Assembly: GCF_023022965.1 (NCBI RefSeq)
Contig: NZ_CP095462.1
Span: forward strand, 930,001 to 994,000
Source: Ectobacillus sp. JY-23
GTDB taxonomy: Bacteria > Bacillota > Bacilli > Bacillales > Bacillaceae_G
Length of the DNA stretch: 64,000 bases
Direction of reading: 5' to 3'
The notes below the pieces were generated by a model that saw only the letters and a list, made by a program, of their open reading frames with translations, made no database searches and had not been told where the DNA came from. The position numbers were made by a program, and so were the translations under genes. This document shows positions 1 to 64,000 of the stretch, in pieces. Positions within the stretch are counted from its first letter, which is position 1; every line of letters starts with the position of its first letter.

Positions 1-71
1 CCTAATACGTTTACAATAAAAAGTAGCTTCAATATGGTTCGATCACGTAAAAAATAATATAACAATGCCAT
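1..71 (-). CDS. ypjA: YpjA-like DUF1405 membrane protein, 5' end only
   Basis: Only the first 23 or so codons are in the window. They read MALLYYFLRDRTILKLLF and continue off the left edge. The ATG at 71 has a strong GGGAGG site 7 bases upstream (positions 79-84). The opening (short charged stretch, then a hydrophobic helix) fits the start of the YpjA/DUF1405 family. In B. subtilis ypjA directly follows qcrC; here the mnt operon lies between the two. The assignment rests on this short N-terminus plus position. Confidence 0.7.
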   Translation of the reverse strand, partial: MALLYYFLRDRTILKLLFIVNVL

Positions 72-130
72 GCGTTTTCCTCCCTTTTATACACTTCTCA
101 TTATAGCAAAATTTCATATATACAATAAAA

Positions 131-158
131 AAATCCCGGCACATTCCGGGATTTTTTA
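131..158 (-). terminator. terminator of the mnt operon
   Basis: A GC-rich hairpin (AAATCCCGG / CCGGGATTT with a short loop) is followed by a T run on the minus strand. It overlaps the stop codon of mntD. The flanking A and T runs on both sides would let it act in both directions. Confidence 0.85.
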
Positions 159-1046
159 TGATTTCTGTGTAGTCGTTCCTATTTTCTTACGTAAAAGCCA
201 TTTAGCAATCAATCCATGCTTTGGTGAGAAAAAGAACGCTAAGCAAAATAAGAAGCCTGACGCTGTGGCCATTGCACCGGCAATGGAAGCATTGATTTGA
301 TAAGCTACAAAGTAACCGATAATCGCTGACAGTACGCCTACACCCGCACTAATAATTAACATCGAAAATAAGCGATCTGTGAGTAAATATGCCGTTGCAG
401 CCGGTACAATCAGCATAGCCACTACAAGAATAGCACCCACACTATCAAATGCAGCTACCGTTGTCAGTGATAACATTCCCATCAGCAAATAATGAATAAC
501 TACGACAGGAATTCCTATGGCTACAGCCATTTCCGGATCAAACGATGATATTTTAATTTCTTTATAAAGTAACGTAATTAACACAACATTAATCAAAAGA
601 ACAAACCCTAGAATCCATACTGCTTTCGGCCCTAGCTCCATACCGTTAATGACAAGAACATCCCAAGGAATAAACGTAATTTCTCCCATTAAGGCATGAT
701 CCGCATCTAAGTGGATGCGACCTGCAAATACAGAAAGTAAGATGACTCCAACCGCGAACAAGGACGTGAAAACTACCCCAATCGCCGCATCCGCTTGCAC
801 ACCGCTTTCGTTTAAGAGTTGCACAAAGAAAGCCGTGAGCATGCCTACAAGTACAGCTCCGATTAGCATATAGATACCTTCCATACTTTGACTCACTAGA
901 TACGCTCCTACAATCCCAAGCAAAACAGTGTGACTGATGGCATCCGCTAACATAGCCATTTTACGCAAAACAAGAAAGCAGCCGACCATGCCACAGCAAA
1001 TACCAACAAGTGCACCTGTCAATAAAATCCAGGCTTCATAGCTCAT
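156..1046 (-). CDS. mntD: manganese ABC transporter permease MntD
   Basis: Integral membrane permease of the ABC-3 (TroC/TroD, ZnuB-like) family, about 296 residues, almost entirely hydrophobic with eight or nine predicted helices. It forms the transmembrane channel with MntC. The ATG at 1046 is preferred over one at 1061 because GGAGGGG lies 5 bases upstream of it. That ATG overlaps the mntC stop (ATGA), so the two are probably translationally coupled. Last gene of the operon. The metal is inferred from MntR-like boxes upstream of mntA and resemblance to the mntABCD operon; zinc or iron cannot be excluded from the permease alone. Confidence 0.9.
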   Translation of the reverse strand: MSYEAWILLTGALVGICCGMVGCFLVLRKMAMLADAISHTVLLGIVGAYLVSQSMEGIYMLIGAVLVGMLTAFFVQLLNESGVQADAAIGVVFTSLFAVGVILLSVFAGRIHLDADHALMGEITFIPWDVLVINGMELGPKAVWILGFVLLINVVLITLLYKEIKISSFDPEMAVAIGIPVVVIHYLLMGMLSLTTVAAFDSVGAILVVAMLIVPAATAYLLTDRLFSMLIISAGVGVLSAIIGYFVAYQINASIAGAMATASGFLFCLAFFFSPKHGLIAKWLLRKKIGTTTQKS

Positions 1047-2362
1047 TTGTTCCCCTCCCATCCGGCTCTATATCCGGCTTTGTGCCTTTTATCACTTCGG
1101 GGAATAATGAGCGGCTCCTTATCATGTAATTTTAACATCTTTATCAGTTCCACAAGAACATCTTCTGACACATGCAATATATCATCTTCTCTGATATTGA
1201 TATGATCATACAAAGACTCGTTGGCCAGGTAGATTTCCATCAAGCGATTACGAAGCGTAACATCATAAGCTTCCTCTAGTCCCGCTGGCGTCAACCTCAG
1301 CGCACTGTGATGGATGTACACATGCTTTTCTTTTCTAAGTTGGGATAACACCCGATGAACCACATTAGTATTCATAGGCTTACATGCAATAATTTCATCT
1401 AACTTGATGCTTTTCACATATTTTCCACTGGAAACACGGCGTTCCAATATATCATACATCGCCTCCAGCACATGTTCTCGTTCTACACGCCGTCTTGTTT
1501 TTCGTTCACGTATATACTTGCTGAGCAACCCTCTTCTAGGTGCACATATGAGCGAAAATAGAAACAGCAATGTAGCTGCTACGATAATCAGTGGACCTGT
1601 TGGCATGCCATTTGCTAACGTGCTTAAAATAGTTCCGCATACACCGGAAATAGCCCCAATTGCCCCGGAAATGAGAACCATATATTCAAGGCGTTCCGTC
1701 CAATACCGTGCTGCAATAGCCGGTGTAATAAGCATAGCTGACATTAAAATAACTCCCACTGCCTGCAAACCTATCACAACTGCAGCTACAATACCGCTCA
1801 TTAAAATACCATTTAATACGCCAACCGGTAGCCCGATTCCTTTCGCAAACTGCGGATCAAAGGTTAGTATCTTCATTTCTTTAAAGAGAAGTATGCTTCC
1901 TACTAAAAGCAACAATGCAATGCCACTGATAATCCTTACGTCACTTCCTACTAAGGAAGCAGCCTTTCCGAAAATAAAATCCGTCAACCCGCTCTGATTG
2001 CCACCCTGACCTTGATTGATGTAGGTCAGCAATACAATGCCAAATCCAAAAAATACAGAAAGAACCAAGCCGATGGCCGTATCTTCTTTGATTCGTGAGT
2101 AGCGAATAATACTTTGGATACAATAAGTTGCTGCTAGCCCTGCTAGTGCCGCACCGACTAAGAACCAGCCGATTGACTTGGAACCATGTAACAAAAATGC
2201 GATACAAATGCCAGGTAGAGCGGCATGAGCCATAGCATCCCCTATTAAACTTTGTTTTTTCAAAAGCGCAAAACTTCCAAGAACACCACTTGCCAGCCCT
2301 AATAGTAAGGTTCCCATTAGCACCCATTGTGTATTGGCATCCAGTAAAATTCCAAATCCCAT
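1043..2362 (-). CDS. mntC: manganese ABC transporter permease MntC with C-terminal regulator-like domain
   Basis: About 439 residues. Residues 1 to about 280 form an ABC-3 family multi-helix permease. Residues about 285-439 form a soluble tail that reads like a winged-helix plus dimerisation region of the DtxR/MntR type, with an ERRVSSGKYV..LDEI helix pair, an LSQLRKEKHVYI recognition-helix and wing stretch and LTPAGLEEAY. The same architecture is known for B. subtilis MntC. The ATG at 2362 lies immediately after the mntB stop and has GGGAGGG upstream. An upstream extension to 2461 is open but only overlaps mntB in another frame, so it was not used. Confidence 0.9.
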   Translation of the reverse strand: MGFGILLDANTQWVLMGTLLLGLASGVLGSFALLKKQSLIGDAMAHAALPGICIAFLLHGSKSIGWFLVGAALAGLAATYCIQSIIRYSRIKEDTAIGLVLSVFFGFGIVLLTYINQGQGGNQSGLTDFIFGKAASLVGSDVRIISGIALLLLVGSILLFKEMKILTFDPQFAKGIGLPVGVLNGILMSGIVAAVVIGLQAVGVILMSAMLITPAIAARYWTERLEYMVLISGAIGAISGVCGTILSTLANGMPTGPLIIVAATLLFLFSLICAPRRGLLSKYIRERKTRRRVEREHVLEAMYDILERRVSSGKYVKSIKLDEIIACKPMNTNVVHRVLSQLRKEKHVYIHHSALRLTPAGLEEAYDVTLRNRLMEIYLANESLYDHINIREDDILHVSEDVLVELIKMLKLHDKEPLIIPRSDKRHKAGYRAGWEGNK

Positions 2363-2363
2363 C

Positions 2364-3107
2364 TTACTGCCCTCCCGGAGGAGCAGTGTGTAAAAACGCC
2401 AATCGACCACCATACGTTTTTTGAAGGTTTTCTGTTGTAAACACATCTTCTGTTGGCCCAATAGCGATTGTTTTCATATTTAACAACATCACCCAATCAA
2501 AGTATTCTTCAACGGTTTGCAAATCATGATGTACGACGAGAACAGTCTTACCCTGTATTTTTAATTCGTTCAGCAGCGCAATAATAGCCTTTTCTGTTGC
2601 AGCATCAACTCCTACAAACGGTTCATCCATAAAATACACGCTGGCATCTTGTGCAAGAGCTCTTGCTAAAAATACGCGTTGTTGCTGTCCCCCTGAAAGC
2701 TGACTAATTTGTCTCGTCGCATATTGCTCCATTCCTACCTTTTTCAAACAGGCTAAAGCAAATTCTTTATCCGCCTTACTAGGACGCTTCAACCAGCCAA
2801 TATGGCCGTATCGTCCCATCAACACCACATCAAGTGCATTTGTTGGAAAATCCCAATCTACAGAACCCCTTTGCGGCACATAACCAATTAACTTTCTTTG
2901 CTCTTTGTATGGTTTTCCATAAACAGCAACCTCGCCCGAAGCGCGTGGTATTAAGCCTAAAATTGCTTTAATCAATGTGGATTTACCGGCACCGTTTGGA
3001 CCGATAATTCCAATTAGCTTTCCAGCCGGTACTGAGAAGTTAATATCTTGAAGCACAGGCTTAGTATGATACGCGACTGTAACATTTTCTACCTTAATGG
3101 GTTCCAC
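2364..3107 (-). CDS. mntB: manganese ABC transporter ATP-binding protein MntB
   Basis: A 247-residue ABC ATPase that powers metal uptake through MntC and MntD at the inner face of the membrane. Visible motifs in order: Walker A GPNGAGKST (near residue 37), ABC signature LSGGQQQR, Walker B SVYFMDEP and the switch histidine in VVHHDL. Length and motif spacing are those of the TroB/ZnuC/MntB group. It lies 61 bases downstream of mntA and abuts mntC. The start at 3107 is preceded by an AGGAT(T)-type site in TGGGAGGATTAAG. Confidence 0.93.
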   Translation of the reverse strand: MEPIKVENVTVAYHTKPVLQDINFSVPAGKLIGIIGPNGAGKSTLIKAILGLIPRASGEVAVYGKPYKEQRKLIGYVPQRGSVDWDFPTNALDVVLMGRYGHIGWLKRPSKADKEFALACLKKVGMEQYATRQISQLSGGQQQRVFLARALAQDASVYFMDEPFVGVDAATEKAIIALLNELKIQGKTVLVVHHDLQTVEEYFDWVMLLNMKTIAIGPTEDVFTTENLQKTYGGRLAFLHTAPPGGQ

Positions 3108-3168
3108 TTCTTAATCCTCCCACTCCATTAAAATCCAAATTATATTTCACATTATATATTTATAAATC

Positions 3169-4095
3169 TTATTTCAACGCTTCAACAATGGTGTCAACAT
3201 TATGTTTATACATACCAATGTACGTGCCTGTGTTAGTTCCTTTTTTACCCATTGCATCTGAGAATAATTCTCCCCCGACAACAACTGTGTGACCTTTCTT
3301 TTTAGCTCCTTCAACCACTGCTTTAATAGATTTATCGGATATACTTGTTTCAATAAATACGGCCTTAATATTACGATCTACAATGGTGTCTATCAAAGCT
3401 TGCACATCTTTAAGACCATACTCCGAATCCGTGCTGAGGCCCTGCAAACCTTTTACCTCTATCTTGTAAGCTGCTCCGAAATAATGAAACGCATCATGAG
3501 CAGTAATAAGCACACGGCTTTTTTCAGGGATTTCAGCGATTCGTTGCTGTGCATATACTTGTAGTTCATCTAATTGTTTCAAATAAACTGTAGCGTTTTC
3601 TTCATAAAATACTTTATTGTCTGGATCTTGCTTTATCAAAGTATCGCGAACCACTGCAACCGCATGCTGCCAAAGAGAAATATCAAACCAAACATGCGGG
3701 TCATATGCATTAGCATCCCCCGAACTAGAAATAAGTTCGTTTTTAGGCATTGATGATGTAACAGCAACGGTTGGCTTATCTTTTTCCATCTTTTCTAAAA
3801 CATCACCCATTTTACCTTCCAAATGTAAGCCGTTATAAAAAATAATATCCGCTTTCCTGAGTTTTTGGATATCCCCTTGTGAAGCTTGATACAGATGAGG
3901 ATCTACCCCAGCTCCCATAAGAGGTGTTACTACAACTTTTTCTTGACCGATTTGCTCAGTAATGTCAGCAATTTGGCCTGTTGTCGTCGTAATTTGTAAC
4001 TTCCCATTTGATTGATTTGCAGTTTCTTGAGTGCAAGCAACTCCAAAACAAACCAACATCATAGTAGTTACTAGTATACATATCTTCTTTAACAT
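3169..4095 (-). CDS. mntA: manganese-binding lipoprotein MntA
   Basis: Substrate-binding lipoprotein of the cluster A-I (ZnuA/TroA/PsaA) type, about 308 residues. The signal peptide ends in lipobox FGVAC, so the mature protein is lipid-anchored outside the membrane. Likely metal ligands are His in GVDPHLY, His in DPHVWFD, His in TAHDAFHY and an Asp/Glu near the C-terminus. The ATG at 4095 has CAGGAGGG just upstream; an in-frame ATG at 4116 would place the ribosome-binding site inside the gene. No long His/Asp loop is seen, which argues for Mn rather than Zn. First gene of the operon, behind MntR-like boxes. Confidence 0.92.
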   Translation of the reverse strand: MLKKICILVTTMMLVCFGVACTQETANQSNGKLQITTTTGQIADITEQIGQEKVVVTPLMGAGVDPHLYQASQGDIQKLRKADIIFYNGLHLEGKMGDVLEKMEKDKPTVAVTSSMPKNELISSSGDANAYDPHVWFDISLWQHAVAVVRDTLIKQDPDNKVFYEENATVYLKQLDELQVYAQQRIAEIPEKSRVLITAHDAFHYFGAAYKIEVKGLQGLSTDSEYGLKDVQALIDTIVDRNIKAVFIETSISDKSIKAVVEGAKKKGHTVVVGGELFSDAMGKKGTNTGTYIGMYKHNVDTIVEALK

Positions 4096-4127
4096 GACAC
4101 CCTCCTGTTTTAGCACAAGCTATAAAT

Positions 4128-4145
4128 TTTTCCCTAAGGCAAAAA
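4128..4145 (-). promoter_or_regulatory. MntR-like operator 1 (leader of mntA)
   Basis: On the minus strand this reads TTTTTGCCTTAGGGAAAA. It closely matches the known MntR consensus of B. subtilis, a TTTGCCTTAAGGAAAC-type palindrome. It lies 33 bases upstream of the mntA ATG, probably in the transcribed leader. Confidence 0.7.
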
Positions 4146-4183
4146 TAAACGTAAAAAAAAACTAGTTCCATAAAGTAATTTTC

Positions 4184-4201
4184 TTTACCTAAGGCAAAAA
4201 T
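4184..4201 (-). promoter_or_regulatory. MntR-like operator 2
   Basis: Minus-strand ATTTTTGCCTTAGGTAAA, a second copy of the GCCTTAGG-centred palindrome, 56 bases from operator 1. Confidence 0.7.
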
Positions 4202-4267
4202 ATTAACGATAACTCTAGATTACTAGAAAAGTAGCATTAGGGCAATTTTTTTTATTAATATTATATA

Positions 4268-4284
4268 TTTTGCCTTAAGTAAAT
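4268..4284 (-). promoter_or_regulatory. MntR-like operator 3 at the mntA promoter
   Basis: On the plus strand TTTTGCCTTAAGTAAAT. On the minus strand it sits immediately upstream of a TATAAT hexamer (about 4261-4266), so repressor bound here would block RNA polymerase. The -35 element is poor. Confidence 0.65.
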
Positions 4285-4353
4285 TTCTTTCAGCTTACTT
4301 CTACAGTACGTAAGTCTTTATCACTGTATGCCTAAAACTTGGTTTCTGACACA

Positions 4354-4381
4354 CAAAAAAGTCGGCTATATTAGCCGACTT
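4354..4381 (-). terminator. terminator of qcrABC
   Basis: Hairpin AGTCGGCTA / TAGCCGACT followed by TTTTTTG on the minus strand, immediately after the qcrC stop. Confidence 0.9.
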
Positions 4382-4384
4382 CAA

Positions 4385-5152
4385 CTACTTCTTGTTATAT
4401 TGTGCAATGTACTCAGACAATTTTTTGAGTTCCTCATCAGTACCTTTGAATACACCCTTTGGCATTGCACCTTTACCTTCTTTAGCAATCTTAGCGATTT
4501 CCTCAGGCGTATGACTCATATTTTGTAGCGTTGGTGCTGCAGGTCCACCTTGCAGGTTTTCACCATGACATGTCAAACATGTGTTTGCTTGGGCAATCTT
4601 ATAACCATCTGCTTCTTTGTCCACTTGTACAGTCTTTACGATGGCACCTTGCTTCTTAGCTGCATCCCAATCATGATGCGCAACTGATTCCCATGTTAAA
4701 AACGTGATTGACGCAATGGCAAGCAGCATAAACCCAGTCGCAACAGGTCTTTTAAATGGTCGACGCTCTGGCCCCTTATCAATAAATGGTGCGAGAAGCA
4801 ATGCGCCCCCTGCAATACCAGGCATAATGAAAGCACCGATTACTGTGTACGGTCCTGCCGCATATGTGTATTTTAATAGCTGATACAAGAATAAGAAATA
4901 CCAGTCAGGTAATGGTATGTATCCGGTATCCGTCGGATCTGCCATTCGCTCTAACGGTGAAGGATGCGCAACCGTTAAACATAAATATCCAATTAAAAAT
5001 ACTGAACCAACCATCCATTCCTTTAATAAGAAGTTTGGCCAAAACGCTTCTGTTTTGCCCGGATATTCCGAGTAATCCTTTGGAATATTCGGTTTTCGAA
5101 CTGCCGGTACGCGTGAATCACCAACAAACTTCATCCCTTTGCCCCGATGCAT
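4385..5152 (-). CDS. qcrC: menaquinol:cytochrome c reductase cytochrome b/c subunit QcrC
   Basis: A 255-residue fusion. Residues about 40-155 are a subunit-IV-like part with three membrane helices and the PDWYF motif (near 82) that helps form the quinol site. Residues about 180-255 are a cytochrome c domain with haem motif CLTCH at 192-196 and a probable axial Met in GAMPKG. This fusion is typical of Bacillus bc complexes. It passes electrons from the Rieske protein and cytochrome b to cytochrome c on the outer face. Third gene of qcrABC, 33 bases after qcrB. Its haem attachment depends on the ResABC machinery encoded at about 49-52.5 kb. Confidence 0.97.
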   Translation of the reverse strand: MHRGKGMKFVGDSRVPAVRKPNIPKDYSEYPGKTEAFWPNFLLKEWMVGSVFLIGYLCLTVAHPSPLERMADPTDTGYIPLPDWYFLFLYQLLKYTYAAGPYTVIGAFIMPGIAGGALLLAPFIDKGPERRPFKRPVATGFMLLAIASITFLTWESVAHHDWDAAKKQGAIVKTVQVDKEADGYKIAQANTCLTCHGENLQGGPAAPTLQNMSHTPEEIAKIAKEGKGAMPKGVFKGTDEELKKLSEYIAQYNKK

Positions 5153-5185
5153 AGTCTCCCTCCTTCATATAAACATATAAATCTC

Positions 5186-5860
5186 TTATAATGGTCCTGA
5201 AATACCTTGCTTACGAATAATAACAAAGTGAGCTCCCATCAAACCAAGCAAGGCGCCTGGTAAAAAGAATACATGAATTGCAAAAAAGCGTGTCAATGTT
5301 TGCGCACCAACAATTTCAGAGTGACCTGCTAAAAGCGTTTTCACATATGGGCCAATTAAAGGTGTTTGCTCTGCAATTTGCAAGCCTACTTTTGTTGCAA
5401 ACAAAGCCTTCATATCCCATGGAAGCAAGTAGCCAGTAAAGCCTAATCCCATCATAACCCCAAAGATTAAAACCCCAACAATCCAGTTTAATTCACGAGG
5501 CTTTTTATATGCACCTTGGAAAAATACACGCAATGTATGTAAAAACATCATAACAATTACAAGACTTGCCCCCCAGTGATGCATACCACGAACAATTTGA
5601 CCGTAAGCAACTTCATTTTGAAGATAATAAACAGATTCCCAAGCATTTTTAATATCAGGTACATAATACATTGTCAAAAACATACCTGAAAGAATTTGAA
5701 TAACCGTGACGAAGAATGTAAGTCCGCCAAAGCAGTAAACGAATGCAGAAAAATGATGTGCAGGATTTACGTGCTCTGGTACCTCATGATCCGCAATGTC
5801 ACGCCAAAGCGGCGTAATATCAAGGCGTTCATCGACCCAGTCATAGATTTTGTTCAACAT
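5186..5860 (-). CDS. qcrB: menaquinol:cytochrome c reductase cytochrome b6 subunit QcrB
   Basis: A 224-residue cytochrome b6-type protein with four membrane helices and paired haem-ligating histidines (around HHWGAS and in the last helix near AIHVFF). Cys43, in FVYCFGG, corresponds to the cysteine that holds a haem covalently in the b6 family and in B. subtilis QcrB. It forms the quinol-oxidising core with QcrC. It begins directly after the qcrA stop, so the genes are co-transcribed and probably coupled. Confidence 0.96.
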   Translation of the reverse strand: MLNKIYDWVDERLDITPLWRDIADHEVPEHVNPAHHFSAFVYCFGGLTFFVTVIQILSGMFLTMYYVPDIKNAWESVYYLQNEVAYGQIVRGMHHWGASLVIVMMFLHTLRVFFQGAYKKPRELNWIVGVLIFGVMMGLGFTGYLLPWDMKALFATKVGLQIAEQTPLIGPYVKTLLAGHSEIVGAQTLTRFFAIHVFFLPGALLGLMGAHFVIIRKQGISGPL

Positions 5861-6373
5861 CTACTTGGCACCTCCTGCCGGCTTCGCTTTTCCTAAGTAC
5901 AATTTACCGTCTGCCACTTTAGATTCATACACATCAAGTGGCGCTAGAGGTGGTGTACCTGCAATGTTTTTACCACTCTTTTCATATCGTCCGCCATGAC
6001 ACGGACAATAGAATTGATTTGGGTGTGACTTGTCGCTGTTCCAGTTAACAACGCAACCTAAATGCTTACATACTGGTGATAGTGCTACGATGTCGCCGCT
6101 TTCATTTTTGTACACCCACGCAGACTTTGGTTCATCAGATTTGTACCAACCATCAACCTGCTTGACTTTAAAGTCAACACGCTTTGGTTCAGCTGTAATA
6201 TCCTTTACTAATCCAACTGCTACCATATCCGAACTTTCTTCCTTTTGCAGCACCGGATCAAGCGCAAAGCGTGTCATTGGCATCAGCATGCCCGCTGCCA
6301 TAAATCCCCCTACACCGGTAAGCGTGTAGTTCAAAAACTGGCGGCGTGATACCCTATGTTCTTTCTCGCTCAT
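5861..6373 (-). CDS. qcrA: menaquinol:cytochrome c reductase Rieske iron-sulphur subunit QcrA
   Basis: A 170-residue Rieske protein. The N-terminus carries a twin-arginine type signal (SRRQF at 9-13) followed by a hydrophobic anchor, so folded export by Tat is likely. The [2Fe-2S] site is formed by CKHLGC (102-107) and CPCHGG (123-128), giving two Cys and two His ligands; the other two Cys make the usual disulfide. It takes electrons from menaquinol in the bc complex. First gene of the operon, with a good vegetative-type promoter upstream. Confidence 0.97.
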   Translation of the reverse strand: MSEKEHRVSRRQFLNYTLTGVGGFMAAGMLMPMTRFALDPVLQKEESSDMVAVGLVKDITAEPKRVDFKVKQVDGWYKSDEPKSAWVYKNESGDIVALSPVCKHLGCVVNWNSDKSHPNQFYCPCHGGRYEKSGKNIAGTPPLAPLDVYESKVADGKLYLGKAKPAGGAK

Positions 6374-6441
6374 GAAAATTTCCCCCCTCTATCAACCCTT
6401 TAGGATAACCAATCAAAAATTTGAAAAACTAGGACACTATC

Positions 6442-6470
6442 ATGATATAATAACAAATCTTCCAGGTCAA
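6442..6470 (-). promoter_or_regulatory. candidate sigma-A promoter of qcrABC
   Basis: Minus strand: -35 TTGACC (6465-6470), a 17-base spacer and -10 TATCAT (6442-6447). It lies about 70 bases upstream of the qcrA start. Found by eye only. Confidence 0.5.
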
Positions 6471-6504
6471 TAACATACTACTCATAATCATAGAAACAAT
6501 TATT

Positions 6505-6960
6505 TTATTCTGTCTTTTCCCACTTTTCTGTCAAAATTTTGTGGATATCACGCACATTAGCTTGCAATACATCACGACGTGTATGCTCTTCCAATTGATA
6601 CAAAGGAATCGCAGGTAACCAAATCACAGTTTCTTGTACAGGACAAGCTTTCCATTCATAATCACTTGTAATATAAACAATATGTTTGATACCACTTTCT
6701 TTGATGCGGCTCTCCCACCGTTTTAAACGCTCTTGCTCGTCTTCTTTTTCACTCGTTAAATAAGTGAACGGAGGAAGTAATACAATGCGCCCTTTATATT
6801 CTCTTTCCATTTCAGCACTTAAACAGTCTACAAATTCACCTTGCCTAACAACTTCTTGCAAGGCTCCCTCAAGAGCAAAGGGTATAAGCGGCACCAGCGC
6901 CGTATCAATATATTCTTTCGCTGTTTCATATACTTCAATGTCTTTTGTACGCCACTTCAT
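6505..6960 (-). CDS. ypiF: YpiF-like DUF2487 protein
   Basis: A 151-residue soluble protein whose sequence and position (between ypiB and qcrA, as in B. subtilis) match YpiF. No signal peptide, membrane helix or catalytic motif stands out. The start MKWRTKDIEVY has a GGAGG-type site (AAAGGAGGC) upstream. It is separated from qcrA by a 130-base gap holding the qcr promoter, and from ypiB by a terminator, so it may form its own unit. Function is not known. Confidence 0.85.
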   Translation of the reverse strand: MKWRTKDIEVYETAKEYIDTALVPLIPFALEGALQEVVRQGEFVDCLSAEMEREYKGRIVLLPPFTYLTSEKEDEQERLKRWESRIKESGIKHIVYITSDYEWKACPVQETVIWLPAIPLYQLEEHTRRDVLQANVRDIHKILTEKWEKTE

Positions 6961-7012
6961 GTTATGCCTCCTTTAAATTCTTCCATAATCTATTAAAACA
7001 TATAGCTATTAC

Positions 7013-7050
7013 AAACAAAAAGAAAAACCCTCCGTAATAGAGGGTTTTTC
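7013..7050 (-). terminator. terminator after ypiB
   Basis: Hairpin AAAAACCCTC / GAGGGTTTTT with a T-rich tail on the minus strand, about 38 bases past the ypiB stop. Confidence 0.85.
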
Positions 7051-7087
7051 TTTTTGTTTGTCACAATTTTTACATTTTTACCTATCT

Positions 7088-7624
7088 TTACAATTTCTTC
7101 AACTGTGCAGTAAGCTCTGCAAAAGCTGTGGCATCCTGCGTATCTAGAGCATTGTCAATTAGTTTAAGCAAGCGGCTACGTCTAAATGTTTGTATACTTT
7201 CTTCAAGAAAGCGCTCTGCCAGCAATCGATCTCTCTCATTCGTTTCCATATTTTTTGGAAGATATGGATTTTCTTCGAGAACCGCTACGTAGTTAGCATT
7301 TTGAAAAGATGACGTGAAATTGAGCTGGATATAAATGTCTTCATCTCGATTCAAACGAATATCGTGAAATGATTTTTCTGCATCTGTTGTCATAATGTTT
7401 TGCTTATAGAAGTGAAACGGCGCTTCTTTTACACAGCTGGTTGACATCACAAGACCGCGCGGACAATACTTAGCGTGCTCTACGAAATGTACCTTTCTCA
7501 TCAATTGATCATGACTCATTAAATAGTTCAAGATCCATACACATTCCCTTTGCTTAAGTTGGTAATTGCTTAAAAACCATTTAACAAAATCCTTTTTTTC
7601 ATTCACAGAAACAGGGGTATTCAT
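7088..7624 (-). CDS. ypiB: YpiB-like UPF0302 protein
   Basis: About 178 residues, soluble, matching the UPF0302/YpiB family by sequence character ([21 protein letters not shown]) and by its place between ypiA and ypiF. The ATG at 7624 is chosen because AGAGGAGGG lies about 10 bases upstream; a start at 7648 would lie upstream of that site. The C-terminal third is charged and helical, with many Arg and Leu. Function is unknown; family members are widely conserved in Bacillaceae. Confidence 0.85.
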
Positions 7625-7705
7625 TCGCACAGTCCCTCCTCTGCCCACTTTTTTATCAATACATTCAAGAAAAGATGTCCCGTTTCCTTCTTTGTTCTTT
7701 AAATG

Positions 7706-8947
7706 TTACAAATTATATAACAGCTCTTCAATATGCGTTTGAGTTGAGTCCAACTGCAGGATCTTCTCAAAAACCTCTCTCGCTTCTGCTCTCTCCCCTT
7801 CTTCCAATAAAAACAATCCATATTCCTCCAAGAAGGAAAGATTATCCTTAAAAGAAGTATATGCATCGCGATAATGTTTTAATGCATCTGAATAAAGCTC
7901 CAGCTCTTTTTCTGCACGCGCACGATCCCACGTAAGTTGCGGGTCATCTTCACCATTTTCAACTGCAATTTTAACTGCTTCAACAATTTCCTCGTGCTTA
8001 TCTTGCTCTTGCAAAATGTAAATGTACTTCGACACCGCTTCCATATGTGCTGGGTCAAGCGCCAATGCTTCAAGTAGTGCCCCTTCTGCTTCTTGTATGT
8101 TTCCAAGTCTTGCTGCGGCATCTGCCAAGCGCACATGAAAATCCACAGAAAACTCATCTGTTTTTACACCTTCACGAAGTAAATCATAGCTTTCTTGCAG
8201 CATCCCCTGCTCTTCATAGCAGCGTGCTGCGTATACATACAGTGCCGTATACTGCGGATCGAGCTCTTTTAATTCCAAAAACACAGGCAATGCTCGTTCG
8301 TAATACATCGCTTGGTATAAGGTAAATGCATATCCAAACAATGTATGAATGTCCTTCTGGTCTTTTAAGCCCTCTTCATAATGTAAAATGGCTTCTTCCC
8401 AATTTCCCAAAGAACTAAGTGCTTCAGCCAAACGCAGAGAAATATTCACGTCTCCAATTTTTCTTTCCGATAGAATATGCATGTAATAAGGGACAGCTTT
8501 TACAAAATCACCGCGACTACTATAAAATTCACCTAACCCAAAATCAACAATCGGTTCATCTGGCAAGTGATGCTTAGCTGCGAGCAGTTTTGTTTCCGCC
8601 ACTTCATCCAAACCTTGCGTTTGGTACAAGTCTGCTAAAAGTAGCAACGCTTGTACATATACCTCATCTTCTTCTCCAATTTCATTTAATACTTCAATCG
8701 CTTCATCTTCTCGATCAAAATCAATGTACACATCAGCTAAAAATAGCGCTATTTCGCTTTCGCCAGGATATAATATATGCAATTCTTCAGCAATCACTAA
8801 TGCTTGTTCTAAAAACCCCATTGCATGATAATAGCGAGCTGCTTCATATTTTTCTTCATCCGTTCCTTTTTTCGCTATATTTTCTAAAAGGCGAAACGCC
8901 TCCTCTGTGTTTCCACTTTCCATCTGTTTCATTGCATCTTGTATCAT
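7706..8947 (-). CDS. ypiA: YpiA-like tetratricopeptide repeat protein
   Basis: A 413-residue acidic protein built almost entirely of TPR helices (repeating A-x-Y-x-AxGx-x-A and L-x-P-x patterns such as EEAILHYEEGL, QYTALYVYAARCYEE and NIQEAEGALLEALALDP). It has no signal peptide or membrane segment, so a cytoplasmic scaffold or protein-binding role is inferred. It follows aroA in the same orientation, as in B. subtilis. No enzymatic motif is visible and partners cannot be named from the sequence. Confidence 0.9.
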   Translation of the reverse strand: MIQDAMKQMESGNTEEAFRLLENIAKKGTDEEKYEAARYYHAMGFLEQALVIAEELHILYPGESEIALFLADVYIDFDREDEAIEVLNEIGEEDEVYVQALLLLADLYQTQGLDEVAETKLLAAKHHLPDEPIVDFGLGEFYSSRGDFVKAVPYYMHILSERKIGDVNISLRLAEALSSLGNWEEAILHYEEGLKDQKDIHTLFGYAFTLYQAMYYERALPVFLELKELDPQYTALYVYAARCYEEQGMLQESYDLLREGVKTDEFSVDFHVRLADAAARLGNIQEAEGALLEALALDPAHMEAVSKYIYILQEQDKHEEIVEAVKIAVENGEDDPQLTWDRARAEKELELYSDALKHYRDAYTSFKDNLSFLEEYGLFLLEEGERAEAREVFEKILQLDSTQTHIEELLYNL

Positions 8948-9001
8948 TTCATACTCTCCTTCTCTATTATGTTTTTATTGTACTAAAAATACGCCATAAA
9001 C

Positions 9002-9030
9002 AAAAGAATCCCCTCTTATCGAGGAGATTC
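9002..9030 (-). terminator. terminator of the aro operon
   Basis: Hairpin GAATCTCCTC / GAGGGGATTC followed by TTTTG on the minus strand. It overlaps the aroA stop codon. Confidence 0.8.
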
Positions 9031-10299
9031 TTCACTTAGTTCGTTCAATTGTTCAAAAAAGTTTGGATAGGACACCGCAACGGCTTCTGCCTGCTCAAGA
9101 ATCGTTTCTCCACTTGCAATACAGGAAGCAACTGCAAGCATCATTCCGATACGATGGTCACCGTGACTATCTACAGACGCACCGCACAGTGATGATTTTC
9201 CATAAATAATCATACCATCATCCGTAGCTTCAATTCGTGCCCCCATTTTGGTTAGTTCCTTTACAACTGTATCAATACGATTTGTTTCTTTCACCTTAAG
9301 TTCAGCAGCATCTTTAATAACCGTAATACCTTCTGCTTGCGTTGCCGCGAGCGCCAGAACAGGTATTTCATCAATTAGACGCGGAATGAGTTCTCCACCA
9401 ATTTCTACACCATGGAGCGCCGACGTTTCAATTGTGATGTCTCCATATGGTTCAAAGGCTTCTTCATTTATATTGGAAATGATAATATTCGCTCCCATTT
9501 GTTTCAGAACCTCAAGTATACCTGTTCTTGTTGGATTTAAACCAACTTGTTTCAATGTGAGCTTACTATTTGGCACAATAGCTCCTGCTACTAGAAAAAA
9601 CGCAGCCGACGAAATATCGCCAGGAACTTGTACATGTGTAGCTCGTAACGTACCACCGCTTATTGTCGCTGTTACGCCTTCACTTTTCACTTCACACCCA
9701 AATGCAGCAAGCATTCGCTCTGTGTGATCTCTTGATTTTTCTGGTTCTGTAACTGAAGTAACCCCATCAGCTCGCAGACCTGCAAGTAGCACAGCAGATT
9801 TTACTTGCGCACTTGCTACAGGAGAATGATAAGCAATGGCTTTCGTACTACCTCCTCGGATGCTAAGCGGTGTATATTGACCATCTGCTCTACCATCAAT
9901 CTTTACACCCATGGAGCGTAAAGGATCAGTGACTCTCTTCATCGGTCTGTTCCCTATAGAAGCATCTCCAATCAAAGTACAGTGAAACGGTACGTTAGCC
10001 AAAATCCCCATCATAAGTCGAATCGTTGTACCAGAATTCCCCACGTCAAGTACTTCTGCTGGCTCCTGAAGCCCCTCCAAGCCTTTCCCATAGATGGTTA
10101 CTTCTTCCCCTTGTTGTTCAATTCTTACACCAAGCTTGCGAAAGCAAGAAATGGTACTTAAACAATCTTCACCAGGCAAAAATCCTGACACAGTTGTTTT
10201 ACCTTCCGCAATAGAGCCGAACATCACGGCACGATGAGAAATAGATTTATCTCCAGGGATACGGAGTTCTCCTACTAAGCTTCTTTGCTGCAATTTCAT
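9016..10299 (-). CDS. aroA: 3-phosphoshikimate 1-carboxyvinyltransferase (EPSP synthase)
   Basis: About 427 residues, full length for the family (called aroE in B. subtilis). It transfers enolpyruvate from PEP to shikimate-3-phosphate, the sixth step of the shikimate pathway. Family motifs visible: [11 protein letters not shown] near the N-terminus, the [12 protein letters not shown] loop, GNRPMKR, and an Asp-rich [10 protein letters not shown] segment, with [11 protein letters not shown] near the C-terminus. The ATG at 10299 is chosen over a GTG at 10308 because GGGAG lies 8 bases upstream. It follows hisC with only 18 bases between; tyrA is absent from this junction. Confidence 0.96.
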
Positions 10300-10317
10300 A
10301 CTACTCACTCCCGTTAC

Positions 10318-11412
10318 TTACAAGCAGTTTTCTTTTTTGGCTACAACTTTTTCAAGCAGTGCGATAATCTCTTCATTTTCTTCTTCACTACCAATGGTGA
10401 TACGAATACCGTTTGGCAATCCTAACCCTGCACCCGAGCGTACAATATAGCCGGCCTGCAGAAGCTCTTGAAACACTGCATTTCCGTCTCCTACTTCCAT
10501 AAAGATGAAGTTTGCTTGGGAAGGATAATAGTTGATATCATGTCTCTTACAAAATTCATAATAGCGTTGTAATCCCTTTTCATTCGCCTTTACACATTGC
10601 TCAATAAATTTCTGATCCTGAAGTGCGGCTATAGCTGCAACTTGTGCGAAAGAAGATGTATTAAACGGCAATCTGCCTGCTTGCAAACGGCTGATGAAGG
10701 ACGCATGCCCAACTGCATACCCCATGCGGAATGATGCCAAACCATACGCTTTAGAAAACGTGCGTAATACAACCATATTTTCATAATTTGGCAATAAGGA
10801 CAGCGTATCAGGATAATCGTCTGCTGTTGCATATTCATAATACGCTTCATCCATTACAACAAGAGCCGTTTTGGGAATTCGAGACAAAAAGTCTTGTAAT
10901 TGCTTAGTGTTCACATATGTACCTGTTGGATTGTTCGGATTACATATCCAAACAATTCTTGTGTGCTCGTCTACTTGTGACAGCATACCCTCCAAATCAT
11001 GCGTCCCATTTTGAAGTGGTACCTCTCTTACTTCCGCGTTTTCAATCACTGCATGATGACGATATTGCGAAAAAGTAGGTTTTGCCATAACCGTATTTGT
11101 GCCGGCAGATAAAATACTGCGGCTCAACATTTGAATCACCTCATCCAGCCCACTGCCAAATAGAAGTTGGTCCGGCGCAACGTTCAGGTGTGCGGCTACC
11201 TGCTTGCGCAGTTCATAAGCCCCTCCGTCTGGATATAATGCAAACTGCCCCGCAAGTGACGTTAGCGCTTCTGAGACTTTAGGTGAACAACCAAACGGAT
11301 TCTCATTAGACGCAAGTTTAACGATCTTCTCCAAACCGTATTCTCGCTTCACTTCATCAATGGATTTACCCGGAGAATAGGCATGTAATTCTAGCAACTG
11401 CTTTTTCAGCAT
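10318..11412 (-). CDS. hisC: histidinol-phosphate aminotransferase
   Basis: A 364-residue PLP-dependent aminotransferase of fold type I. The PLP lysine lies in RTFSKAYGLAS, with the NPNNPTGT and MDEAYYEYA motifs before it and the Arg of GIRITIGSEEEN near the end. It acts in histidine synthesis; in B. subtilis HisC also aminates aromatic keto acids, which fits its place inside the aro cluster. It is 34 bases downstream of aroB. No other his genes are in the window. Confidence 0.94.
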   Translation of the reverse strand: MLKKQLLELHAYSPGKSIDEVKREYGLEKIVKLASNENPFGCSPKVSEALTSLAGQFALYPDGGAYELRKQVAAHLNVAPDQLLFGSGLDEVIQMLSRSILSAGTNTVMAKPTFSQYRHHAVIENAEVREVPLQNGTHDLEGMLSQVDEHTRIVWICNPNNPTGTYVNTKQLQDFLSRIPKTALVVMDEAYYEYATADDYPDTLSLLPNYENMVVLRTFSKAYGLASFRMGYAVGHASFISRLQAGRLPFNTSSFAQVAAIAALQDQKFIEQCVKANEKGLQRYYEFCKRHDINYYPSQANFIFMEVGDGNAVFQELLQAGYIVRSGAGLGLPNGIRITIGSEEENEEIIALLEKVVAKKENCL

Positions 11413-11446
11413 TGTATGTCCCCCTGACTTCTGTGATTTTTAGTTT

Positions 11447-12526
11447 TTATAAGTTTTCTGTTTGAATAAATTGTGCCAATGCATCTAACACAACTTTATC
11501 CTGTACTTCTTCCACACAAACATCTGCAATTCCTCTTAACAATACCATACGAATCTCGCCCGATTGCGCTTTCTTATCTTGCTTCATTCTCAATAATAAA
11601 CGCTCTATATTAAGCTCCATCGGAAGTTTTGGATACCCATACCCAAACAACCATTTTGCAAACGCTACACTTGCCAAGTCCACATCGTATATACGCTCAC
11701 TCAATAGCAACGCAAAGCGCATTCCCATAGCCACCGCATCACCATGCGTCAGCCGACCATACCCCAGCTCCGCCTCAATAGCATGACCAAGGGTATGGCC
11801 AAAATTTAAATAGGCACGTACACTAGACTCTGTCTCATCAGCAGCTACAACCTTTGCTTTTACAGCAATTGCTTGCTGCAATGCATACTGTAATTTTTCT
11901 CCGCGTAAATCTTCCAGGCTTAAAATTTCCTTTTGTAACCAATCATACAGATGTGCATCACCAATGACACCATGCTTTATTACTTCTGCATAGCCAGATC
12001 GCCATTCCTCTTGGGGTAGCGTGTACAAAAAGGGAATATGATAAATAACAGCTTCTGGCTGATAAAATGCACCAATCATATTTTTTCCAATCGGATGGTT
12101 TATGCCCACTTTTCCACCTACTGCACTGTCATGCGCTAAAAGAGTTGTTGGCATTTGTATAAAACGAATGCCACGCATAAAAGTTGCAGCTACAAACCCT
12201 GCTAAATCGCCAATCACTCCTCCACCAAGCGCTATAATGACCGACCTTCTGTCCATCCCCTTTTCTAGTGCATATGTTTGGATGGCATAATAATTTTCAA
12301 AAGATTTCTCTTTTTCACCGCTTGGTATTACATACGTATGCACATCAGCACTTGTTAGCGCTTCTGTTACCTGTTTCATATACAATGGCGCTATGGAAGA
12401 ATCTGAAATAACAAGAACAGCGGAGGGGGTCGGTTGTAACTGTTGGTATACACTTCGCAGCGCTGCAAGTCCCTCTTCACCTAAATATAACGGATAACAC
12501 TTTGATTTTGTTTCAATATAGCGCAT
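11447..12526 (-). CDS. aroB: 3-dehydroquinate synthase
   Basis: A 359-residue NAD- and metal-dependent enzyme for step two of the shikimate pathway. Visible motifs: SDSSIAPLY, IPSGEKEKSFE, GGGVIGDLAGFVAATFMRG, TTLLAHDSAVGGKVGIN and FGHTLGHAIE (a Zn ligand region), all in the usual order. The start ATG overlaps the aroC stop (TAATG), indicating translational coupling. The C-terminus DKKAQSGEIRMVLL is as in the family. Nothing is missing. Confidence 0.96.
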   Translation of the reverse strand: MRYIETKSKCYPLYLGEEGLAALRSVYQQLQPTPSAVLVISDSSIAPLYMKQVTEALTSADVHTYVIPSGEKEKSFENYYAIQTYALEKGMDRRSVIIALGGGVIGDLAGFVAATFMRGIRFIQMPTTLLAHDSAVGGKVGINHPIGKNMIGAFYQPEAVIYHIPFLYTLPQEEWRSGYAEVIKHGVIGDAHLYDWLQKEILSLEDLRGEKLQYALQQAIAVKAKVVAADETESSVRAYLNFGHTLGHAIEAELGYGRLTHGDAVAMGMRFALLLSERIYDVDLASVAFAKWLFGYGYPKLPMELNIERLLLRMKQDKKAQSGEIRMVLLRGIADVCVEEVQDKVVLDALAQFIQTENL

Positions 12527-13692
12527 TAAAATTCCCTCGCATATTCTCTATGCTTATCTATATTGTTTTTAATTAAGTCCATTCTGTCCCTTCCAAATTG
12601 CTCAACAATAGCTGCTGCAAGCTCCCAAGCAACGACAGCTTCCGCCACAACACTTGCAGCCGGTACCGCACAGCTGTCAGAACGTTCAATACTTGCTTGG
12701 AACTCTTCTTTTGTTTCAATATCTACACTGCGAAGCGGCTTGTACAAGGTCGGAATTGGCTTCATCACACCGCGCACTACAATTGGCATACCCGTTGTCA
12801 TACCACCTTCAAACCCACCGGCATTATTTGTGCTACGACCATATCCTTTTTCAGTCCAAATAATTTCATCATGTACTTGGCTTCCAGGTTTTCTTGCCGC
12901 TTCAAAACCGATACCAATCTCTACGCCTTTAAAAGCATTAATACTCATCATAGCTGCCGCAAGCTTTGCATCAAGCTTATGGTCGTAATGCGTATAGCTT
13001 CCTACTCCTACAGGCACACCTTCCACAATTACCTCTACAATACCACCGATTGAATCTCCATTTGCTTTTGCATCATCTATCGCTTGCATCATACGAGCGC
13101 CTGCTTCAGCATCTAAACAGCGTACAGGTGATTCCTCTGTAATGCGCTTTACTTCTTCTATCGACGTATATGTATGACTGGATTTTACGCCACCAATCTC
13201 AATAACATGGCCTGCAACCTGAATACCTAACTCCTTTAAAATACGCTTTGCTACTGCACCTGCAGCTACGCGCATGGTTGTTTCCCTGGCGGAAGATCGT
13301 TCTAAGACGTTACGCATATCACGATGCCCATACTTAATGGCACCGTTTAAATCAGCATGGCCGGGACGGGGGCGTGTAATTTGTCGTTTCACCTCTTTTG
13401 CTTCTTCCTCTGTAATAGGGGCAGCACCCATAATTTTGGTCCAATGTTTAAAATCGTTATTTTCAACAACTAAAGCAATAGGTCCCCCCAACGTATATCC
13501 ATGACGAACTCCACTCAAAATTTCTGCTTGATCTTTTTCAATTTGCATTCTGCGGCCACGACCGTGACCTTTTTGTCGCCTTGCCAACTCTTCATTAATA
13601 TCGGATACCAATAAAGGCAATCCTGCCGGAACACCTTCAATAATTGTTGTCAATTGTGGTCCGTGTGATTCTCCCGCTGTCAAATATCTCAC
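12526..13692 (-). CDS. aroC: chorismate synthase
   Basis: A 388-residue FMN-dependent enzyme (aroF in B. subtilis) that makes chorismate from EPSP. Signature stretches are [12 protein letters not shown] at the start, [38 protein letters not shown] and [15 protein letters not shown]. The start is GTG, with AGGAGGG 7 bases upstream. First gene of the aroC-aroB-hisC-aroA block. Chorismate also feeds menaquinone, whose late genes lie just upstream at 14.4-16.8 kb. Confidence 0.96.
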
Positions 13693-13775
13693 TGTATTTC
13701 CCTCCTGTCAGATTATTTATGTATCAATATAACATACCGTTTTCCATTTGGTAAGTTTTTAATTCTGAATGTTAC

Positions 13776-13812
13776 AAGAAAAAGACGCAGTGCGACATCA
13801 CACTGCGTCTTA
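13776..13812 (-). terminator. terminator of ndk
   Basis: An 11-base perfect stem, AAGACGCAGTG / CACTGCGTCTT, with a T run on the minus strand. It separates ndk from aroC. Confidence 0.88.
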
Positions 13813-13840
13813 AAGCGTTTACAAATCTCTCTTTGAAAGA

Positions 13841-14287
13841 TTAATAAACCCACTCATCTATTATTTTTGTGTATGAAACCAGTTCTTCTTCTTTGAAGAA
13901 GATAGAAATCTCACGCTCCGCACTCTCAGGAGAATCGGAACCGTGAATAATATTTTTACCTACCGTTACACCGTAATCACCGCGAACCGTTCCTGGAGCA
14001 GCTTCTTTTGGGTTTGTTTTGCCCATCATTTGACGAGCTGTTGCAATTACACCTTCACCTTGCCACACCATAGCAAACACAGGCGCAGAAGTAATAAAAT
14101 CAACTAACTCTCCGAAGAACGGTCTTTCTTTATGCTCAGCATAATGTAGTTCTGCTGTTTCTTTTGTTACTTGCATTAATTTCGCGCCTACCAATTGAAA
14201 CCCCTTTTTTTCAAAACGAGACACGATTTCCCCAATTACATTCCGTTGTACGCCGTCAGGTTTGATCATTAGATATGTTTTTTCCAT
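13841..14287 (-). CDS. ndk: nucleoside diphosphate kinase
   Basis: A 148-residue cytosolic enzyme that moves the gamma-phosphate between nucleoside tri- and diphosphates through a phosphohistidine. The active His lies in [13 protein letters not shown]. The N-terminus [15 protein letters not shown] and the [11 protein letters not shown] region are diagnostic. Length is that of other Bacillus Ndk proteins. In B. subtilis it sits between hepT and cheR/aroF; here cheR is absent and aroC follows. Confidence 0.97.
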
Positions 14288-14404
14288 GAAAATCTCTCCA
14301 CTTCCTTGAATATGTATAGGGTTCTCCCATAGAGAATACTATCATTACTTTTTAAATTTAGCAACTGTTCAGAAATGGAGAAATGATCAATCGTTTTAAA
14401 AAAA

Positions 14405-15367
14405 TCAAAACTTTCTCTTTCCTATATATTTGGCAATACTTTGCATAGCTGATTTTGCTTGACTTTTAGGTAGTGACTGTATGATTTTCAACGCTTTTTG
14501 TAAATACCTTTCACTTAGTTCAAATGAACGTTCGATTGCGTCGCCGTCTTTAATTAGGTGAATCATATACTGCATATCGGCTCTATCCATGCCTGCATGA
14601 ACCGTTTCAAGTTTTCTTTTAATAGCCGGGGTCTCCATTGCATATAGAACAGGCAATGTAATATTTCCTTGACGTAAATCTTCTCCTGCTGGCTTACCTA
14701 ATTCTTCTTCGTTAGACATAAAATCTAAAATGTCATCAATAATTTGATAGGACATTCCAACAAAATAACCAAACCAAAATAAACGCTTGGATGTTTGCTC
14801 ATCTGCGCCGGCAGCTACTGCACCAAGCTGACAGCTTGATGCGATAAGCAAAGCTGTTTTACGTTTAATTCGTCTTAAGTAGGTGCGCAAATTTTGGTTA
14901 AAGTTATATTTATCACGAATTTGTTCAATTTCTCCCTTACATAACTCCACCATTGTGTGTGAGAGGACTTTATGTATTTCTGGCATTTCTAAATTTGTAA
15001 TGCATTCTAACGATTTGGCAAACAGGTAATCACCGGTATACATAGCCACCTTATCGCCCCATCTTGCATTGACCGTTGCACATCCTCGTCTAACATAAGC
15101 ATTATCTATTACATCATCATGTACGAGAGATGCCATGTGTATCAGCTCTAACGCGACAGCTACATGTTTAATTGTCTCAAATTTATATGCGCCGAATTTT
15201 CCAGCAAGCAATACAAATACCGGCCTAATACGTTTTCCTCCGGCTTCGATAAGTGCTAAAGCCGCTTCAGCGAGCAACGGGTCATTAGAAACGGCTATTT
15301 GTTTAAGTTCTTGCTCCACCTTATCAAGATCTGACTTTAAAAATGAATACATTACTTGTAGCTTCAT
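14405..15367 (-). CDS. hepT: heptaprenyl diphosphate synthase component II
   Basis: A 320-residue trans-prenyltransferase, the catalytic half of the heterodimer that makes the C35 side chain of menaquinone-7. The two Asp-rich motifs are LVHDDVID (first) and QIIDDILDF (second), with GGKRIRP upstream and KTALLIASSCQLGA between. The start at 15367 has AAGGTGA upstream. It follows menG with a gap of 9 bases. Its partner HepS is two genes upstream; the gerC order hepS-menG-hepT matches B. subtilis. Confidence 0.95.
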   Translation of the reverse strand: MKLQVMYSFLKSDLDKVEQELKQIAVSNDPLLAEAALALIEAGGKRIRPVFVLLAGKFGAYKFETIKHVAVALELIHMASLVHDDVIDNAYVRRGCATVNARWGDKVAMYTGDYLFAKSLECITNLEMPEIHKVLSHTMVELCKGEIEQIRDKYNFNQNLRTYLRRIKRKTALLIASSCQLGAVAAGADEQTSKRLFWFGYFVGMSYQIIDDILDFMSNEEELGKPAGEDLRQGNITLPVLYAMETPAIKRKLETVHAGMDRADMQYMIHLIKDGDAIERSFELSERYLQKALKIIQSLPKSQAKSAMQSIAKYIGKRKF

Positions 15368-15376
15368 ATTGTCACC

Positions 15377-16096
15377 TTAACCTAAATGATGTTCTCCTTT
15401 ATAGCCGATGTGCATTGCGGCTACACCGAACGTAAAAGCTTTTGTTCGCACTTTTACAAACCCTGCCTCTTTAAACATACGTGTTAATTCCTTTATACCC
15501 GGAAACGTACGAGCAGATTCCTGTAACCAAGAATATTCGTTATAACTTTTAGCAAATATTTTACCAAAAGCAGGCATAATATAACGAAAATACACGAGAT
15601 ACAAATGTCTGATGCCAAACATGGTGGGTTGTGAGGTTTCTAAGCAAACCACTTGTCCCCCAGGTTTTACCACACGATACATCTCTTTTAATACATGCAT
15701 ATAATCTGGTACATTTCGTAAGCCAAATCCAATGGTTACGTAGTCAAACGTATTATCTTCAAAAGGGAGAGACATTGCGTTCCCATGTAGTAACGTAACC
15801 TGCTTCATTTGTCTTACTTTTATTTTCTCTTCTCCTACAGACAACATATTTTTACTAAAGTCCAGCCCATATACTTTACCGTTTGGACCAACTGCCTCTG
15901 CAAGAGATATTGTCCAATCAGCTGTACCGCAACAAACATCCAATGCTGTTTGACCAGGCTTTACATCCATGACTTTCATTGTATATTTGCGCCATGCTTT
16001 ATGCCGCTGAAAACTAATGACAGAATTCATTACATCGTACTTTTTGTAAATTTTTTCAAACACATCATGTACACGTTCTTCTTTAGATTGTTGCAT
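15377..16096 (-). CDS. menG: demethylmenaquinone methyltransferase
   Basis: About 239 residues, a class I SAM methyltransferase of the UbiE/MenG family. It methylates the naphthoquinone ring in the last step of menaquinone synthesis. The SAM loop is [18 protein letters not shown]-like ([10 protein letters not shown]) and IGFGLRNV motifs follow. The ATG at 16096 has AGGAGG 10 bases upstream. A longer frame to 16144 overlaps hepS and lacks a site, so it was not used. Confidence 0.95.
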
Positions 16097-16113
16097 AGAT
16101 GCTTTACCTCCTG

Positions 16114-16812
16114 TTAAAGTTGATGCCCAGTCATAGCTGTCCATTGCTCATATATGGGAGAGTCATACAGCTCCCTCACAGCGTTTTGTCTGTACACTTG
16201 ATACTCTTGTTCCCACTCTTCACCAGATAAGCTTTTCCATGCCGCAAAGATAACTGAGCTTTCACCATTGCAAGCCTGTTTATATTCTCTCTCAATACGT
16301 GCATATCCTAAAAATAGAGCTGCATACTCTTCCCAGCCAGTAACTTGAAAATGCTGACACGTTTTCATAATCAGGGACGCTTCAATCATTTGCACACTAT
16401 GAATCATCTCAGTTACCGTAGCTGCCCTATGTTGATGAAGATAAATTTTATGTTCATTCACTTCTTCGATCGCTTTAGCCAATGTTCTAATAAAAGAAAT
16501 ATCATGATTGTCAGCTAATAAATGATAATACAGTCCGCTATAGTAATCTCCTGCTAATACCGTAAGCTGGCGTTTCTTTACATTCATTTCGGACACTTTT
16601 TCATGTGTATCAAGAGCGATTTGAACAAGCATCACTGCCACAGCATAATGCTCTATATGCTTTGTATGCAATTTGGCGCTTTTTAGTATCGAATACAATA
16701 AGAGCAACTTTTCCTCATCCACATCCGGCATATCAATATGCTGCATAAGAACGGGATGCTGCAACTTTACTTGAAGCCTTTCCTTCAATATCTTGAAGTT
16801 GTTGTTATACAC
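16114..16812 (-). CDS. hepS: heptaprenyl diphosphate synthase component I
   Basis: A 232-residue all-helical protein of the HEPPP synthase subunit 1 family, the non-catalytic partner of HepT that sets product length. The recognisable stretch is [13 protein letters not shown] followed by [17 protein letters not shown] and [16 protein letters not shown]. The start is GTG with AAGGGTG six bases upstream. First gene of hepS-menG-hepT. It is slightly shorter than the B. subtilis protein at the N-terminus. Confidence 0.9.
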
Positions 16813-16946
16813 TTACATCACCCTTGTTTCTAAAAAATCCTACGTGCAATAAAACTTATTATATCACATGTATGGGTTTGACTATAAGGTGAAACTTCCT
16901 TTAGGGAATGATTTTATCGCTAAAGGTTAGTTGAACCAATCAGGCT

Positions 16947-17010
16947 TTTACGGACAGTTGCTTTTCCACTTCCTTCGTTTATATCCTCCAAAAAGCTTAC
17001 TGCCCGTTAA
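16947..17010. repeat. imperfect inverted repeat between hepS and folE
   Basis: TTTTACGGACAGT (16947-16959) is mirrored by ACTGCCCGTTAA (16999-17010), one mismatch in the core. The 120 bases before it (from about 16890) look non-coding. B. subtilis has mtrB (TRAP) at this position; no such gene is present. It could be a dispersed element or a structured leader; copy number is unknown from this window. Confidence 0.4.
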
Positions 17011-17017
17011 TGATAAA

Positions 17018-17044
17018 AAAAGAAAAGCAGTGTCCTGCTTTTCT
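17018..17044 (-). terminator. terminator of folE
   Basis: Stem AAAAGCAG / CTGCTTTT with TGTC loop and an A/T tail, directly after the folE stop. Confidence 0.85.
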
Positions 17045-17046
17045 TT

Positions 17047-17616
17047 TTAGTTAGATTTAATAAAAGATAACACCTCTGCTCTTGCCGCTGCATCGGTTTC
17101 CAATACGCCACGTACAGCAGATGTCACTGTCTTAGCCCCAGGTTTTTTCACACCACGCATTGTCATACACATATGCTCAGCTTCCACAACTACCATTGCG
17201 CCATGAGGCTCAAGAACTTCCATAATAGCATCCACAACGCTAGAAGTGATACGCTCTTGCAACTGTGGTCTACGCGCTATCGTATCCACTGTACGTGCAA
17301 GCTTGCTTAATCCCGTTACACGACCGCCTTTTGGAATATATGCAACATGCGCTACTCCATAAAATGGAACAAGATGATGTTCACACATAGAATAGAACGG
17401 AATATCTTTCACAAGAACTAATTCCTCATGTTCTTCTCCAAAAACTTTATGTAAATGCTCTTTTGGATCTTCGTGCATACCTGAAAATACTTCAGCATAC
17501 ATTTTTGCCACACGCTTAGGTGTTTCTAGTACACCTTCTCGATTTGGATCATCCCCGATTGCTTCCAAAATTAATCTTACTGCTTCTTCAATTTGTGATA
17601 AGTTTACTTTTGCCAT
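17047..17616 (-). CDS. folE: GTP cyclohydrolase I
   Basis: About 189 residues. It converts GTP to dihydroneopterin triphosphate, the first step of folate synthesis. The zinc and active-site residues are seen in [12 protein letters not shown] (Cys, His, His) and in [16 protein letters not shown]-like ([17 protein letters not shown]) follows. The ATG at 17616 has GGGAGG 10 bases upstream; the ATG at 17640 lies upstream of that site. Called mtrA in B. subtilis, where mtrB follows; mtrB is absent here. Confidence 0.96.
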
Positions 17617-17727
17617 CCGTTTAAATCCTCCCACACTCATAGCTAGTATTCATATGAACACATTCTAGCATAAACATGTTTTTAAAAGCAAAAATCAGCA
17701 CTATACAACGTATAGAATTATATATCA

Positions 17728-19438
17728 TTAAAATTTAAATCGACCCACGGTTTGTTGCATATCTTCAGCCAGATTAGCAAGACTCTTAGCTGCTTGCGAA
17801 ATATCTTCCATAGATGCCTCTTGAGATTGAGATACAACAGAAACAGTGTGAATAGAATGCGTTGCTTCACGAGATACATCAGCAATTTGCACTGCTGATG
17901 CAGCTACTTGTTTACTTCCAACAGCTAGTTGTTGGGATATAGAGGCGACCGCTTGCACCTCTACAAACATTCTCGCAACCGCTTGCATAATATCTTCAAA
18001 GGCGTTATCAATTTTACTCATACCAACAACACCAGATTCCACTTCTTCCGTAACAAGGCTCATGGACTCTACACAATGTGAAGACTGACTCTGAATCTGT
18101 TGGATAAGTTGTTTAATTTGCTGTGCAGAAACAGCTGTTTGTTCTGCCAGCTTACGAACCTCGTCAGCTACTACAGCAAAGCCTCTACCATTTTCACCAG
18201 CACGGGCAGCTTCAATACTGGCATTTAAAGCCAATAAATTTGTTTGTCCCGAAATATTCGTAATAGCGGTTACAATTCTTTCAATATCTTGAGAGCTTTT
18301 GTGCATATATTGTATAAACTCCGCTGATACCTTTACCGCTTCTGAGATTTGCTTCATTTGCTGAACAGAAGTAACGACAAATGCCCGCCCCTCTTCCGTC
18401 TGGGATTTCGTATGATGAGAAGCTTGCTCTACATTTTGTGTATTTACTGCAATGTGCTGGATACCAGATACCATTTCTTCTGTTGCAATCGTCACCTGTT
18501 GCAGTTGCTCCACTTGTTGCGCTGCTCCGATGGATACAGCTTGCATATAATTTGTAATTTGATTACTTGCTGTTCGCGCTTGTTCTTCCGAGGCAACAAG
18601 CTCTTCTGAATTTGCAGCTAAAATATGTGCGGTTTCATGGATTTGAATAATAACTGAACGAAACCCTCGCAACATTTGATTATACGATTTAATTAACATA
18701 CCAATTTCATCTTTGGAGTAATAACTACCTACTGCTGTTAAATCCCCTGTTTCAGCAATTCCCATTAAACGTTGCACTTCTTTTAATGGACGGGTAATTA
18801 ATCTTGAAATAAACAGCCCAACTGCAATGCTACTCACCATAGCTCCGATAATAATACACAAAATAGTACGATCTGCATTACGAGCACTGTTGGTATTTGC
18901 AAGGTCTAATTTTTCTGCAGTATCTGCATTATACTCCGCCAATTCTCTAATAATTCTTTCTGCTTCTAGCAGGGCCGGATTAGCTTTTTGTTGAAACTGC
19001 AAATAAGCGGCTTCTTTATTTCCTGTTAACAAGGTTTCTAAAACTCTCTCTTTCTACTCTATATATGGATATAAGGGTGTTATACTTTTTGAGCCGCTCT
19101 TGCTCAAATACACTCAGTTCTCGCTCACTATAAAGCTTTATTAAATCATTATTCTCCTTCATTGCCTTATCAATTTCTTTCATTAACTCTTCCTGCCTGG
19201 ATGGATCACTTGTTAGCATTGTTTCAAGCACATTCCCTTTTATAATATATAGATTTGATCTGGCAATATTAACCCATCTAACCGGAAGTAAGCGGTCATT
19301 ATACATTTCTGTCGTATTTTCTTTCATGGTACGCATGTGATAGAAGCCTGTTGCCCCTACAGCGAATAATGCAAAAGTACTAATGAAAATTATGAAGAAA
19401 ATCTTCGTTCTTACCTTCAAATTCTTTAGTCCGTTCAT
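17728..19438 (-). pseudogene. methyl-accepting chemotaxis protein, disrupted by a one-base frameshift
   Basis: Two adjoining frames make one chemoreceptor. The first (19438 down to 19016, about 140 residues) has an N-terminal membrane helix and the start of a four-helix-bundle sensor domain. The second (19032 down to 17728) continues with the rest of the sensor, a second membrane helix, a HAMP domain ([10 protein letters not shown]) and the full signalling domain with the conserved hairpin tip ([16 protein letters not shown]). Inserting one base near 19040 joins ..RESFR to [11 protein letters not shown] in frame. The first frame starts at ATG 19438 with GGGG upstream. It sits between hbs and folE, where B. 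subtilis has no receptor. Either a true null allele or a sequencing error. Confidence 0.8.
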
Positions 19439-19627
19439 CCAAGACGTCCCCTTTACCATGGTTAGCATTAGAAATTTCTAAAAATATAATATATTTAGAT
19501 ATAGTTATTATAATATAAAAATGTCGTTTTCGTTAAAAATATTTAAAAATATTTAAAAATATGTAAAAATGAACTATCACATAAAGAACTAGATAAATCT
19601 GTTACTAGCAGCTTCTCCCCCAACAGT

Positions 19628-19662
19628 AAAAAGACCCCACTTTATATAAAATGGAGTCTTTT
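19628..19662 (-). terminator. terminator of hbs
   Basis: Imperfect hairpin AAAAGACTCCA / TGGGGTCTTTTT on the minus strand, about 30 bases beyond the hbs stop. Confidence 0.75.
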
Positions 19663-19693
19663 GAAACGCAGCATTTATGTAGCGCTGTGTAGT

Positions 19694-19969
19694 TTATTGT
19701 TGAACCGCGTCTTTTAACGCTTTTCCTGGTTTGAACGCAGGTACCTTGCTTGCAGCGATTTCGATTTCTTCGCCAGTTTGAGGATTGCGTCCCTTGCGAG
19801 CAGCACGTTCACGAACTTCGAAATTTCCGAATCCGATCAACTGTACCTTATCACCATTCTTTAGCGCTTCTAAGATTGCATCAAAAACAGCATCAACAGC
19901 TTTTGTCGCATCTTTTTTTGCGATATCGCTTGCCTCCGCAACCGCATTTACTAAATCCGTCTTATTCAT
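19694..19969 (-). CDS. hbs: DNA-binding protein HU
   Basis: A 91-codon-scale (about 90-residue) histone-like protein that binds and bends DNA as a dimer. It begins [12 protein letters not shown] and contains the family signature [18 protein letters not shown], whose beta arms grip the minor groove. The ATG at 19969 has GGGAGGAGGTG just upstream. The frame continues to 20038 but that part carries the ribosome-binding site. Position between spoIVA and folE matches B. subtilis hbs. Confidence 0.97.
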
Positions 19970-20184
19970 GCCATTCACCTCCTCCCAAAAGGACCACCCT
20001 ATGAATGATAAGTGTGTCTTATCTTCATTTGTAGGCAATTTAAAGAAATTCTATACCACCATGGTGCAGATAATTTATTATCTTGCCCTATCTTATACGA
20101 TAATTACGTATAATTCAATCTTTTTAAAGAAAATGTTACCAATATTTCTATACATTAATTACTCATTTATCAGATACAATATAA

Positions 20185-20253
20185 TGGGACTTGTTGATTG
20201 AAGTGAAGAGGAATGAGACTCCTGAAAAAAGAGTCAAGAGAAGTCCCAACAAA
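20185..20253. repeat. degenerate copy of a dispersed Bacillaceae repeat
   Basis: TTGTTGATTGAAGTGAAGAG at 20191 and the following GAGACTCCTG...GAGTCAA match the element at 44881 over about 60 bases, with gaps. Flanking GGGACTT and AAGTCCC can pair into a hairpin. It lies between hbs and spoIVA. Confidence 0.6.
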
Positions 20254-20255
20254 AG

Positions 20256-20288
20256 CATAAAGAAACCCTCCACAGAGGAGGGTTTCTT
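20256..20288 (-). terminator. terminator of spoIVA
   Basis: A 12-base perfect stem, AAGAAACCCTCC / GGAGGGTTTCTT, overlapping the spoIVA stop. Confidence 0.9.
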
Positions 20289-21765
20289 ACAAGATGATGG
20301 CAATTAAACCACCTGAACCTTCATTGATAATGCGTTCAAGTGTTTCCTTTAACTTATACCTTGCATTTTCAGGCATCAATGACAGCTTCGCTTGAATGCC
20401 TTCTCGCACAATAGAGCTAAGTGAACGACCGAATATATCAGATTTCCAAATAGATAACGGATTATCCTCAAAATCCTGCATTAAGTATCGAACTAGCTCT
20501 TCACTTTGCTTTTCGGTACCGATGATAGGTTCAAAAGTAGATTCCACATCAACTTTAATCATATGAATTGATGGGGCTACAGCCTTTAGCTTTACACCAA
20601 AACGTGCTCCATGGCGAATAATTTCTGGTTCATCTAGACTCATGTCAGCTAGTGCAGGAGCAGCAACGCCATATCCCGTTTGCTTCACCATGCGTAGCGC
20701 ATCTGCTACTTGATCATATTCTGTTTTTGCATGAGCAAAGTCTAGCATAAGCTTCAGCAAGTGATCTTTACCGCGAATTTCTACACCGACAACCTCTTTC
20801 AGAATTTGGTCATACAGCTCATCTGGTGCATATAAATCAATTTCAGCAACACCTTGCCCCATATCAATACCAGCAAGGCTTGCTCGATCAATAAATTCGT
20901 ACTGACTGAACTGCCACACTACACGATCTACATCGCGAAGACGCTTAATGTCTTTTACTGTTTCTTGTACAGCTTCTTGATAGCTTTGTCGCAACCAATG
21001 ATTTTCATTTAGCACCATCACCCAGCTCGGCAGGTTCACATTCACTTCCAAAACAGGGAATTCATAAAGCGCTTCACGAAGTACATTTAACACATCACCT
21101 TCTCGCATACCTTCTACACTCATCGCAAGAACAGGAATGTCATATTGCCCAATTAAATGCTGACGCAATTGCTCTGTATCAGGATGATACGGCTGTACAG
21201 TGTTGATGACCATAATAAATGGCTTTCCTACTTCTTTTAATTCATTTACAACACGCTCTTCAGCTTCTAGGTAATCACGACGTGGAATTTCACCGATAGT
21301 ACCGTCCGTAGTAACAACAACACCAATTGTAGAATGCTCTTGTATTACCTTGCGCGTTCCAATCTCAGCTGCTTCATGAAACGGAATCGGCTCTTCATAC
21401 CAAGGTGTGTTTATCATACGAGGTCCATTCTCGTCCTCATAGCCCTTTGCTCCTGGTACCGTATAGCCTACACAATCAACCAACCTAATGTTAACAGCTA
21501 ACCCATCTTCTACTTGAATAGACACTGCTTGATTCGGTACAAATTTTGGCTCTGTTGTCATAATTGTTCTACCAGCGGCACTTTGTGGTAATTCATCTTG
21601 GGCACGTTGGCGGTCTGCCTCGTTACCAATGTTAGGAATTACAACAAGTTCCATAAACTTTTTAATGAATGTCGACTTACCGGTGCGAACAGCACCTACC
21701 ACTCCAAAGTAGATATCACCACCGGTCCGTTCAGCGATATCTTTGAAAATATCAATCTTTTCCAA
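20287..21765 (-). CDS. spoIVA: stage IV sporulation protein A (spore coat ATPase)
   Basis: A 492-residue coat-morphogenetic ATPase made in the mother cell. It polymerises on the forespore surface and forms the base layer of the coat. The Walker A motif is GAVRTGKSTFIKKF near residue 25; a threonine-rich sensor and MVINTVQPYHPDT (NTxQ) follow. The C-terminus GGLIAIIL is the conserved tail needed for localisation in B. subtilis. The start is TTG with AGGAGGGG upstream. Length equals the B. subtilis protein. Expected to be under sigma-E. Confidence 0.97.
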   Translation of the reverse strand: MEKIDIFKDIAERTGGDIYFGVVGAVRTGKSTFIKKFMELVVIPNIGNEADRQRAQDELPQSAAGRTIMTTEPKFVPNQAVSIQVEDGLAVNIRLVDCVGYTVPGAKGYEDENGPRMINTPWYEEPIPFHEAAEIGTRKVIQEHSTIGVVVTTDGTIGEIPRRDYLEAEERVVNELKEVGKPFIMVINTVQPYHPDTEQLRQHLIGQYDIPVLAMSVEGMREGDVLNVLREALYEFPVLEVNVNLPSWVMVLNENHWLRQSYQEAVQETVKDIKRLRDVDRVVWQFSQYEFIDRASLAGIDMGQGVAEIDLYAPDELYDQILKEVVGVEIRGKDHLLKLMLDFAHAKTEYDQVADALRMVKQTGYGVAAPALADMSLDEPEIIRHGARFGVKLKAVAPSIHMIKVDVESTFEPIIGTEKQSEELVRYLMQDFEDNPLSIWKSDIFGRSLSSIVREGIQAKLSLMPENARYKLKETLERIINEGSGGLIAIIL

Positions 21766-21819
21766 ACGAAATCCCCTCCTTGAGAGTTATTGGGAATGTA
21801 TTTTTCATTCTAGTAGTCA

Positions 21820-21865
21820 GGACACTATATAAATATGAATTTGTCCTAATTTATTATGACTGTTT
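21820..21865 (-). promoter_or_regulatory. possible sigma-E promoter of spoIVA
   Basis: On the minus strand GTCATAA is followed after 16 bases by CATATTTA. These resemble sigma-E -35 and -10 elements at a suitable distance from the TTG start. Matched by eye, so tentative. Confidence 0.35.
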
Positions 21866-21895
21866 GTTGAAAAATTTTTTCCTTCATTGGACGAA

Positions 21896-21940
21896 GTAAA
21901 AAACCCTTCTTTTAGAAAGTTATTCCTAAACAGAAGGGTT
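21896..21940 (-). terminator. terminator of yphF
   Basis: AACCCTTCT / AGAAGGGTT stem with a 21-base loop and T run on the minus strand, just after the yphF stop. Confidence 0.75.
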
Positions 21941-21946
21941 CATGAC

Positions 21947-22660
21947 TTATTGAACGAAAAAAATCGGCTCGTTATCTTTTATTGTATAAGGAAGAGAATA
22001 CGCTGGGACAAATGGTGATTTTTCGGTTAATAGAAACCGAATATCCTGTCCCTCTTGCATTGTAACAACATTCTTACTTAGAATCTCGTATAAATCGATG
22101 CGATAGTCTACATATACCTCACCCTGTGCATCAATAACAAATGGGAGATTTTTTCCTGAATAAGGACTCTCTACAAATGGCTCCTCTTTATACTTTAGTT
22201 TTTGATAATCCAATGTATACACGCCGTTTGCTATCACTTTTTTAAAGGGCGGATACTTGTGTTCGTCTCGATACATCTTAATTTTCAGTTTAAGATTACG
22301 AATTTCTTCTGCAATCCGTAAATCAATTAATTTTACAGTTGGATTTGTTTCCACGTCAATGAGTACATATTGATATATACCACCATTTTCAAAGGCATTG
22401 CTAGGCGGTTCTTGAATAAATCTTGGAGAAAGTTTAGTAAATTCAATTGGATACTTTTGATAGAGCGGCGTGTCTATTTCTTTTGTTTTGATTGGTAACA
22501 AGCCACCATTTGCTTCTTTATACTGATTTACTGCACCTTGCACAATCTGCAATTGATCCGGATACGGTATTTGATTTTGCTGCAGTCTCTCTTGCGGGTA
22601 CATGCAACCCGACAACATGTTTACACAAAATATAAATACCACCATCATTATTTTTTTCAC
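21947..22660 (-). CDS. yphF: YphF-like lipoprotein
   Basis: A 237-residue predicted lipoprotein: MKKIMMVVFIFCVNMLSGC gives a short signal peptide with lipobox LSGC. The mature part has a repeated pattern typical of YphF, with a YPIEFTKLSP segment and a second KYPPFKKVIANGVYTLDY segment that look like tandem related halves. The start is GTG. It lies 17 bases after yphE and upstream of spoIVA, as in B. subtilis. Function unknown; association with sporulation is inferred from location. Confidence 0.85.
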   Translation of the reverse strand: MKKIMMVVFIFCVNMLSGCMYPQERLQQNQIPYPDQLQIVQGAVNQYKEANGGLLPIKTKEIDTPLYQKYPIEFTKLSPRFIQEPPSNAFENGGIYQYVLIDVETNPTVKLIDLRIAEEIRNLKLKIKMYRDEHKYPPFKKVIANGVYTLDYQKLKYKEEPFVESPYSGKNLPFVIDAQGEVYVDYRIDLYEILSKNVVTMQEGQDIRFLLTEKSPFVPAYSLPYTIKDNEPIFFVQ

Positions 22661-22677
22661 AAATATTCACAACCTTT

Positions 22678-22875
22678 TTATTTACTAACAGGTCCACTAA
22701 ACACGACCACAAAAATAATGAACCCAGAAACAATCATAAATGAATACGCTATAAAAGCAGTAATCCCTTTCAAAAATGGATTACGTATTTTATGACGACT
22801 CATTAAAATAAACAAGATAGCAATAAACATCATTCCCATCGCCCCAAACGAAAACCACATCTTCATTAAAGCCAT
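22678..22875 (-). CDS. yphE: YphE-like DUF2768 small membrane protein
   Basis: A 65-residue protein with two membrane helices (about 8-26 and 42-62) joined by a short basic loop (SRHKIRNPF). AAGGGGTG lies upstream of the ATG. Location and size match YphE. It is co-directional with yphF, 17 bases away, and probably co-transcribed. Function unknown. Confidence 0.82.
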   Translation of the reverse strand: MALMKMWFSFGAMGMMFIAILFILMSRHKIRNPFLKGITAFIAYSFMIVSGFIIFVVVFSGPVSK

Positions 22876-22944
22876 ATTTGCACCCCTTTATGTATCAATC
22901 CAACTTCTATTCTAGCAAATTATTTTCAAAAAATCAGTATAAAT

Positions 22945-22983
22945 AAAAAACACCGAAACGAAAAGGGGCCTTTCGCTTCGGCT
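22945..22983 (-). terminator. terminator of the spoVIF-like gene
   Basis: Long stem CCGAAGCGAAAG / CTTTTCGTTTCGG followed by TGTTTTTT on the minus strand. Confidence 0.85.
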
Positions 22984-23052
22984 GACCAAAATTCCCTATT
23001 TAGCCCATGTATTTTCATACATTGTATCATATGCATTTTCTGCATATATTGT

Positions 23053-23304
23053 TTACTTTTTAAACATATTTCCTAATGTACTCAGGTCTGCAGGAAGGTT
23101 GTTGCTGATAATTGCTTTAACGATTTGATCCTCTTTTTCCTTAGGTACTTGACGACCAGCCATCGCTGCAACTTGATGAATTAATTGACGCAATACTTGC
23201 TCATCCTTTAAATTCGCATTTTGAACAGAGGAAGCTAATTTAAAAATATCCTCCTTATTTACTTTTGTTTGCTTTTCTACATTATCAAAAAAGTTATTTG
23301 ACAT
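23053..23304 (-). CDS. stage VI sporulation protein F-like (SpoVIF) protein
   Basis: An 83-residue helical protein starting MSNNFFDNVEKQTKVNKEDIF. Sequence pattern (KLASSVQNANLKDEQVLRQLIHQ, then a VPKEKEDQIVKAI segment) is that of the short SpoVIF/YjcC family of late coat-assembly proteins. The ATG at 23304 has AGAGGGTGG upstream; the open frame continues to 23433 without support. It is monocistronic, flanked by terminators on both sides. B. subtilis carries its spoVIF elsewhere, so this placement is a trait of cereus-like genomes. Confidence 0.75.
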   Translation of the reverse strand: MSNNFFDNVEKQTKVNKEDIFKLASSVQNANLKDEQVLRQLIHQVAAMAGRQVPKEKEDQIVKAIISNNLPADLSTLGNMFKK

Positions 23305-23380
23305 AGGTACTACCACCCTCTCCTGTATTCTACACTTTAGTGTATGCACACAATTAAATTTGGTGAAAATACCTAGTTGC

Positions 23381-23418
23381 GAAAAAGAAGCTATCCCAAG
23401 TCGGGACAGCTTCTTTTT
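23381..23418 (-). terminator. terminator of gpsA
   Basis: AAAAAGAAGCT..CCC / GGG..AGCTTCTTTTT stem, strong and symmetrical, after gpsA. Confidence 0.88.
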
Positions 23419-23458
23419 GTATATGTAAGTCAATCCTTAGGTCTTGTTACAACACAAC

Positions 23459-24487
23459 TTATTTATATAGATTTGGAACTGCTTCTACCTCATGCTTACG
23501 AACACGCCCCATTAAAGAACCCACAGCTTCTTTCACATCCTTACCATGAAACAGCACTTCATGTAACGCTGCTGTGATCGGCATATCAACACCAATCTTA
23601 TCTGCTAATTGATATGCAGCCTTCGTGGTTCGCACGCCTTCTACAACCATACCCATACTTTCAAGCACATCCTCCAAGGAATGGCCTTTACCAAGCAGGT
23701 TACCTGCACGCCAATTTCGGCTATGCACACTCGTACAAGTAACAATTAAATCACCCATACCTGTTAAACCGGCAAAAGTCAATGGATCTGCACCCATTGC
23801 CCTTCCTAAGCGAGCAATCTCCGCTAAACCTCGTGTTATCAAGGCCGCTTTGGCATTATCACCAAACCCCAGCCCATCTGTCATACCGGCAGCTAAAGCG
23901 ATTATATTTTTAAGTGCTCCTCCAAGTTCTACACCAATAATATCAGGATTGGTGTAGACCCGGAAATATTCGTTATTCATAAACAGGTCTTGAACAGCTT
24001 CTGCTGCTTCCATATTTTTGGAAGCAGAAGTGACAGTGGTCGGTTGACGCAGTGCCACTTCTTCCGCATGACTAGGTCCTGATAACACTACTACATCACG
24101 GAGTAAATGTACAGGTAGTTCTTCTTCAATCATTTCTGAAATACGTTTTGATGTATCTGGTTCTATCCCTTTGCTTGCATGTGTAACTGTTACTGCATGT
24201 TTTAACACGGTGCGCATATTTGCTAATACTTCACGTATCGCTTTTGTCGGAACCACCAGAAGCACATGCTCAGTATCTTGCAATGCTTCTTCAAGCGATA
24301 CATAAGCAGTTATTCCTCTCGGAAGCATAATACCAGGTAGATATTTATGGTTTGTACGACGTTGGTTTACCTCATCCATTTGTTCTTCACGTGCACCCCA
24401 TAAACGAACTTCGTGACCATTGTCAGCAAGTACCATCGCTAGCGCTGTCCCCCAGCTGCCAGCTCCTACCACCGTAATTTTCCCCAT
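23459..24487 (-). CDS. gpsA: glycerol-3-phosphate dehydrogenase [NAD(P)+]
   Basis: A 342-residue cytosolic enzyme reducing dihydroxyacetone phosphate to sn-glycerol-3-phosphate for phospholipid synthesis. The nucleotide-binding loop GAGSWGTALAMVLADNGH is at the very N-terminus. The catalytic Lys is in GGALKNIIALAAGM, and the substrate-binding NxK region is at RNWRAGNLLGKG. AGGAGGTTGAAGCTGG precedes the ATG. It is 15 bases downstream of der, so both form an operon as in B. subtilis. Confidence 0.96.
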   Translation of the reverse strand: MGKITVVGAGSWGTALAMVLADNGHEVRLWGAREEQMDEVNQRRTNHKYLPGIMLPRGITAYVSLEEALQDTEHVLLVVPTKAIREVLANMRTVLKHAVTVTHASKGIEPDTSKRISEMIEEELPVHLLRDVVVLSGPSHAEEVALRQPTTVTSASKNMEAAEAVQDLFMNNEYFRVYTNPDIIGVELGGALKNIIALAAGMTDGLGFGDNAKAALITRGLAEIARLGRAMGADPLTFAGLTGMGDLIVTCTSVHSRNWRAGNLLGKGHSLEDVLESMGMVVEGVRTTKAAYQLADKIGVDMPITAALHEVLFHGKDVKEAVGSLMGRVRKHEVEAVPNLYK

Positions 24488-24502
24488 CCAGCTTCAACCT
24501 CC

Positions 24503-25810
24503 TTAGTCTCTAGCCCTTGCAATAATTTTAATAGGTGTTCCTACAAAATTAAATGCATCACGAATGCGATTTTCTAAAAATCGTTCGTAGGAAAAGTGCA
24601 TGAGTTCTGGTTCATTAACAAATACAACAAATGTTGGTGGCTTGATTGCAACTTGTGTTGTGTAATAAATCTTTAATCGTTTCCCCTTATGCGTCGGAGT
24701 TGGGTTCATTGCCACAGCATCCATAATAATATCATTTAGTACATTAGTTTGTACGCGCAATGTCTGATTTTCACTTACCATATTAATAACAGGTGCTAAT
24801 GTATGCGTACGTTTTTTCGTTTTCGCAGATAAGAATACGATCGGCGCATAATCTAAAAATTGGAAATGAGCACGGATATTTTCTTCGAACTCATTCATAG
24901 TCTTTTCATCTTTTTCTACCGCATCCCACTTGTTAACAACAATGATAACAGCTTTACCAGAATCATGTGCATAACCGGCAATTTTCTTATCTTGTTCAAT
25001 AATGCCTTCTTCCCCATCTAAAACAACTAAAACCACATCAGCTCGTTCGATGGCACGCAAAGCACGCAATACACTATACTTTTCTGTACTTTCATACACT
25101 TTTCCTCTTTTTCTCATCCCTGCAGTATCAATAATTACATAATCTTGACCATCTTTAGAGTATGGTGTATCTACTGCATCACGCGTTGTTCCTGCTACAT
25201 TGCTGACAATAACACGTTCTTGTCCAAGCAACGCATTCACAAGTGAAGATTTACCTACATTCGGCCGTCCAATCAAACAAAACTTAATAGTTTCATCATC
25301 ATAATCTGCTTCCGTTTGCTCAGGAAAATGTTGCGTTACTGCATCCAGCAAATCACCCAATCCAAGACCGTGCGATCCGGAAATAGGATATGGTTCACCA
25401 AATCCTAATGCATAAAAATCATAGATTTGTTCACGCATTTCAGGGTTATCAATCTTGTTTACAGCTAATACAACAGGCTTTTTAGATTTATATAAAATTT
25501 TTGCAACCTCTTCATCTGCAGCTGTTACACCTTCACGACCATTCGTTAAAAAAATAATAACATCCGCTTCATCGATTGCAATTTCCGCTTGTTGACGGAT
25601 TTGTGTCATAAATGGCTCATCACCAATATCAATTCCGCCCGTATCAATAATATTAAACTCACGGTTCAGCCATTCACCCGCACTATAAATACGATCTCGA
25701 GTTACACCCGGAATATCTTCTACAATGGAGACACGTTCCCCAACGATACGATTAAAAATAGTAGACTTTCCAACATTCGGTCGCCCCACTATTGCAACTA
25801 CAGGTTTCAT
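24503..25810 (-). CDS. der: ribosome-assembly GTPase Der (EngA)
   Basis: About 435 residues with two tandem GTPase domains and a C-terminal KH-like domain. Each G domain shows its P-loop (GRPNVGKST near residue 7, GRPNVGKSS near 182), a DTGG/DTAG switch and an NKID / NKWD base-recognition motif. Der acts in 50S subunit maturation. ATG 25810 is chosen over 25819 because AGGAAGG directly abuts the latter and is correctly spaced from the former. Confidence 0.97.
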
Positions 25811-25841
25811 GTATTTCATCCTTCCTATCTGTTAGCGTATG

Positions 25842-25871
25842 TAAAAAACCCTTCTTTTGCATTAAGAAGGG
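25842..25871 (-). terminator. terminator of the yphA-YIEGIA-capping operon
   Basis: CCCTTCTT / AAGAAGGG stem with TTTTTT tail on the minus strand, between that operon and der. Confidence 0.85.
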
Positions 25872-25919
25872 ATGCGCAAGTTTTTATCATCTTCAAAACA
25901 TGTACCATTATAGCATATT

Positions 25920-26108
25920 TCAAGCATGTTTCACAATAATATAAACATTATCCTGTAGCCTATGCGCAATTCCATCCAAAATCGCTTCTAAGTTACTCGC
26001 CACAAATTCCATCTCTTCTACAGTGGCGCAAGAAAACAAGGGAGCGCCTCCTGCAAATTTACTAACATCTGTGGTAATGACGGCCAATATCACCTTTTCA
26101 AGTATCAT
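25920..26108 (-). CDS. capping-complex subunit for YIEGIA, small protein
   Basis: A 62-residue protein, MILEKVILAVITTD.., with an acidic helix in the middle (TVEEMEFVASNLEAIL) and NVYIIVKHA at the end. It directly follows the YIEGIA gene with an ATGA overlap. Size, position and sequence style match the family that annotation pipelines name for this partnership. No membrane helix is obvious. The biochemical role is not known; a complex with YIEGIA is a family expectation rather than something seen here. Confidence 0.72.
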   Translation of the reverse strand: MILEKVILAVITTDVSKFAGGAPLFSCATVEEMEFVASNLEAILDGIAHRLQDNVYIIVKHA

Positions 26109-26986
26109 GAACGTCCTCCCGCTTCCGATGACATTCGAATTGCATTTTCTAGAGTTGGCGCATTTCCAATTACCTGTAATGCCTTTTCAACGTTTTGCTC
26201 CTGTGGCAATACAAATACACCCACCCGACCGTCATTGATGTCAAGCTTAGCAAGGGGGACTAGCGCTGGCGTACCAGAGTCACGAAACACCCCAAGTCCT
26301 ACTGACACATCATGCAAGATAGCCTGTCTCTGTCCTAAATTAGCAAGAGTAATACGTGCGTCTGACGTCTTTGGTGTTAGTAAAAAGCCCATACCATATT
26401 TCATAATCTCCTGTTGTCTTGTTGGTAAACCAATATTCATAATATAAATATTATCAATATATAGCCCAGCTCCTTCAAATCGAATGGGAACATGTTCAAT
26501 ATGCACCAAATCTTTCAAACGATTTCCTGACATCAGCTTTTTTGATATGAAAAAGCTGATGATTGCCACAAGTAGACCTGCATAAAAAGATTTAAAACCA
26601 AGATAAGCAAATGTCGTAACAAACGAAGTGAAAATTACCAAATAATTGCGACTTTCAAAAACCAAAGCAATTCCTTCAATATATGTATGTCCCCGTGGTA
26701 CTAATTCATATCCATCTAATTGCTGCAAAGTATTTCGTTCCATGTTACGTACATCACGAAATTGAGAGGCTGCCAATGTAAGGAAAGTAATTGCAGAAAA
26801 ATCTTTTTTCATAATAGACGGAATGGCAACTGCTCCTAGCACTGCTGCAATAAATCCCATGGCAATATGAACAATTTTACCGTGCAACCGTGTTGGATAT
26901 TGTCTGGAGTCTGTTCTAAGCATAATCAACCTTGTTAACATGCCAGCAGCCACTCCTAGTAAAATAGGATACGTATACTGATTCAA
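26105..26986 (-). CDS. YIEGIA-family membrane protein (YphB-like)
   Basis: A 293-residue protein named for the motif YIEGIA, here at residues 102-107. Predicted helices lie at about 6-22, 40-58, 112-130 and 132-148. The C-terminal half is soluble (GIGLPTRQ.., DARITLANLGQRQAIL) and would face one side of the membrane. It follows yphA with a gap of 2 bases and overlaps the small capping gene by 4, so three genes form one unit. Function is unsolved; conservation in spore formers suggests a sporulation-linked task. Confidence 0.8.
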   Translation of the reverse strand: MNQYTYPILLGVAAGMLTRLIMLRTDSRQYPTRLHGKIVHIAMGFIAAVLGAVAIPSIMKKDFSAITFLTLAASQFRDVRNMERNTLQQLDGYELVPRGHTYIEGIALVFESRNYLVIFTSFVTTFAYLGFKSFYAGLLVAIISFFISKKLMSGNRLKDLVHIEHVPIRFEGAGLYIDNIYIMNIGLPTRQQEIMKYGMGFLLTPKTSDARITLANLGQRQAILHDVSVGLGVFRDSGTPALVPLAKLDINDGRVGVFVLPQEQNVEKALQVIGNAPTLENAIRMSSEAGGRS

Positions 26987-26988
26987 GT

Positions 26989-27582
26989 TTACCCCTCCTT
27001 GACTTGCTTTTGTTTAAATAACGGGACATATATGAAGTACTTCTTGACCCAATGTATGCAGCAGATGCTAGCAAAAGCGCATGCTATTATATCAAGAAAT
27101 TTTGGGCTACCTATTTCTTGGTGAAAACCAATTGGATATAAGAAGATGCCTAATAGGAGTTCCCCTAGTACACCTCCAAAACATAAAACTAAGATTCGTG
27201 TTCCGGTTTGCTGCGCAACCAGACAAACTATGTATACCAGTAAAACGGTGAGTAGCCATGTACGCTCTATTACAATCCAAACTGGATCGTATATTTCTAT
27301 AATATGAAATACTGCATACAGCATACCTAAGCTCCCTGCACACAACATATGATAAAAAGCTGACCACCAGCCCTTACTAGATAATTGCCACAATCCCCCT
27401 ACCAACAACAGTATACAACTAGCTGAGATTTGCAAAGATGCAACGGTAATGTACGAACAAGAACTGATAATAAGTACCAATATAAATAATGCCCGCCAAG
27501 TTCGCTCTACACTTTTATCCATTAAAAATGTCGCTATAATCCATCCACACCAGGCAATAGCGTAAAATAAAATCCCATCCAC
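26989..27582 (-). CDS. yphA: YphA-like multi-spanning membrane protein
   Basis: About 197 residues with six predicted membrane helices and very few charged residues until the basic C-terminus (FKQKQVKEG). The GTG at 27582 has AGGAGG seven bases upstream; the ATG at 27603 in the open frame lies upstream of that site, so it is rejected as the start. First gene of the yphA-YIEGIA-capping operon. Position matches B. subtilis yphA. Function unknown. Confidence 0.78.
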   Translation of the reverse strand: MDGILFYAIAWCGWIIATFLMDKSVERTWRALFILVLIISSCSYITVASLQISASCILLLVGGLWQLSSKGWWSAFYHMLCAGSLGMLYAVFHIIEIYDPVWIVIERTWLLTVLLVYIVCLVAQQTGTRILVLCFGGVLGELLLGIFLYPIGFHQEIGSPKFLDIIACAFASICCIHWVKKYFIYVPLFKQKQVKEG

Positions 27583-27693
27583 CCCTACACCTCCTATGTT
27601 CACCAGTATAGGTACATTTTATAAAAAATAATCTCAAAAAAACTTGAATACTTTTCTCTATATCACAAACACTTGTATCAGGAGGTGAATTCC

Positions 27694-27828
27694 ATGGGAA
27701 AAGACCGTCAAGAACGTAAAATGAAGCAATCACGTCGGACAGAATCGGATCGTGATCAATCATTACAATATAAAGGCGCAACGGGTTTAGACACACCGGA
27801 GCAAGCCCGAAAGCAAAATCAACACTAA
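27694..27828 (+). CDS. ypzI: YpzI-like small protein
   Basis: A 44-residue, strongly charged protein: MGKDRQERKMKQSRRTES at the start, then DQSLQYKGATGL. A perfect AGGAGGTGA lies 9 bases before the ATG. It is one of few plus-strand genes here, divergent from yphA. The composition (Arg/Lys/Gln-rich, no hydrophobic core) suggests an intrinsically disordered or nucleic-acid-coating peptide. It matches the YpzI family found at the same locus in B. subtilis. Function not established. Confidence 0.8.
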   Translation: MGKDRQERKMKQSRRTESDRDQSLQYKGATGLDTPEQARKQNQH

Positions 27829-27937
27829 CAAACACTTGCTTTATGTAATATATTTTCATTTCGCGCCAGTTTCCAATTTTGTATACTATTGCGTTCAGTG
27901 AAATATTATGTTCTTAATAAAAATACTATCTTAAAAA

Positions 27938-29020
<1,083 letters not shown>

Positions 29021-29024
29021 CTAA

Positions 29025-30167
29025 TTACTTTTTTAATTTCTTTAATTGCTCACCAATAATATCTCCCAATTGGAACATAGAGGTATCCGCAGATGGTTGA
29101 TATTGACTAAAGTCCTCATTTACTTCAGGCTCTTCCTCTTGTGTTTCTTTAATACTCAAAGAAATTCTTTTCTCTTTCACGTTCACTTCTAACACTTTTA
29201 CTTGAACTGTTTCTCCTACTGTTAATACTTCATTTGGATTTTTAATGTGACGATTTGCAATTTGAGAAACATGAACCAATCCTTCTACAGACGGCATAAT
29301 TTCAACAAAAGCACCAAATGCAACTAGCCTTCTCACTGTACCAGTAAGAATGTCACCAACTTTCACTTTGTCAGCTACCGCTTCCCAAGGACCTGGTTGC
29401 GCACCTTTAATAGATAAAGAAATACGTCCTGTATCCGCATCTACAGAAAGAACTTTTACTTTTACAACTTGTCCTTCAGCCAATACGTCAGACGGCTTTT
29501 CAACACGGTCGTGCGAAATTTGAGAGATGTGTACTAATCCGTCCACACCACCTACATTCACAAAAGCACCAAAATCAGTCAAACGCTGTACTGTGCCTTC
29601 TACTGTATCTCCTGCTTTTAAAGAAGAAATTGCTTCTTTCTTTTTGGTTTCCATCTCTGCTTCTACCACTGCTTTATGTGAAAGAATAACGCGATTTTTC
29701 TCACGATCTAACTCCACAATTTTTACAGTTAACGACTCTCCTTTATACGAAGAAAAATCTTCAACATAATGCGCTTCTACTAACGAGGCAGGAATAAAGC
29801 CGCGAACGCCCAAATCAACCACAAGACCACCATTTACAATGTCTTTAACAATTACTTCAAATGTTACTTTTTCTTCAAACTTTGCATATAGGGATTCCCA
29901 TGCCTTTTCAGCATCAACAGCACGCTTGGAAAGGACAAGATCATCTTCTTCAAGCTTAATAACCTTAAGCTGTAATGTCTGCCCTTCCTGTACAGCATCG
30001 CTTGCAGTTTCAATATGAACATTTGCAAGTTCACTGATTGGAATTACACCATCTGTTTTGTAGCCAACATCCACAAGCACTTGTTTATCTTCCACTTTTG
30101 TAACTTGACCTGTTACAACATCGCCAACTTGCAATGTAGTAACTTCTTCATTCATCTTTTCAACCAT
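29025..30167 (-). CDS. ypfD: 30S ribosomal protein S1 homologue (YpfD)
   Basis: A 380-residue protein with four S1 RNA-binding domains, each of about 70 residues opening with a [24 protein letters not shown]-type strand and containing the (G)LVHISQI or SLSIK signature. Gram-positive S1 proteins of this length are shorter than E. coli S1 (six domains). The start at 30167 has GGGAGG seven bases upstream. The acidic linker [10 protein letters not shown] precedes the C-terminus. It probably aids RNA binding or translation; dispensability in B. subtilis suggests an accessory role. Confidence 0.92.
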
Positions 30168-30343
30168 GCAAATACCTCCCTAATTAAAATGGCTCAGCAT
30201 ATGTATATACGAAATGAGAAGAAATTCTCATTTGCATGCCCTGTATTTACTTTCATACACGCACTTTAGCAGACTATTTCAAAAATATCTTTCCCTACTA
30301 ACTTCTAACAAATTGACGAATTTGTCAAGTCATTTGTCTCCAT

Positions 30344-30378
30344 ATAAAAATAAGGAATGGGTTAAGACCCATTCCTTA
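30344..30378 (-). terminator. terminator of cmk
   Basis: AAGGAATGGGT / ACCCATTCCTT perfect 11-base stem with T-rich tail on the minus strand, overlapping the cmk stop. Confidence 0.9.
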
Positions 30379-31050
30379 TTGTGCTAGTTTCTTTACAGCA
30401 ATATCCATAATCTTGTCCACAACTTCATTAATAGATAACGATGTTGTATCTAATTCAATCGCATCTGCTGCTTTGCGAAGCGGTGAAACTTCTCTTTCCG
30501 AATCCAACTGATCACGTTTTGCAATTTCTTGTTGCAACTGAATTAAATCTGAAGGAAAGTTTTTGGAAAGATTTTCAGCGTGTCGACGCTGTGCTCTTTC
30601 TTCCACAGAAGCCAAAAGAAAAATCTTAACCTCCGCATTCGGTAATACATGCGTACCAATATCACGACCATCCATTACCACGCCACCTTTAGAGCCTAGT
30701 TCCTGTTGTCTGCGCACCATTTCTTCACGCACTAAACGGTGCTTCGCCGTGATAGATACTTCATTTGTAACTTCAGGTGTTCTAATAATTTCAGTTACAT
30801 CTTCTCCATTTATAAGAACAGTTTGACCGGATGCCGTATTCTCAAATGAAATGTCAATACTTTGTAAAATTTCAACAAGCTCGTTTTCACTATTCAAATC
30901 TACTCCGGTACGTTGTCCAGCAAATGTTAACGCACGATACATAGCACCAGTATCAATATACACGTAGGATAATTTAGCAGCAATAATCTTAGCAACAGTA
31001 CTTTTTCCTGCCGCTGCAGGTCCATCAATTGCAATAGAAATTGGTTTCAT
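30376..31050 (-). CDS. cmk: cytidylate kinase
   Basis: A 224-residue NMP kinase that phosphorylates CMP and dCMP. P-loop [10 protein letters not shown] is at residues 9-18; the substrate-binding DTGAMYRAL and [12 protein letters not shown] follow, and the LID region contains [14 protein letters not shown]. Its length and motifs are complete. GGGGGCTTACT precedes the ATG. Order ypfB-cmk-ypfD is that of B. subtilis, though a terminator lies between ypfB and cmk here. Confidence 0.96.
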
Positions 31051-31075
31051 AGTAAGCCCCCATTAAAACATAATG

Positions 31076-31102
31076 AAAAGCAGGGTGCTTCCCTGCTTTA
31101 GC
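31076..31102 (-). terminator. terminator between ypfB and cmk
   Basis: AAAGCAGGG / CCCTGCTTT stem with TTTTC tail on the minus strand, only about 25 bases ahead of the cmk start. Confidence 0.8.
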
Positions 31103-31261
31103 ACTTTTAATTATGCGTAAATTTCTCAAGCTATTGTATCATAAAAATTGACATAAATGCACCCATAAAATAAAACTTCAATTGAGGCAATCTTTTGCTT
31201 CATTCTTTACGTTAAGCGAGTGTCTTGGCAGAGACAATGAAGTACATCACCTATAGCACTT

Positions 31262-31471
31262 TTATATGAAAAGTTTCTCTAGTTTAACAACAGGTAATAC
31301 AAAGCTGCATTTTATCACCTGCTCGGTAACCTCTTTCCATACCCCTTCATATAACACCAGCTTGTTTGTATACCGAGCAATTGGTTCGTATGTAAGTAGC
31401 ACTTGACTTAAAACTAATAAAATGAATTGTGCTGTAACCAGTTTTATTAACATACGCTCAATCTGTTCCAC
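31262..31471 (-). CDS. ypfB: YpfB-like DUF5359 small membrane protein
   Basis: A 69-residue protein with one N-terminal membrane helix (residues about 8-27) and a soluble tail ending VKLEKLFI. The start is GTG with AGAGGTG eight bases upstream. Position upstream of cmk and overall pattern (IKLVTAQFILLVLSQVLL then PIARYTNKLV) match the YpfB/DUF5359 family. The ypfA (PilZ) gene that precedes it in B. subtilis is not next to it here. Function unknown. Confidence 0.78.
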   Translation of the reverse strand: MEQIERMLIKLVTAQFILLVLSQVLLTYEPIARYTNKLVLYEGVWKEVTEQVIKCSFVLPVVKLEKLFI

Positions 31472-31600
31472 GCTATTGTCACCTCTATGTTAGTTTGAAG
31501 CTTGGAGAAAAAATTATGCGCAACCTAATATTTTTTCATTGTCGAACTTTCCCTCTTCATGATATCGTCATAATGTATTGCTAAGAAAGGCGGACAGCTT

Positions 31601-32554
31601 ATGAAAAATATTCTTGTATTGCATACAGGTGGCACAATTGCCATGGAGGAAGAACAAGGGTTTGTCAAACAACCAAACGATAACCCATTACTGCGTTTTA
31701 AATTGCCTTCGAATGAAGTTCATTTAATTGTAGAAAACGTATTTCACCTTCCTTCTCCGCATATGACACCAAAAGAAATGCTACAATTGCAGCAATTAAT
31801 TGACACTCGCAACGATATTGATGGTGTAGTCATTACACACGGGACAGATACTTTAGAAGAAACAGCCTATTTTCTAGATTTAACCGTCCAAGCGAATATA
31901 CCTGTTGTAGTGACAGGGGCCATGCGTTCTAGCAACGAATTAGGATCAGATGGATTGTACAATTTCTTGTCTGCTGTAAAAGTTGCAAGTAGCGAAGAAG
32001 CCAAAGGAAAAGGAGTTTTAGTTGTATTAAATGATGAAATTCACTGTGCAACGAATGTAACAAAGACACATACTAGCAATGTCGCTACTTTTCAAAGCCC
32101 ACAGTACGGTCCTATCGGTCTTGTAACAAAGCGTGGTGTGGTATTTCATCAAGCCATTCTACATCGCGATAATTACAAGATTCATAATATAACAAAGCAA
32201 GCTTTACTTCTCAAAGCCTATGCAGGCATGGATGGTACAATGCTCGAGATTATCGAAAAACTCCCTGTAGACGGGTTGGTAATTGAAGCATTTGGTCAAG
32301 GAAACCTACCACCTTCCACTATACCGGTTATTAAAAGGCTGTTAAATAAAGGAGTCTCTATTGTCCTTGTCTCGCGTTGCTTTAATGGCATTGCACAAGA
32401 TGTGTATTCCTATGAAGGGGGAGGCAAACAACTTAAGGAAATGGGTGTTATTTTCACCAATGGGCTTAGCGGACAAAAAGCACGTATCAAACTTTTAGTA
32501 GCTCTAGAAGTAGCTGCTACAACTCAAGATCTTGAACAAATGTTTCAACATTAA
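31601..32554 (+). CDS. ansA: L-asparaginase, type I
   Basis: A 317-residue asparaginase without signal peptide, so cytoplasmic. The two active threonines are in HTGGTIAM (residues 9-16) and VITHGTDTLEET; the K of VVTGAMRSSNELGSDG region and the GQGNLPP loop also fit. It hydrolyses asparagine to aspartate and ammonia. AAAGGCGG precedes the ATG by 7 bases. Transcribed alone on the plus strand, divergent from ypfB and convergent with ypdA. Confidence 0.93.
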   Translation: MKNILVLHTGGTIAMEEEQGFVKQPNDNPLLRFKLPSNEVHLIVENVFHLPSPHMTPKEMLQLQQLIDTRNDIDGVVITHGTDTLEETAYFLDLTVQANIPVVVTGAMRSSNELGSDGLYNFLSAVKVASSEEAKGKGVLVVLNDEIHCATNVTKTHTSNVATFQSPQYGPIGLVTKRGVVFHQAILHRDNYKIHNITKQALLLKAYAGMDGTMLEIIEKLPVDGLVIEAFGQGNLPPSTIPVIKRLLNKGVSIVLVSRCFNGIAQDVYSYEGGGKQLKEMGVIFTNGLSGQKARIKLLVALEVAATTQDLEQMFQH

Positions 32555-32599
32555 ACACATTGAACAAATCATTTATACTCCTAAAAAAGAGAATGACTA

Positions 32600-32639
32600 A
32601 AATAATAAAAGAAGAGGACATCCTCTTCTTTTATTATTG
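32600..32639. terminator. bidirectional terminator between ansA and ypdA
   Basis: A 17-base nearly perfect stem centred on AGAGGACATCCTCT, with A and T runs on both sides, between converging genes. Confidence 0.9.
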
Positions 32640-33608
32640 CCGTTTTTTGATTTCTTGCGCTATTAAACCACCGTGAAAACGCCCATTCTCAATAAAAATT
32701 TCATTGGCATTGTTTCCAGCAGCAATTACCCCTGCTATAAATACACCCGCAGCATTTGTTTCCATTGTGTATTCATTATATACAGGTCTCCCTGTTTCAG
32801 AATCGATTTGCACACCCATACGCTTTAGAAAGCTGTGGTCTGGGTGATACCCCGTCATCGCAAATACAAAGTCATTAGCAATCGTAAATTGCTCTCTGTC
32901 CACACTATATGTTACATGCTGATCAGCAATCTCCTCCACACATGCACGAAAGACCATTTTAATTGTTCCATCACGTACTAATGCATCAAACTCTGGCAAT
33001 ATCCACGGCTTTACACTTTTAGAATATTCATTTCCTCGATATAAGACCGTCACCTTCGCACCTGCCTTCACAAGTTCAAGTGCCGCATCAACACTAGAAT
33101 TTTTCCCTCCGATTACCGCGACATTCAAATCAAAATACGGATGTGCTTCTTTAAAATAGTGCGCAACTTTAGGAAGATCTTCGCCAGGTACACCCATATA
33201 ATTAGGACTATCATAATAGCCAGTAGCTAAAATGATATATTTAGTCTGGTATGTGATTTCTTTGCCTTGTTTATTGGTACGCACAATAAATCCGTCAGCA
33301 CTGCGAGTTGCTTCTTCTACTTTTTCAAAAGAATGAATGCGCAACTTTTTCCGTTTCACCACTTCTCGATAATATGCTAAAGCTTGATTTCGGACCGGCT
33401 TGCGATTTTCTGTAATGAATGGAACGTCACCAATCTCCAGCTTTTCACTCGAAGAAAAAAAGGTTTGATGTGTCGGGTAATGATAAATAGCATTTACAAT
33501 GTTACCTTTTTCAATAATGAGCGCATCAATACCGACATCTTGCAGGGCAATTGCAGCAGCTAGCCCACACGGACCAGCACCAACAATAATGACATGTTCG
33601 TTTTTCAT
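32634..33608 (-). CDS. ypdA: bacillithiol disulfide reductase YpdA
   Basis: A 324-residue FAD/NADPH oxidoreductase. The FAD loop is VGAGPCGLAAAIAL at the N-terminus; the NADPH loop is VIGGKNSSVDAALEL; a second FAD contact lies near VFIAGVIAAGNNANEIFIENG. There is no CxxC pair, which separates YpdA from thioredoxin reductase. It recycles oxidised bacillithiol, so the organism likely makes that thiol. ATG 33608 is chosen because AAGGAG is nine bases upstream and a TTG at 33617 would abut it. Length equals B. subtilis YpdA. Confidence 0.92.
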   Translation of the reverse strand: MKNEHVIIVGAGPCGLAAAIALQDVGIDALIIEKGNIVNAIYHYPTHQTFFSSSEKLEIGDVPFITENRKPVRNQALAYYREVVKRKKLRIHSFEKVEEATRSADGFIVRTNKQGKEITYQTKYIILATGYYDSPNYMGVPGEDLPKVAHYFKEAHPYFDLNVAVIGGKNSSVDAALELVKAGAKVTVLYRGNEYSKSVKPWILPEFDALVRDGTIKMVFRACVEEIADQHVTYSVDREQFTIANDFVFAMTGYHPDHSFLKRMGVQIDSETGRPVYNEYTMETNAAGVFIAGVIAAGNNANEIFIENGRFHGGLIAQEIKKRQ

Positions 33609-33663
33609 TTGCTTCAACTCCTTACTTACCTCAATATTATGTCACGAAACAAAAAATCTGTCC

Positions 33664-33697
33664 AAAAAGAAAATGCCCATCTATTTTGATGAGCATC
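33664..33697 (-). terminator. probable terminator of the amidase gene
   Basis: ATGCTCATC / GATGGGCAT imperfect stem followed by TTTTCTTTTT on the minus strand. Confidence 0.65.
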
Positions 33698-33705
33698 ACT
33701 TGTGA

Positions 33706-34239
33706 TCAAGTACGAAAGGAAACATACATTCGATATACATCTGCTAAGAATTGCGTAAAAGAAATGCCTTGTTGCTTTAACACTTCAAGTGGATCAATTT
33801 TCCGAGCTGGATCTAACATTTTGTGCGTCACAATATCTTTTTTCGGATTCAGTCCATATCTTTGACATAGATATGCATGATACCATACAAATTTCGTATA
33901 CGCATCCCAAAAGTTAATATCTCCTCCATAACAAAGTTCAACACCAATTGCCGCATTATTCGCATTGTAACCGTATATTTCGTTATCTGTAGGTACACTG
34001 TAGCGGACGTGATACGCAACCTCATCTAGTGGGATGATTTCAATAATCCGCTTATCGTCAATAAATGTATGCGCTGAGGACTTTGGTTGTACTTCTTCAA
34101 AGAAATCTCGATTTCCAATCGCATTGCTGCCCGGGTTACCTGTATCATGACAAACGATGAACCTTCTTTTTGGCACCTTAATTCCCGGACGTGAGTTACC
34201 GTAGGAAATAAACACTCTTTCTATTGGAAACATGACCAT
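33706..34239 (-). CDS. small N-acetylmuramoyl-L-alanine amidase (amidase_2 type)
   Basis: A 177-residue zinc amidase domain that would cleave the bond between MurNAc and L-Ala of peptidoglycan. Zinc ligands fit the His of VCHDTGNPG (near 31) and the His of VTHKMLDP; the KIDP lysine and the YHVRYS and GVELCYGG strands are as in CwlA/XlyA-type enzymes. There is no signal peptide and no wall-binding domain, so release would need lysis, a holin or another route. AGGGGAG lies upstream of the ATG. No phage genes surround it. Confidence 0.88.
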   Translation of the reverse strand: MVMFPIERVFISYGNSRPGIKVPKRRFIVCHDTGNPGSNAIGNRDFFEEVQPKSSAHTFIDDKRIIEIIPLDEVAYHVRYSVPTDNEIYGYNANNAAIGVELCYGGDINFWDAYTKFVWYHAYLCQRYGLNPKKDIVTHKMLDPARKIDPLEVLKQQGISFTQFLADVYRMYVSFRT

Positions 34240-34324
34240 GCAAGCATCGCTCCCCGTTCATACTTCCTTATATATGTATTCCATCTATTTTTAAAACTAG
34301 AACTGATGTCCAATCAGGTAAATT

Positions 34325-34528
34325 TTATAAGTTAACCGCATCCATTACTACAGAAATGATAACCAAGCTTGTAAGAATGACAAACGAAGTGGCGTAAAAA
34401 CCATAAAACCATAGCTGATCTTGTTTTGTCTCTAATCCAAAAAAATCATTTACATCAATTTTCATTCTCTCGGATGTTTTTTCTTTTTTCACTGGCAGAA
34501 TATATGTTGCATCATATATTGCTTTCAT
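34325..34528 (-). CDS. small single-helix membrane protein, unknown
   Basis: A 67-residue protein. Residues 1-40 are soluble and charged (KKEKTSERMKIDVNDFF); residues 42-63 form one membrane helix (FVILTSLVIISVVMDA). GGGGGCG lies five bases before the ATG at 34528. It stands alone between the amidase and gudB. I do not recognise a family. The good ribosome-binding site and clear bipartite structure support it as a real gene. Confidence 0.6.
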   Translation of the reverse strand: MKAIYDATYILPVKKEKTSERMKIDVNDFFGLETKQDQLWFYGFYATSFVILTSLVIISVVMDAVNL

Positions 34529-34811
34529 TTAAACGCCCCCTCTGTTTTTACTTTGCCTACAAAAAGTATAGCATAAACAACAAAACCGAACAAGTGTTCT
34601 TTTTATTTTCTGCCGCAACTTTCCGTAAGTAATCTGCGGATTTTACCAATTCATTTATACGGAGCTTTCATGAACCTACTGTTTCGCTATTTCATTACCT
34701 GCTCTCGAAAAAATGCATGTTCTAGGATTCTGTTATTACTCTGCATCACACACCAGCTGTAGTACTTATATAAGTAATATATACACTTGTAAAATCTACA
34801 ATTCATTCCAT
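34529..34811. other. gap with no supported gene
   Basis: About 280 bases. It holds the upstream region of the 67-residue gene and an isolated 30-codon frame on the plus strand (34669-34761) that was not accepted. No repeat or RNA element was recognised. Confidence 0.5.
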
Positions 34812-34842
34812 AAAAAAAAGCGATGATAATCATCGCTTTTTA
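34812..34842 (-). terminator. terminator of gudB
   Basis: AAAAAGCGATGA / TCATCGCTTTTT perfect stem overlapping the stop codon. Confidence 0.92.
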
Positions 34843-36117
34843 CACCCATCCTCTGAAGCGGCTTGCTTCAGCCATCTTTCTAACCCCTACCATGTAAGCG
34901 GCTAAACGCATATTCACTTTACGTACCTGCGACGTTTCGTAAATTGCATCAAAAGATTTTACCATTACTTTTTCCAAACGCTCTTCCACTTCTTCTTCGG
35001 TCCAGTAATAACCTTGGTTATTCTGTACCCACTCAAAATAAGAAACTGTTACACCACCTGCACTTGCCAATACATCAGGTACTAGCAAAATGCCTCGTTC
35101 TGTTAAAATTTTTGTAGCTTCTAGCGTAGTAGGTCCGTTCGCTGCTTCTACAACAATCTTAGCTTTAATATTGCTTGCATTGACTTCTGTAATCTGGTTT
35201 TCAATCGCAGCAGGGACCAATATATCACATTCAAGTTCAAGCAATTCTTTATTTGAAATTGTGTTTTCAAACAATTTAGTTACTGTTCCGAAACTGTCAC
35301 GGCGGTCCAATAAATAGTCAATATCCAAGCCTTCCGGGTCATACAGAGCACCGTAAGCATCGGAAATACCGATTACCTTTGCTCCCGCATCGTGCATAAA
35401 TTTGGCCAAAAAGCTTCCTGCATTACCAAAGCCTTGTACCACAACACGAGCACCTTCAATATTAATACCTTTTCGTTTTGCTGCTTCACGAATACAAATT
35501 GTTACACCTTTTGCTGTTGCGGTCTCACGACCGTGCGATCCGCCCAACACAAGTGGCTTACCTGTAATAAATCCTGGTGAATTAAATTCATCAATACGGC
35601 TGTACTCATCCATCATCCATGCCATAATTTGTGAATTTGTAAAAACGTCTGGTGCAGGTATATCTTTTGTAGGTCCTACGATTTGGCTGATTGCACGTAC
35701 GTAACCACGACTTAGTCGCTCAAGCTCTCGGAAAGACATTTCGCGTGGATCACAAACGATACCGCCCTTACCTCCTCCATACGGTAAATCTACGATACCA
35801 CACTTCAAACTCATCCATATAGAAAGGGCTTTCACCTCATTTTCTGTTACATTAGGATGAAAACGAATACCACCTTTTGTTGGACCAACAGCATCGTTGT
35901 GTTGCGCACGATAACCAGTAAAAATCTTTACTGTTCCATCATCCATTCTCACTGGAATTTTAACAGTCATCATACGTACAGGCTCTTTCAGCAATTCGTA
36001 CACTTCTTGAGGATAGCCTAGTTTTTCTAGCGCTTCTTTGATGACAACCTGTGTGGGTTTCAATACGTCTAAGTGTTCTTCCCTTTGTTGTGCGTGATCT
36101 CCCTTATCGGCTACCAT
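34840..36117 (-). CDS. gudB: NAD-specific glutamate dehydrogenase
   Basis: A 425-residue catabolic enzyme, glutamate to 2-oxoglutarate plus ammonia. Active-site stretches are GPTKGGIRFHPNV, LPYGGGKGGI (the catalytic lysine region) and AINGSDP-like PVLASAGGVTVSYFEW; the NAD domain opens with VVQGFGNAGSFLA. B. subtilis 168 gudB is silenced by a 9-base duplication at EVKALS; here that stretch occurs once, so the enzyme should be active. Upstream are a GGGGG ribosome site and a likely promoter. rocG would be the alternative symbol; position next to ypdA favours gudB. Confidence 0.93.
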   Translation of the reverse strand: MVADKGDHAQQREEHLDVLKPTQVVIKEALEKLGYPQEVYELLKEPVRMMTVKIPVRMDDGTVKIFTGYRAQHNDAVGPTKGGIRFHPNVTENEVKALSIWMSLKCGIVDLPYGGGKGGIVCDPREMSFRELERLSRGYVRAISQIVGPTKDIPAPDVFTNSQIMAWMMDEYSRIDEFNSPGFITGKPLVLGGSHGRETATAKGVTICIREAAKRKGINIEGARVVVQGFGNAGSFLAKFMHDAGAKVIGISDAYGALYDPEGLDIDYLLDRRDSFGTVTKLFENTISNKELLELECDILVPAAIENQITEVNASNIKAKIVVEAANGPTTLEATKILTERGILLVPDVLASAGGVTVSYFEWVQNNQGYYWTEEEVEERLEKVMVKSFDAIYETSQVRKVNMRLAAYMVGVRKMAEASRFRGWV

Positions 36118-36432
36118 GATAAACCCCCTGTAATTTTCTTAATTCTTTTACATTGCTTAGTATACACCCTTGAAAGCGGAATGCAAATAGAAATCATTCA
36201 AAATTGGTATAATATTCTTCACTTTTTTGAAAACGGTTACAATTAAATTATAGTAGATTTTCTTTTTTTACAAAAGAGAAAACTTTACTTTCTTTTTTAA
36301 ATAAAATAAGCGTAACCCCTTTCTAAATCAACAATGTAATGAATATTCACCCCCATGTATTTCTAAACAACATATTACTTTGTACTTGTACTCTCTTCTA
36401 CATATTGACTCAACCATAAATTATATTAAAAT
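36118..36432. other. gudB upstream region
   Basis: A 315-base AT-rich gap without coding potential. It contains the candidate gudB promoter at 36159-36186 and, on its far side, the mecB terminator. Nothing else was recognised. Confidence 0.6.
36159..36186 (-). promoter_or_regulatory. candidate sigma-A promoter of gudB
   Basis: Minus strand: -35 TTGCAT (36181-36186), 16-base spacer, -10 TATACT (36159-36164), about 45 bases upstream of the start codon. Confidence 0.45.
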
Positions 36433-36463
36433 AAAAAAACCTCAACTTTATTCGGTTGAGGTC
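36433..36463 (-). terminator. terminator of mecB
   Basis: ACCTCAAC / GTTGAGGT stem with a TTTTTTT tail, overlapping the mecB stop. Confidence 0.88.
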
Positions 36464-37053
36464 TTCTCCGTTATAAAATATTGATATAGTTGTTGTATTG
36501 CTTTGGCAAACATTAACTCTTTACCATATTCAGCTAAGCGATAGATGGTAATGGTTGCGCTGTTTCCAAACTCAGCTAATAACGCAATCAACGATTCAGT
36601 AGCTATCTCACTTCCTTCTTCAAGAAGCAAATAAAATCGATTTTCATAAGAATATAATTTTCCACCTGTAACACCTAACGGATATAAGCGTTGCGCAAGT
36701 GCAATTATATCCTCAAAACACGCAAACTCATACAATATATCATCGCTTTCATCCAATGTTACTTGCATTTCTATAAACTCATCACTGAAATCTTCTTCCA
36801 CCCCATTATCATGGAGTTCTTTTGTAACAATGACAACCATACCTTGAGCTTGGAGAGAAAATACTTCCACCGCAATAGGGCCATCTGCTTCAAACCCAAG
36901 TTCTTTATTGGCCTCATGCATCATATCACGGAACAATTGCTGTACTTTCGGCGCATTTTTCCATAAGTCTTCCTTAGTCAATCCTCTTTCAAATAAATCA
37001 TCGAATGTAAGGAAGATTTTAATTTTATTGTAATTTAAACGTTCAAGCCTCAT
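36448..37053 (-). CDS. mecB: adaptor protein MecA 2 (YpbH)
   Basis: A 201-residue MecA-family adaptor for the ClpC protease. It begins MRLERLNYNKIKIFLTFDDL, the substrate-binding domain, and has an acidic linker (VEEDFSDEFIEMQ) then a C-terminal ClpC-binding domain (YSYENRFYLLLEE). Position beside ypbG/ypbD/recQ identifies it as MecB/YpbH rather than MecA. In B. subtilis MecB tunes competence and sporulation. It is shorter than MecA (218 residues). No anomalies. Confidence 0.92.
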   Translation of the reverse strand: MRLERLNYNKIKIFLTFDDLFERGLTKEDLWKNAPKVQQLFRDMMHEANKELGFEADGPIAVEVFSLQAQGMVVIVTKELHDNGVEEDFSDEFIEMQVTLDESDDILYEFACFEDIIALAQRLYPLGVTGGKLYSYENRFYLLLEEGSEIATESLIALLAEFGNSATITIYRLAEYGKELMFAKAIQQLYQYFITEKTSTE

Positions 37054-37122
37054 TTCTTAACCTCCTTGCCTCAAGCATCGCACCTCTATCCAGTATATGA
37101 AAGATTAAGTGGAAGGTTCTTG

Positions 37123-38013
37123 TTAAGCATTCGCCATCCACTTGTCCCATTCCTCTTTCGTCCCACCTAAGAGATACGGCTTTAATGCTTGCTTTTCTTG
37201 CTCAGGTAAAAATGCGAAAGCAATTCCTCCTAAACCCACTGAAAGATAATCATATTGCTCTCGCAACCGATTTGCAAGTTTTACAGTCGCAACAACACTG
37301 TGCGGCATTGTACTTGATAGAAATAAAAATTTGGGCTGTACTTCTTTAATCACAACATCGATGTCCTTCTCCTCAATGCTCGCTCCTAAATAAATTACCT
37401 GATAGCCCTTACGGCGTAAATAAATAGTGAAAATTAACAAACCCAGTTCATGGGACTCCCCGGGACCGCAAACCGCAATTACTTTCGGTAATACCGTGTT
37501 AACAGGTAGGTTGTGATAGATCATGCCAATTCTAGACCGTAAAAAAGACGTCGCATAGTGCTCATGTGCGCTTGTAATCTTTTTTGCCATCCACAAATCA
37601 CCAATTTTGACCAGCACCTTAGCCATCACATCTATAGTCACCTTATCAACTGAGAAAATACTAAATGCCTCGTTTAAATACTCATGTGCTTTTACCTCAT
37701 CAAATTGAAGAAGAGCATCTAAAATAGCTTCACTTAGCATTTCAGTTCGATCATCTTCCCGTTCATGCAAGCCCGTATTTAGTTGATTACTTTCTAGTAA
37801 GCTCACCGCCTGGCCAATCGTAAAGCCTTCATTAACCTTAGATAAAAGCCATCTCAATATTTTCACATGCTCTTCTGTATATAAGCGATGTCCTGCCTCA
37901 TTACGTTTAGGAGCGATAATCTGATATCGTCTTTCCCAAGCTCTAAGTGTTCCCGCTTGAATACCAAGCATGTTAGAAACTGCTTTTATGTTGTACTTCC
38001 CTGATGTTCCCAT
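37123..38013 (-). CDS. MerR-type repressor with cobalamin-binding light-sensor domain (CarH/LitR-like)
   Basis: A 296-residue regulator. Residues 1-75 form a MerR winged helix (YNIKAVSNMLGIQ, LRAWERRY). Residues about 90-170 form the four-helix cap; Trp141, Glu151 and His152 make the W-x9-EH motif of CarH-type proteins that shields the adenosyl group. Residues 175-290 are the B12 domain with E186-x-H188-x2-G191, the lower-ligand motif. Such proteins bind DNA as adenosylcobalamin-bound tetramers in the dark and let go in light. LitR of B. megaterium is the closest named example. Target genes are not visible nearby. It follows mecB's start side and stands 24 bases upstream of ypbG's stop. Confidence 0.88.
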   Translation of the reverse strand: MGTSGKYNIKAVSNMLGIQAGTLRAWERRYQIIAPKRNEAGHRLYTEEHVKILRWLLSKVNEGFTIGQAVSLLESNQLNTGLHEREDDRTEMLSEAILDALLQFDEVKAHEYLNEAFSIFSVDKVTIDVMAKVLVKIGDLWMAKKITSAHEHYATSFLRSRIGMIYHNLPVNTVLPKVIAVCGPGESHELGLLIFTIYLRRKGYQVIYLGASIEEKDIDVVIKEVQPKFLFLSSTMPHSVVATVKLANRLREQYDYLSVGLGGIAFAFLPEQEKQALKPYLLGGTKEEWDKWMANA

Positions 38014-38037
38014 ATCCTTTTCCCACCTTACTTTATA

Positions 38038-38805
38038 TCATAATGAATGTTTTAATGTAATCACATGTGTTTGGGCAGGCGCTCGAAAACGAAATGGTAG
38101 TAGAGTTGTACCGTAACCGTTACTTACAAATAACGTTGTATAATCATATTGATAAATGCCACCCTTTAAAAACCTATTGTGATGAAACAAGCGAATTTGA
38201 CCACCATGCGTATGACCACTTAACACTAATGAAATATGCTCTTTACCTGTAAACTTATGAACAATCTCCGGATTATGACTGACAAGTATTCGAAACCCTT
38301 CTTCTTCACAGTCTTGCAGAGCCAAATCAAGCCTGTCTCGCCTTACACCTACATCATCCACACCAATTAGCAAAAGACGCTCTCCGGCATTCGATTCTAA
38401 AACTGCTCTTGTATTATCGAGCACTGTCACTTTGTTAGCTAAGAGTAGGGCATCCAATTCATGATAATCCAGCTCATAATCATTGTTTCCCCAAACAAAG
38501 TATATTGGTCCAATTTCACTGAGTAGTTTTAAATTGGAAGCAATTTGAGAAAGCGGAACACCGCGTTCTCCTATATCTCCTCCAATAATAACAAAGTCAA
38601 CTTTCCCTTTCACCCCATCAACAATGGAACGCGATATATTACGTCGGTGAATATCAGATATAAAAAATATATTTACTTCTTTAAAGCTACTTGGTAAATC
38701 ATGCAAAACAATATCTTGCTGGATTACCTTATTTTCATTCGCTTCTTTATACATATATAAAGCAAATAAAAACAAAACTAGTGCAATAACAATTAATACA
38801 GTCAT
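38038..38805 (-). CDS. ypbG: YpbG-like membrane-anchored metallophosphoesterase
   Basis: About 255 residues: an N-terminal membrane helix (MTVLIVIALVLFLFALYMY) then a calcineurin-like phosphoesterase domain. All metal motifs are present in order: DIHRR (D-x-H), GGDIGERG, GNNDYE, SHNPE and GHTHGGQ. The active site would face the side opposite to the anchor's N-terminus. ATG 38805 is chosen; the open frame continues to 39036 but that part has low-complexity hydrophobic content unlike the family. Substrate unknown. Confidence 0.87.
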   Translation of the reverse strand: MTVLIVIALVLFLFALYMYKEANENKVIQQDIVLHDLPSSFKEVNIFFISDIHRRNISRSIVDGVKGKVDFVIIGGDIGERGVPLSQIASNLKLLSEIGPIYFVWGNNDYELDYHELDALLLANKVTVLDNTRAVLESNAGERLLLIGVDDVGVRRDRLDLALQDCEEEGFRILVSHNPEIVHKFTGKEHISLVLSGHTHGGQIRLFHHNRFLKGGIYQYDYTTLFVSNGYGTTLLPFRFRAPAQTHVITLKHSL

Positions 38806-39107
38806 TTCATACCCCTTATATTTAAGTTGTACATAAACCAATACATAACCTATACAAATGATAACATATTTTTGGAAAAATGATAAATTGAAAGATGTTT
38901 TTGATACATATGCACAAGTAGAAAAGCTGACATTTTGCAAAAAGGAGAAAAGACCCAAACGAGTAGTTATAATCACGTCTAGAAAGAAGCAGCTGCCCGG
39001 CCAAACCAAGGTACAAACGATTTGTTCTTCCTCCATTCTTATAACCTTTTCCGTTATATAAAGCAGCCTGTATTGATTACAGATAGAGCAAAACTATATA
39101 TGGGGAA
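38806..39107. other. gap between ypbG and the ypbE-position gene
   Basis: About 300 AT-rich bases. Two overlapping open frames exist here (a ypbG N-terminal extension and a plus-strand frame at 38858) but neither has a ribosome-binding site or family-like sequence. No RNA element recognised. Confidence 0.5.
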
Positions 39108-39332
39108 TTATACTCCTTCACTATGTTTATTAGGAGCAAAATCAATCTTTTCAAAATAAGAAGGTTCCTTTACTTTTAATGTTGTTAACTTATATACTAT
39201 GATAGGTAAAATGATAAATAAAATAACGAGCACACGTATAAACCAATGTTTAAGTTTTTTTCGTCTCTTACGGTTTGCTCTAGGGGGTAAAACAGCTTCA
39301 ATATCATTCGACCCTGTCACTCCAGTATTCAT
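39108..39332 (-). CDS. small basic membrane protein at the ypbE position
   Basis: A 74-residue protein with a strongly basic stretch (RANRKRRKKLKHW, residues 18-30) followed by one membrane helix (about 31-48) and a short outer tail. It overlaps the ypbD stop by about 29 bases. In B. subtilis this place is held by YpbE, a larger protein with the same basic-plus-helix start and a LysM domain after it. The LysM part is not seen in any frame downstream. So it is either a shortened YpbE or an unrelated small protein. Confidence 0.6.
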   Translation of the reverse strand: MNTGVTGSNDIEAVLPPRANRKRRKKLKHWFIRVLVILFIILPIIVYKLTTLKVKEPSYFEKIDFAPNKHSEGV

Positions 39333-39909
39333 CCTCTTTATTGTCTGCTCCCTTCCGTAAATGTAGTCCCATCATGAAATCTGTCAAAAAGTGCGCAAAC
39401 ACCGTAATAAATAAATTACCTGTTAATTCAAAGAGGCAACCAAGAAACATACTGATTACTAAAACAAAAGTAAACAAGAATGGCTTGCGCATGTAACGTA
39501 CATGCAAAACAGCAAATGTAAGGCTTGCCACCCAAAAACCAAACTGTGTTTGAACAATACCTCGAAATAAAAATTCTTCAGCAAAGCCAATTAATAATGT
39601 TAAACATGCCAAATGAAAGATGCCGATACCATAAAATACACGCTCATTAATTCCACCATCATCAAACCAACTCTCCGGAAACAACTTTATGGCTACATAA
39701 TCTAGCATAACGATACAAGCTGCTGCGCCCCCTCCTATTATCATAATAGGAATCGGGTCCCATACAAATAAAGCCAGCACATCTTGTGGATTATCAAACA
39801 ACAGCCAAGCCAATATAGTACTGATTAATAAAACTAACAGTTGTGTAATATATAAATTTAAACGCAATTCCTTTCCTGTGAAATTGCGACTACGTTTCTT
39901 TTCTGTCAT
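39304..39909 (-). CDS. ypbD: YpbD-like CPBP (Abi) family intramembrane metalloprotease
   Basis: A 201-residue protein with six or seven membrane helices and the CPBP glutamic protease motifs: EEFLFRG (motif 1, EExxxR), FAVLHV (motif 2, Fxxx-H) and FAHFLTD (motif 3). The family cleaves or modifies membrane substrates such as prenylated proteins; bacterial members act in immunity to bacteriocins or in unknown roles. It overlaps recQ by about 20 bases, so it belongs to the ypbB-recQ-ypbD unit. Substrate unknown. Confidence 0.88.
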   Translation of the reverse strand: MTEKKRSRNFTGKELRLNLYITQLLVLLISTILAWLLFDNPQDVLALFVWDPIPIMIIGGGAAACIVMLDYVAIKLFPESWFDDGGINERVFYGIGIFHLACLTLLIGFAEEFLFRGIVQTQFGFWVASLTFAVLHVRYMRKPFLFTFVLVISMFLGCLFELTGNLFITVFAHFLTDFMMGLHLRKGADNKEDEYWSDRVE

Positions 39910-41362
39910 AATTCATCCCCAATAATTCTGCTAGTTCTCTCTGCCAAGCAGATACTTCTTTCACAATTTGATTTTCTTTCCTATAATACTCCTTACTGTT
40001 AATGCCACAAATATCACAGCAATTTTCAGGGCGTTTTTGCATTTGTTCATCAAACAGATGTAAAATATACTGTCTGCGGCAACGATCTGTAAATAGCCAC
40101 TGTTTCATCACATTTAGCTTTTCATACTTACTTTGCAACCTCTCCTCTATTTTTCCTAGAATATATTCCTCTGGATACAGACTTTCTTGTTGTAAATAGT
40201 GATGAATAAAGCGCCAATGTTGCTCGGATAGTCCAGACGCCCAGACCAAATATTCGAGATCTGTTTGTTCCGTATCTTGCATAAGTGCAAATAGCCTTTT
40301 AACATTATCTGGGTTTGGCAATTCATCATGAATAATGGAGAGCGGTAAATCGTGATCATTGTCGCTCCAAAGTAAAACGGCAATACCACTTGTGCCGTCG
40401 CGGCCAACTCGACCGATTTCCTGCAAATAGGATTCCAAGTTTACCGGATACTGAAAATGAATGACATAACGAATGTTGGGTTTATTAATCCCCATACCAA
40501 AAGCGCTGGTGCAGCAAATGATATTTAATTGATCATTTAAAAACTGCTGCTGAATCAGCATCCGATCTTCTTGTTCCATTCCCCCGTGATAATGAGAAAC
40601 GCCGTGTATACCTTGTGTACGCAAATACGTTGCTAGTGTCTCTGACCAAAACCGACTGCCACAATAAATGATTCCTGGTCCTTGAAGCTTCGTGACATAC
40701 TGCAATATTCGAACCTTCTTTTCCTCAATGGAGGACACACGTTCTACCTGCAGTGCTATATTAGGACGATCTATAGAATGCAAATGACACACAACATGTG
40801 AAAGACCCAGACTCTCAATAATATCTTCTACTACTTTCTTTGTTGCTGTTGCCGTTAGTGCCAATACAGACGGAGAACCAATTTTAGAAATTACTTGACG
40901 AAGTTTTTGATAGTCTGGACGGAAATCATAGCCCCATTGTGAAATACAATGTGCCTCGTCTACTACAAATAAAGAGATATGCACTTGTTGCAATACTCGT
41001 ATGAAATGCGCTAATTGCAGCATTTCCGGTGAAACAAATAGAAATCTATAGTTTTGTATGTGACGTAAAATCCTTTGACGTTCGTCTGGCGTACGAAAGC
41101 TATTAAAAGCGGCAGCACGTTTTTCACCAATTAAACGCAGTTGGTTAACTTGATCTTCCATTAGCGCAAGCAAAGGTGACACAACAATGACAAGTCCATC
41201 TTTGGCATACCCAGGAATTTGATAGCATATTGATTTCCCTCCACCTGTAGGAAGCATCGCTACAACATTGTTTCCTTTTATTACATCTTCAATAATCTCT
41301 TTTTGACCAGCGCGAAACTGCTTATATCCAAACTTACTGTATAGTAATTCTTCAAGATTCAT
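39890..41362 (-). CDS. recQ: RecQ-family ATP-dependent DNA helicase (RecS/YpbC type)
   Basis: A 490-residue superfamily 2 helicase. Motifs in order: FGYKQFRAGQ, Walker A LPTGGGKS, motif II DEAH, SAT-like LTATAT, and motif VI QEIGRVGRDG. A zinc-binding set follows (CRRQYIL.. CCDICG). There is no HRDC domain, which marks it as the short RecS form of B. subtilis rather than the long RecQ. It overlaps ypbB by about 10 bases. Confidence 0.93.
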   Translation of the reverse strand: MNLEELLYSKFGYKQFRAGQKEIIEDVIKGNNVVAMLPTGGGKSICYQIPGYAKDGLVIVVSPLLALMEDQVNQLRLIGEKRAAAFNSFRTPDERQRILRHIQNYRFLFVSPEMLQLAHFIRVLQQVHISLFVVDEAHCISQWGYDFRPDYQKLRQVISKIGSPSVLALTATATKKVVEDIIESLGLSHVVCHLHSIDRPNIALQVERVSSIEEKKVRILQYVTKLQGPGIIYCGSRFWSETLATYLRTQGIHGVSHYHGGMEQEDRMLIQQQFLNDQLNIICCTSAFGMGINKPNIRYVIHFQYPVNLESYLQEIGRVGRDGTSGIAVLLWSDNDHDLPLSIIHDELPNPDNVKRLFALMQDTEQTDLEYLVWASGLSEQHWRFIHHYLQQESLYPEEYILGKIEERLQSKYEKLNVMKQWLFTDRCRRQYILHLFDEQMQKRPENCCDICGINSKEYYRKENQIVKEVSAWQRELAELLGMNYDRKET

Positions 41363-42395
41363 GCTTTCCTCCCAAACATGCCATCACCAGTCGAATGTGA
41401 AAATAACTTACATGCGGTAAATATTGTTTTAATATCCGTAAGGTTCTTGAATCAGTTTGCTGTAGGGCTTTCTGTACATTAATAATCGTTTCCTCTGACA
41501 GAAAAGTGTGAATGGGAAAATGCGGTAAGTGTGTTGCAATCTCTACAATATGATCTTCAATTGTATTTAACTTCAATGATCGAATGTTAGCAATCTGTTC
41601 CATAGTTTTTCCCTGTTTCCAAAGTTCGTAAGTTTTTTGGGTAGATAAACTGAGAACATGCCTTGTACGTGGCAATAATTGAGAAAGAATGGGATAGCCT
41701 GTCCCTTCTTTCATCAGAAACCGTACTATCCCATGGATTGCACCTAAAAACGATAAATGGACAGCAGATGGATCCATACCTAACATTTGTGCAATTTGCA
41801 AATGTGTATACCCAACTCGGCTAAAACCACTTAGACGATATACAACCACTGTCGCTTCTTCAGCAGTCAGATTTTTCAACAGCAACTCACATTCTGTGTG
41901 TAGCTTATAACGAAATTCATCTCGAGAACACGCTTGTTTTAATAAAAATTGCTTAGTCCATGCTGTTACTTCATGTTCTGCTTGTATTGGCAAAAACGGT
42001 ACTCGGTGCTGCAGATATGAAACAGTTTGGATGAGCAAAGATAGCCGCTTCCAAAAAACCTCTCCTGCTTCTCCATACTTTAGCCCATGTAGGTGAATTG
42101 GGAATTTAAAATCCTGTAGTTCTTGCTCCCCTTTTTCAGTCAAAATATATCGAGCCTCTTCTATTTCTCTTAAAAAATCATGTTGTATCATTTGTTTAAT
42201 ATGCTCATTATACGTATGTCGCTCTAATCTTCTGTAAATACCAAATAAGAAAGACAATTGATATATAGATGCATCTTGCAAAGTTTGCGATGACCGCTTT
42301 CCCTTTAGCAAATGATATATAGATGCCGCACTTCTTTCTCCATTCATTTGTTTAATTCCGTACAGTACGACATGTAAAAAAGTCACTTGACTCAA
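41352..42395 (-). CDS. ypbB: YpbB-like helix-turn-helix protein
   Basis: A 347-residue protein with no signal or membrane helix. The C-terminal 100 residues contain HTH-like segments (TYELWKQGKTMEQIANIRSL then TIEDHIVEIATH), and the middle has a second HTH-like run (YTHLQIAQMLGMDPSA). Always found beside recQ in Bacillus, so a helper or recruitment role for the helicase is likely. It is transcribed first in the unit ypbB-recQ-ypbD. No catalytic motif seen. Confidence 0.85.
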   Translation of the reverse strand: MSQVTFLHVVLYGIKQMNGERSAASIYHLLKGKRSSQTLQDASIYQLSFLFGIYRRLERHTYNEHIKQMIQHDFLREIEEARYILTEKGEQELQDFKFPIHLHGLKYGEAGEVFWKRLSLLIQTVSYLQHRVPFLPIQAEHEVTAWTKQFLLKQACSRDEFRYKLHTECELLLKNLTAEEATVVVYRLSGFSRVGYTHLQIAQMLGMDPSAVHLSFLGAIHGIVRFLMKEGTGYPILSQLLPRTRHVLSLSTQKTYELWKQGKTMEQIANIRSLKLNTIEDHIVEIATHLPHFPIHTFLSEETIINVQKALQQTDSRTLRILKQYLPHVSYFHIRLVMACLGGKHES

Positions 42396-42515
42396 CTCCT
42401 GTTGTATAAAGTTTTATACTCCTCTTCTATTGTATCAAAAGAAGAGGATCGTGGTCATTCGGAATTGTAAATATGAATTGAATCATTAACTACTGCTATC
42501 ATTTCAACAAAATGG

Positions 42516-42550
42516 TTGACATATCTAACTGATAAGCATTATCATATAAT
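42516..42550 (+). promoter_or_regulatory. fer promoter region with Fur-like box
   Basis: TTGACA lies at 42516-42521 and TATAAT at 42545-42550; the 23-base gap is too long for a simple pair, so an alternative -10 (TATCAT at 42540) gives an 18-base spacer. Inside this promoter, 42530-42544 reads TGATAAG-C-ATTATCA. This matches the Bacillus Fur 7-1-7 consensus (TGATAAT-n-ATTATCA) at 13 of 14 defined positions. Confidence 0.6.
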
Positions 42551-42587
42551 TTTATATTGAAAAGTTTATCAAACCGTTTTACAATAA

Positions 42588-42887
<300 letters not shown>

Positions 42888-42922
42888 AAAAAAACCTTGC
42901 GAATAATCGCAAGGTTTTTTTT
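42888..42922. terminator. bidirectional terminator between fer and ribU
   Basis: AAAACCTTGCGA / TCGCAAGGTTTT with a 4-base loop, A run on one side and T run on the other, between converging genes. Confidence 0.92.
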
Positions 42923-43493
42923 AAGCATTTTGCATTTTTGATTCTAACCACACTCGTAAACGAGAGTACAACAACACAAATACAACAGCCACGATGGCAC
43001 CTTTAATTATGTTAAATGGTAAGATACCCGTTACAACAACTTGGCGAATTTGTTCGCTAGACTGAGCTGGAAAGCCTAAGAACCATGTATATGCAGGGAA
43101 AATAATATAATAGTTTAACACACTCATAATTAGCGTCATCAATGTAGTTCCCACAACCAACCCTACAGTCAGACCTTTTACAGTGCGATGTTTACGGAAG
43201 AAATAGGATACTGGCAATATAAATAAGCAACCGGCAACGAAATTAGCTAGTTCGCCAATTGGCACCCCTGTCAAATTCCCTTGAATACCGTAATGCAAAA
43301 TGTTTTTAATTCCTTCTACAATTACACCAGCCATCGGTCCGAAGATGATAGCAGCAAGCAATGCTGGTACATCACTAAAATCAATTTTCAAAAATGCCGG
43401 CAACCCTGGAAACGGAAAATCAAACATCATCAGCAAATACGAAATACTGCTCAGCATTGCCACCGTTACTAATTGTGTTACATTTTTCTTCAT
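42921..43493 (-). CDS. ribU: riboflavin ECF transporter S component RibU
   Basis: A 190-residue membrane protein with six predicted helices. It is the substrate-binding unit of the riboflavin uptake system (ypaA in B. subtilis) and needs the shared EcfAA'T module encoded elsewhere. Typical stretches are FLKIDFSDVPALLAA and VGTTLMTLIMSVLNYY. ATG 43493 has AAGGAGAG upstream. It lies 210 bases downstream of an FMN riboswitch, which supports the substrate. The longer frame to 43706 reads into the riboswitch and is not coding. Confidence 0.95.
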   Translation of the reverse strand: MKKNVTQLVTVAMLSSISYLLMMFDFPFPGLPAFLKIDFSDVPALLAAIIFGPMAGVIVEGIKNILHYGIQGNLTGVPIGELANFVAGCLFILPVSYFFRKHRTVKGLTVGLVVGTTLMTLIMSVLNYYIIFPAYTWFLGFPAQSSEQIRQVVVTGILPFNIIKGAIVAVVFVLLYSRLRVWLESKMQNA

Positions 43494-43613
43494 TATACTT
43501 CTCTCCTTTTTCCACCGATCCACTGGAAAAATGGAAAGTCTGACACACCTATTTATGAATAATTTATGCAAAAGTACCACAGTTAACTTGAAGGATACCT
43601 TGGCCATATCCAT

Positions 43614-43646
43614 ACAAAAAACCCCTTTACCAATCGGAAAGGGGGA
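43614..43646 (-). terminator. riboswitch-controlled terminator in the ribU leader
   Basis: CCCCTTTCC / GGTAAAGGGG stem followed by TTTTTTG on the minus strand, 57 bases downstream of the FMN aptamer and about 120 bases ahead of the ribU ATG. A second hairpin (CGTTTAAAA / TTTTAAACG, 43668-43695) lies between aptamer and terminator. Confidence 0.75.
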
Positions 43647-43702
43647 AATTGTAAGGTGCGCTAAATAAACGTTTAAAAAGTTGTATTTTAAACGCCTGAC
43701 CT

Positions 43703-43830
43703 CCATCTTCTCCCATCCAGACTATACTGTCGGCTTCGGAATCGCACCGAATCCTGCCTTAACGGCTCGCGGGCTTAGAGCATATTGCTCATCACCGCCG
43801 GTAGGGAATTACACCCTGCCCCGAAGATAG
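43703..43830 (-). ncRNA. FMN riboswitch (RFN element)
   Basis: On the minus strand the conserved RFN blocks occur in order: CTTCGGGGCAGGGT, ATTCCCTACCGGCGGT, AGCCCGCGAGC, GGCAGGATTCGGTG, GATTCCGAAGCCGACAG and AGTCTGGATGGGAGAAG. Closing helix arms ATCTTC and GAAGAT pair. It binds FMN and reduces ribU expression when flavin is plentiful. Confidence 0.96.
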
Positions 43831-44086
43831 ATCGATATTTTATTTTCACGGTTATTATACAATAATATATTTATTTTGTATATAAAAAAGAACGAAAGAC
43901 ATTTTTTATAAATAGTTGCAAAAGTGTTTGAACAGTAAGCAGATTGTCTCTATTTGTAATTATGAATCTCCTCTCTTGCTTTGAAAACCAAGAGGAGTTA
44001 AACACAATTTCTTTATAGTTTTTTACAGCTGAAAATGTTAATATGATTTATTATGGAAACAGTATGTTACCTGCGGGGGAAATACA
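43831..44086. other. divergent upstream region of ribU and the 226-residue gene
   Basis: A 256-base AT-rich region that must hold both promoters. On the minus strand TATAAT lies near 43856, upstream of the riboswitch, without a good -35. On the plus strand GCGGGGGAAATACA provides the ribosome site for the next gene. No other element recognised. Confidence 0.5.
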
Positions 44087-44767
44087 ATGAAACAGCGAAA
44101 AAAGCAATCTATTTATCGATTTATGCAAAAAAGCCTGCGTAAAGAGTATTTTTATCTGAAGCGTGAATTATTACTATACTGTCCTGTGGATTTCGGAACT
44201 GTCTCAGCTAATGCATATTATGCAGCATTTGACAAGGATGGTATCAGTATTTACGAGTATGATCGACGTGCTGAAAACCGCATTCGCTTGCTGGAGCGAC
44301 ATCCATGGAAAACCTGGAAACAAGTAAAAATAGATCATTTTTTACAAAAATCCGAATTTGTGTTTCAAGGGCAAACAAACCGAATTTTTCAATTTCTTAA
44401 AAACGGACAAGAAGCACAAGCAATTATTGATTCCTATACTTCTATTGAAATCACCGAAATTCCAAGACCTTTATGGCGTAAAATTCCTGGATATCGTTCT
44501 AAAACGCCTATCAGTATGTACGTAGCTTCTCTTTTGTATACGATTCTGCTAATGACCGCTCTTAAAGCACTAATTCCTTATGTGGTAGAAAAGGCTCTTT
44601 ACGCTTTCTCTATTTTTACCATGTTGGCAAGCACCTTATGCTTATGTATTGGTTTGATTGAACCGTCTATTGTTTTATTTTCGAAAAATAAAACACGAGC
44701 CAAAGTTATCTATTATTACACTTACTTTATGGCGTGCGGGTTTATTTCTATATTCATTTTCTGGTGA
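44087..44767 (+). CDS. unknown two- or three-helix membrane protein
   Basis: A 226-residue protein. The first 140 residues are basic and soluble (KQRKKQSIYRFMQKSLRKEY), the rest has helices at about 147-167, 172-192 and 208-226. GGGGG lies seven bases before the ATG. A strong terminator follows. I recognise no family. The N-terminal part has a YAAFDKDGISIYEYD / HPWKTWKQVKIDHFL rhythm like PH-type membrane-bound domains, but that is speculative. It lies alone between ribU and a dispersed repeat. Confidence 0.65.
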   Translation: MKQRKKQSIYRFMQKSLRKEYFYLKRELLLYCPVDFGTVSANAYYAAFDKDGISIYEYDRRAENRIRLLERHPWKTWKQVKIDHFLQKSEFVFQGQTNRIFQFLKNGQEAQAIIDSYTSIEITEIPRPLWRKIPGYRSKTPISMYVASLLYTILLMTALKALIPYVVEKALYAFSIFTMLASTLCLCIGLIEPSIVLFSKNKTRAKVIYYYTYFMACGFISIFIFW

Positions 44768-44814
44768 TAAAATACCGATGAATTAACCGTTCAAATCGTT
44801 ATATAGAGGTGACG

Positions 44815-44840
44815 AAAAGCGTGCATTCGCACGCTTTTTT
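44815..44840 (+). terminator. terminator of the 226-residue gene
   Basis: AAAAGCGTGC / GCACGCTTTT with ATTC loop and a T run on the plus strand. Confidence 0.9.
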
Positions 44841-44844
44841 AATC

Positions 44845-44996
44845 TAGACTGTGTTAAAGCATAGTGTTGATTATTTGCACTTGTTGATTGAAATGAAGGG
44901 GGTGAGATTCCTGCGGGAAAAGCGAGTCAAAGGGAGACCCCCCAGAAAGCGAACCCCCGTAACGGAAATCAACAACAAACTTTAACAGAGCCTTAA
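44845..44996. repeat. dispersed Bacillaceae inverted-repeat element
   Basis: Outer arms GACTGTGTTAAAG (44847-44859) and CTTTAACAGAGCC (44980-44992) pair; inner arms TTGTTGATT (44881) and AAATCAACAA (44966-44975) pair. The centre reads GGGGGTGAGATTCCTGCGGG..AGTCAAAGGGAGACCCCCC. This is the style of a widely dispersed repeat I know from other Bacillaceae genomes, with part of the usual centre missing. A shorter, decayed copy lies at 20185. No transposase is encoded. Confidence 0.7.
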
Positions 44997-45080
44997 TCTA
45001 AAAAATTATACAAGAACGTTCCATTCCTTAATTCTAAGGTCCTGACATCCGAAAACAAATGGATATGCCTTGCTTGTCTT

Positions 45081-45680
45081 TTAATTAATAACTAGCTTTT
45101 GTTCTAAATAAATCCGATCACTGCGCAAGCCGTTTTGCCCCTTCAGTTGTTCTACCGTTGTGCCAAATTTACGAGCAATTTTTGATAAGGTATCTCCTTT
45201 TTGTACAACATAAGAGTGTGCTGACGTCATCTCCGACGTAACATCTCCTAGTACAAGCAAAGGATTGACCGCATTGGTTTTTGCAAAACTCCATTCCTTT
45301 TTATGTACTTCAAAGTGTAAATGAGCACCAGATGAATGTCCTGTATTTCCAACCAACCCAATTACTTGACCGCCTTTAATACGATCCCCTTCTTTTACTG
45401 TACGTTGAGACAAATGCGCATATACTGTTTCGTAATCTGCATGGCGAATGAATACAACATTTCCATAGCTTTCTGAATAATAAGATTTAGATACTTGGCC
45501 ATCTGTTGCTGCTAGCACTGGCGTTCCTGTAGAAGCAGCAATATCAATTCCATAATGCTTACCAGATCTTGTGCCAAAGTAATCGCTGATTTCACCTGAC
45601 ACAGGCCAAGTCCACTCTTCCTCTGCTTTTACTGTAGATGAAACACCTAAAAGTAAAATAGAGCATAATAACCACTTCAT
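45081..45680 (-). CDS. secreted M23 peptidase with LysM domain
   Basis: A 199-residue exported protein. A signal peptide (1-18, ending VKA) precedes an M23 metallopeptidase domain with zinc ligands His42 and Asp46 (HYGID) and His122 in HLHFEVH; His120 is the catalytic partner. Residues 155-198 form a LysM (VVQKGDTLSKIARKFGT) that binds glycan chains. It should cleave peptide cross-links in the wall or cortex. A GAGGGTTTG site precedes the ATG. It resembles SpoIIQ-unlike lysostaphin-type enzymes; no sporulation partner lies nearby. Confidence 0.88.
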   Translation of the reverse strand: MKWLLCSILLLGVSSTVKAEEEWTWPVSGEISDYFGTRSGKHYGIDIAASTGTPVLAATDGQVSKSYYSESYGNVVFIRHADYETVYAHLSQRTVKEGDRIKGGQVIGLVGNTGHSSGAHLHFEVHKKEWSFAKTNAVNPLLVLGDVTSEMTSAHSYVVQKGDTLSKIARKFGTTVEQLKGQNGLRSDRIYLEQKLVIN

Positions 45681-45861
45681 TTCAAACCCTCCTCAAATTC
45701 ACACCCTATTATCTTAAACCGATTTATAGGATAATATGTGTCTTGTTTTGAGGAAACTATATGCCTCCCATATCAGATACCCATTACCATCATTATTTCA
45801 CAAAAATTTTCATTACAATTACCTATTGGTTATCAACATCCGGCTTTAACACAGCCCAATT

Positions 45862-45897
45862 TTATAATAAAAGACAGACTGTACGTCTGTCTTTTAA
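45862..45897 (-). terminator. terminator of the cobalamin adenosyltransferase gene
   Basis: AAAAGACAGAC / GTCTGTCTTTT stem with T-rich tail on the minus strand, directly after the stop. Confidence 0.9.
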
Positions 45898-45900
45898 CAC

Positions 45901-46473
45901 TTACTTCTCATTTTTATCTTTGAATACAATGGCACTGCGTTCGTATTCTACATCTTTTACATTCAGCTTTGCGTTTACAACGCGAGCTAAAGCAAATAGA
46001 TAGTCAGACAAGCGGTTTGTATACTTCAATACTTGTTCGTTAATTTCTTCTTCCTTCTTCAATGCCACAATACATCGCTCCGCTCTCCGAACCACTGTAC
46101 GAACAACATGCAATGCTGCGGCCGCTGGGGATCCTCCAGGCAAAATAAAGCGTTCAAGCGGAGGGGCTTCTGCGATATATGCATCAATCCGTTTCTCTAA
46201 AAATGTAATCATATCCTCTGTCACTTTATAGGGAATCTTATGTTTTACTACCGCTAAATCCCCACCACAGTCAAACAGCTCATGCTGTATACGCTCAAGC
46301 TCTTTATACATACTTTCAAACTCGCTATCAGTTAGCAAAGTCATTGCTTGGCCTAACAAAGAATTTGCTTCATCTATTGTTCCGTAAGCCTCCACGCGCA
46401 AATTATCTTTATCAACACGTCCTCCTACCAAACTTGTTTTACCAGCATCACCTGTTTTTGTATAAAGTTTCAT
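45901..46473 (-). CDS. cob(I)alamin adenosyltransferase, PduO type
   Basis: A 190-residue enzyme that adds the adenosyl group from ATP to cob(I)alamin. The N-terminal ATP-binding loop is YTKTGDAGKTSLVGG, and the conserved RRAERCIVALKKEEEI and YTNRLSDYLFALAR helices near the C-terminus complete the active site. ATG 46473 is nine bases after AGGAGG; an ATG at 46482 abuts the site. Named yvqK in B. subtilis. Its product is the chromophore needed by the CarH-like regulator at 37.1 kb. Confidence 0.93.
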   Translation of the reverse strand: MKLYTKTGDAGKTSLVGGRVDKDNLRVEAYGTIDEANSLLGQAMTLLTDSEFESMYKELERIQHELFDCGGDLAVVKHKIPYKVTEDMITFLEKRIDAYIAEAPPLERFILPGGSPAAAALHVVRTVVRRAERCIVALKKEEEINEQVLKYTNRLSDYLFALARVVNAKLNVKDVEYERSAIVFKDKNEK

Positions 46474-46546
46474 ATGTATCATCCTCCTCTTTATTCACTT
46501 CTATAATTTTTTAAAAATTCCTGTGAATTTTCTGTTGATTTCTTAA

Positions 46547-46577
46547 GAAAAACCCTCTGTACAGCACAGAGAGCTTA
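46547..46577 (-). terminator. terminator of resDE
   Basis: CTCTCTGTG / TACAGAGGG stem followed by TTTTTC on the minus strand, overlapping the resE stop. Confidence 0.8.
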
Positions 46578-48311
46578 CATTTCTTGCGGAAGACAAATTG
46601 TAAATGTCGTACCAATATTTTCTTGGCTTGTTACAGAAATTTGTCCCCCATGGACTTCTACAATATTCTTAGCGATAGCGAGTCCTAAGCCGGTTCCCCC
46701 TGCTTTATCTCGTGTTCTCGCTTTATCTCCCTTATAAAATCTTTCAAAAACGAATGGAATGTCTTCAACTGGAATGCCAATACCAGAATCCTTAACTTCA
46801 AAGCAAATGCAGGTTTCCCTATCTTGAATCAATAGTTCAACAGTCCCTAAAGCTGCTGTATGTCGAACTGCGTTATCAATTAAATTAGTGAACACCTGCT
46901 CCATACGATCCGGATCAAATGTATATATGTTATGTTTTGTTAACACACGCGCTTTTAAGTGCACTTCTTTTTCCCTAGCAATTCCTTGGAATTTACGAAT
47001 AATTTTATCAACAAAAGGACCGATCTCTGTTTGTTCCAGATGCAGTTCAACGTGACCACTTTCCATACGAGCAAGATCTAACAGTTCATTTACCAGCCGC
47101 CCTAAACGAAGCGATTCATCGTAAATAATACGAACAAATTCATCAACCTCTTCTTTGGTTGTTACAACATTATCAAGAATTGCTTCGCTGTAGCCTTGTA
47201 ACATTACCATAGGTGTGCGCAATTCATGAGAGACATTTGCTATAAAATCCTTGCGCATTTTCTCCAAGCGCCTTTCTTCTGTCATATCACGCAATACAGC
47301 CACAGCACCGCGAATGCGTGTTTGATTATACAAAGGTGTCATAAGAACAACATAATTACTGCTTGTAACATTAATTTCTATTACTTGTTGTTGTTCACTT
47401 TGCACCACTTGTTGAAACAAATCAATTAATTCTGGCGGCAAATTGGTTTCTGAAGGAGCCATTTGCAAAAATTTTTCCGCAGGGGGATTCACCACCACTA
47501 CCTCTCCTTCTTGATTCAAGGTAATAACACCATCAGCCATGCTACTTAATACACTGGCAAGTTGTTCCTTCTCCTGCTGCAGTGCGTTGATATGAAATTT
47601 AAGTTGCTTTCCCATCTTATTAAAAGCAAGTGCCAACTCCCCAATTTCATCATTTGACACTGCAGTTGCTTTTGTATCAAACTTCCCTCTTGCAACTTCA
47701 AAGGCAACTTCTCGCATTTTTCTAAGGGGCGCTGTAATACGTGTAGACAAGAAAAAAGCAAAGAACGTCGTTAAAATAATTGCGATTCCCGCAGATAGAA
47801 AAATAAAATCAGTTGCTTTATCCATTGCCTGCTTTGGCACTTGGAGTGATTGATACACAAATACAGCCTCGCCAGCCTTCATTGGAACACCTACAATCAT
47901 AATAGAGTTGTTGGCGTTACTTTTATCACTTTGTACCCTTAGCCTCTTTTTGACTGTTTTTTGTTCTGTAAATACATGTTCCAAATCAGAATCTTTCTTT
48001 AAATCCCCTACTGTTAAAGCAACCAGACCTGGCTGTTCAGGAGAATACGAAATATTATTTTGCTTCACAACGGCAACCCGAGAAAGAGGATCAACAAATG
48101 GATAAGCAGCCATTTCAACCGTTTTTTCATCCATTCCATTTTCAATCATCTCGGCAATACGAGTTGCTTGATTAGTAAGCCTTGTTTCACTTAATGTAAC
48201 ATAATAATTCTGAAAAAATTGATGTAATAAAATAGCAACAAATCCAAGTACAAACGAAACCAATAATAAGATCGTAATCCAGAGCTTACCTACTACACTT
48301 CTCCAAATCAT
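46575..48311 (-). CDS. resE: redox-sensing histidine kinase ResE
   Basis: A 578-residue membrane kinase. Helix 1 (about 10-30), an outer loop of about 130 residues, helix 2 (about 168-188), HAMP (TRITAPLRKMREVAFE), a PAS domain (about 245-345), the phosphoacceptor region with VSHELRTPM, then HATPase motifs N (NLIDNAVRHT), G1 (DSGIGIP) and G2 (GGTGLGLAI). It responds to oxygen and nitric oxide limitation in B. subtilis and phosphorylates ResD. Its start ATG overlaps the resD stop; a TTG three bases earlier is less likely. Confidence 0.95.
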   Translation of the reverse strand: MIWRSVVGKLWITILLLVSFVLGFVAILLHQFFQNYYVTLSETRLTNQATRIAEMIENGMDEKTVEMAAYPFVDPLSRVAVVKQNNISYSPEQPGLVALTVGDLKKDSDLEHVFTEQKTVKKRLRVQSDKSNANNSIMIVGVPMKAGEAVFVYQSLQVPKQAMDKATDFIFLSAGIAIILTTFFAFFLSTRITAPLRKMREVAFEVARGKFDTKATAVSNDEIGELALAFNKMGKQLKFHINALQQEKEQLASVLSSMADGVITLNQEGEVVVVNPPAEKFLQMAPSETNLPPELIDLFQQVVQSEQQQVIEINVTSSNYVVLMTPLYNQTRIRGAVAVLRDMTEERRLEKMRKDFIANVSHELRTPMVMLQGYSEAILDNVVTTKEEVDEFVRIIYDESLRLGRLVNELLDLARMESGHVELHLEQTEIGPFVDKIIRKFQGIAREKEVHLKARVLTKHNIYTFDPDRMEQVFTNLIDNAVRHTAALGTVELLIQDRETCICFEVKDSGIGIPVEDIPFVFERFYKGDKARTRDKAGGTGLGLAIAKNIVEVHGGQISVTSQENIGTTFTICLPQEM

Positions 48312-49024
48312 CAATCGTTGACTACCTCAAACTTGTAACCTACGCCCCACACAGTTACAATCATTTTTGCAGCATTCGAAGATTGCTTATTCAGCTTTTC
48401 CCGCAGTCTTTTTACATGTGTATCCACTGTACGAAGATCGCCAAAAAATTCGTACTGCCACACCTCTTTTAACAGTTGTTCGCGGTCAAATACTTTATCT
48501 GGCGCTTTTGCTAAAAATAAGAGCAACTCGTATTCCTTTGGGGTTAAGTGCACTTCTTTATCATCTGCCATAACACGATGCGCATCATTATCAATTGTTA
48601 AATGTGGAAACACCAGTAAATCCTTTGTTGCTGTTTCTGTTGTGAAGAAAGCCGCAGGTGCGGCACGACGAAGCAACGCTTTTACACGTAACACCACTTC
48701 ACGCGGACTAAATGGCTTTACAATATAGTCATCCGTGCCCACTTCAAATCCTTGTACACGATTTACTTCTTCTCCCTTGGCAGTCAGCATAATAATTGGA
48801 GTTGCCTTCTGTTCACGAATCTCTTTACATGCTTCAATGCCGTCTTTATCCGGCATCATAATATCTAATATAATTAAATCATAATCATATTGCAGCGCTT
48901 TTAGCACAGCTGTTTCGCCATTATCCGCTTCATCAATCACATAATTCTCTCGCTCTAAATACATCTTTAGCAGTCTTCTAATTCTTTCTTCATCGTCCAC
49001 AATTAAAATTTTTGTTTCCTGCAT
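48311..49024 (-). CDS. resD: response regulator ResD
   Basis: A 237-residue OmpR-family regulator. The receiver domain has DDEER near the N-terminus, phospho-Asp in DIMMPDKDG, and Lys in VKPFSPRE; the winged helix has HLTPKEYELLLFLA and TVDTHVKRLREKL. In B. subtilis it activates resABC, ctaA, fnr, nas and qcr-linked respiration genes. It is separated from resC by a terminator and its own upstream region, so resDE also has its own promoter. Confidence 0.96.
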   Translation of the reverse strand: MQETKILIVDDEERIRRLLKMYLERENYVIDEADNGETAVLKALQYDYDLIILDIMMPDKDGIEACKEIREQKATPIIMLTAKGEEVNRVQGFEVGTDDYIVKPFSPREVVLRVKALLRRAAPAAFFTTETATKDLLVFPHLTIDNDAHRVMADDKEVHLTPKEYELLLFLAKAPDKVFDREQLLKEVWQYEFFGDLRTVDTHVKRLREKLNKQSSNAAKMIVTVWGVGYKFEVVND

Positions 49025-49193
49025 AGTCTCCTACTTTCCTCATAACAAACATTGTACATTGCTTGCATGAAATGTATTGAAAATATAGTATGTACTGATT
49101 AAAAGTAAATGCTATTATTACTATGACAATATTTTATAAAAATTAGAACACCCTTGTCATGCTTTTTATAAAATTGAAGAAAATTTGACAAAT

Positions 49194-49224
49194 TTTAAAG
49201 GAGATGACAAAGTCATCTCCTTAT
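49194..49224 (-). terminator. terminator of resABC
   Basis: AAGGAGATGAC / GTCATCTCCTT perfect stem with 3-base loop, overlapping the resC stop. Confidence 0.9.
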
Positions 49225-50378
49225 GCGTAAGAATGTAGTCCTGCAATAATTAAGTTAACGGCAACCAAATTGAACATGATAATGGCGAATCCCACAACTG
49301 CCAGCCAAGCGGATTTTTCACCTTGCCATCCTTTTGATAAACGAAGGTGAAGGAACGCTGCATAAAATAGCCATGTAATCAGCGCCCATACTTCCTTCGG
49401 ATCCCAACCCCAAAAGCGCGTCCAGGCCACTTGTGCCCAAATCATGGCAAAGATTAGCGCACCGAGCGTAAATACCGGAAAACCGATTGCAACAGAACGG
49501 TAGCCAATTTCATCAAGTAAATCGTCATTCACTTTACGAACAAACGGCTGCAATGCTGCTCCGAGTCGCTTGCGAAGCACCAAACGCAGCAATGCATATA
49601 TAACTGTACCAAATAGGAAAGCCCATATCACTGTATTGAGCTTTTTAGCATTGACGATTGGTGGCATTTCAAGCGGTGAAGCAAGCTTGTCCTCCGTTAA
49701 TAGCTTTCCTTCGTGTGGTGTTACAAGTGCTGGCAGTGTATACACCATCTCTTTCACTTGCTTTTCTTTGTTTACCCACTCAAACTTTGCTTCATAGTTC
49801 ATTGCTGAAAATGTAACAGATGCAGTGACAAACCCTAACGTTACCACTAAGCTGTATAAAATACTTTCGAGCCAAAATGTACGTTTGCTTCGTACATTTT
49901 GATTTACATTTTTAACAAGATAGATAAGCCCTGCCACAAAGCTAATTGCTAAAATCGCTTCTCCGGCAGCTGCAGTTGTAACATGGATATAGAGCCAGCT
50001 ACTTTTCAATGCCGGGATAAGAGGTGTAATCTCGCGCGGAAACATACTTGCATACGCAATGACTAAAATGGCGACTGGTAAGGCAAACAAACCAAGCACA
50101 CTTGTGCGATACATAAAATAAATAATAATGAAGGAAAATACCAACATCATACCGAAAAACGTAGTAAATTCAAACAAGTTGCTCACAGGCGCATGTTTAG
50201 CTGCAATCCATCTCGTCACAAAATACACTAGTTGTGATAAAAAGCCGAGAATGGTAATTCCAATACCGATGTTTGCCCATCTATGACCTTTTTCACGAAT
50301 CGCTCCCCCAAAGAATAAGGTAGCAATTAAATATAGAACAAAAGCTACAAACAAAAAGTTACTGCTGATTTGTGCCAT
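49221..50378 (-). CDS. resC: cytochrome c maturation protein ResC (CcsA/CcsB family)
   Basis: About 385 residues with eight or nine membrane helices. The haem-handling WWD motif is here as [14 protein letters not shown], near residue 325, and conserved histidines lie in [10 protein letters not shown] and LHLRLSKG. It carries haem to the outer face, with ResB, for attachment to apocytochrome c. The ATG at 50378 is preferred; GTG at 50381 is possible. Follows resB by 12 bases. Confidence 0.95.
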
Positions 50379-50392
50379 CACATTTTACACCC

Positions 50393-52006
50393 CTACTTGT
50401 TTTTCTCCATTACCTTGTCTTGCGGCACTGTGATAGCTGTTCCTTCTAACACCTTGCCAATCTCATTTCGAAAGCCATACCAATTTTTGTTCGTATGCCC
50501 TGCGATCCACCACTGTCCATTAATTTTCTGTAGCCAAATGCGGCGATGGTTCCAATACATCCCTTGCATAACACCAATCATAAAAATGGCACCGCCAATA
50601 CCCAAAATCCAAAGCGTTAGATCTTTACGGACCGTCAACGCTGTCGCGTTTCTCGTCTCAATACCTGCAAACGCCATTTTATAACGGTTATTCCCTTCCG
50701 CTTCAATATTCTGACGAATGGCCACAAAACTTACTTCCCCACTTGGTGTATCTGGTGTATACATCTTAAATACAAATGCTGGATTATTCGGCAATTTTGT
50801 TCGTGTACTTGGTTTACCTTGCTCATCAAAGTAAAAATCAGGAAAATAATCTAGTAATTCTACAGATTTCCCTTCCCCCAAATCATATTTTACTTGTGGG
50901 TTGGCTAAATCTACTGTGATAGGACCCCACTTTGTTCCGGTTTCTTTTTGCTCGAGATGAAGCAGCATCTTACTTAGTTCGTTTTCCTTGTAGTCTACTT
51001 GATATAAGGCATAGTTATCTATTTTAAGAGGCTCGTTTACGCGTATTTTATGCGTTTTAACTTTCTCAAGCTTTGGTTTTTGCCCCGCAATTGTTTCTCC
51101 CTTTACCTTATATAAAACAGCATTTGTTTGATAGTTTTTAGGAATCATATTATTACCAACACGATTAATTGCTTCATCATATACAGCATCTTCTTGCTTA
51201 CTATCATACAATTCCTTAATAAATTTTTCATTCTTAATGTAGTACTGTCCATTCGTACCCGGAATTTCCTTTGTCTCACCTTCTCGAAGCCAAAGCACTT
51301 CATCCACATACATCCCTGGCACAAAGCGAAGCATGGCACCAAATAAGAAAATAATAAGTCCAGTATGGTTTACGTAGGGACCCCAACGAGAAAATCGTCC
51401 TTTTTCCGCTAAAACATTCTCGTCCTCTACTCTAATCGTATATTTTCGCTTTTGCAGTTTCTCTTTCACACTCTCAATCTCTTGTTCTGTCGCTTTTGTG
51501 ACGCCAAAAATGCGTTGACGTTTTAAAAAACTCTCATGACGTGTTACACCTTGTTTTTTGAGTGCTTTGTAGAGCGGAATACCGCGATCCAAGCTGGCGA
51601 TTACAATTGAAATTCCAATACAAGCAACCAAGACCATATACCACCAAGAGCTATACAAATCATTAAAGCCCAACTGATAATAAAGAGCACCAAGTATACC
51701 ATATTGTTCTTCGTAATATTGCTCTGGTGTTACACCAGGCGGTAAATACATCTCTTGCGGAAATACTGTACCGAGAGCCGATGCAATCAGTGTAATAACA
51801 ATTAGCCAAACACCGACTTTAACAGACGAAAAAAATACCCATACTTTATCAATAATTGTTTTTTTATTGGTAATGGAACGACGTGCACTCCCCTCATAAC
51901 GCATATCCAATAATCCTTGTTCTTGCACAAACGCTTTACCACAGCTTTCACAAAATACGGAACCTGCAGGGCTTGTATGTCCGCATTCGCATTTGACGTA
52001 TTTCAT
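50393..52006 (-). CDS. resB: cytochrome c biogenesis protein ResB
   Basis: A 537-residue ResB/Ccs1 family protein. Its N-terminus carries a zinc-ribbon-like cluster (CECGH then CESCGKAF) on the cytoplasmic side. Helices lie at about 60-80, 115-135, 215-232 and 485-503. A large outer loop (about 240-480) lies before the last helix. With ResC it forms the system II haem lyase. Downstream of resA by 11 bases. Confidence 0.94.
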   Translation of the reverse strand: MKYVKCECGHTSPAGSVFCESCGKAFVQEQGLLDMRYEGSARRSITNKKTIIDKVWVFFSSVKVGVWLIVITLIASALGTVFPQEMYLPPGVTPEQYYEEQYGILGALYYQLGFNDLYSSWWYMVLVACIGISIVIASLDRGIPLYKALKKQGVTRHESFLKRQRIFGVTKATEQEIESVKEKLQKRKYTIRVEDENVLAEKGRFSRWGPYVNHTGLIIFLFGAMLRFVPGMYVDEVLWLREGETKEIPGTNGQYYIKNEKFIKELYDSKQEDAVYDEAINRVGNNMIPKNYQTNAVLYKVKGETIAGQKPKLEKVKTHKIRVNEPLKIDNYALYQVDYKENELSKMLLHLEQKETGTKWGPITVDLANPQVKYDLGEGKSVELLDYFPDFYFDEQGKPSTRTKLPNNPAFVFKMYTPDTPSGEVSFVAIRQNIEAEGNNRYKMAFAGIETRNATALTVRKDLTLWILGIGGAIFMIGVMQGMYWNHRRIWLQKINGQWWIAGHTNKNWYGFRNEIGKVLEGTAITVPQDKVMEKNK

Positions 52007-52017
52007 TCCCCCACCCC

Positions 52018-52539
52018 TTACGGCATAATTTCTTTTAGATGCTCCTCAAGCTGCTCTTTGGTTTGTGTACCTGTAATTCTACGAATCACCTTGCCGTCTT
52101 TATCTATCAAAAATGAAGTAGGCAACGGGCCCACCCCGTATGTGTTTAAAACTTCCGTTCCCTTATCAATAGCAACCGTAAACTGCAAATTATAGCGTTC
52201 AACAAAATTCTTAACAGCAATTTCCGTTTCGTCAGCATTCAGCGCAATGATTTCAATCCCTTTTTCTCGGTACACATCCTGCAGCTCATTCATGTAAGGC
52301 ATTTCTTTTTCACATGGCTTACACCACGTTCCCCAGAAATTTAGAAATATGCCTTTTCCTTGTAATTCTGACAATTGCACTGTATTTCCTTGCAAATCTG
52401 TCACCACAAAATCTGGTGCAATTTTCCCAACTTGCACCTTCTCTTTGTCGGCAAAAAAGTTTTGATACAGCGTAAACCCTAAAGCTCCTACTAAAGTAAA
52501 CAGAATGATAGTACGAAATAACAGTCTGTTCTTTTTCAT
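52018..52539 (-). CDS. resA: thiol-disulfide oxidoreductase ResA
   Basis: A 173-residue membrane-anchored thioredoxin-fold protein. An N-terminal anchor (7-26) is followed by a TlpA/ResA domain with active site WCKPC. B. subtilis ResA has CEPC; the middle residue differs here. A conserved Glu in LNADETEI sits where the family uses one for catalysis. It reduces the CxxCH thiols of apocytochromes, such as QcrC, before haem is added. ATG 52539 has GGGGGA upstream. First gene of resABC, 10 bases from rluB. Confidence 0.95.
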
Positions 52540-52549
52540 GCTTGTCCCC

Positions 52550-53275
52550 CTATTTTGTCGCAGATGCAAATGCGCGAAGCTGTTTTACCTCATGCGGGGT
52601 AAGCGCTCTGCCATCACCAGGGCGCAATGCGCCAAGTCCTAAAAAGGCATAGCGCTCACGTTTTAACTTGGTAACCTTACAGCCTACCGCTTCAAACATT
52701 CTACGAACTTGTCTATTTCTACCTTCATGAATGGTAATCTCTACAAGTGCAGTTTCTTTTTTACGATCACTGCCAAGTACTTTAACCTTTGCCGGCGCAG
52801 TTTTACCGTCCTCAAGCATTATCCCCCTCTGTAATTTACGAACCTTTTCATTGTCCATAATGCCTTTTACTTTAGCAATATACACTTTTTCAATCTCATT
52901 GCGAGGGTGCATCAACAAGTTTGCAAACTCTCCATCATTTGTTAGCAATAACAAACCTGATGTATCATAATCAAGACGACCGATTGGGAAAATGCGCTCC
53001 TTTACCATAGGAAAAAAATCGGTAACCGCTTTGCGGCCTTTTTCATCTTTCACACTAGAAATGACCCCAGTCGGCTTATACAGCATAAAATAGACGGGTT
53101 CTTCTTTTTCAATTTGAATGCCCTCTACCTCGATGCGGTCATTACGAGTTACTTTTGTTCCGAGTTCTTTGACTACTTTACCATTCACTTTTACACTGCC
53201 CTGTTGAATTAATTCTTCCGCTTTTCTTCTTGATGCAATCCCCGCTTGGGCAATCACCTTTTGTAATCTTTCCAT
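52550..53275 (-). CDS. rluB: ribosomal large-subunit pseudouridine synthase B
   Basis: A 241-residue RluB/RsuA-type enzyme. The S4 domain (residues 1-60; [20 protein letters not shown]) precedes the catalytic domain whose Asp is in [16 protein letters not shown]. The C-terminal RNRQVRRMF motif is intact. It modifies a helix 80-92 region uridine of 23S rRNA. GAGGTGA precedes the ATG. The ypuL-res order is that of B. subtilis, and rluB may be the first gene of the unit. Confidence 0.95.
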
Positions 53276-53463
53276 TCCGATTCTTCACCTCAAATTTATC
53301 TTACTCACATAAGAAAGCGAATACAAGCAGACACTTTCTTATCGCGCGTATTTTCGCAACATTTCGTTAACATTTTGTTCACTTTTTCGACATAAATACT
53401 ATGTATGAACACACTACATGAAATACGATGCTACTATTTCATTATTATACTAAAATTTTGATC

Positions 53464-53497
53464 AAAAAGAAAATAACCATCGCATAGATGGTTATCT
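53464..53497 (-). terminator. terminator of dacB-spmA-spmB
   Basis: ATAACCATC / GATGGTTAT stem with a T-rich tail, overlapping the spmB stop. Confidence 0.85.
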
Positions 53498-54022
53498 GAA
53501 CATAAGAGTCACAAATACAATTGAACAAACAATACCGATAAAGTCTGCAAACAGTCCAACCTTAAGTGCATCGCCCATTTTACGAATACCTACTGCACCA
53601 AAATAGACGGTCAATACATAAAAGGTTGTATCTGTACTTCCTTGCATGACAGCTGCTAGCTTCCCGATAAACGAATCAGCCCCGTAAGTTGCAATCAAAT
53701 CTGTTGTGATACTAAGACCCGCTGATCCTGAGATAGGACGAATTAGCGCCAAGGGAACAATTTCTGCAGGTACACCGATAGCATCAAGCACTGGCTTCAT
53801 CAAGCCTACAAACGCATTCAATGCTCCAGAGGCACGAAAAATAGCAATAGATACTAGCATCCCTACCATAAATGGCAAAATAGAAACAGCGATTTGAATG
53901 CCTTCTTTGCCCCCTTCCACAAACGTTTCGTAAGTGGGAACACGCTTCCATGTGCCGTATAACAAAATAAATGCAATCATACACGGTATAAGCCAAAGTG
54001 AAATGGTGTTTACGATACTCAT
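53492..54022 (-). CDS. spmB: spore maturation protein SpmB
   Basis: A 176-residue membrane protein with a nucleoside-recognition (Gate) domain, with five helices. Motifs such as GSAGLSITTDLIATYGADS and STDTTFYVLTVYFGAVG are the family's. SpmA and SpmB are needed for spore core dehydration in B. subtilis. It overlaps spmA by four bases (ATGA type). Sigma-E control is expected from the family. Confidence 0.94.
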   Translation of the reverse strand: MSIVNTISLWLIPCMIAFILLYGTWKRVPTYETFVEGGKEGIQIAVSILPFMVGMLVSIAIFRASGALNAFVGLMKPVLDAIGVPAEIVPLALIRPISGSAGLSITTDLIATYGADSFIGKLAAVMQGSTDTTFYVLTVYFGAVGIRKMGDALKVGLFADFIGIVCSIVFVTLMFR

Positions 54023-54618
54023 TTTTTCCCCCTCCCACTTTTTATTCGTTTGTTGTAAAAGTAACGGTCAATCCAAATAGCTCCCATCATTGACAATAAC
54101 TGTGCGATAAATGTAACCCCAACAATATCTGTTGGATTTGCAGAATTATATGTCATACGAATAGAAATCACCGTTGCTGGAATCAATGTGATGGCTGATG
54201 TGTTTAATGCCAGAAATGTAATCATGGAGCGGCTTGCTTCATCCTTTCCGCCATTCAACTCTTTTAACCTCTCCATCGCTTTAATCCCAAGCGGTGTAGC
54301 GGCATTACCAAGCCCAAACAAGTTTGCCATCATATTCGACAAGATAAACCCCATTGCTGGATGATCTTTCGGAACATCCGGAAACAGCTTTTTGACAAGC
54401 GGCATAAAAATCGTGACAAGCTTTTTTAAAAGACCAGCTTCTTCAGCAATCTTCATGAGCCCCAGCCAGAAAATTAATACACTGACCAAACCGATACAAA
54501 TAGTGACTCCACTTTTTGCTCCTTCAAATACTGCTTTATTGACGGCTTCCATCGTTCCATTTATCATCGCATATACAACACCGATAATGGTCATTGCAAC
54601 CCACACTAAATTAACCAT
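54019..54618 (-). CDS. spmA: spore maturation protein SpmA
   Basis: About 199 residues, a Gate-domain membrane protein paired with SpmB. Family stretches include MIVFNALP-like MAGFILSNMMANLFGLGNAATPLGIKAM and TFLALNTSAITLIPATVI. ATG 54618 overlaps the dacB stop and has AGGTG nine bases upstream; GTG at 54630 in the same frame is less likely. Part of dacB-spmA-spmB. Confidence 0.94.
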   Translation of the reverse strand: MVNLVWVAMTIIGVVYAMINGTMEAVNKAVFEGAKSGVTICIGLVSVLIFWLGLMKIAEEAGLLKKLVTIFMPLVKKLFPDVPKDHPAMGFILSNMMANLFGLGNAATPLGIKAMERLKELNGGKDEASRSMITFLALNTSAITLIPATVISIRMTYNSANPTDIVGVTFIAQLLSMMGAIWIDRYFYNKRIKSGRGKK

Positions 54619-55726
54619 CGTATTTGACACCTAGCATTGATGAAAACACTTCTTTAAAATCACTCCACAGTAGGCCCGTTGTTTGAAGCTGTTTCTTCTT
54701 GCTGTAAAAAACATTGCGCTGTCCAGCCACTTTACCATTAAATCTTAATATCGCTTTTCCAACAATTTCACCATCCTTTGGCTTTGCTTTTTTCACGAGT
54801 TCCACATCTACTTGAACGAGCCTATCTTCTCCCTTAGAAAGCGGATAGGACAAGGGATTCTTAATATAAAGATGGTTTTGATATGCTCCATCCTCCACCC
54901 GTAGCCCCCCTTTGACCAATATGTCTGTTAGCTTGTACTGTTTAAAGCCTTGTTCAAATAAATGCATATGGTCATCCCAATCACTTGAGGCTTGCAATGT
55001 AACAACAATTAAATCTAACCCATTTTTAGAAGCCGTCGTGACGAGTGTACGACCTGCTTTTTTTGTAAATCCAGTTTTCCCCCCTGTAGTGCTCTCATAC
55101 ATAAAGGTTAATAACTTATGTTTATTTTTCCATGGATAATCCCAGGACTCCGATTGATAGCTTTTGGTGCCAAATATCTTCTTGAATGCCGTATTGTTCA
55201 TTGCATAACGTGTGAGCATAGCCATATCATAAGCAGAAGAATAATGCGTACCGTCTCCATCTAAACCGCTGGGATTTGAAAAATGTGTATTTTTCATGCC
55301 AATCTCGGTTGCTTTTTCGTTCATCATATAGACAAATCCTTCCACACTTCCTCCAACATACTCAGCAATCGCATGCGCCGCATCATTGCCCGATCGCAGC
55401 ATAAGACCATATACCAGGTCTTCAAGAACTACCTTATCTCCGGGCTTCAAATAAATAGATGACCCTTCTACACGAACCGCGTTACTGCTGATTGTCACCT
55501 TTTCCTTCATCTTCCCAGATTCCGTTGCCAACAATGCTGTCATAATTTTTGTGATACTGGCAATCTTTTCGGGGTGATGTGCCATTTTTTCATACAGTAC
55601 ACGACCTGAACTTTGTTCAATTAAGACCGCGTTGCGGGCACTTACATTGTCAAACGCAGCATATGTATGTACAGGGAGACATAGCACAATACTAAAAATC
55701 AAACTAAATTTTAAAACAATCTGCAT
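54611..55726 (-). CDS. dacB: sporulation D-alanyl-D-alanine carboxypeptidase DacB (PBP5*)
   Basis: About 371 residues. A signal peptide (1-23, ending TYA) precedes a class C low-mass penicillin-binding domain. Catalytic motifs: Ser57 in SITK, SGN at 112-114, KTG at 217-219. A C-terminal domain ends in an amphipathic helix. It trims cortex peptides in the forespore envelope. ATG 55726 has GGAAG eight bases upstream; GTG at 55735 lies within the site's region. Heads the dacB-spmA-spmB operon. Confidence 0.95.
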   Translation of the reverse strand: MQIVLKFSLIFSIVLCLPVHTYAAFDNVSARNAVLIEQSSGRVLYEKMAHHPEKIASITKIMTALLATESGKMKEKVTISSNAVRVEGSSIYLKPGDKVVLEDLVYGLMLRSGNDAAHAIAEYVGGSVEGFVYMMNEKATEIGMKNTHFSNPSGLDGDGTHYSSAYDMAMLTRYAMNNTAFKKIFGTKSYQSESWDYPWKNKHKLLTFMYESTTGGKTGFTKKAGRTLVTTASKNGLDLIVVTLQASSDWDDHMHLFEQGFKQYKLTDILVKGGLRVEDGAYQNHLYIKNPLSYPLSKGEDRLVQVDVELVKKAKPKDGEIVGKAILRFNGKVAGQRNVFYSKKKQLQTTGLLWSDFKEVFSSMLGVKYDG

Positions 55727-55789
55727 GTGTTTCACTTCCTTTATTTACGCATTTTTTGTACAAGTGTATGCTTGACCTACTTAAATATG

Positions 55790-55815
55790 ATAAAAAAGAC
55801 GCGTGACGCGTCTAG
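55790..55815 (-). terminator. terminator of the superoxide dismutase gene
   Basis: AGACGCG / CGCGTCT stem with TTTTTTA tail on the minus strand, overlapping the stop. Confidence 0.88.
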
Positions 55816-56729
55816 TATGCTTCCCACTCTATTTTTCGTGCTTTTTCAAAACGCTCCTCCACATTGCCCCAATTCACAACATTCCACCAATTATTTACAT
55901 ATTCTTCTTTTCTATTTTGGTACTGTAGGTAATACGCATGTTCCCATACATCTAGCACTAACAGTGGAATCGTATCCCATTGCGTAAACAGCTGATGTAA
56001 TGTGCTTTGTAGAATCTCTAGCCTACCAGATCTCGGCGCCCACACAAGAATAGCCCAACCCGAGCCCTCTACCTTGTTTGCTGCTTCTGTAAAATGTTTT
56101 TTGAATTTGTCAAAGTTACCGAAGTCTGATTCAATTTGCCGAAGGAGCTTTCCGCCAGGTCGTCCTCCGCCACCTCGCTTCATATTCCCCCAAAATATCG
56201 TGTGTAAATAATGACCGGATCCGTGAAATGCAGCTTCTCGTTCCCAGTGTTTTAATAATTCGAAATTGTTGGTATCTCTGGCCATTTGCATCATTTTTTC
56301 AGCCTTATTCAAGCCATCGACATAGCTACGATGGTGTTTATCATGATGTAGTCTCATAATTTCTTTTGCGATATACGGCTCTAATGCATTATAGGCATAC
56401 GGAAGCGGCGGCAGTGTATGTCCTCCTATCGGAACACTCCGCGTATCTTGATGCCTCTCATACATGGCATACTCGTCATAATGTCCTGAGACAAGCACTT
56501 CTTGTAAATGCCCTTGAATATTATCCACATCGTCGCTAATTTGATAAACAAACTCCACATCATAATCAAACTCATTGGCTTTAATGCGATCAAGGAGCAC
56601 CTGTATCCTATATTCAAGCATATGCACATCATATATTTCAGTTGCTCTACTATCTAATACATGTAATACACTTTCGCACCAATGTTCCACTTCATCAAAA
56701 TAATGATTAAATACCTCACGCTGGTTCAT
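55812..56729 (-). CDS. Fe/Mn superoxide dismutase with N-terminal extension
   Basis: A 305-residue protein. Residues about 1-103 form a helical, acidic extension (VFNHYFDEVEHW, IQGHLQEVLV) not found in ordinary SodA. Residues 104-305 form the Fe/Mn SOD fold. Metal ligands: His of RLHHDKH (first), His of GHYLHTIFW, Asp and His of DVWEHAYY. The GGGGGR loop is long. B. cereus SodA2 and B. subtilis SodF have the same extended form. ATG 56729 has GGGAGGTG upstream. The extension's role is not known. Confidence 0.9.
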   Translation of the reverse strand: MNQREVFNHYFDEVEHWCESVLHVLDSRATEIYDVHMLEYRIQVLLDRIKANEFDYDVEFVYQISDDVDNIQGHLQEVLVSGHYDEYAMYERHQDTRSVPIGGHTLPPLPYAYNALEPYIAKEIMRLHHDKHHRSYVDGLNKAEKMMQMARDTNNFELLKHWEREAAFHGSGHYLHTIFWGNMKRGGGGRPGGKLLRQIESDFGNFDKFKKHFTEAANKVEGSGWAILVWAPRSGRLEILQSTLHQLFTQWDTIPLLVLDVWEHAYYLQYQNRKEEYVNNWWNVVNWGNVEERFEKARKIEWEAY

Positions 56730-56840
56730 TAGGCACCTCCCTACTGTATTAAATGTATTCACTCGAGCAAATCACTATAACCTTTTTGCATATTCAATTC
56801 TGAAAACCCAAGAAACCTATTTCATATTCGCTGTACACGT

Positions 56841-56876
56841 AAAAAAGACGCGAGCACTTAGTCTCGCGTCTTTTTA
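56841..56876 (-). terminator. terminator of the GH10-like/amidase gene
   Basis: AAAAGACGCGAG / CTCGCGTCTTTTT stem, overlapping the stop. Confidence 0.92.
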
Positions 56877-59800
56877 ATCTACATAGTTATATAATCCATT
56901 AAATAAAGCTTGCGCTTGTGTTTGTTGATACTTCGGTGAAATGAGAAGCGCTCTTTCCAACGGGTTGGAGATAAAGCCCAACTCTGCTAAAACAGCAGGT
57001 CTTTCATTGTTACGAAGAACACTAAAATCAGCTGTTTTAACATATCTATTTCTTGCATTTGTACTTGAAATTAATGCACTTTGAATAGAATTAGCTAACA
57101 AGGTGCTCTCATTTACCACCCCCGCTGTAGGGTGATAGTATGTCTCAATACCTGAAATATTCGTATCTACAGAAGAATTAACATGAATGCTGACAAAAGC
57201 ATCAGCAGAAAGATTGTTAGCTACTTCTGCACGCATTTTTAAATCTGTTGCTTTATCCATATCTAATTGCGTATCCGTACTTCTTGTCATTGCAACCGTT
57301 GCACCGTGTGACTGTAATAGTGCTCGCAATCTAAGTGCTACGTTCAGCACAATATCTTTCTCATAATATGTGCCATAAACAGCGCCAGAATCTATACCGC
57401 CATGTCCCGGATCCAACACAATCGTTTTACCATGTAATGGACTTACAAGAAACGGTGATGATGTAGATGTTTGGATGCCTTTTTGATCGGTTACACGTAT
57501 GGTTACTGTATGTGTCCCCTTTGTTAGTCCTGCTGTGTCTAATGTATACGTAAAACCACTGTTACTTGTGTTGTATAAAGGAAACACCTTCGCTACATCA
57601 GATCTTGAAATGCCATATTGCGCTGTACCTTTTAGCATGCCATCTACTAATACTTCTACTTTGGAAACACCATTTTCAGATAACGCCCAGCCGCTTACGG
57701 TTTGCATCTTACCTACAGCTTTGTTTGGAGTGGGTTGATCTAAATACATTTGCATTGGCAATTTGACGACATTTACAACTGTATCTGTAGCTTGTACGTC
57801 TCCGGCTTTAGAAATACTTCTAACCGTTACCGTATGTTTACCCGCCGACAAAGCACTAGTATTTAACAAATACTCATAGCCGCTGTTTTTGTTATTATAC
57901 TTTGGATAGACATTATACACATCTGGTCTTGAAATACCATACTTAGCAATCCCTTGCAATTTTCCATCCACTAAGATTTCTACTTTTTCAATGCCCTCTT
58001 CCGCTAAAGCCCAGCCGCTAATTCTTTGTGTAGACGCAATATCTTGATTATACCGAATAGAATCTACACTAGAACGCATTGGAAGTGCTCGCACAACTTC
58101 AACACGACTTTGAACAGTTTGCACATCTCCGCCTTTTGTTTTAATAAGCAACGAGACAGTATGCAGTCCTTGTGTTAAAGTTCTTGTGTCAAGGGAATAA
58201 CGATAGCCACTGTTTTGATTTTTATACTGCGGATAGATAGCGTAAACATCCGGTCTAGATACTTCTAGCGTTGCATTTCCTTGTCGTACACCATCTACTA
58301 ACACTTGTACCTCAGCAATACCATCTTCTGCCAAAGCCCACCCGCTGATATTTTGATTGCCATTAATTTTAATACCGTCCCAAAGACTATCGAGACTATA
58401 GCGAAGTGGTAAATTTCGCAGCACTTGCACAGGTACCTGCTGCGTATGCTGCAAGCCATTGGAATCTGTAATACGAACGCCTAATTGATGAGCCCCGCTC
58501 TTGTACAAGAGTGTATTCAACTTATACGTAAAACCACTATTTTGATTGTTGTACTGTGGATAAACATTATATACATCAGTACGCAACACACCATAGTTTG
58601 CTTGGCCAATTACGTGCCCGTCCATGAGCAACTCAACCTTAGAAACACCGCTTTCTGCAAGTGCCCAGCCGCTTACATTCGCTGTGCCTTTTATACTTGC
58701 ATTCACAGAAGGCTGGTCCACCCACATTTGAAACGGAGATAATGTTTTAGCAAACGTTGGCGCACTTTCATTTTGAAGACGATCTAAGGCTGTAACAGCG
58801 TACTCATACTCTTCCTTAGGAGATGCATCTTTATCAAGAAATGATAAGCTCTGACTGCTATGAATCGTTGCAATTAACTTTGTTGCATCTTCCAAATTAT
58901 GCGCTTCTCCGCGTTTAAAGCGATAGACAGCATAGGAGTTTGCCCCGCTTGTTACCTTCCAACTAATGGTCACACCTTGAGAACTTCGCGAAACAGATAA
59001 ACCCTGAGGCTGACCAGGGGGCGTTTTGTCTATATGGGTCATCGCTGGGATAATAGCAGGATTTTGATACACACCATTTTGTAAATTGCTTGCAATACTA
59101 AGCGCATTTTGTTGCAATGTTTCAGATCTAAAGTGCATACTACCGGCTACATTCTTTTGGCGATTAAATATAATTTGATTTGGAATCTCATTTTGTGCCG
59201 TTCGCCAATCTTCCAAACTATTATAGGTATTAAGCTTGTAATCTGCATGACCAATATAAAGATGAACATTCGTACCCTTTACTTGCTCACTCCACCAGTT
59301 GGTTACCACCTCATACGGAGCCGCTTTATGACCAAATTTCCAATAGACTTGCGGCGCAATATAATCGATCCAGTTTTGCTTTACCCATTTCAAAGAATCT
59401 GCGTATACGCGGTAGTAACTTTCCATGCCCGTTGTATATGTGCCATCTCCCTTAGGGATATTTTTCCATATTCCATTTGGACTAATACCGAACTTTACAT
59501 AGGGCTTTACGGCTTTAATCCCTTTACTAAGGTCGTTAACAAATAGATTGATATTATTTCTGCGCCAATCTCCTACATTTGTAAAACCGTTTGCATACTT
59601 TTCAAACGTTTGAGCATCATTAAAGTCTGCATCGTTTTTAATATCGGGATAGAAATAATCATCTAGGTGAATCGCATCAACGTCATAGTTTTTTACAACT
59701 TCTAAAATTGTGCTTTTAATATAGTCCCGCACTTCTGGGAGACCTGGATTATAGTACATACCATTATTGTAATCTACTTTCCACTCTGGGTGCACACGCG

Positions 59801-60281
59801 CTGGATTAGAGGCTGCCAAACTATTTACATCTGTGCTGCCTGTTGCAACGCGAAACGGATTAAACCACGCATGAAATTCCATATTACGTTTGTGAGCTTC
59901 TGTAATCATGAATTCCAACGGATTATAGCCCGGATCTTTACCTTGCACACCTGTTAGAAACTGCGACCATGGAGCAAGATTAGTAGGATACAAGGCATCG
60001 CCCATTGGTCTAACCTGTACAATTACCGCGTTCATTCCAGTCGCTTTTAAACGATCAAGCAAAGATATAAACTCAGCTTTTTGCGCTTGTTGATCATTTT
60101 TGGTTTTGGGCCAATCTAGATTCCATACCGTAGATACCCAGGCAGCTCGCATCTCTCTTTTACTATCGCTTTGCGTTTCTGCTTTCGCTGCTTCATAGGG
60201 AACAAGCGGTATAAGAATAGTAGATAGTAGCAAACACAATACAAGCATCGCTTTCCATATTCTGTTGTAAGTGTAATTCAA
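56874..60281 (-). CDS. secreted GH10-like domain, FnIII, four Ig-like repeats and amidase_3
   Basis: A 1135-residue exported protein. Residues 1-35 are a signal peptide. Residues about 40-410 are a YngK/GHL10 TIM-barrel domain (EMRAAWVSTVWNLDWP, FHAWFNPFRV, IHLDDYFYP). Residues about 425-515 are a fibronectin type III domain. Residues 519-947 hold four repeats of about 105-108 residues, each with a (V/I)SGWAL(A/S)E.G(V/I) core and a YP.Y.N.NSG(F/Y) core. Residues 948-1135 are an N-acetylmuramoyl-L-alanine amidase with zinc ligands His (VLDPGHGG), Glu (Y..EKDIVLN), His (SIHVNSS) and the ELGFISN Glu. Start is TTG with AGGAGGG 11 bases upstream. Confidence 0.9.
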   Translation of the reverse strand: MNYTYNRIWKAMLVLCLLLSTILIPLVPYEAAKAETQSDSKREMRAAWVSTVWNLDWPKTKNDQQAQKAEFISLLDRLKATGMNAVIVQVRPMGDALYPTNLAPWSQFLTGVQGKDPGYNPLEFMITEAHKRNMEFHAWFNPFRVATGSTDVNSLAASNPARVHPEWKVDYNNGMYYNPGLPEVRDYIKSTILEVVKNYDVDAIHLDDYFYPDIKNDADFNDAQTFEKYANGFTNVGDWRRNNINLFVNDLSKGIKAVKPYVKFGISPNGIWKNIPKGDGTYTTGMESYYRVYADSLKWVKQNWIDYIAPQVYWKFGHKAAPYEVVTNWWSEQVKGTNVHLYIGHADYKLNTYNSLEDWRTAQNEIPNQIIFNRQKNVAGSMHFRSETLQQNALSIASNLQNGVYQNPAIIPAMTHIDKTPPGQPQGLSVSRSSQGVTISWKVTSGANSYAVYRFKRGEAHNLEDATKLIATIHSSQSLSFLDKDASPKEEYEYAVTALDRLQNESAPTFAKTLSPFQMWVDQPSVNASIKGTANVSGWALAESGVSKVELLMDGHVIGQANYGVLRTDVYNVYPQYNNQNSGFTYKLNTLLYKSGAHQLGVRITDSNGLQHTQQVPVQVLRNLPLRYSLDSLWDGIKINGNQNISGWALAEDGIAEVQVLVDGVRQGNATLEVSRPDVYAIYPQYKNQNSGYRYSLDTRTLTQGLHTVSLLIKTKGGDVQTVQSRVEVVRALPMRSSVDSIRYNQDIASTQRISGWALAEEGIEKVEILVDGKLQGIAKYGISRPDVYNVYPKYNNKNSGYEYLLNTSALSAGKHTVTVRSISKAGDVQATDTVVNVVKLPMQMYLDQPTPNKAVGKMQTVSGWALSENGVSKVEVLVDGMLKGTAQYGISRSDVAKVFPLYNTSNSGFTYTLDTAGLTKGTHTVTIRVTDQKGIQTSTSSPFLVSPLHGKTIVLDPGHGGIDSGAVYGTYYEKDIVLNVALRLRALLQSHGATVAMTRSTDTQLDMDKATDLKMRAEVANNLSADAFVSIHVNSSVDTNISGIETYYHPTAGVVNESTLLANSIQSALISSTNARNRYVKTADFSVLRNNERPAVLAELGFISNPLERALLISPKYQQTQAQALFNGLYNYVD

Positions 60282-60434
60282 AGTGTGCTTTTCCCTCCTA
60301 ATAGTAAATATTTTGGCTCACATTAAAAAATGATATCACCAACCCTGTATAGTGTCTAGACAAAATACGACATTATACATTATTGGAATATTATTCTGCT
60401 ACGCTTAAAAACTCCGGTAGCAAACTTACAAACA

Positions 60435-60472
60435 TGAAAAAAAACGGCCCCTGTATATATGAGCCGTTTTTA
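60435..60472 (-). terminator. terminator of ypuI
   Basis: AAAACGGC / GCCGTTTT stem with a 14-base loop and T run, between ypuI and the amidase gene. Confidence 0.8.
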
Positions 60473-60510
60473 AAAGAGGACATGCGTATACGCAATTTAT
60501 GCAAAGAACA

Positions 60511-61002
60511 TTATTTAGACTGTGTAATCTTTGTCTGATAATCTGTTTCGTAGTAGTCTAATTCCTCCCGTAAATGTTGAAACTTCCCTTCCAGCTTTTT
60601 CATAAGTAGCTGAATGGAGGGAGGTGCTTGCCTTGGAAAGGCAATCGCATTTTTTCCTGTATATGCAGAACGGCTATTTTCAAACCAACAATCATTTTTA
60701 GGGGAGAAAAACTCCGCAATTACTTGATGATAAATTTTATATAAAATACGTTCTGCCGCTTGCTTGCGGAACGGAATGCTCATAATGACAACCTTGCAAG
60801 CATCAGACCCCTCCTCACAATAAACAAGCAATCTTCTCACAGTAGCCAGCAGTTCCTTATAATATACAATATCTCCTTGAGGTACTTCAGCGTGTATCGC
60901 CCCGATTGTATGATTATTAGCATACTCCGTAAGTATGTCAATAACTTCACGCAAGTACAATTCTACCTGTTTCGTTTGATTCTCGACAATTACATTTGAC
61001 AT
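60511..61002 (-). CDS. ypuI: YpuI-like DUF3907 protein
   Basis: A 163-residue soluble protein of the DUF3907 family. It carries a long helical N-terminal part (VELYLREVIDILTEYAN) and the conserved FFSPKNDCWFENSRSAYTG stretch, ending in a coiled region (KKLEGKFQHLREELDYYETD). ATG 61002 has GGGAG eight bases upstream. It follows the next unknown gene with a gap of 13 bases. Function unknown. Confidence 0.85.
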   Translation of the reverse strand: MSNVIVENQTKQVELYLREVIDILTEYANNHTIGAIHAEVPQGDIVYYKELLATVRRLLVYCEEGSDACKVVIMSIPFRKQAAERILYKIYHQVIAEFFSPKNDCWFENSRSAYTGKNAIAFPRQAPPSIQLLMKKLEGKFQHLREELDYYETDYQTKITQSK

Positions 61003-61015
61003 CACTAACTCTCCC

Positions 61016-61393
61016 TTACTGTTCTATATTTTTTTGTAAATCTGCTGTAATCCGAATAGCCTTATCTATGGGTTCCTCTGTTAAATAAGAGACAAACTCG
61101 TCAATCGTAGAGATATATAATCGTTTTCTTTCCATTAGCATAGGTGTTTTTAATAAGCAAATAAGTGCAAATGTTTCTTTTAACTTAAGATTGTACTGTT
61201 TAATGAAAGTAAGCATATGTGAGAAGTCTGCTTGCTGTAAAATTTGCTCTTCAAAATAACGTAAATACAAAACAAAAAATGTACGTTCCTCACCGTTATG
61301 TACATACGTTACAAATGAACGATTAAAAAAATCTTCAGATGTATTCGACTGCGCTTTAACCAGTTCATATCCACCGATTTCTTTTACTTGCAT
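61016..61393 (-). CDS. unknown 125-residue protein upstream of ypuI
   Basis: A 125-residue soluble protein. The N-terminus reads MQVKEIGGYELVKAQ; the rest alternates aromatic strands (ERTFFVLYLRYFEEQ) and charged helices (ITADLQKNIEQ). An excellent AGGAGGG lies six bases before the ATG. It is 13 bases ahead of ypuI, so the two are co-transcribed. No family is recognised and no signal or membrane helix is present. Confidence 0.65.
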   Translation of the reverse strand: MQVKEIGGYELVKAQSNTSEDFFNRSFVTYVHNGEERTFFVLYLRYFEEQILQQADFSHMLTFIKQYNLKLKETFALICLLKTPMLMERKRLYISTIDEFVSYLTEEPIDKAIRITADLQKNIEQ

Positions 61394-61474
61394 GCAATCC
61401 CTCCTGTTCTACCATCATACAGTTCGCAATAACATAACATGCAGAAAAATAATATATATGTTACGGTTAAAGAC

Positions 61475-62227
61475 TTATTGTTGTCTTCTCTCTGTAACAT
61501 TTACTACAAAAGTTTTTTGGAACTTCTTTCCGTTTATGTAGAATTCTCCCCAAATTTTGTATGTTCCTTCTCGCGGAAACCGCAAAGAAAACTCCATTGT
61601 TTCTTTTTCTGAGCTCACAGCAGTAGTAAACTCGTTAGTTTCTTCGTTAACCGCCCATATACGCGATAATCGTCCCGTTATAGATGTAAAACGCAATCCT
61701 TTTTGTACAAATCGAAACATAAGTAACTCTGGTTGTTCAGGCTGTAGTGTATTAAAGATGAGCGATACATCGTATGAACCTATTTTTGTGGTCAGTATAG
61801 GATCTGGAAGTAAAGTATTGTCCCTCTTTTCGGGGGAGGACGTTAACTTCTTATATCCAATATTCTGAGTGCTTTTGTCATTTTCCATATAAACAAAGGC
61901 TGCAGCTGCTTTAGGTAATCCATAGGAAAAAGTGAACTTTCCATTTCCAGAATACGTTGGTTTCACTCGCTCATAGTGTTCAGCTGTCTCATCGACGATG
62001 AAAACATACATCTCATTACGAGCGCGATCACTTAATCTACGAAGCGTTTTTTTTTCGCTACTATGAAGAGTGAATTCTATTTCATGATTCGTTTTGTTTC
62101 CCCAAACAATTTCTGCTTCTTCATATACACCTGTTGCCTTAAAGACAAAAAGACCTTGTCGTTGCATGTAAAATCCTACCAACAAAACAAAACAGACCAT
62201 TAAAGAAAGCTTTATAGTTCTTGTCAT
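61475..62227 (-). CDS. unknown secreted or anchored protein with YtkA-like end
   Basis: About 250 residues. One N-terminal helix (6-26) acts as signal or anchor; the rest is rich in beta strands. The C-terminal 80 residues end in FPREGTYKIWGEFYINGKKF, a pattern of YtkA-like and related immunoglobulin-fold domains often linked to copper or haem handling. It has no Cys or His-rich site to support metal binding. ATG 62227 has GGAGG six bases upstream. Neighbouring fhuF-like gene is behind it. Function not assigned. Confidence 0.55.
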   Translation of the reverse strand: MTRTIKLSLMVCFVLLVGFYMQRQGLFVFKATGVYEEAEIVWGNKTNHEIEFTLHSSEKKTLRRLSDRARNEMYVFIVDETAEHYERVKPTYSGNGKFTFSYGLPKAAAAFVYMENDKSTQNIGYKKLTSSPEKRDNTLLPDPILTTKIGSYDVSLIFNTLQPEQPELLMFRFVQKGLRFTSITGRLSRIWAVNEETNEFTTAVSSEKETMEFSLRFPREGTYKIWGEFYINGKKFQKTFVVNVTERRQQ

Positions 62228-62280
62228 CCACAGCCTCCAGTCCTTTTGTCTAAATATTAACACAATTAAAGAGAGAAAAA

Positions 62281-62309
62281 AATAAAAAGCATAGCTTATC
62301 TATGCTTTT
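62281..62309 (-). terminator. terminator of the fhuF-like gene
   Basis: AAAAGCATAG / CTATGCTTTT stem with T-rich tail on the minus strand, overlapping the stop. Confidence 0.9.
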
Positions 62310-63007
62310 ACAGATTGATATATTTCTAAACGTTGTTTTTCACCAATTCGAGGACATGTGTAGCATGGCCTTTTGGCATCCGTTTTATAGTTTAAACAAC
62401 ATGTGCGGCGTAATAATATCTCTTCTTGCCCTACATTCATAGTACAAAATGTTAAACAAAGAGGGTTAGATTGTATACCAAATACGTTAGAATGGGCACG
62501 TTGCAAATAATTAAAATCATTTACTAATGTTTGTTTAACAATCGGACTTGTTTCTGTTTCAATCCATTTTCTATACATAGCATGTACATAAAATGCAACA
62601 TGTCCCCACATTATTGTTTTAGATAAGCCCGTGTGTTTCGCGAAAGCTTCAATCATGACACCCAGATGATCTCGAAATAAAGAAGTCAAGTACGCTTCCT
62701 GCCAAGTCATCGTATCTTTTCTTGCTTGTTCTTTCAGTGGCGTATACGTTACAATAGTACGATTTGCGACAGCAAAATGCATATTGTCTAAAGACAGATC
62801 CAATACAACCTGCCGTTTGCTCATACTTTCTAACACACCGATGTACGCATTATAGCGCTTTATAAACAAAGAAGCGGCAACTTTTTCATCAGGTGTTTGC
62901 ATTGCATGCTGCAAAGCTGTCATATTGAGATTATTTTCTACAAAGTCTCTACCTGTTATATCCTTCTGCAAGTTATCTGTACTAAAAATACGATACGTGC
63001 TCCACAT
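62300..63007 (-). CDS. FhuF-like ferric-siderophore reductase ([2Fe-2S])
   Basis: A 235-residue soluble protein. The C-terminus carries the FhuF cluster pattern C-C-x10-C-x2-C in RRTCCLNYKTDAKRPCYTCP, which holds an unusual [2Fe-2S] cluster. FhuF-type proteins reduce iron in imported siderophores inside the cell. The body (residues 1-190) has the WGHVAFYVHAM helix common to the IucA/FhuF group. ATG 63007 has a GGGGG site upstream. A Fur box is 49 bases ahead, so iron starvation should induce it. No siderophore transporter gene is next to it. Confidence 0.85.
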   Translation of the reverse strand: MWSTYRIFSTDNLQKDITGRDFVENNLNMTALQHAMQTPDEKVAASLFIKRYNAYIGVLESMSKRQVVLDLSLDNMHFAVANRTIVTYTPLKEQARKDTMTWQEAYLTSLFRDHLGVMIEAFAKHTGLSKTIMWGHVAFYVHAMYRKWIETETSPIVKQTLVNDFNYLQRAHSNVFGIQSNPLCLTFCTMNVGQEEILLRRTCCLNYKTDAKRPCYTCPRIGEKQRLEIYQSVKA

Positions 63008-63047
63008 TTCTCTATGCCCCCGCCTTTTTGTACTCTATTCTAAGTTT

Positions 63048-63072
63048 ATCAATAATGATAATCATTGTCAAC
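63048..63072 (-). promoter_or_regulatory. Fur box upstream of the fhuF-like gene
   Basis: The plus strand reads TGATAAT-C-ATTGTCA at 63056-63070, one mismatch to the 7-1-7 Fur consensus; a shifted overlapping match AATGATAATCATT extends it. It lies about 50 bases upstream of the start codon, in position to repress. Confidence 0.8.
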
Positions 63073-63176
63073 AAAAAGTACATTTCGGACAAATGCGCTG
63101 ATATATGTTTCCTGATATATAAACCGTAGCAAAGTAAAAGCGCAGAAACAACTTAAGCTTTACTTGCCACCAATAT

Positions 63177-63323
63177 TTATAGGTTTTCTTCAGGACGTAA
63201 TTCATATGCCACGAGGGCTACAGGCTTTCCTAATTGTTGCTCTATCTGTATTTCAACTTTCTTTAATATTTGGTTTTGTGCTTCTGTAATTTGGGCAAGT
63301 GCTGCTGAATTAGATTTTTTCAT
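63177..63323 (-). CDS. micro-protein, 48 residues, unknown
   Basis: A 48-residue protein: MKKSNSAALAQITEAQ, then a helical EIQIEQQLGKPVALVAYE stretch. Its ATG overlaps the previous stop (ATGA), so it is probably translated by coupling. It is soluble and amphipathic. No family recognised. Confidence 0.6.
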   Translation of the reverse strand: MKKSNSAALAQITEAQNQILKKVEIQIEQQLGKPVALVAYELRPEENL

Positions 63324-63496
63324 TTGTCTTCAGTTTCCTCTCTTTCTGGGTATCCACTCAAAAGCTCTTGTCCCGTTAATTCCTCAAACGATAGCCCCCC
63401 CAGTGCCCCAGGTGCTACCTCGCCTGTAATGCTGATTGTTGTTGTGGGACTTGTATCAGCCCAATCGCTTCTATGTATTTTTTGATCCTTTTTCAT
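63320..63496 (-). CDS. micro-protein, 58 residues, unknown
   Basis: A 58-residue protein starting MKKDQKIHRSDWADTSP, with a low-complexity centre (TTTISITGEVAPGALGG) and an acidic tail (YPEREETEDK). ATG 63496 has AGGAGTG six bases upstream; the open frame to 63526 is not used. It overlaps the 48-residue gene by four bases. Both lie between the Fur-controlled gene and deoD, in the opposite direction to deoD. Confidence 0.65.
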   Translation of the reverse strand: MKKDQKIHRSDWADTSPTTTISITGEVAPGALGGLSFEELTGQELLSGYPEREETEDK

Positions 63497-63729
63497 ACAC
63501 GACACTCCTATTGTTTGTTTTTTCACTTTATCTAGTGTGCCCTATATGCAAAAATATATTGATGTTTATAATTGCATTTAACTAGACACCATAAAGATGT
63601 GTGTTATCTAATAAAGTAATCTTGTACACATCATCCTACCTTGTGTTTTTCTATTGTTTTTATGTTTTGATGCTTTTTTGTTATATAAGTCGAGGGTACA
63701 CAATTTAACATATACAGGAGGAATTGCAA
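63497..63729. other. divergent region between the micro-proteins and deoD
   Basis: A 233-base gap that must hold both promoters. It has T-rich stretches and a TATATAA motif near 63682. An open frame on the minus strand here is not supported by a ribosome site. No repeat or operator recognised. Confidence 0.5.
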
Positions 63730-64000
63730 ATGAGCGTACATATTGAAGCAAAACAAGGAGAGATTGCTGAAACGATCTTACTACCTGGAGATCCGCTACG
63801 CGCAAAATATATTGCTGAGAATTTTTTAGAAGGTGCTACGTGTTATAACAATGTACGTGGCATGCTTGGATTTACCGGCACATATAAAGGAAAACGTGTA
63901 TCTGTCCAAGGTACAGGAATGGGCGTCCCTTCTATATCTATCTACGTAAACGAATTGATCCAAAGCTACCGGGTCAAAAATTTAATTCGTGTAGGTACAT
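63730..64000 (+). CDS. deoD: purine nucleoside phosphorylase DeoD, 5' part
   Basis: The first 90 codons of a trimeric/hexameric PNP that cleaves purine nucleosides with phosphate. Visible motifs are [29 protein letters not shown] (phosphate-binding Gly and Arg) and [20 protein letters not shown] lies nine bases before the ATG. The gene runs off the right edge. Confidence 0.95.

Follow-up and report, generated by a model that had tools for sequence, protein, structure and literature searches.

The window is a 64,000-nucleotide stretch from an Ectobacillus genome assembled as a single 3.9 Mb contig. A 1135-codon open frame with a TTG start runs through it from 60281 to 56874 on the minus strand. 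The earlier note had described an exported protein of 1135 residues in which a barrel is followed by an FnIII domain, repeats and an amidase. This protein is real, as judged from its signal peptide and from domains identified by Pfam or by structural models, and its gene lies on the minus strand. The features of the locus are:

56841 to 56876, minus: intrinsic terminator 3' of the gene (fold -19 kcal/mol, z -5.8)
56874 to 60281, minus: complete coding sequence, 1135 aa, TTG start (intact E. antri orthologue 96% identical, TTG kept)
56877 to 57428, minus: Amidase_3 domain, residues 952-1135 (Pfam; H960, E974, H1033, E1100)
57438 to 57755, minus: Ig-like repeat 4, residues 843-948 (repeat comparison; model pLDDT 96)
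57762 to 58079, minus: Ig-like repeat 3, residues 735-840 (repeat comparison; model pLDDT 96)
58089 to 58406, minus: Ig-like repeat 2, residues 626-731 (Pfam; repeat comparison)
58416 to 58733, minus: Ig-like repeat 1, residues 517-622 (Pfam; repeat comparison)
58746 to 59021, minus: FnIII-type domain, residues ~421-512, packing on the barrel (model pTM 0.94; common to stand-alone YngK proteins)
59076 to 60167, minus: Cwp19-like GHL10 TIM barrel, residues 39-402 (Pfam PF02638; PDB 5oq2, 1e-121; model TM 0.96)
59658 to 59663, minus: Asp207-Asp208 after barrel strand 4, Asp208 matching Cwp19 Asp196, the proposed catalytic acid (alignment with Cwp19)
60180 to 60281, minus: signal peptide, residues 1-34 (read from sequence)
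60294 to 60299, minus: ribosome-binding site AGGAGG, 12 nt before the TTG (sequence; same in E. antri)
60330 to 60358, minus: candidate sigma-A promoter TAGACA-17-TATCAT with extended TG (consensus scan; hexamers conserved relative to E. antri)
60441 to 60470, minus: terminator of the preceding ypuI (DUF3907) (fold -13.4 kcal/mol, z -5.5)

The fusion gene is a one-gene unit with terminators on both sides. A later ATG at codon 12 was rejected as the start, being 45 nt from the ribosome-binding site and leaving the signal peptide without its basic n-region. Both hexamers of the candidate promoter are identical in E. antri, while the spacer differs; since the consensus scan gave no excess of promoter-like sites over shuffled sequences, it is this conservation on which the candidate rests. 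No near-threshold Rfam match to a regulatory RNA was found upstream of the gene. The adjoining dacB-spmA genes form a conserved neighbourhood and offer no evidence on physiological role. The superoxide dismutase gene at 55812-56762 of the window encodes about 110 extra N-terminal residues before its SOD domain, as it does in other genomes of the family.

In the mature protein, Pfam matches cover GHL10 at residues 43-354 (1.1e-91), four stretches of Big_7 (4.7e-30) and Amidase_3 at 954-1130 (1.7e-51). They are preceded by a readable signal peptide, KAM-LVLCLLLSTILIPLVPYEAAKA/ET, which is the fastest-changing part relative to E. antri. This species is the nearest relative examined, and its orthologue, 96% identical, occupies the same genomic place. 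Comparison of the two copies gives a dN/dS of 0.087 overall, 0.06-0.10 in each mature domain and 0.063 in the barrel, a strong purifying selection, so the frame is neither fortuitous nor decaying.

The closest solved relative of the barrel is Cwp19 of Clostridioides difficile (PDB 5oq2, E 1e-121), with 51.4% identity over 356 residues, and the GHL10 profile PF02638 scores 307.6 bits against a cut-off of 27.9. Structure prediction, proposed in the earlier note for both barrel and repeats, gave a barrel model (pLDDT 94, pTM 0.94) that overlays 5oq2 with an rmsd of 1.6 A and a TM of 0.96 on the target. Active-site residues are kept at 12 of the 13 positions compared with Cwp19: the pocket residues W36, Q77, W127, R132, D196, Y197, S250, Q295, Y297, G328 and F367 are all present, and the sole mismatch is the cis-peptide residue Ser368, replaced by Arg385. 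An alignment of 46 barrels shows no variation at Asp207, Asp208 or Gly344, nor in most of the pocket. Cwp19 (5oq2/5oq3) thus resembles the window protein in its GHL10 barrel, fold, active-site residues, export and wall association, but its anchor consists of three CWB2 repeats, and it lacks both an amidase and Ig repeats.

This relationship changes one premise of the earlier note, in which the barrel family had no settled substrate. Cwp19 has been demonstrated to act as a peptidoglycan lytic transglycosylase, termed the founding member of a family; products of the purified enzyme carry 1,6-anhydroMurNAc, MurNAc bearing a peptide is left with anhydro ends and bare MurNAc with hydrolysed ones, and loss of the enzyme abolishes the main zymogram band (PMC6016235). 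The window barrel has no second catalytic Glu of the GH5/GH42 type at the end of strand 7, where Gly344 corresponds to Cwp19 Gly328. In lytic transglycosylases the C-6 hydroxyl of MurNAc replaces water, and one catalytic acid/base is commonly enough. The lack of a conserved acidic pair, which the earlier note would have counted against the barrel, is indeed found but does not discriminate, because GHL10 enzymes including the active Cwp19 lack the second acid and lytic transglycosylases commonly use one. The structural study states the same for Cwp19, the second acid of related hydrolases being replaced by glycine and Asp196 alone being placed for catalysis (PMC5765458). In what was available of the two Cwp19 papers (PMC6016235, PMC5765458), we found no mutational test of the catalytic residue.

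Two other readings of the barrel have to be weighed. It could be a non-catalytic glycan-binding module, leaving the amidase as the only active domain, and both the glycine at position 344 and the substitution of the cis-peptide serine by Arg385 would fit such a role. We regard this as very improbable: active Cwp19 carries the same glycine, Asp207-Asp208 and most of the pocket do not vary among the 46 barrels, and the barrel evolves under a dN/dS of 0.063. Less far-fetched, though still unlikely, is a barrel that acts on a polysaccharide attached to the wall or secreted (a secondary wall polymer, a PNAG-like or a biofilm glycan) in place of the peptidoglycan backbone, with the amidase and repeats bringing it to the wall. 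The structural neighbours next after Cwp19 include PgaB, a PNAG enzyme. The Cwp19 gene is placed in the PSII polymer locus and the enzyme is 13-66 times slower than lysozyme, the authors of the structure leaving a secondary polymer possible as substrate; yet the same study reports no significant action on the other carbohydrates tried (PMC5765458). DogH, a distant GHL10 protein, is reported to act on starch, but it is only 21% similar to Cwp19 (PMC9967864). Against this reading, too, Cwp19, 51% identical to the barrel, yields anhydromuropeptides and accounts for the main zymogram band (PMC6016235).

The amidase is complete, as the earlier note had claimed: the zinc ligands H960, E974 and H1033 and the catalytic E1100 are all present and align with the solved amidase 4rn7. 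A match to CwlD (TIGR02883) was rejected, its 158 bits lying below the equivalog cut-off of 221.55.

The four repeats are less alike than the "near-identical" units of 105-108 residues first described, with 37-50% pairwise identity and a spacing of 108-109 residues. They match Big_7 in four stretches and carry invariant Gly-Trp, Arg-x-Asp-Val and Pro residues, and they are modelled with confidence as tandem Ig sandwiches (pLDDT 96). In the same genome, an exported C39-type peptidase (C1:161100-163112; L053:601-2613) has four copies of the repeat and an exported YkuD L,D-transpeptidase (C1:1730586-1732721; L054:1587-3722) has five, 33-45% identical to those of the window protein. A repeat-only scan of public genomes returned mainly proteins of Neobacillus, Robertmurraya and Brevibacillus; among the 41 repeat-bearing proteins scanned, a glucosaminidase is present in 15 and an Amidase_3 domain in 10. 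The repeat occurs mainly on wall enzymes of differing catalytic kinds, either before or after the catalytic part, and judged by this association it is tied to the wall, which upholds the suggestion that it is a putative spacer or wall module. That the repeats are passive spacers with no wall affinity is nevertheless a serious contender, falling somewhat short of an even chance. The nearest solved match of the model is to the FnIII-like modules of CbhA, and clostridial proteins of similar design use other linkers; the varied wall enzymes that bear the repeat on either side, together with its invariant residues, argue by association for more than spacing. This question concerns the repeats alone and is compatible with two enzymes in one chain.

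The pairing of barrel and amidase is not unique to the window protein. The genome count it had proposed found one fusion in 399 Bacilli genomes, that of the window, all other barrels (E < 1e-80) lying in frames of at most 643 codons. In Clostridia, fusions of ~870-1085 residues occur in 19 of 291 sampled genomes, with two more in another family, counts that are lower bounds, long frames having been fetched by choice. In all, 21 sampled genomes from other parts of the phylum, under 6 family codes, have the barrel ahead of the amidase. These clostridial fusions (L071-L073, L147-L156, L166-L173) have the same catalytic domains in the same order but other linkers, which lack the window's repeat, and a barrel of separate descent. 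As gene neighbours, GHL10 and amidase were found at none of 77 unfused loci (flanks of ~1-4 kb); for most Bacilli barrels an amidase is neither fused nor present in the flanks examined, and SLH or CWB2 wall anchors occur on other sampled GHL10 barrels. Closer to the window, two further Ectobacillus genomes and one of another genus in the same family lack the fusion, and there ypuI adjoins the superoxide dismutase gene. In one sampled protein (L074:1700-4846, G667) the partner of the GHL10 barrel is a complete GH3 with both its N and C domains; enzymes that cleave GlcNAc are found in the GH3 family.

The barrel data reject a shared origin of all fusions. The barrel tree groups the window with Bacilli, a 100/99 branch lying between it and the clostridial fusions, and constraining it to the clostridial fusions gives an AU p of 3.7e-4. 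The clostridial fusions alone as one clade are not rejected (barrel, without window rows, AU p 0.097); in both tests, two barrels with other C-termini nested among the clostridial fusions were retained in the group. The amidase tree also sets the window apart (100/99), but here the AU test does not reject a shared origin (p 0.156). From the barrel rejection and the 100/99 branches in both trees, phylogeny indicates that barrel and amidase were joined at least twice, the barrel evidence being decisive and the amidase evidence supportive. Independent fusion with a wall amidase is in turn evidence that GHL10 acts on peptidoglycan outside C. difficile.

Taken together, these data favour an exported, self-contained peptidoglycan autolysin with two activities, in which the barrel would cut the glycan and the amidase take off stem peptides, with the repeats keeping the protein at the wall or spacing it there (probability about 0.72). 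We infer both activities, their cooperation, the wall binding of the repeats and the physiological role. Mechanistically, the protein would be exported, after which its repeats would probably retain it in the wall. The barrel would cleave the MurNAc-GlcNAc bond as Cwp19 does, as a lytic transglycosylase that to some extent also hydrolyses at bare MurNAc, by means of the single acid Asp208. The zinc amidase would cut MurNAc-L-Ala and free the stem peptides, while the FnIII domain would pack against the barrel and the two heads would be kept apart by the four Ig repeats. Since Cwp19 makes anhydro ends at peptide-bearing and hydrolysed ends at bare MurNAc, the barrel could act before or after stripping. 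The proposal that one protein attacks both wall sugar and peptide is partly supported, both domains being most likely wall-active, although the substrate is not the blank it was taken to be.

Modular two-activity autolysins are already known as a kind, to which the window protein adds a variant. CwlP and CwlT of B. subtilis also have two wall-cutting domains per chain, but of other catalytic families (PMC10653849). A precedent for both chemistries working together on one wall comes from SpoIIP, an amidase, and SpoIID, a lytic transglycosylase; they are, however, two proteins, held by SpoIIM for sporulation, and act in an amidase-first order (PMC6221140). The window protein would in effect combine their two functions in a single chain. 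A bolder proposal, which we put forward tentatively and think somewhat doubtful, is a single-chain counterpart of that pair: the amidase would strip, the barrel would cut the stripped strand and the repeats would bind wall polymer, stand-alone YngK proteins being unrecognised lytic transglycosylases. If so, these widespread proteins would be missing from the list of 42 candidate hydrolases of B. subtilis, in a paper that mentions YngK zero times (PMC10653849).

The link to YngK follows from the front part of the window protein. Stand-alone YngK proteins of Bacilli consist of the same barrel and FnIII domain without repeats or amidase, and a paralogue of this type in the same genome (L056:1407-2966) is 48% identical over residues 22-514; by sequence, the window gene is a YngK-type protein extended at its C-terminus. 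We found no published activity for YngK-type proteins of Bacilli. A 40-fold hydrolase mutant of B. subtilis still has anhydromuropeptides, strongly reduced without mltG (PMC10653849). The pairing with an amidase suggests that the little-studied YngK family also acts on the cell wall, and the interest of the window protein and the clostridial fusions lies in providing a means to assign this overlooked family; with YngK absent from the 42-enzyme list, the prediction is directly testable in an existing laboratory strain, B. subtilis. The same genome also encodes a third, distant GHL10-like protein (C1:543488-545845; L055:489-2846) of 785 aa, scoring 78 bits, whose N-terminal half is unassigned. 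In one genome of the bacterial family (G010 C19:39415-40873; L019), the YngK gene is split into two frames of ~275 codons and is apparently broken.
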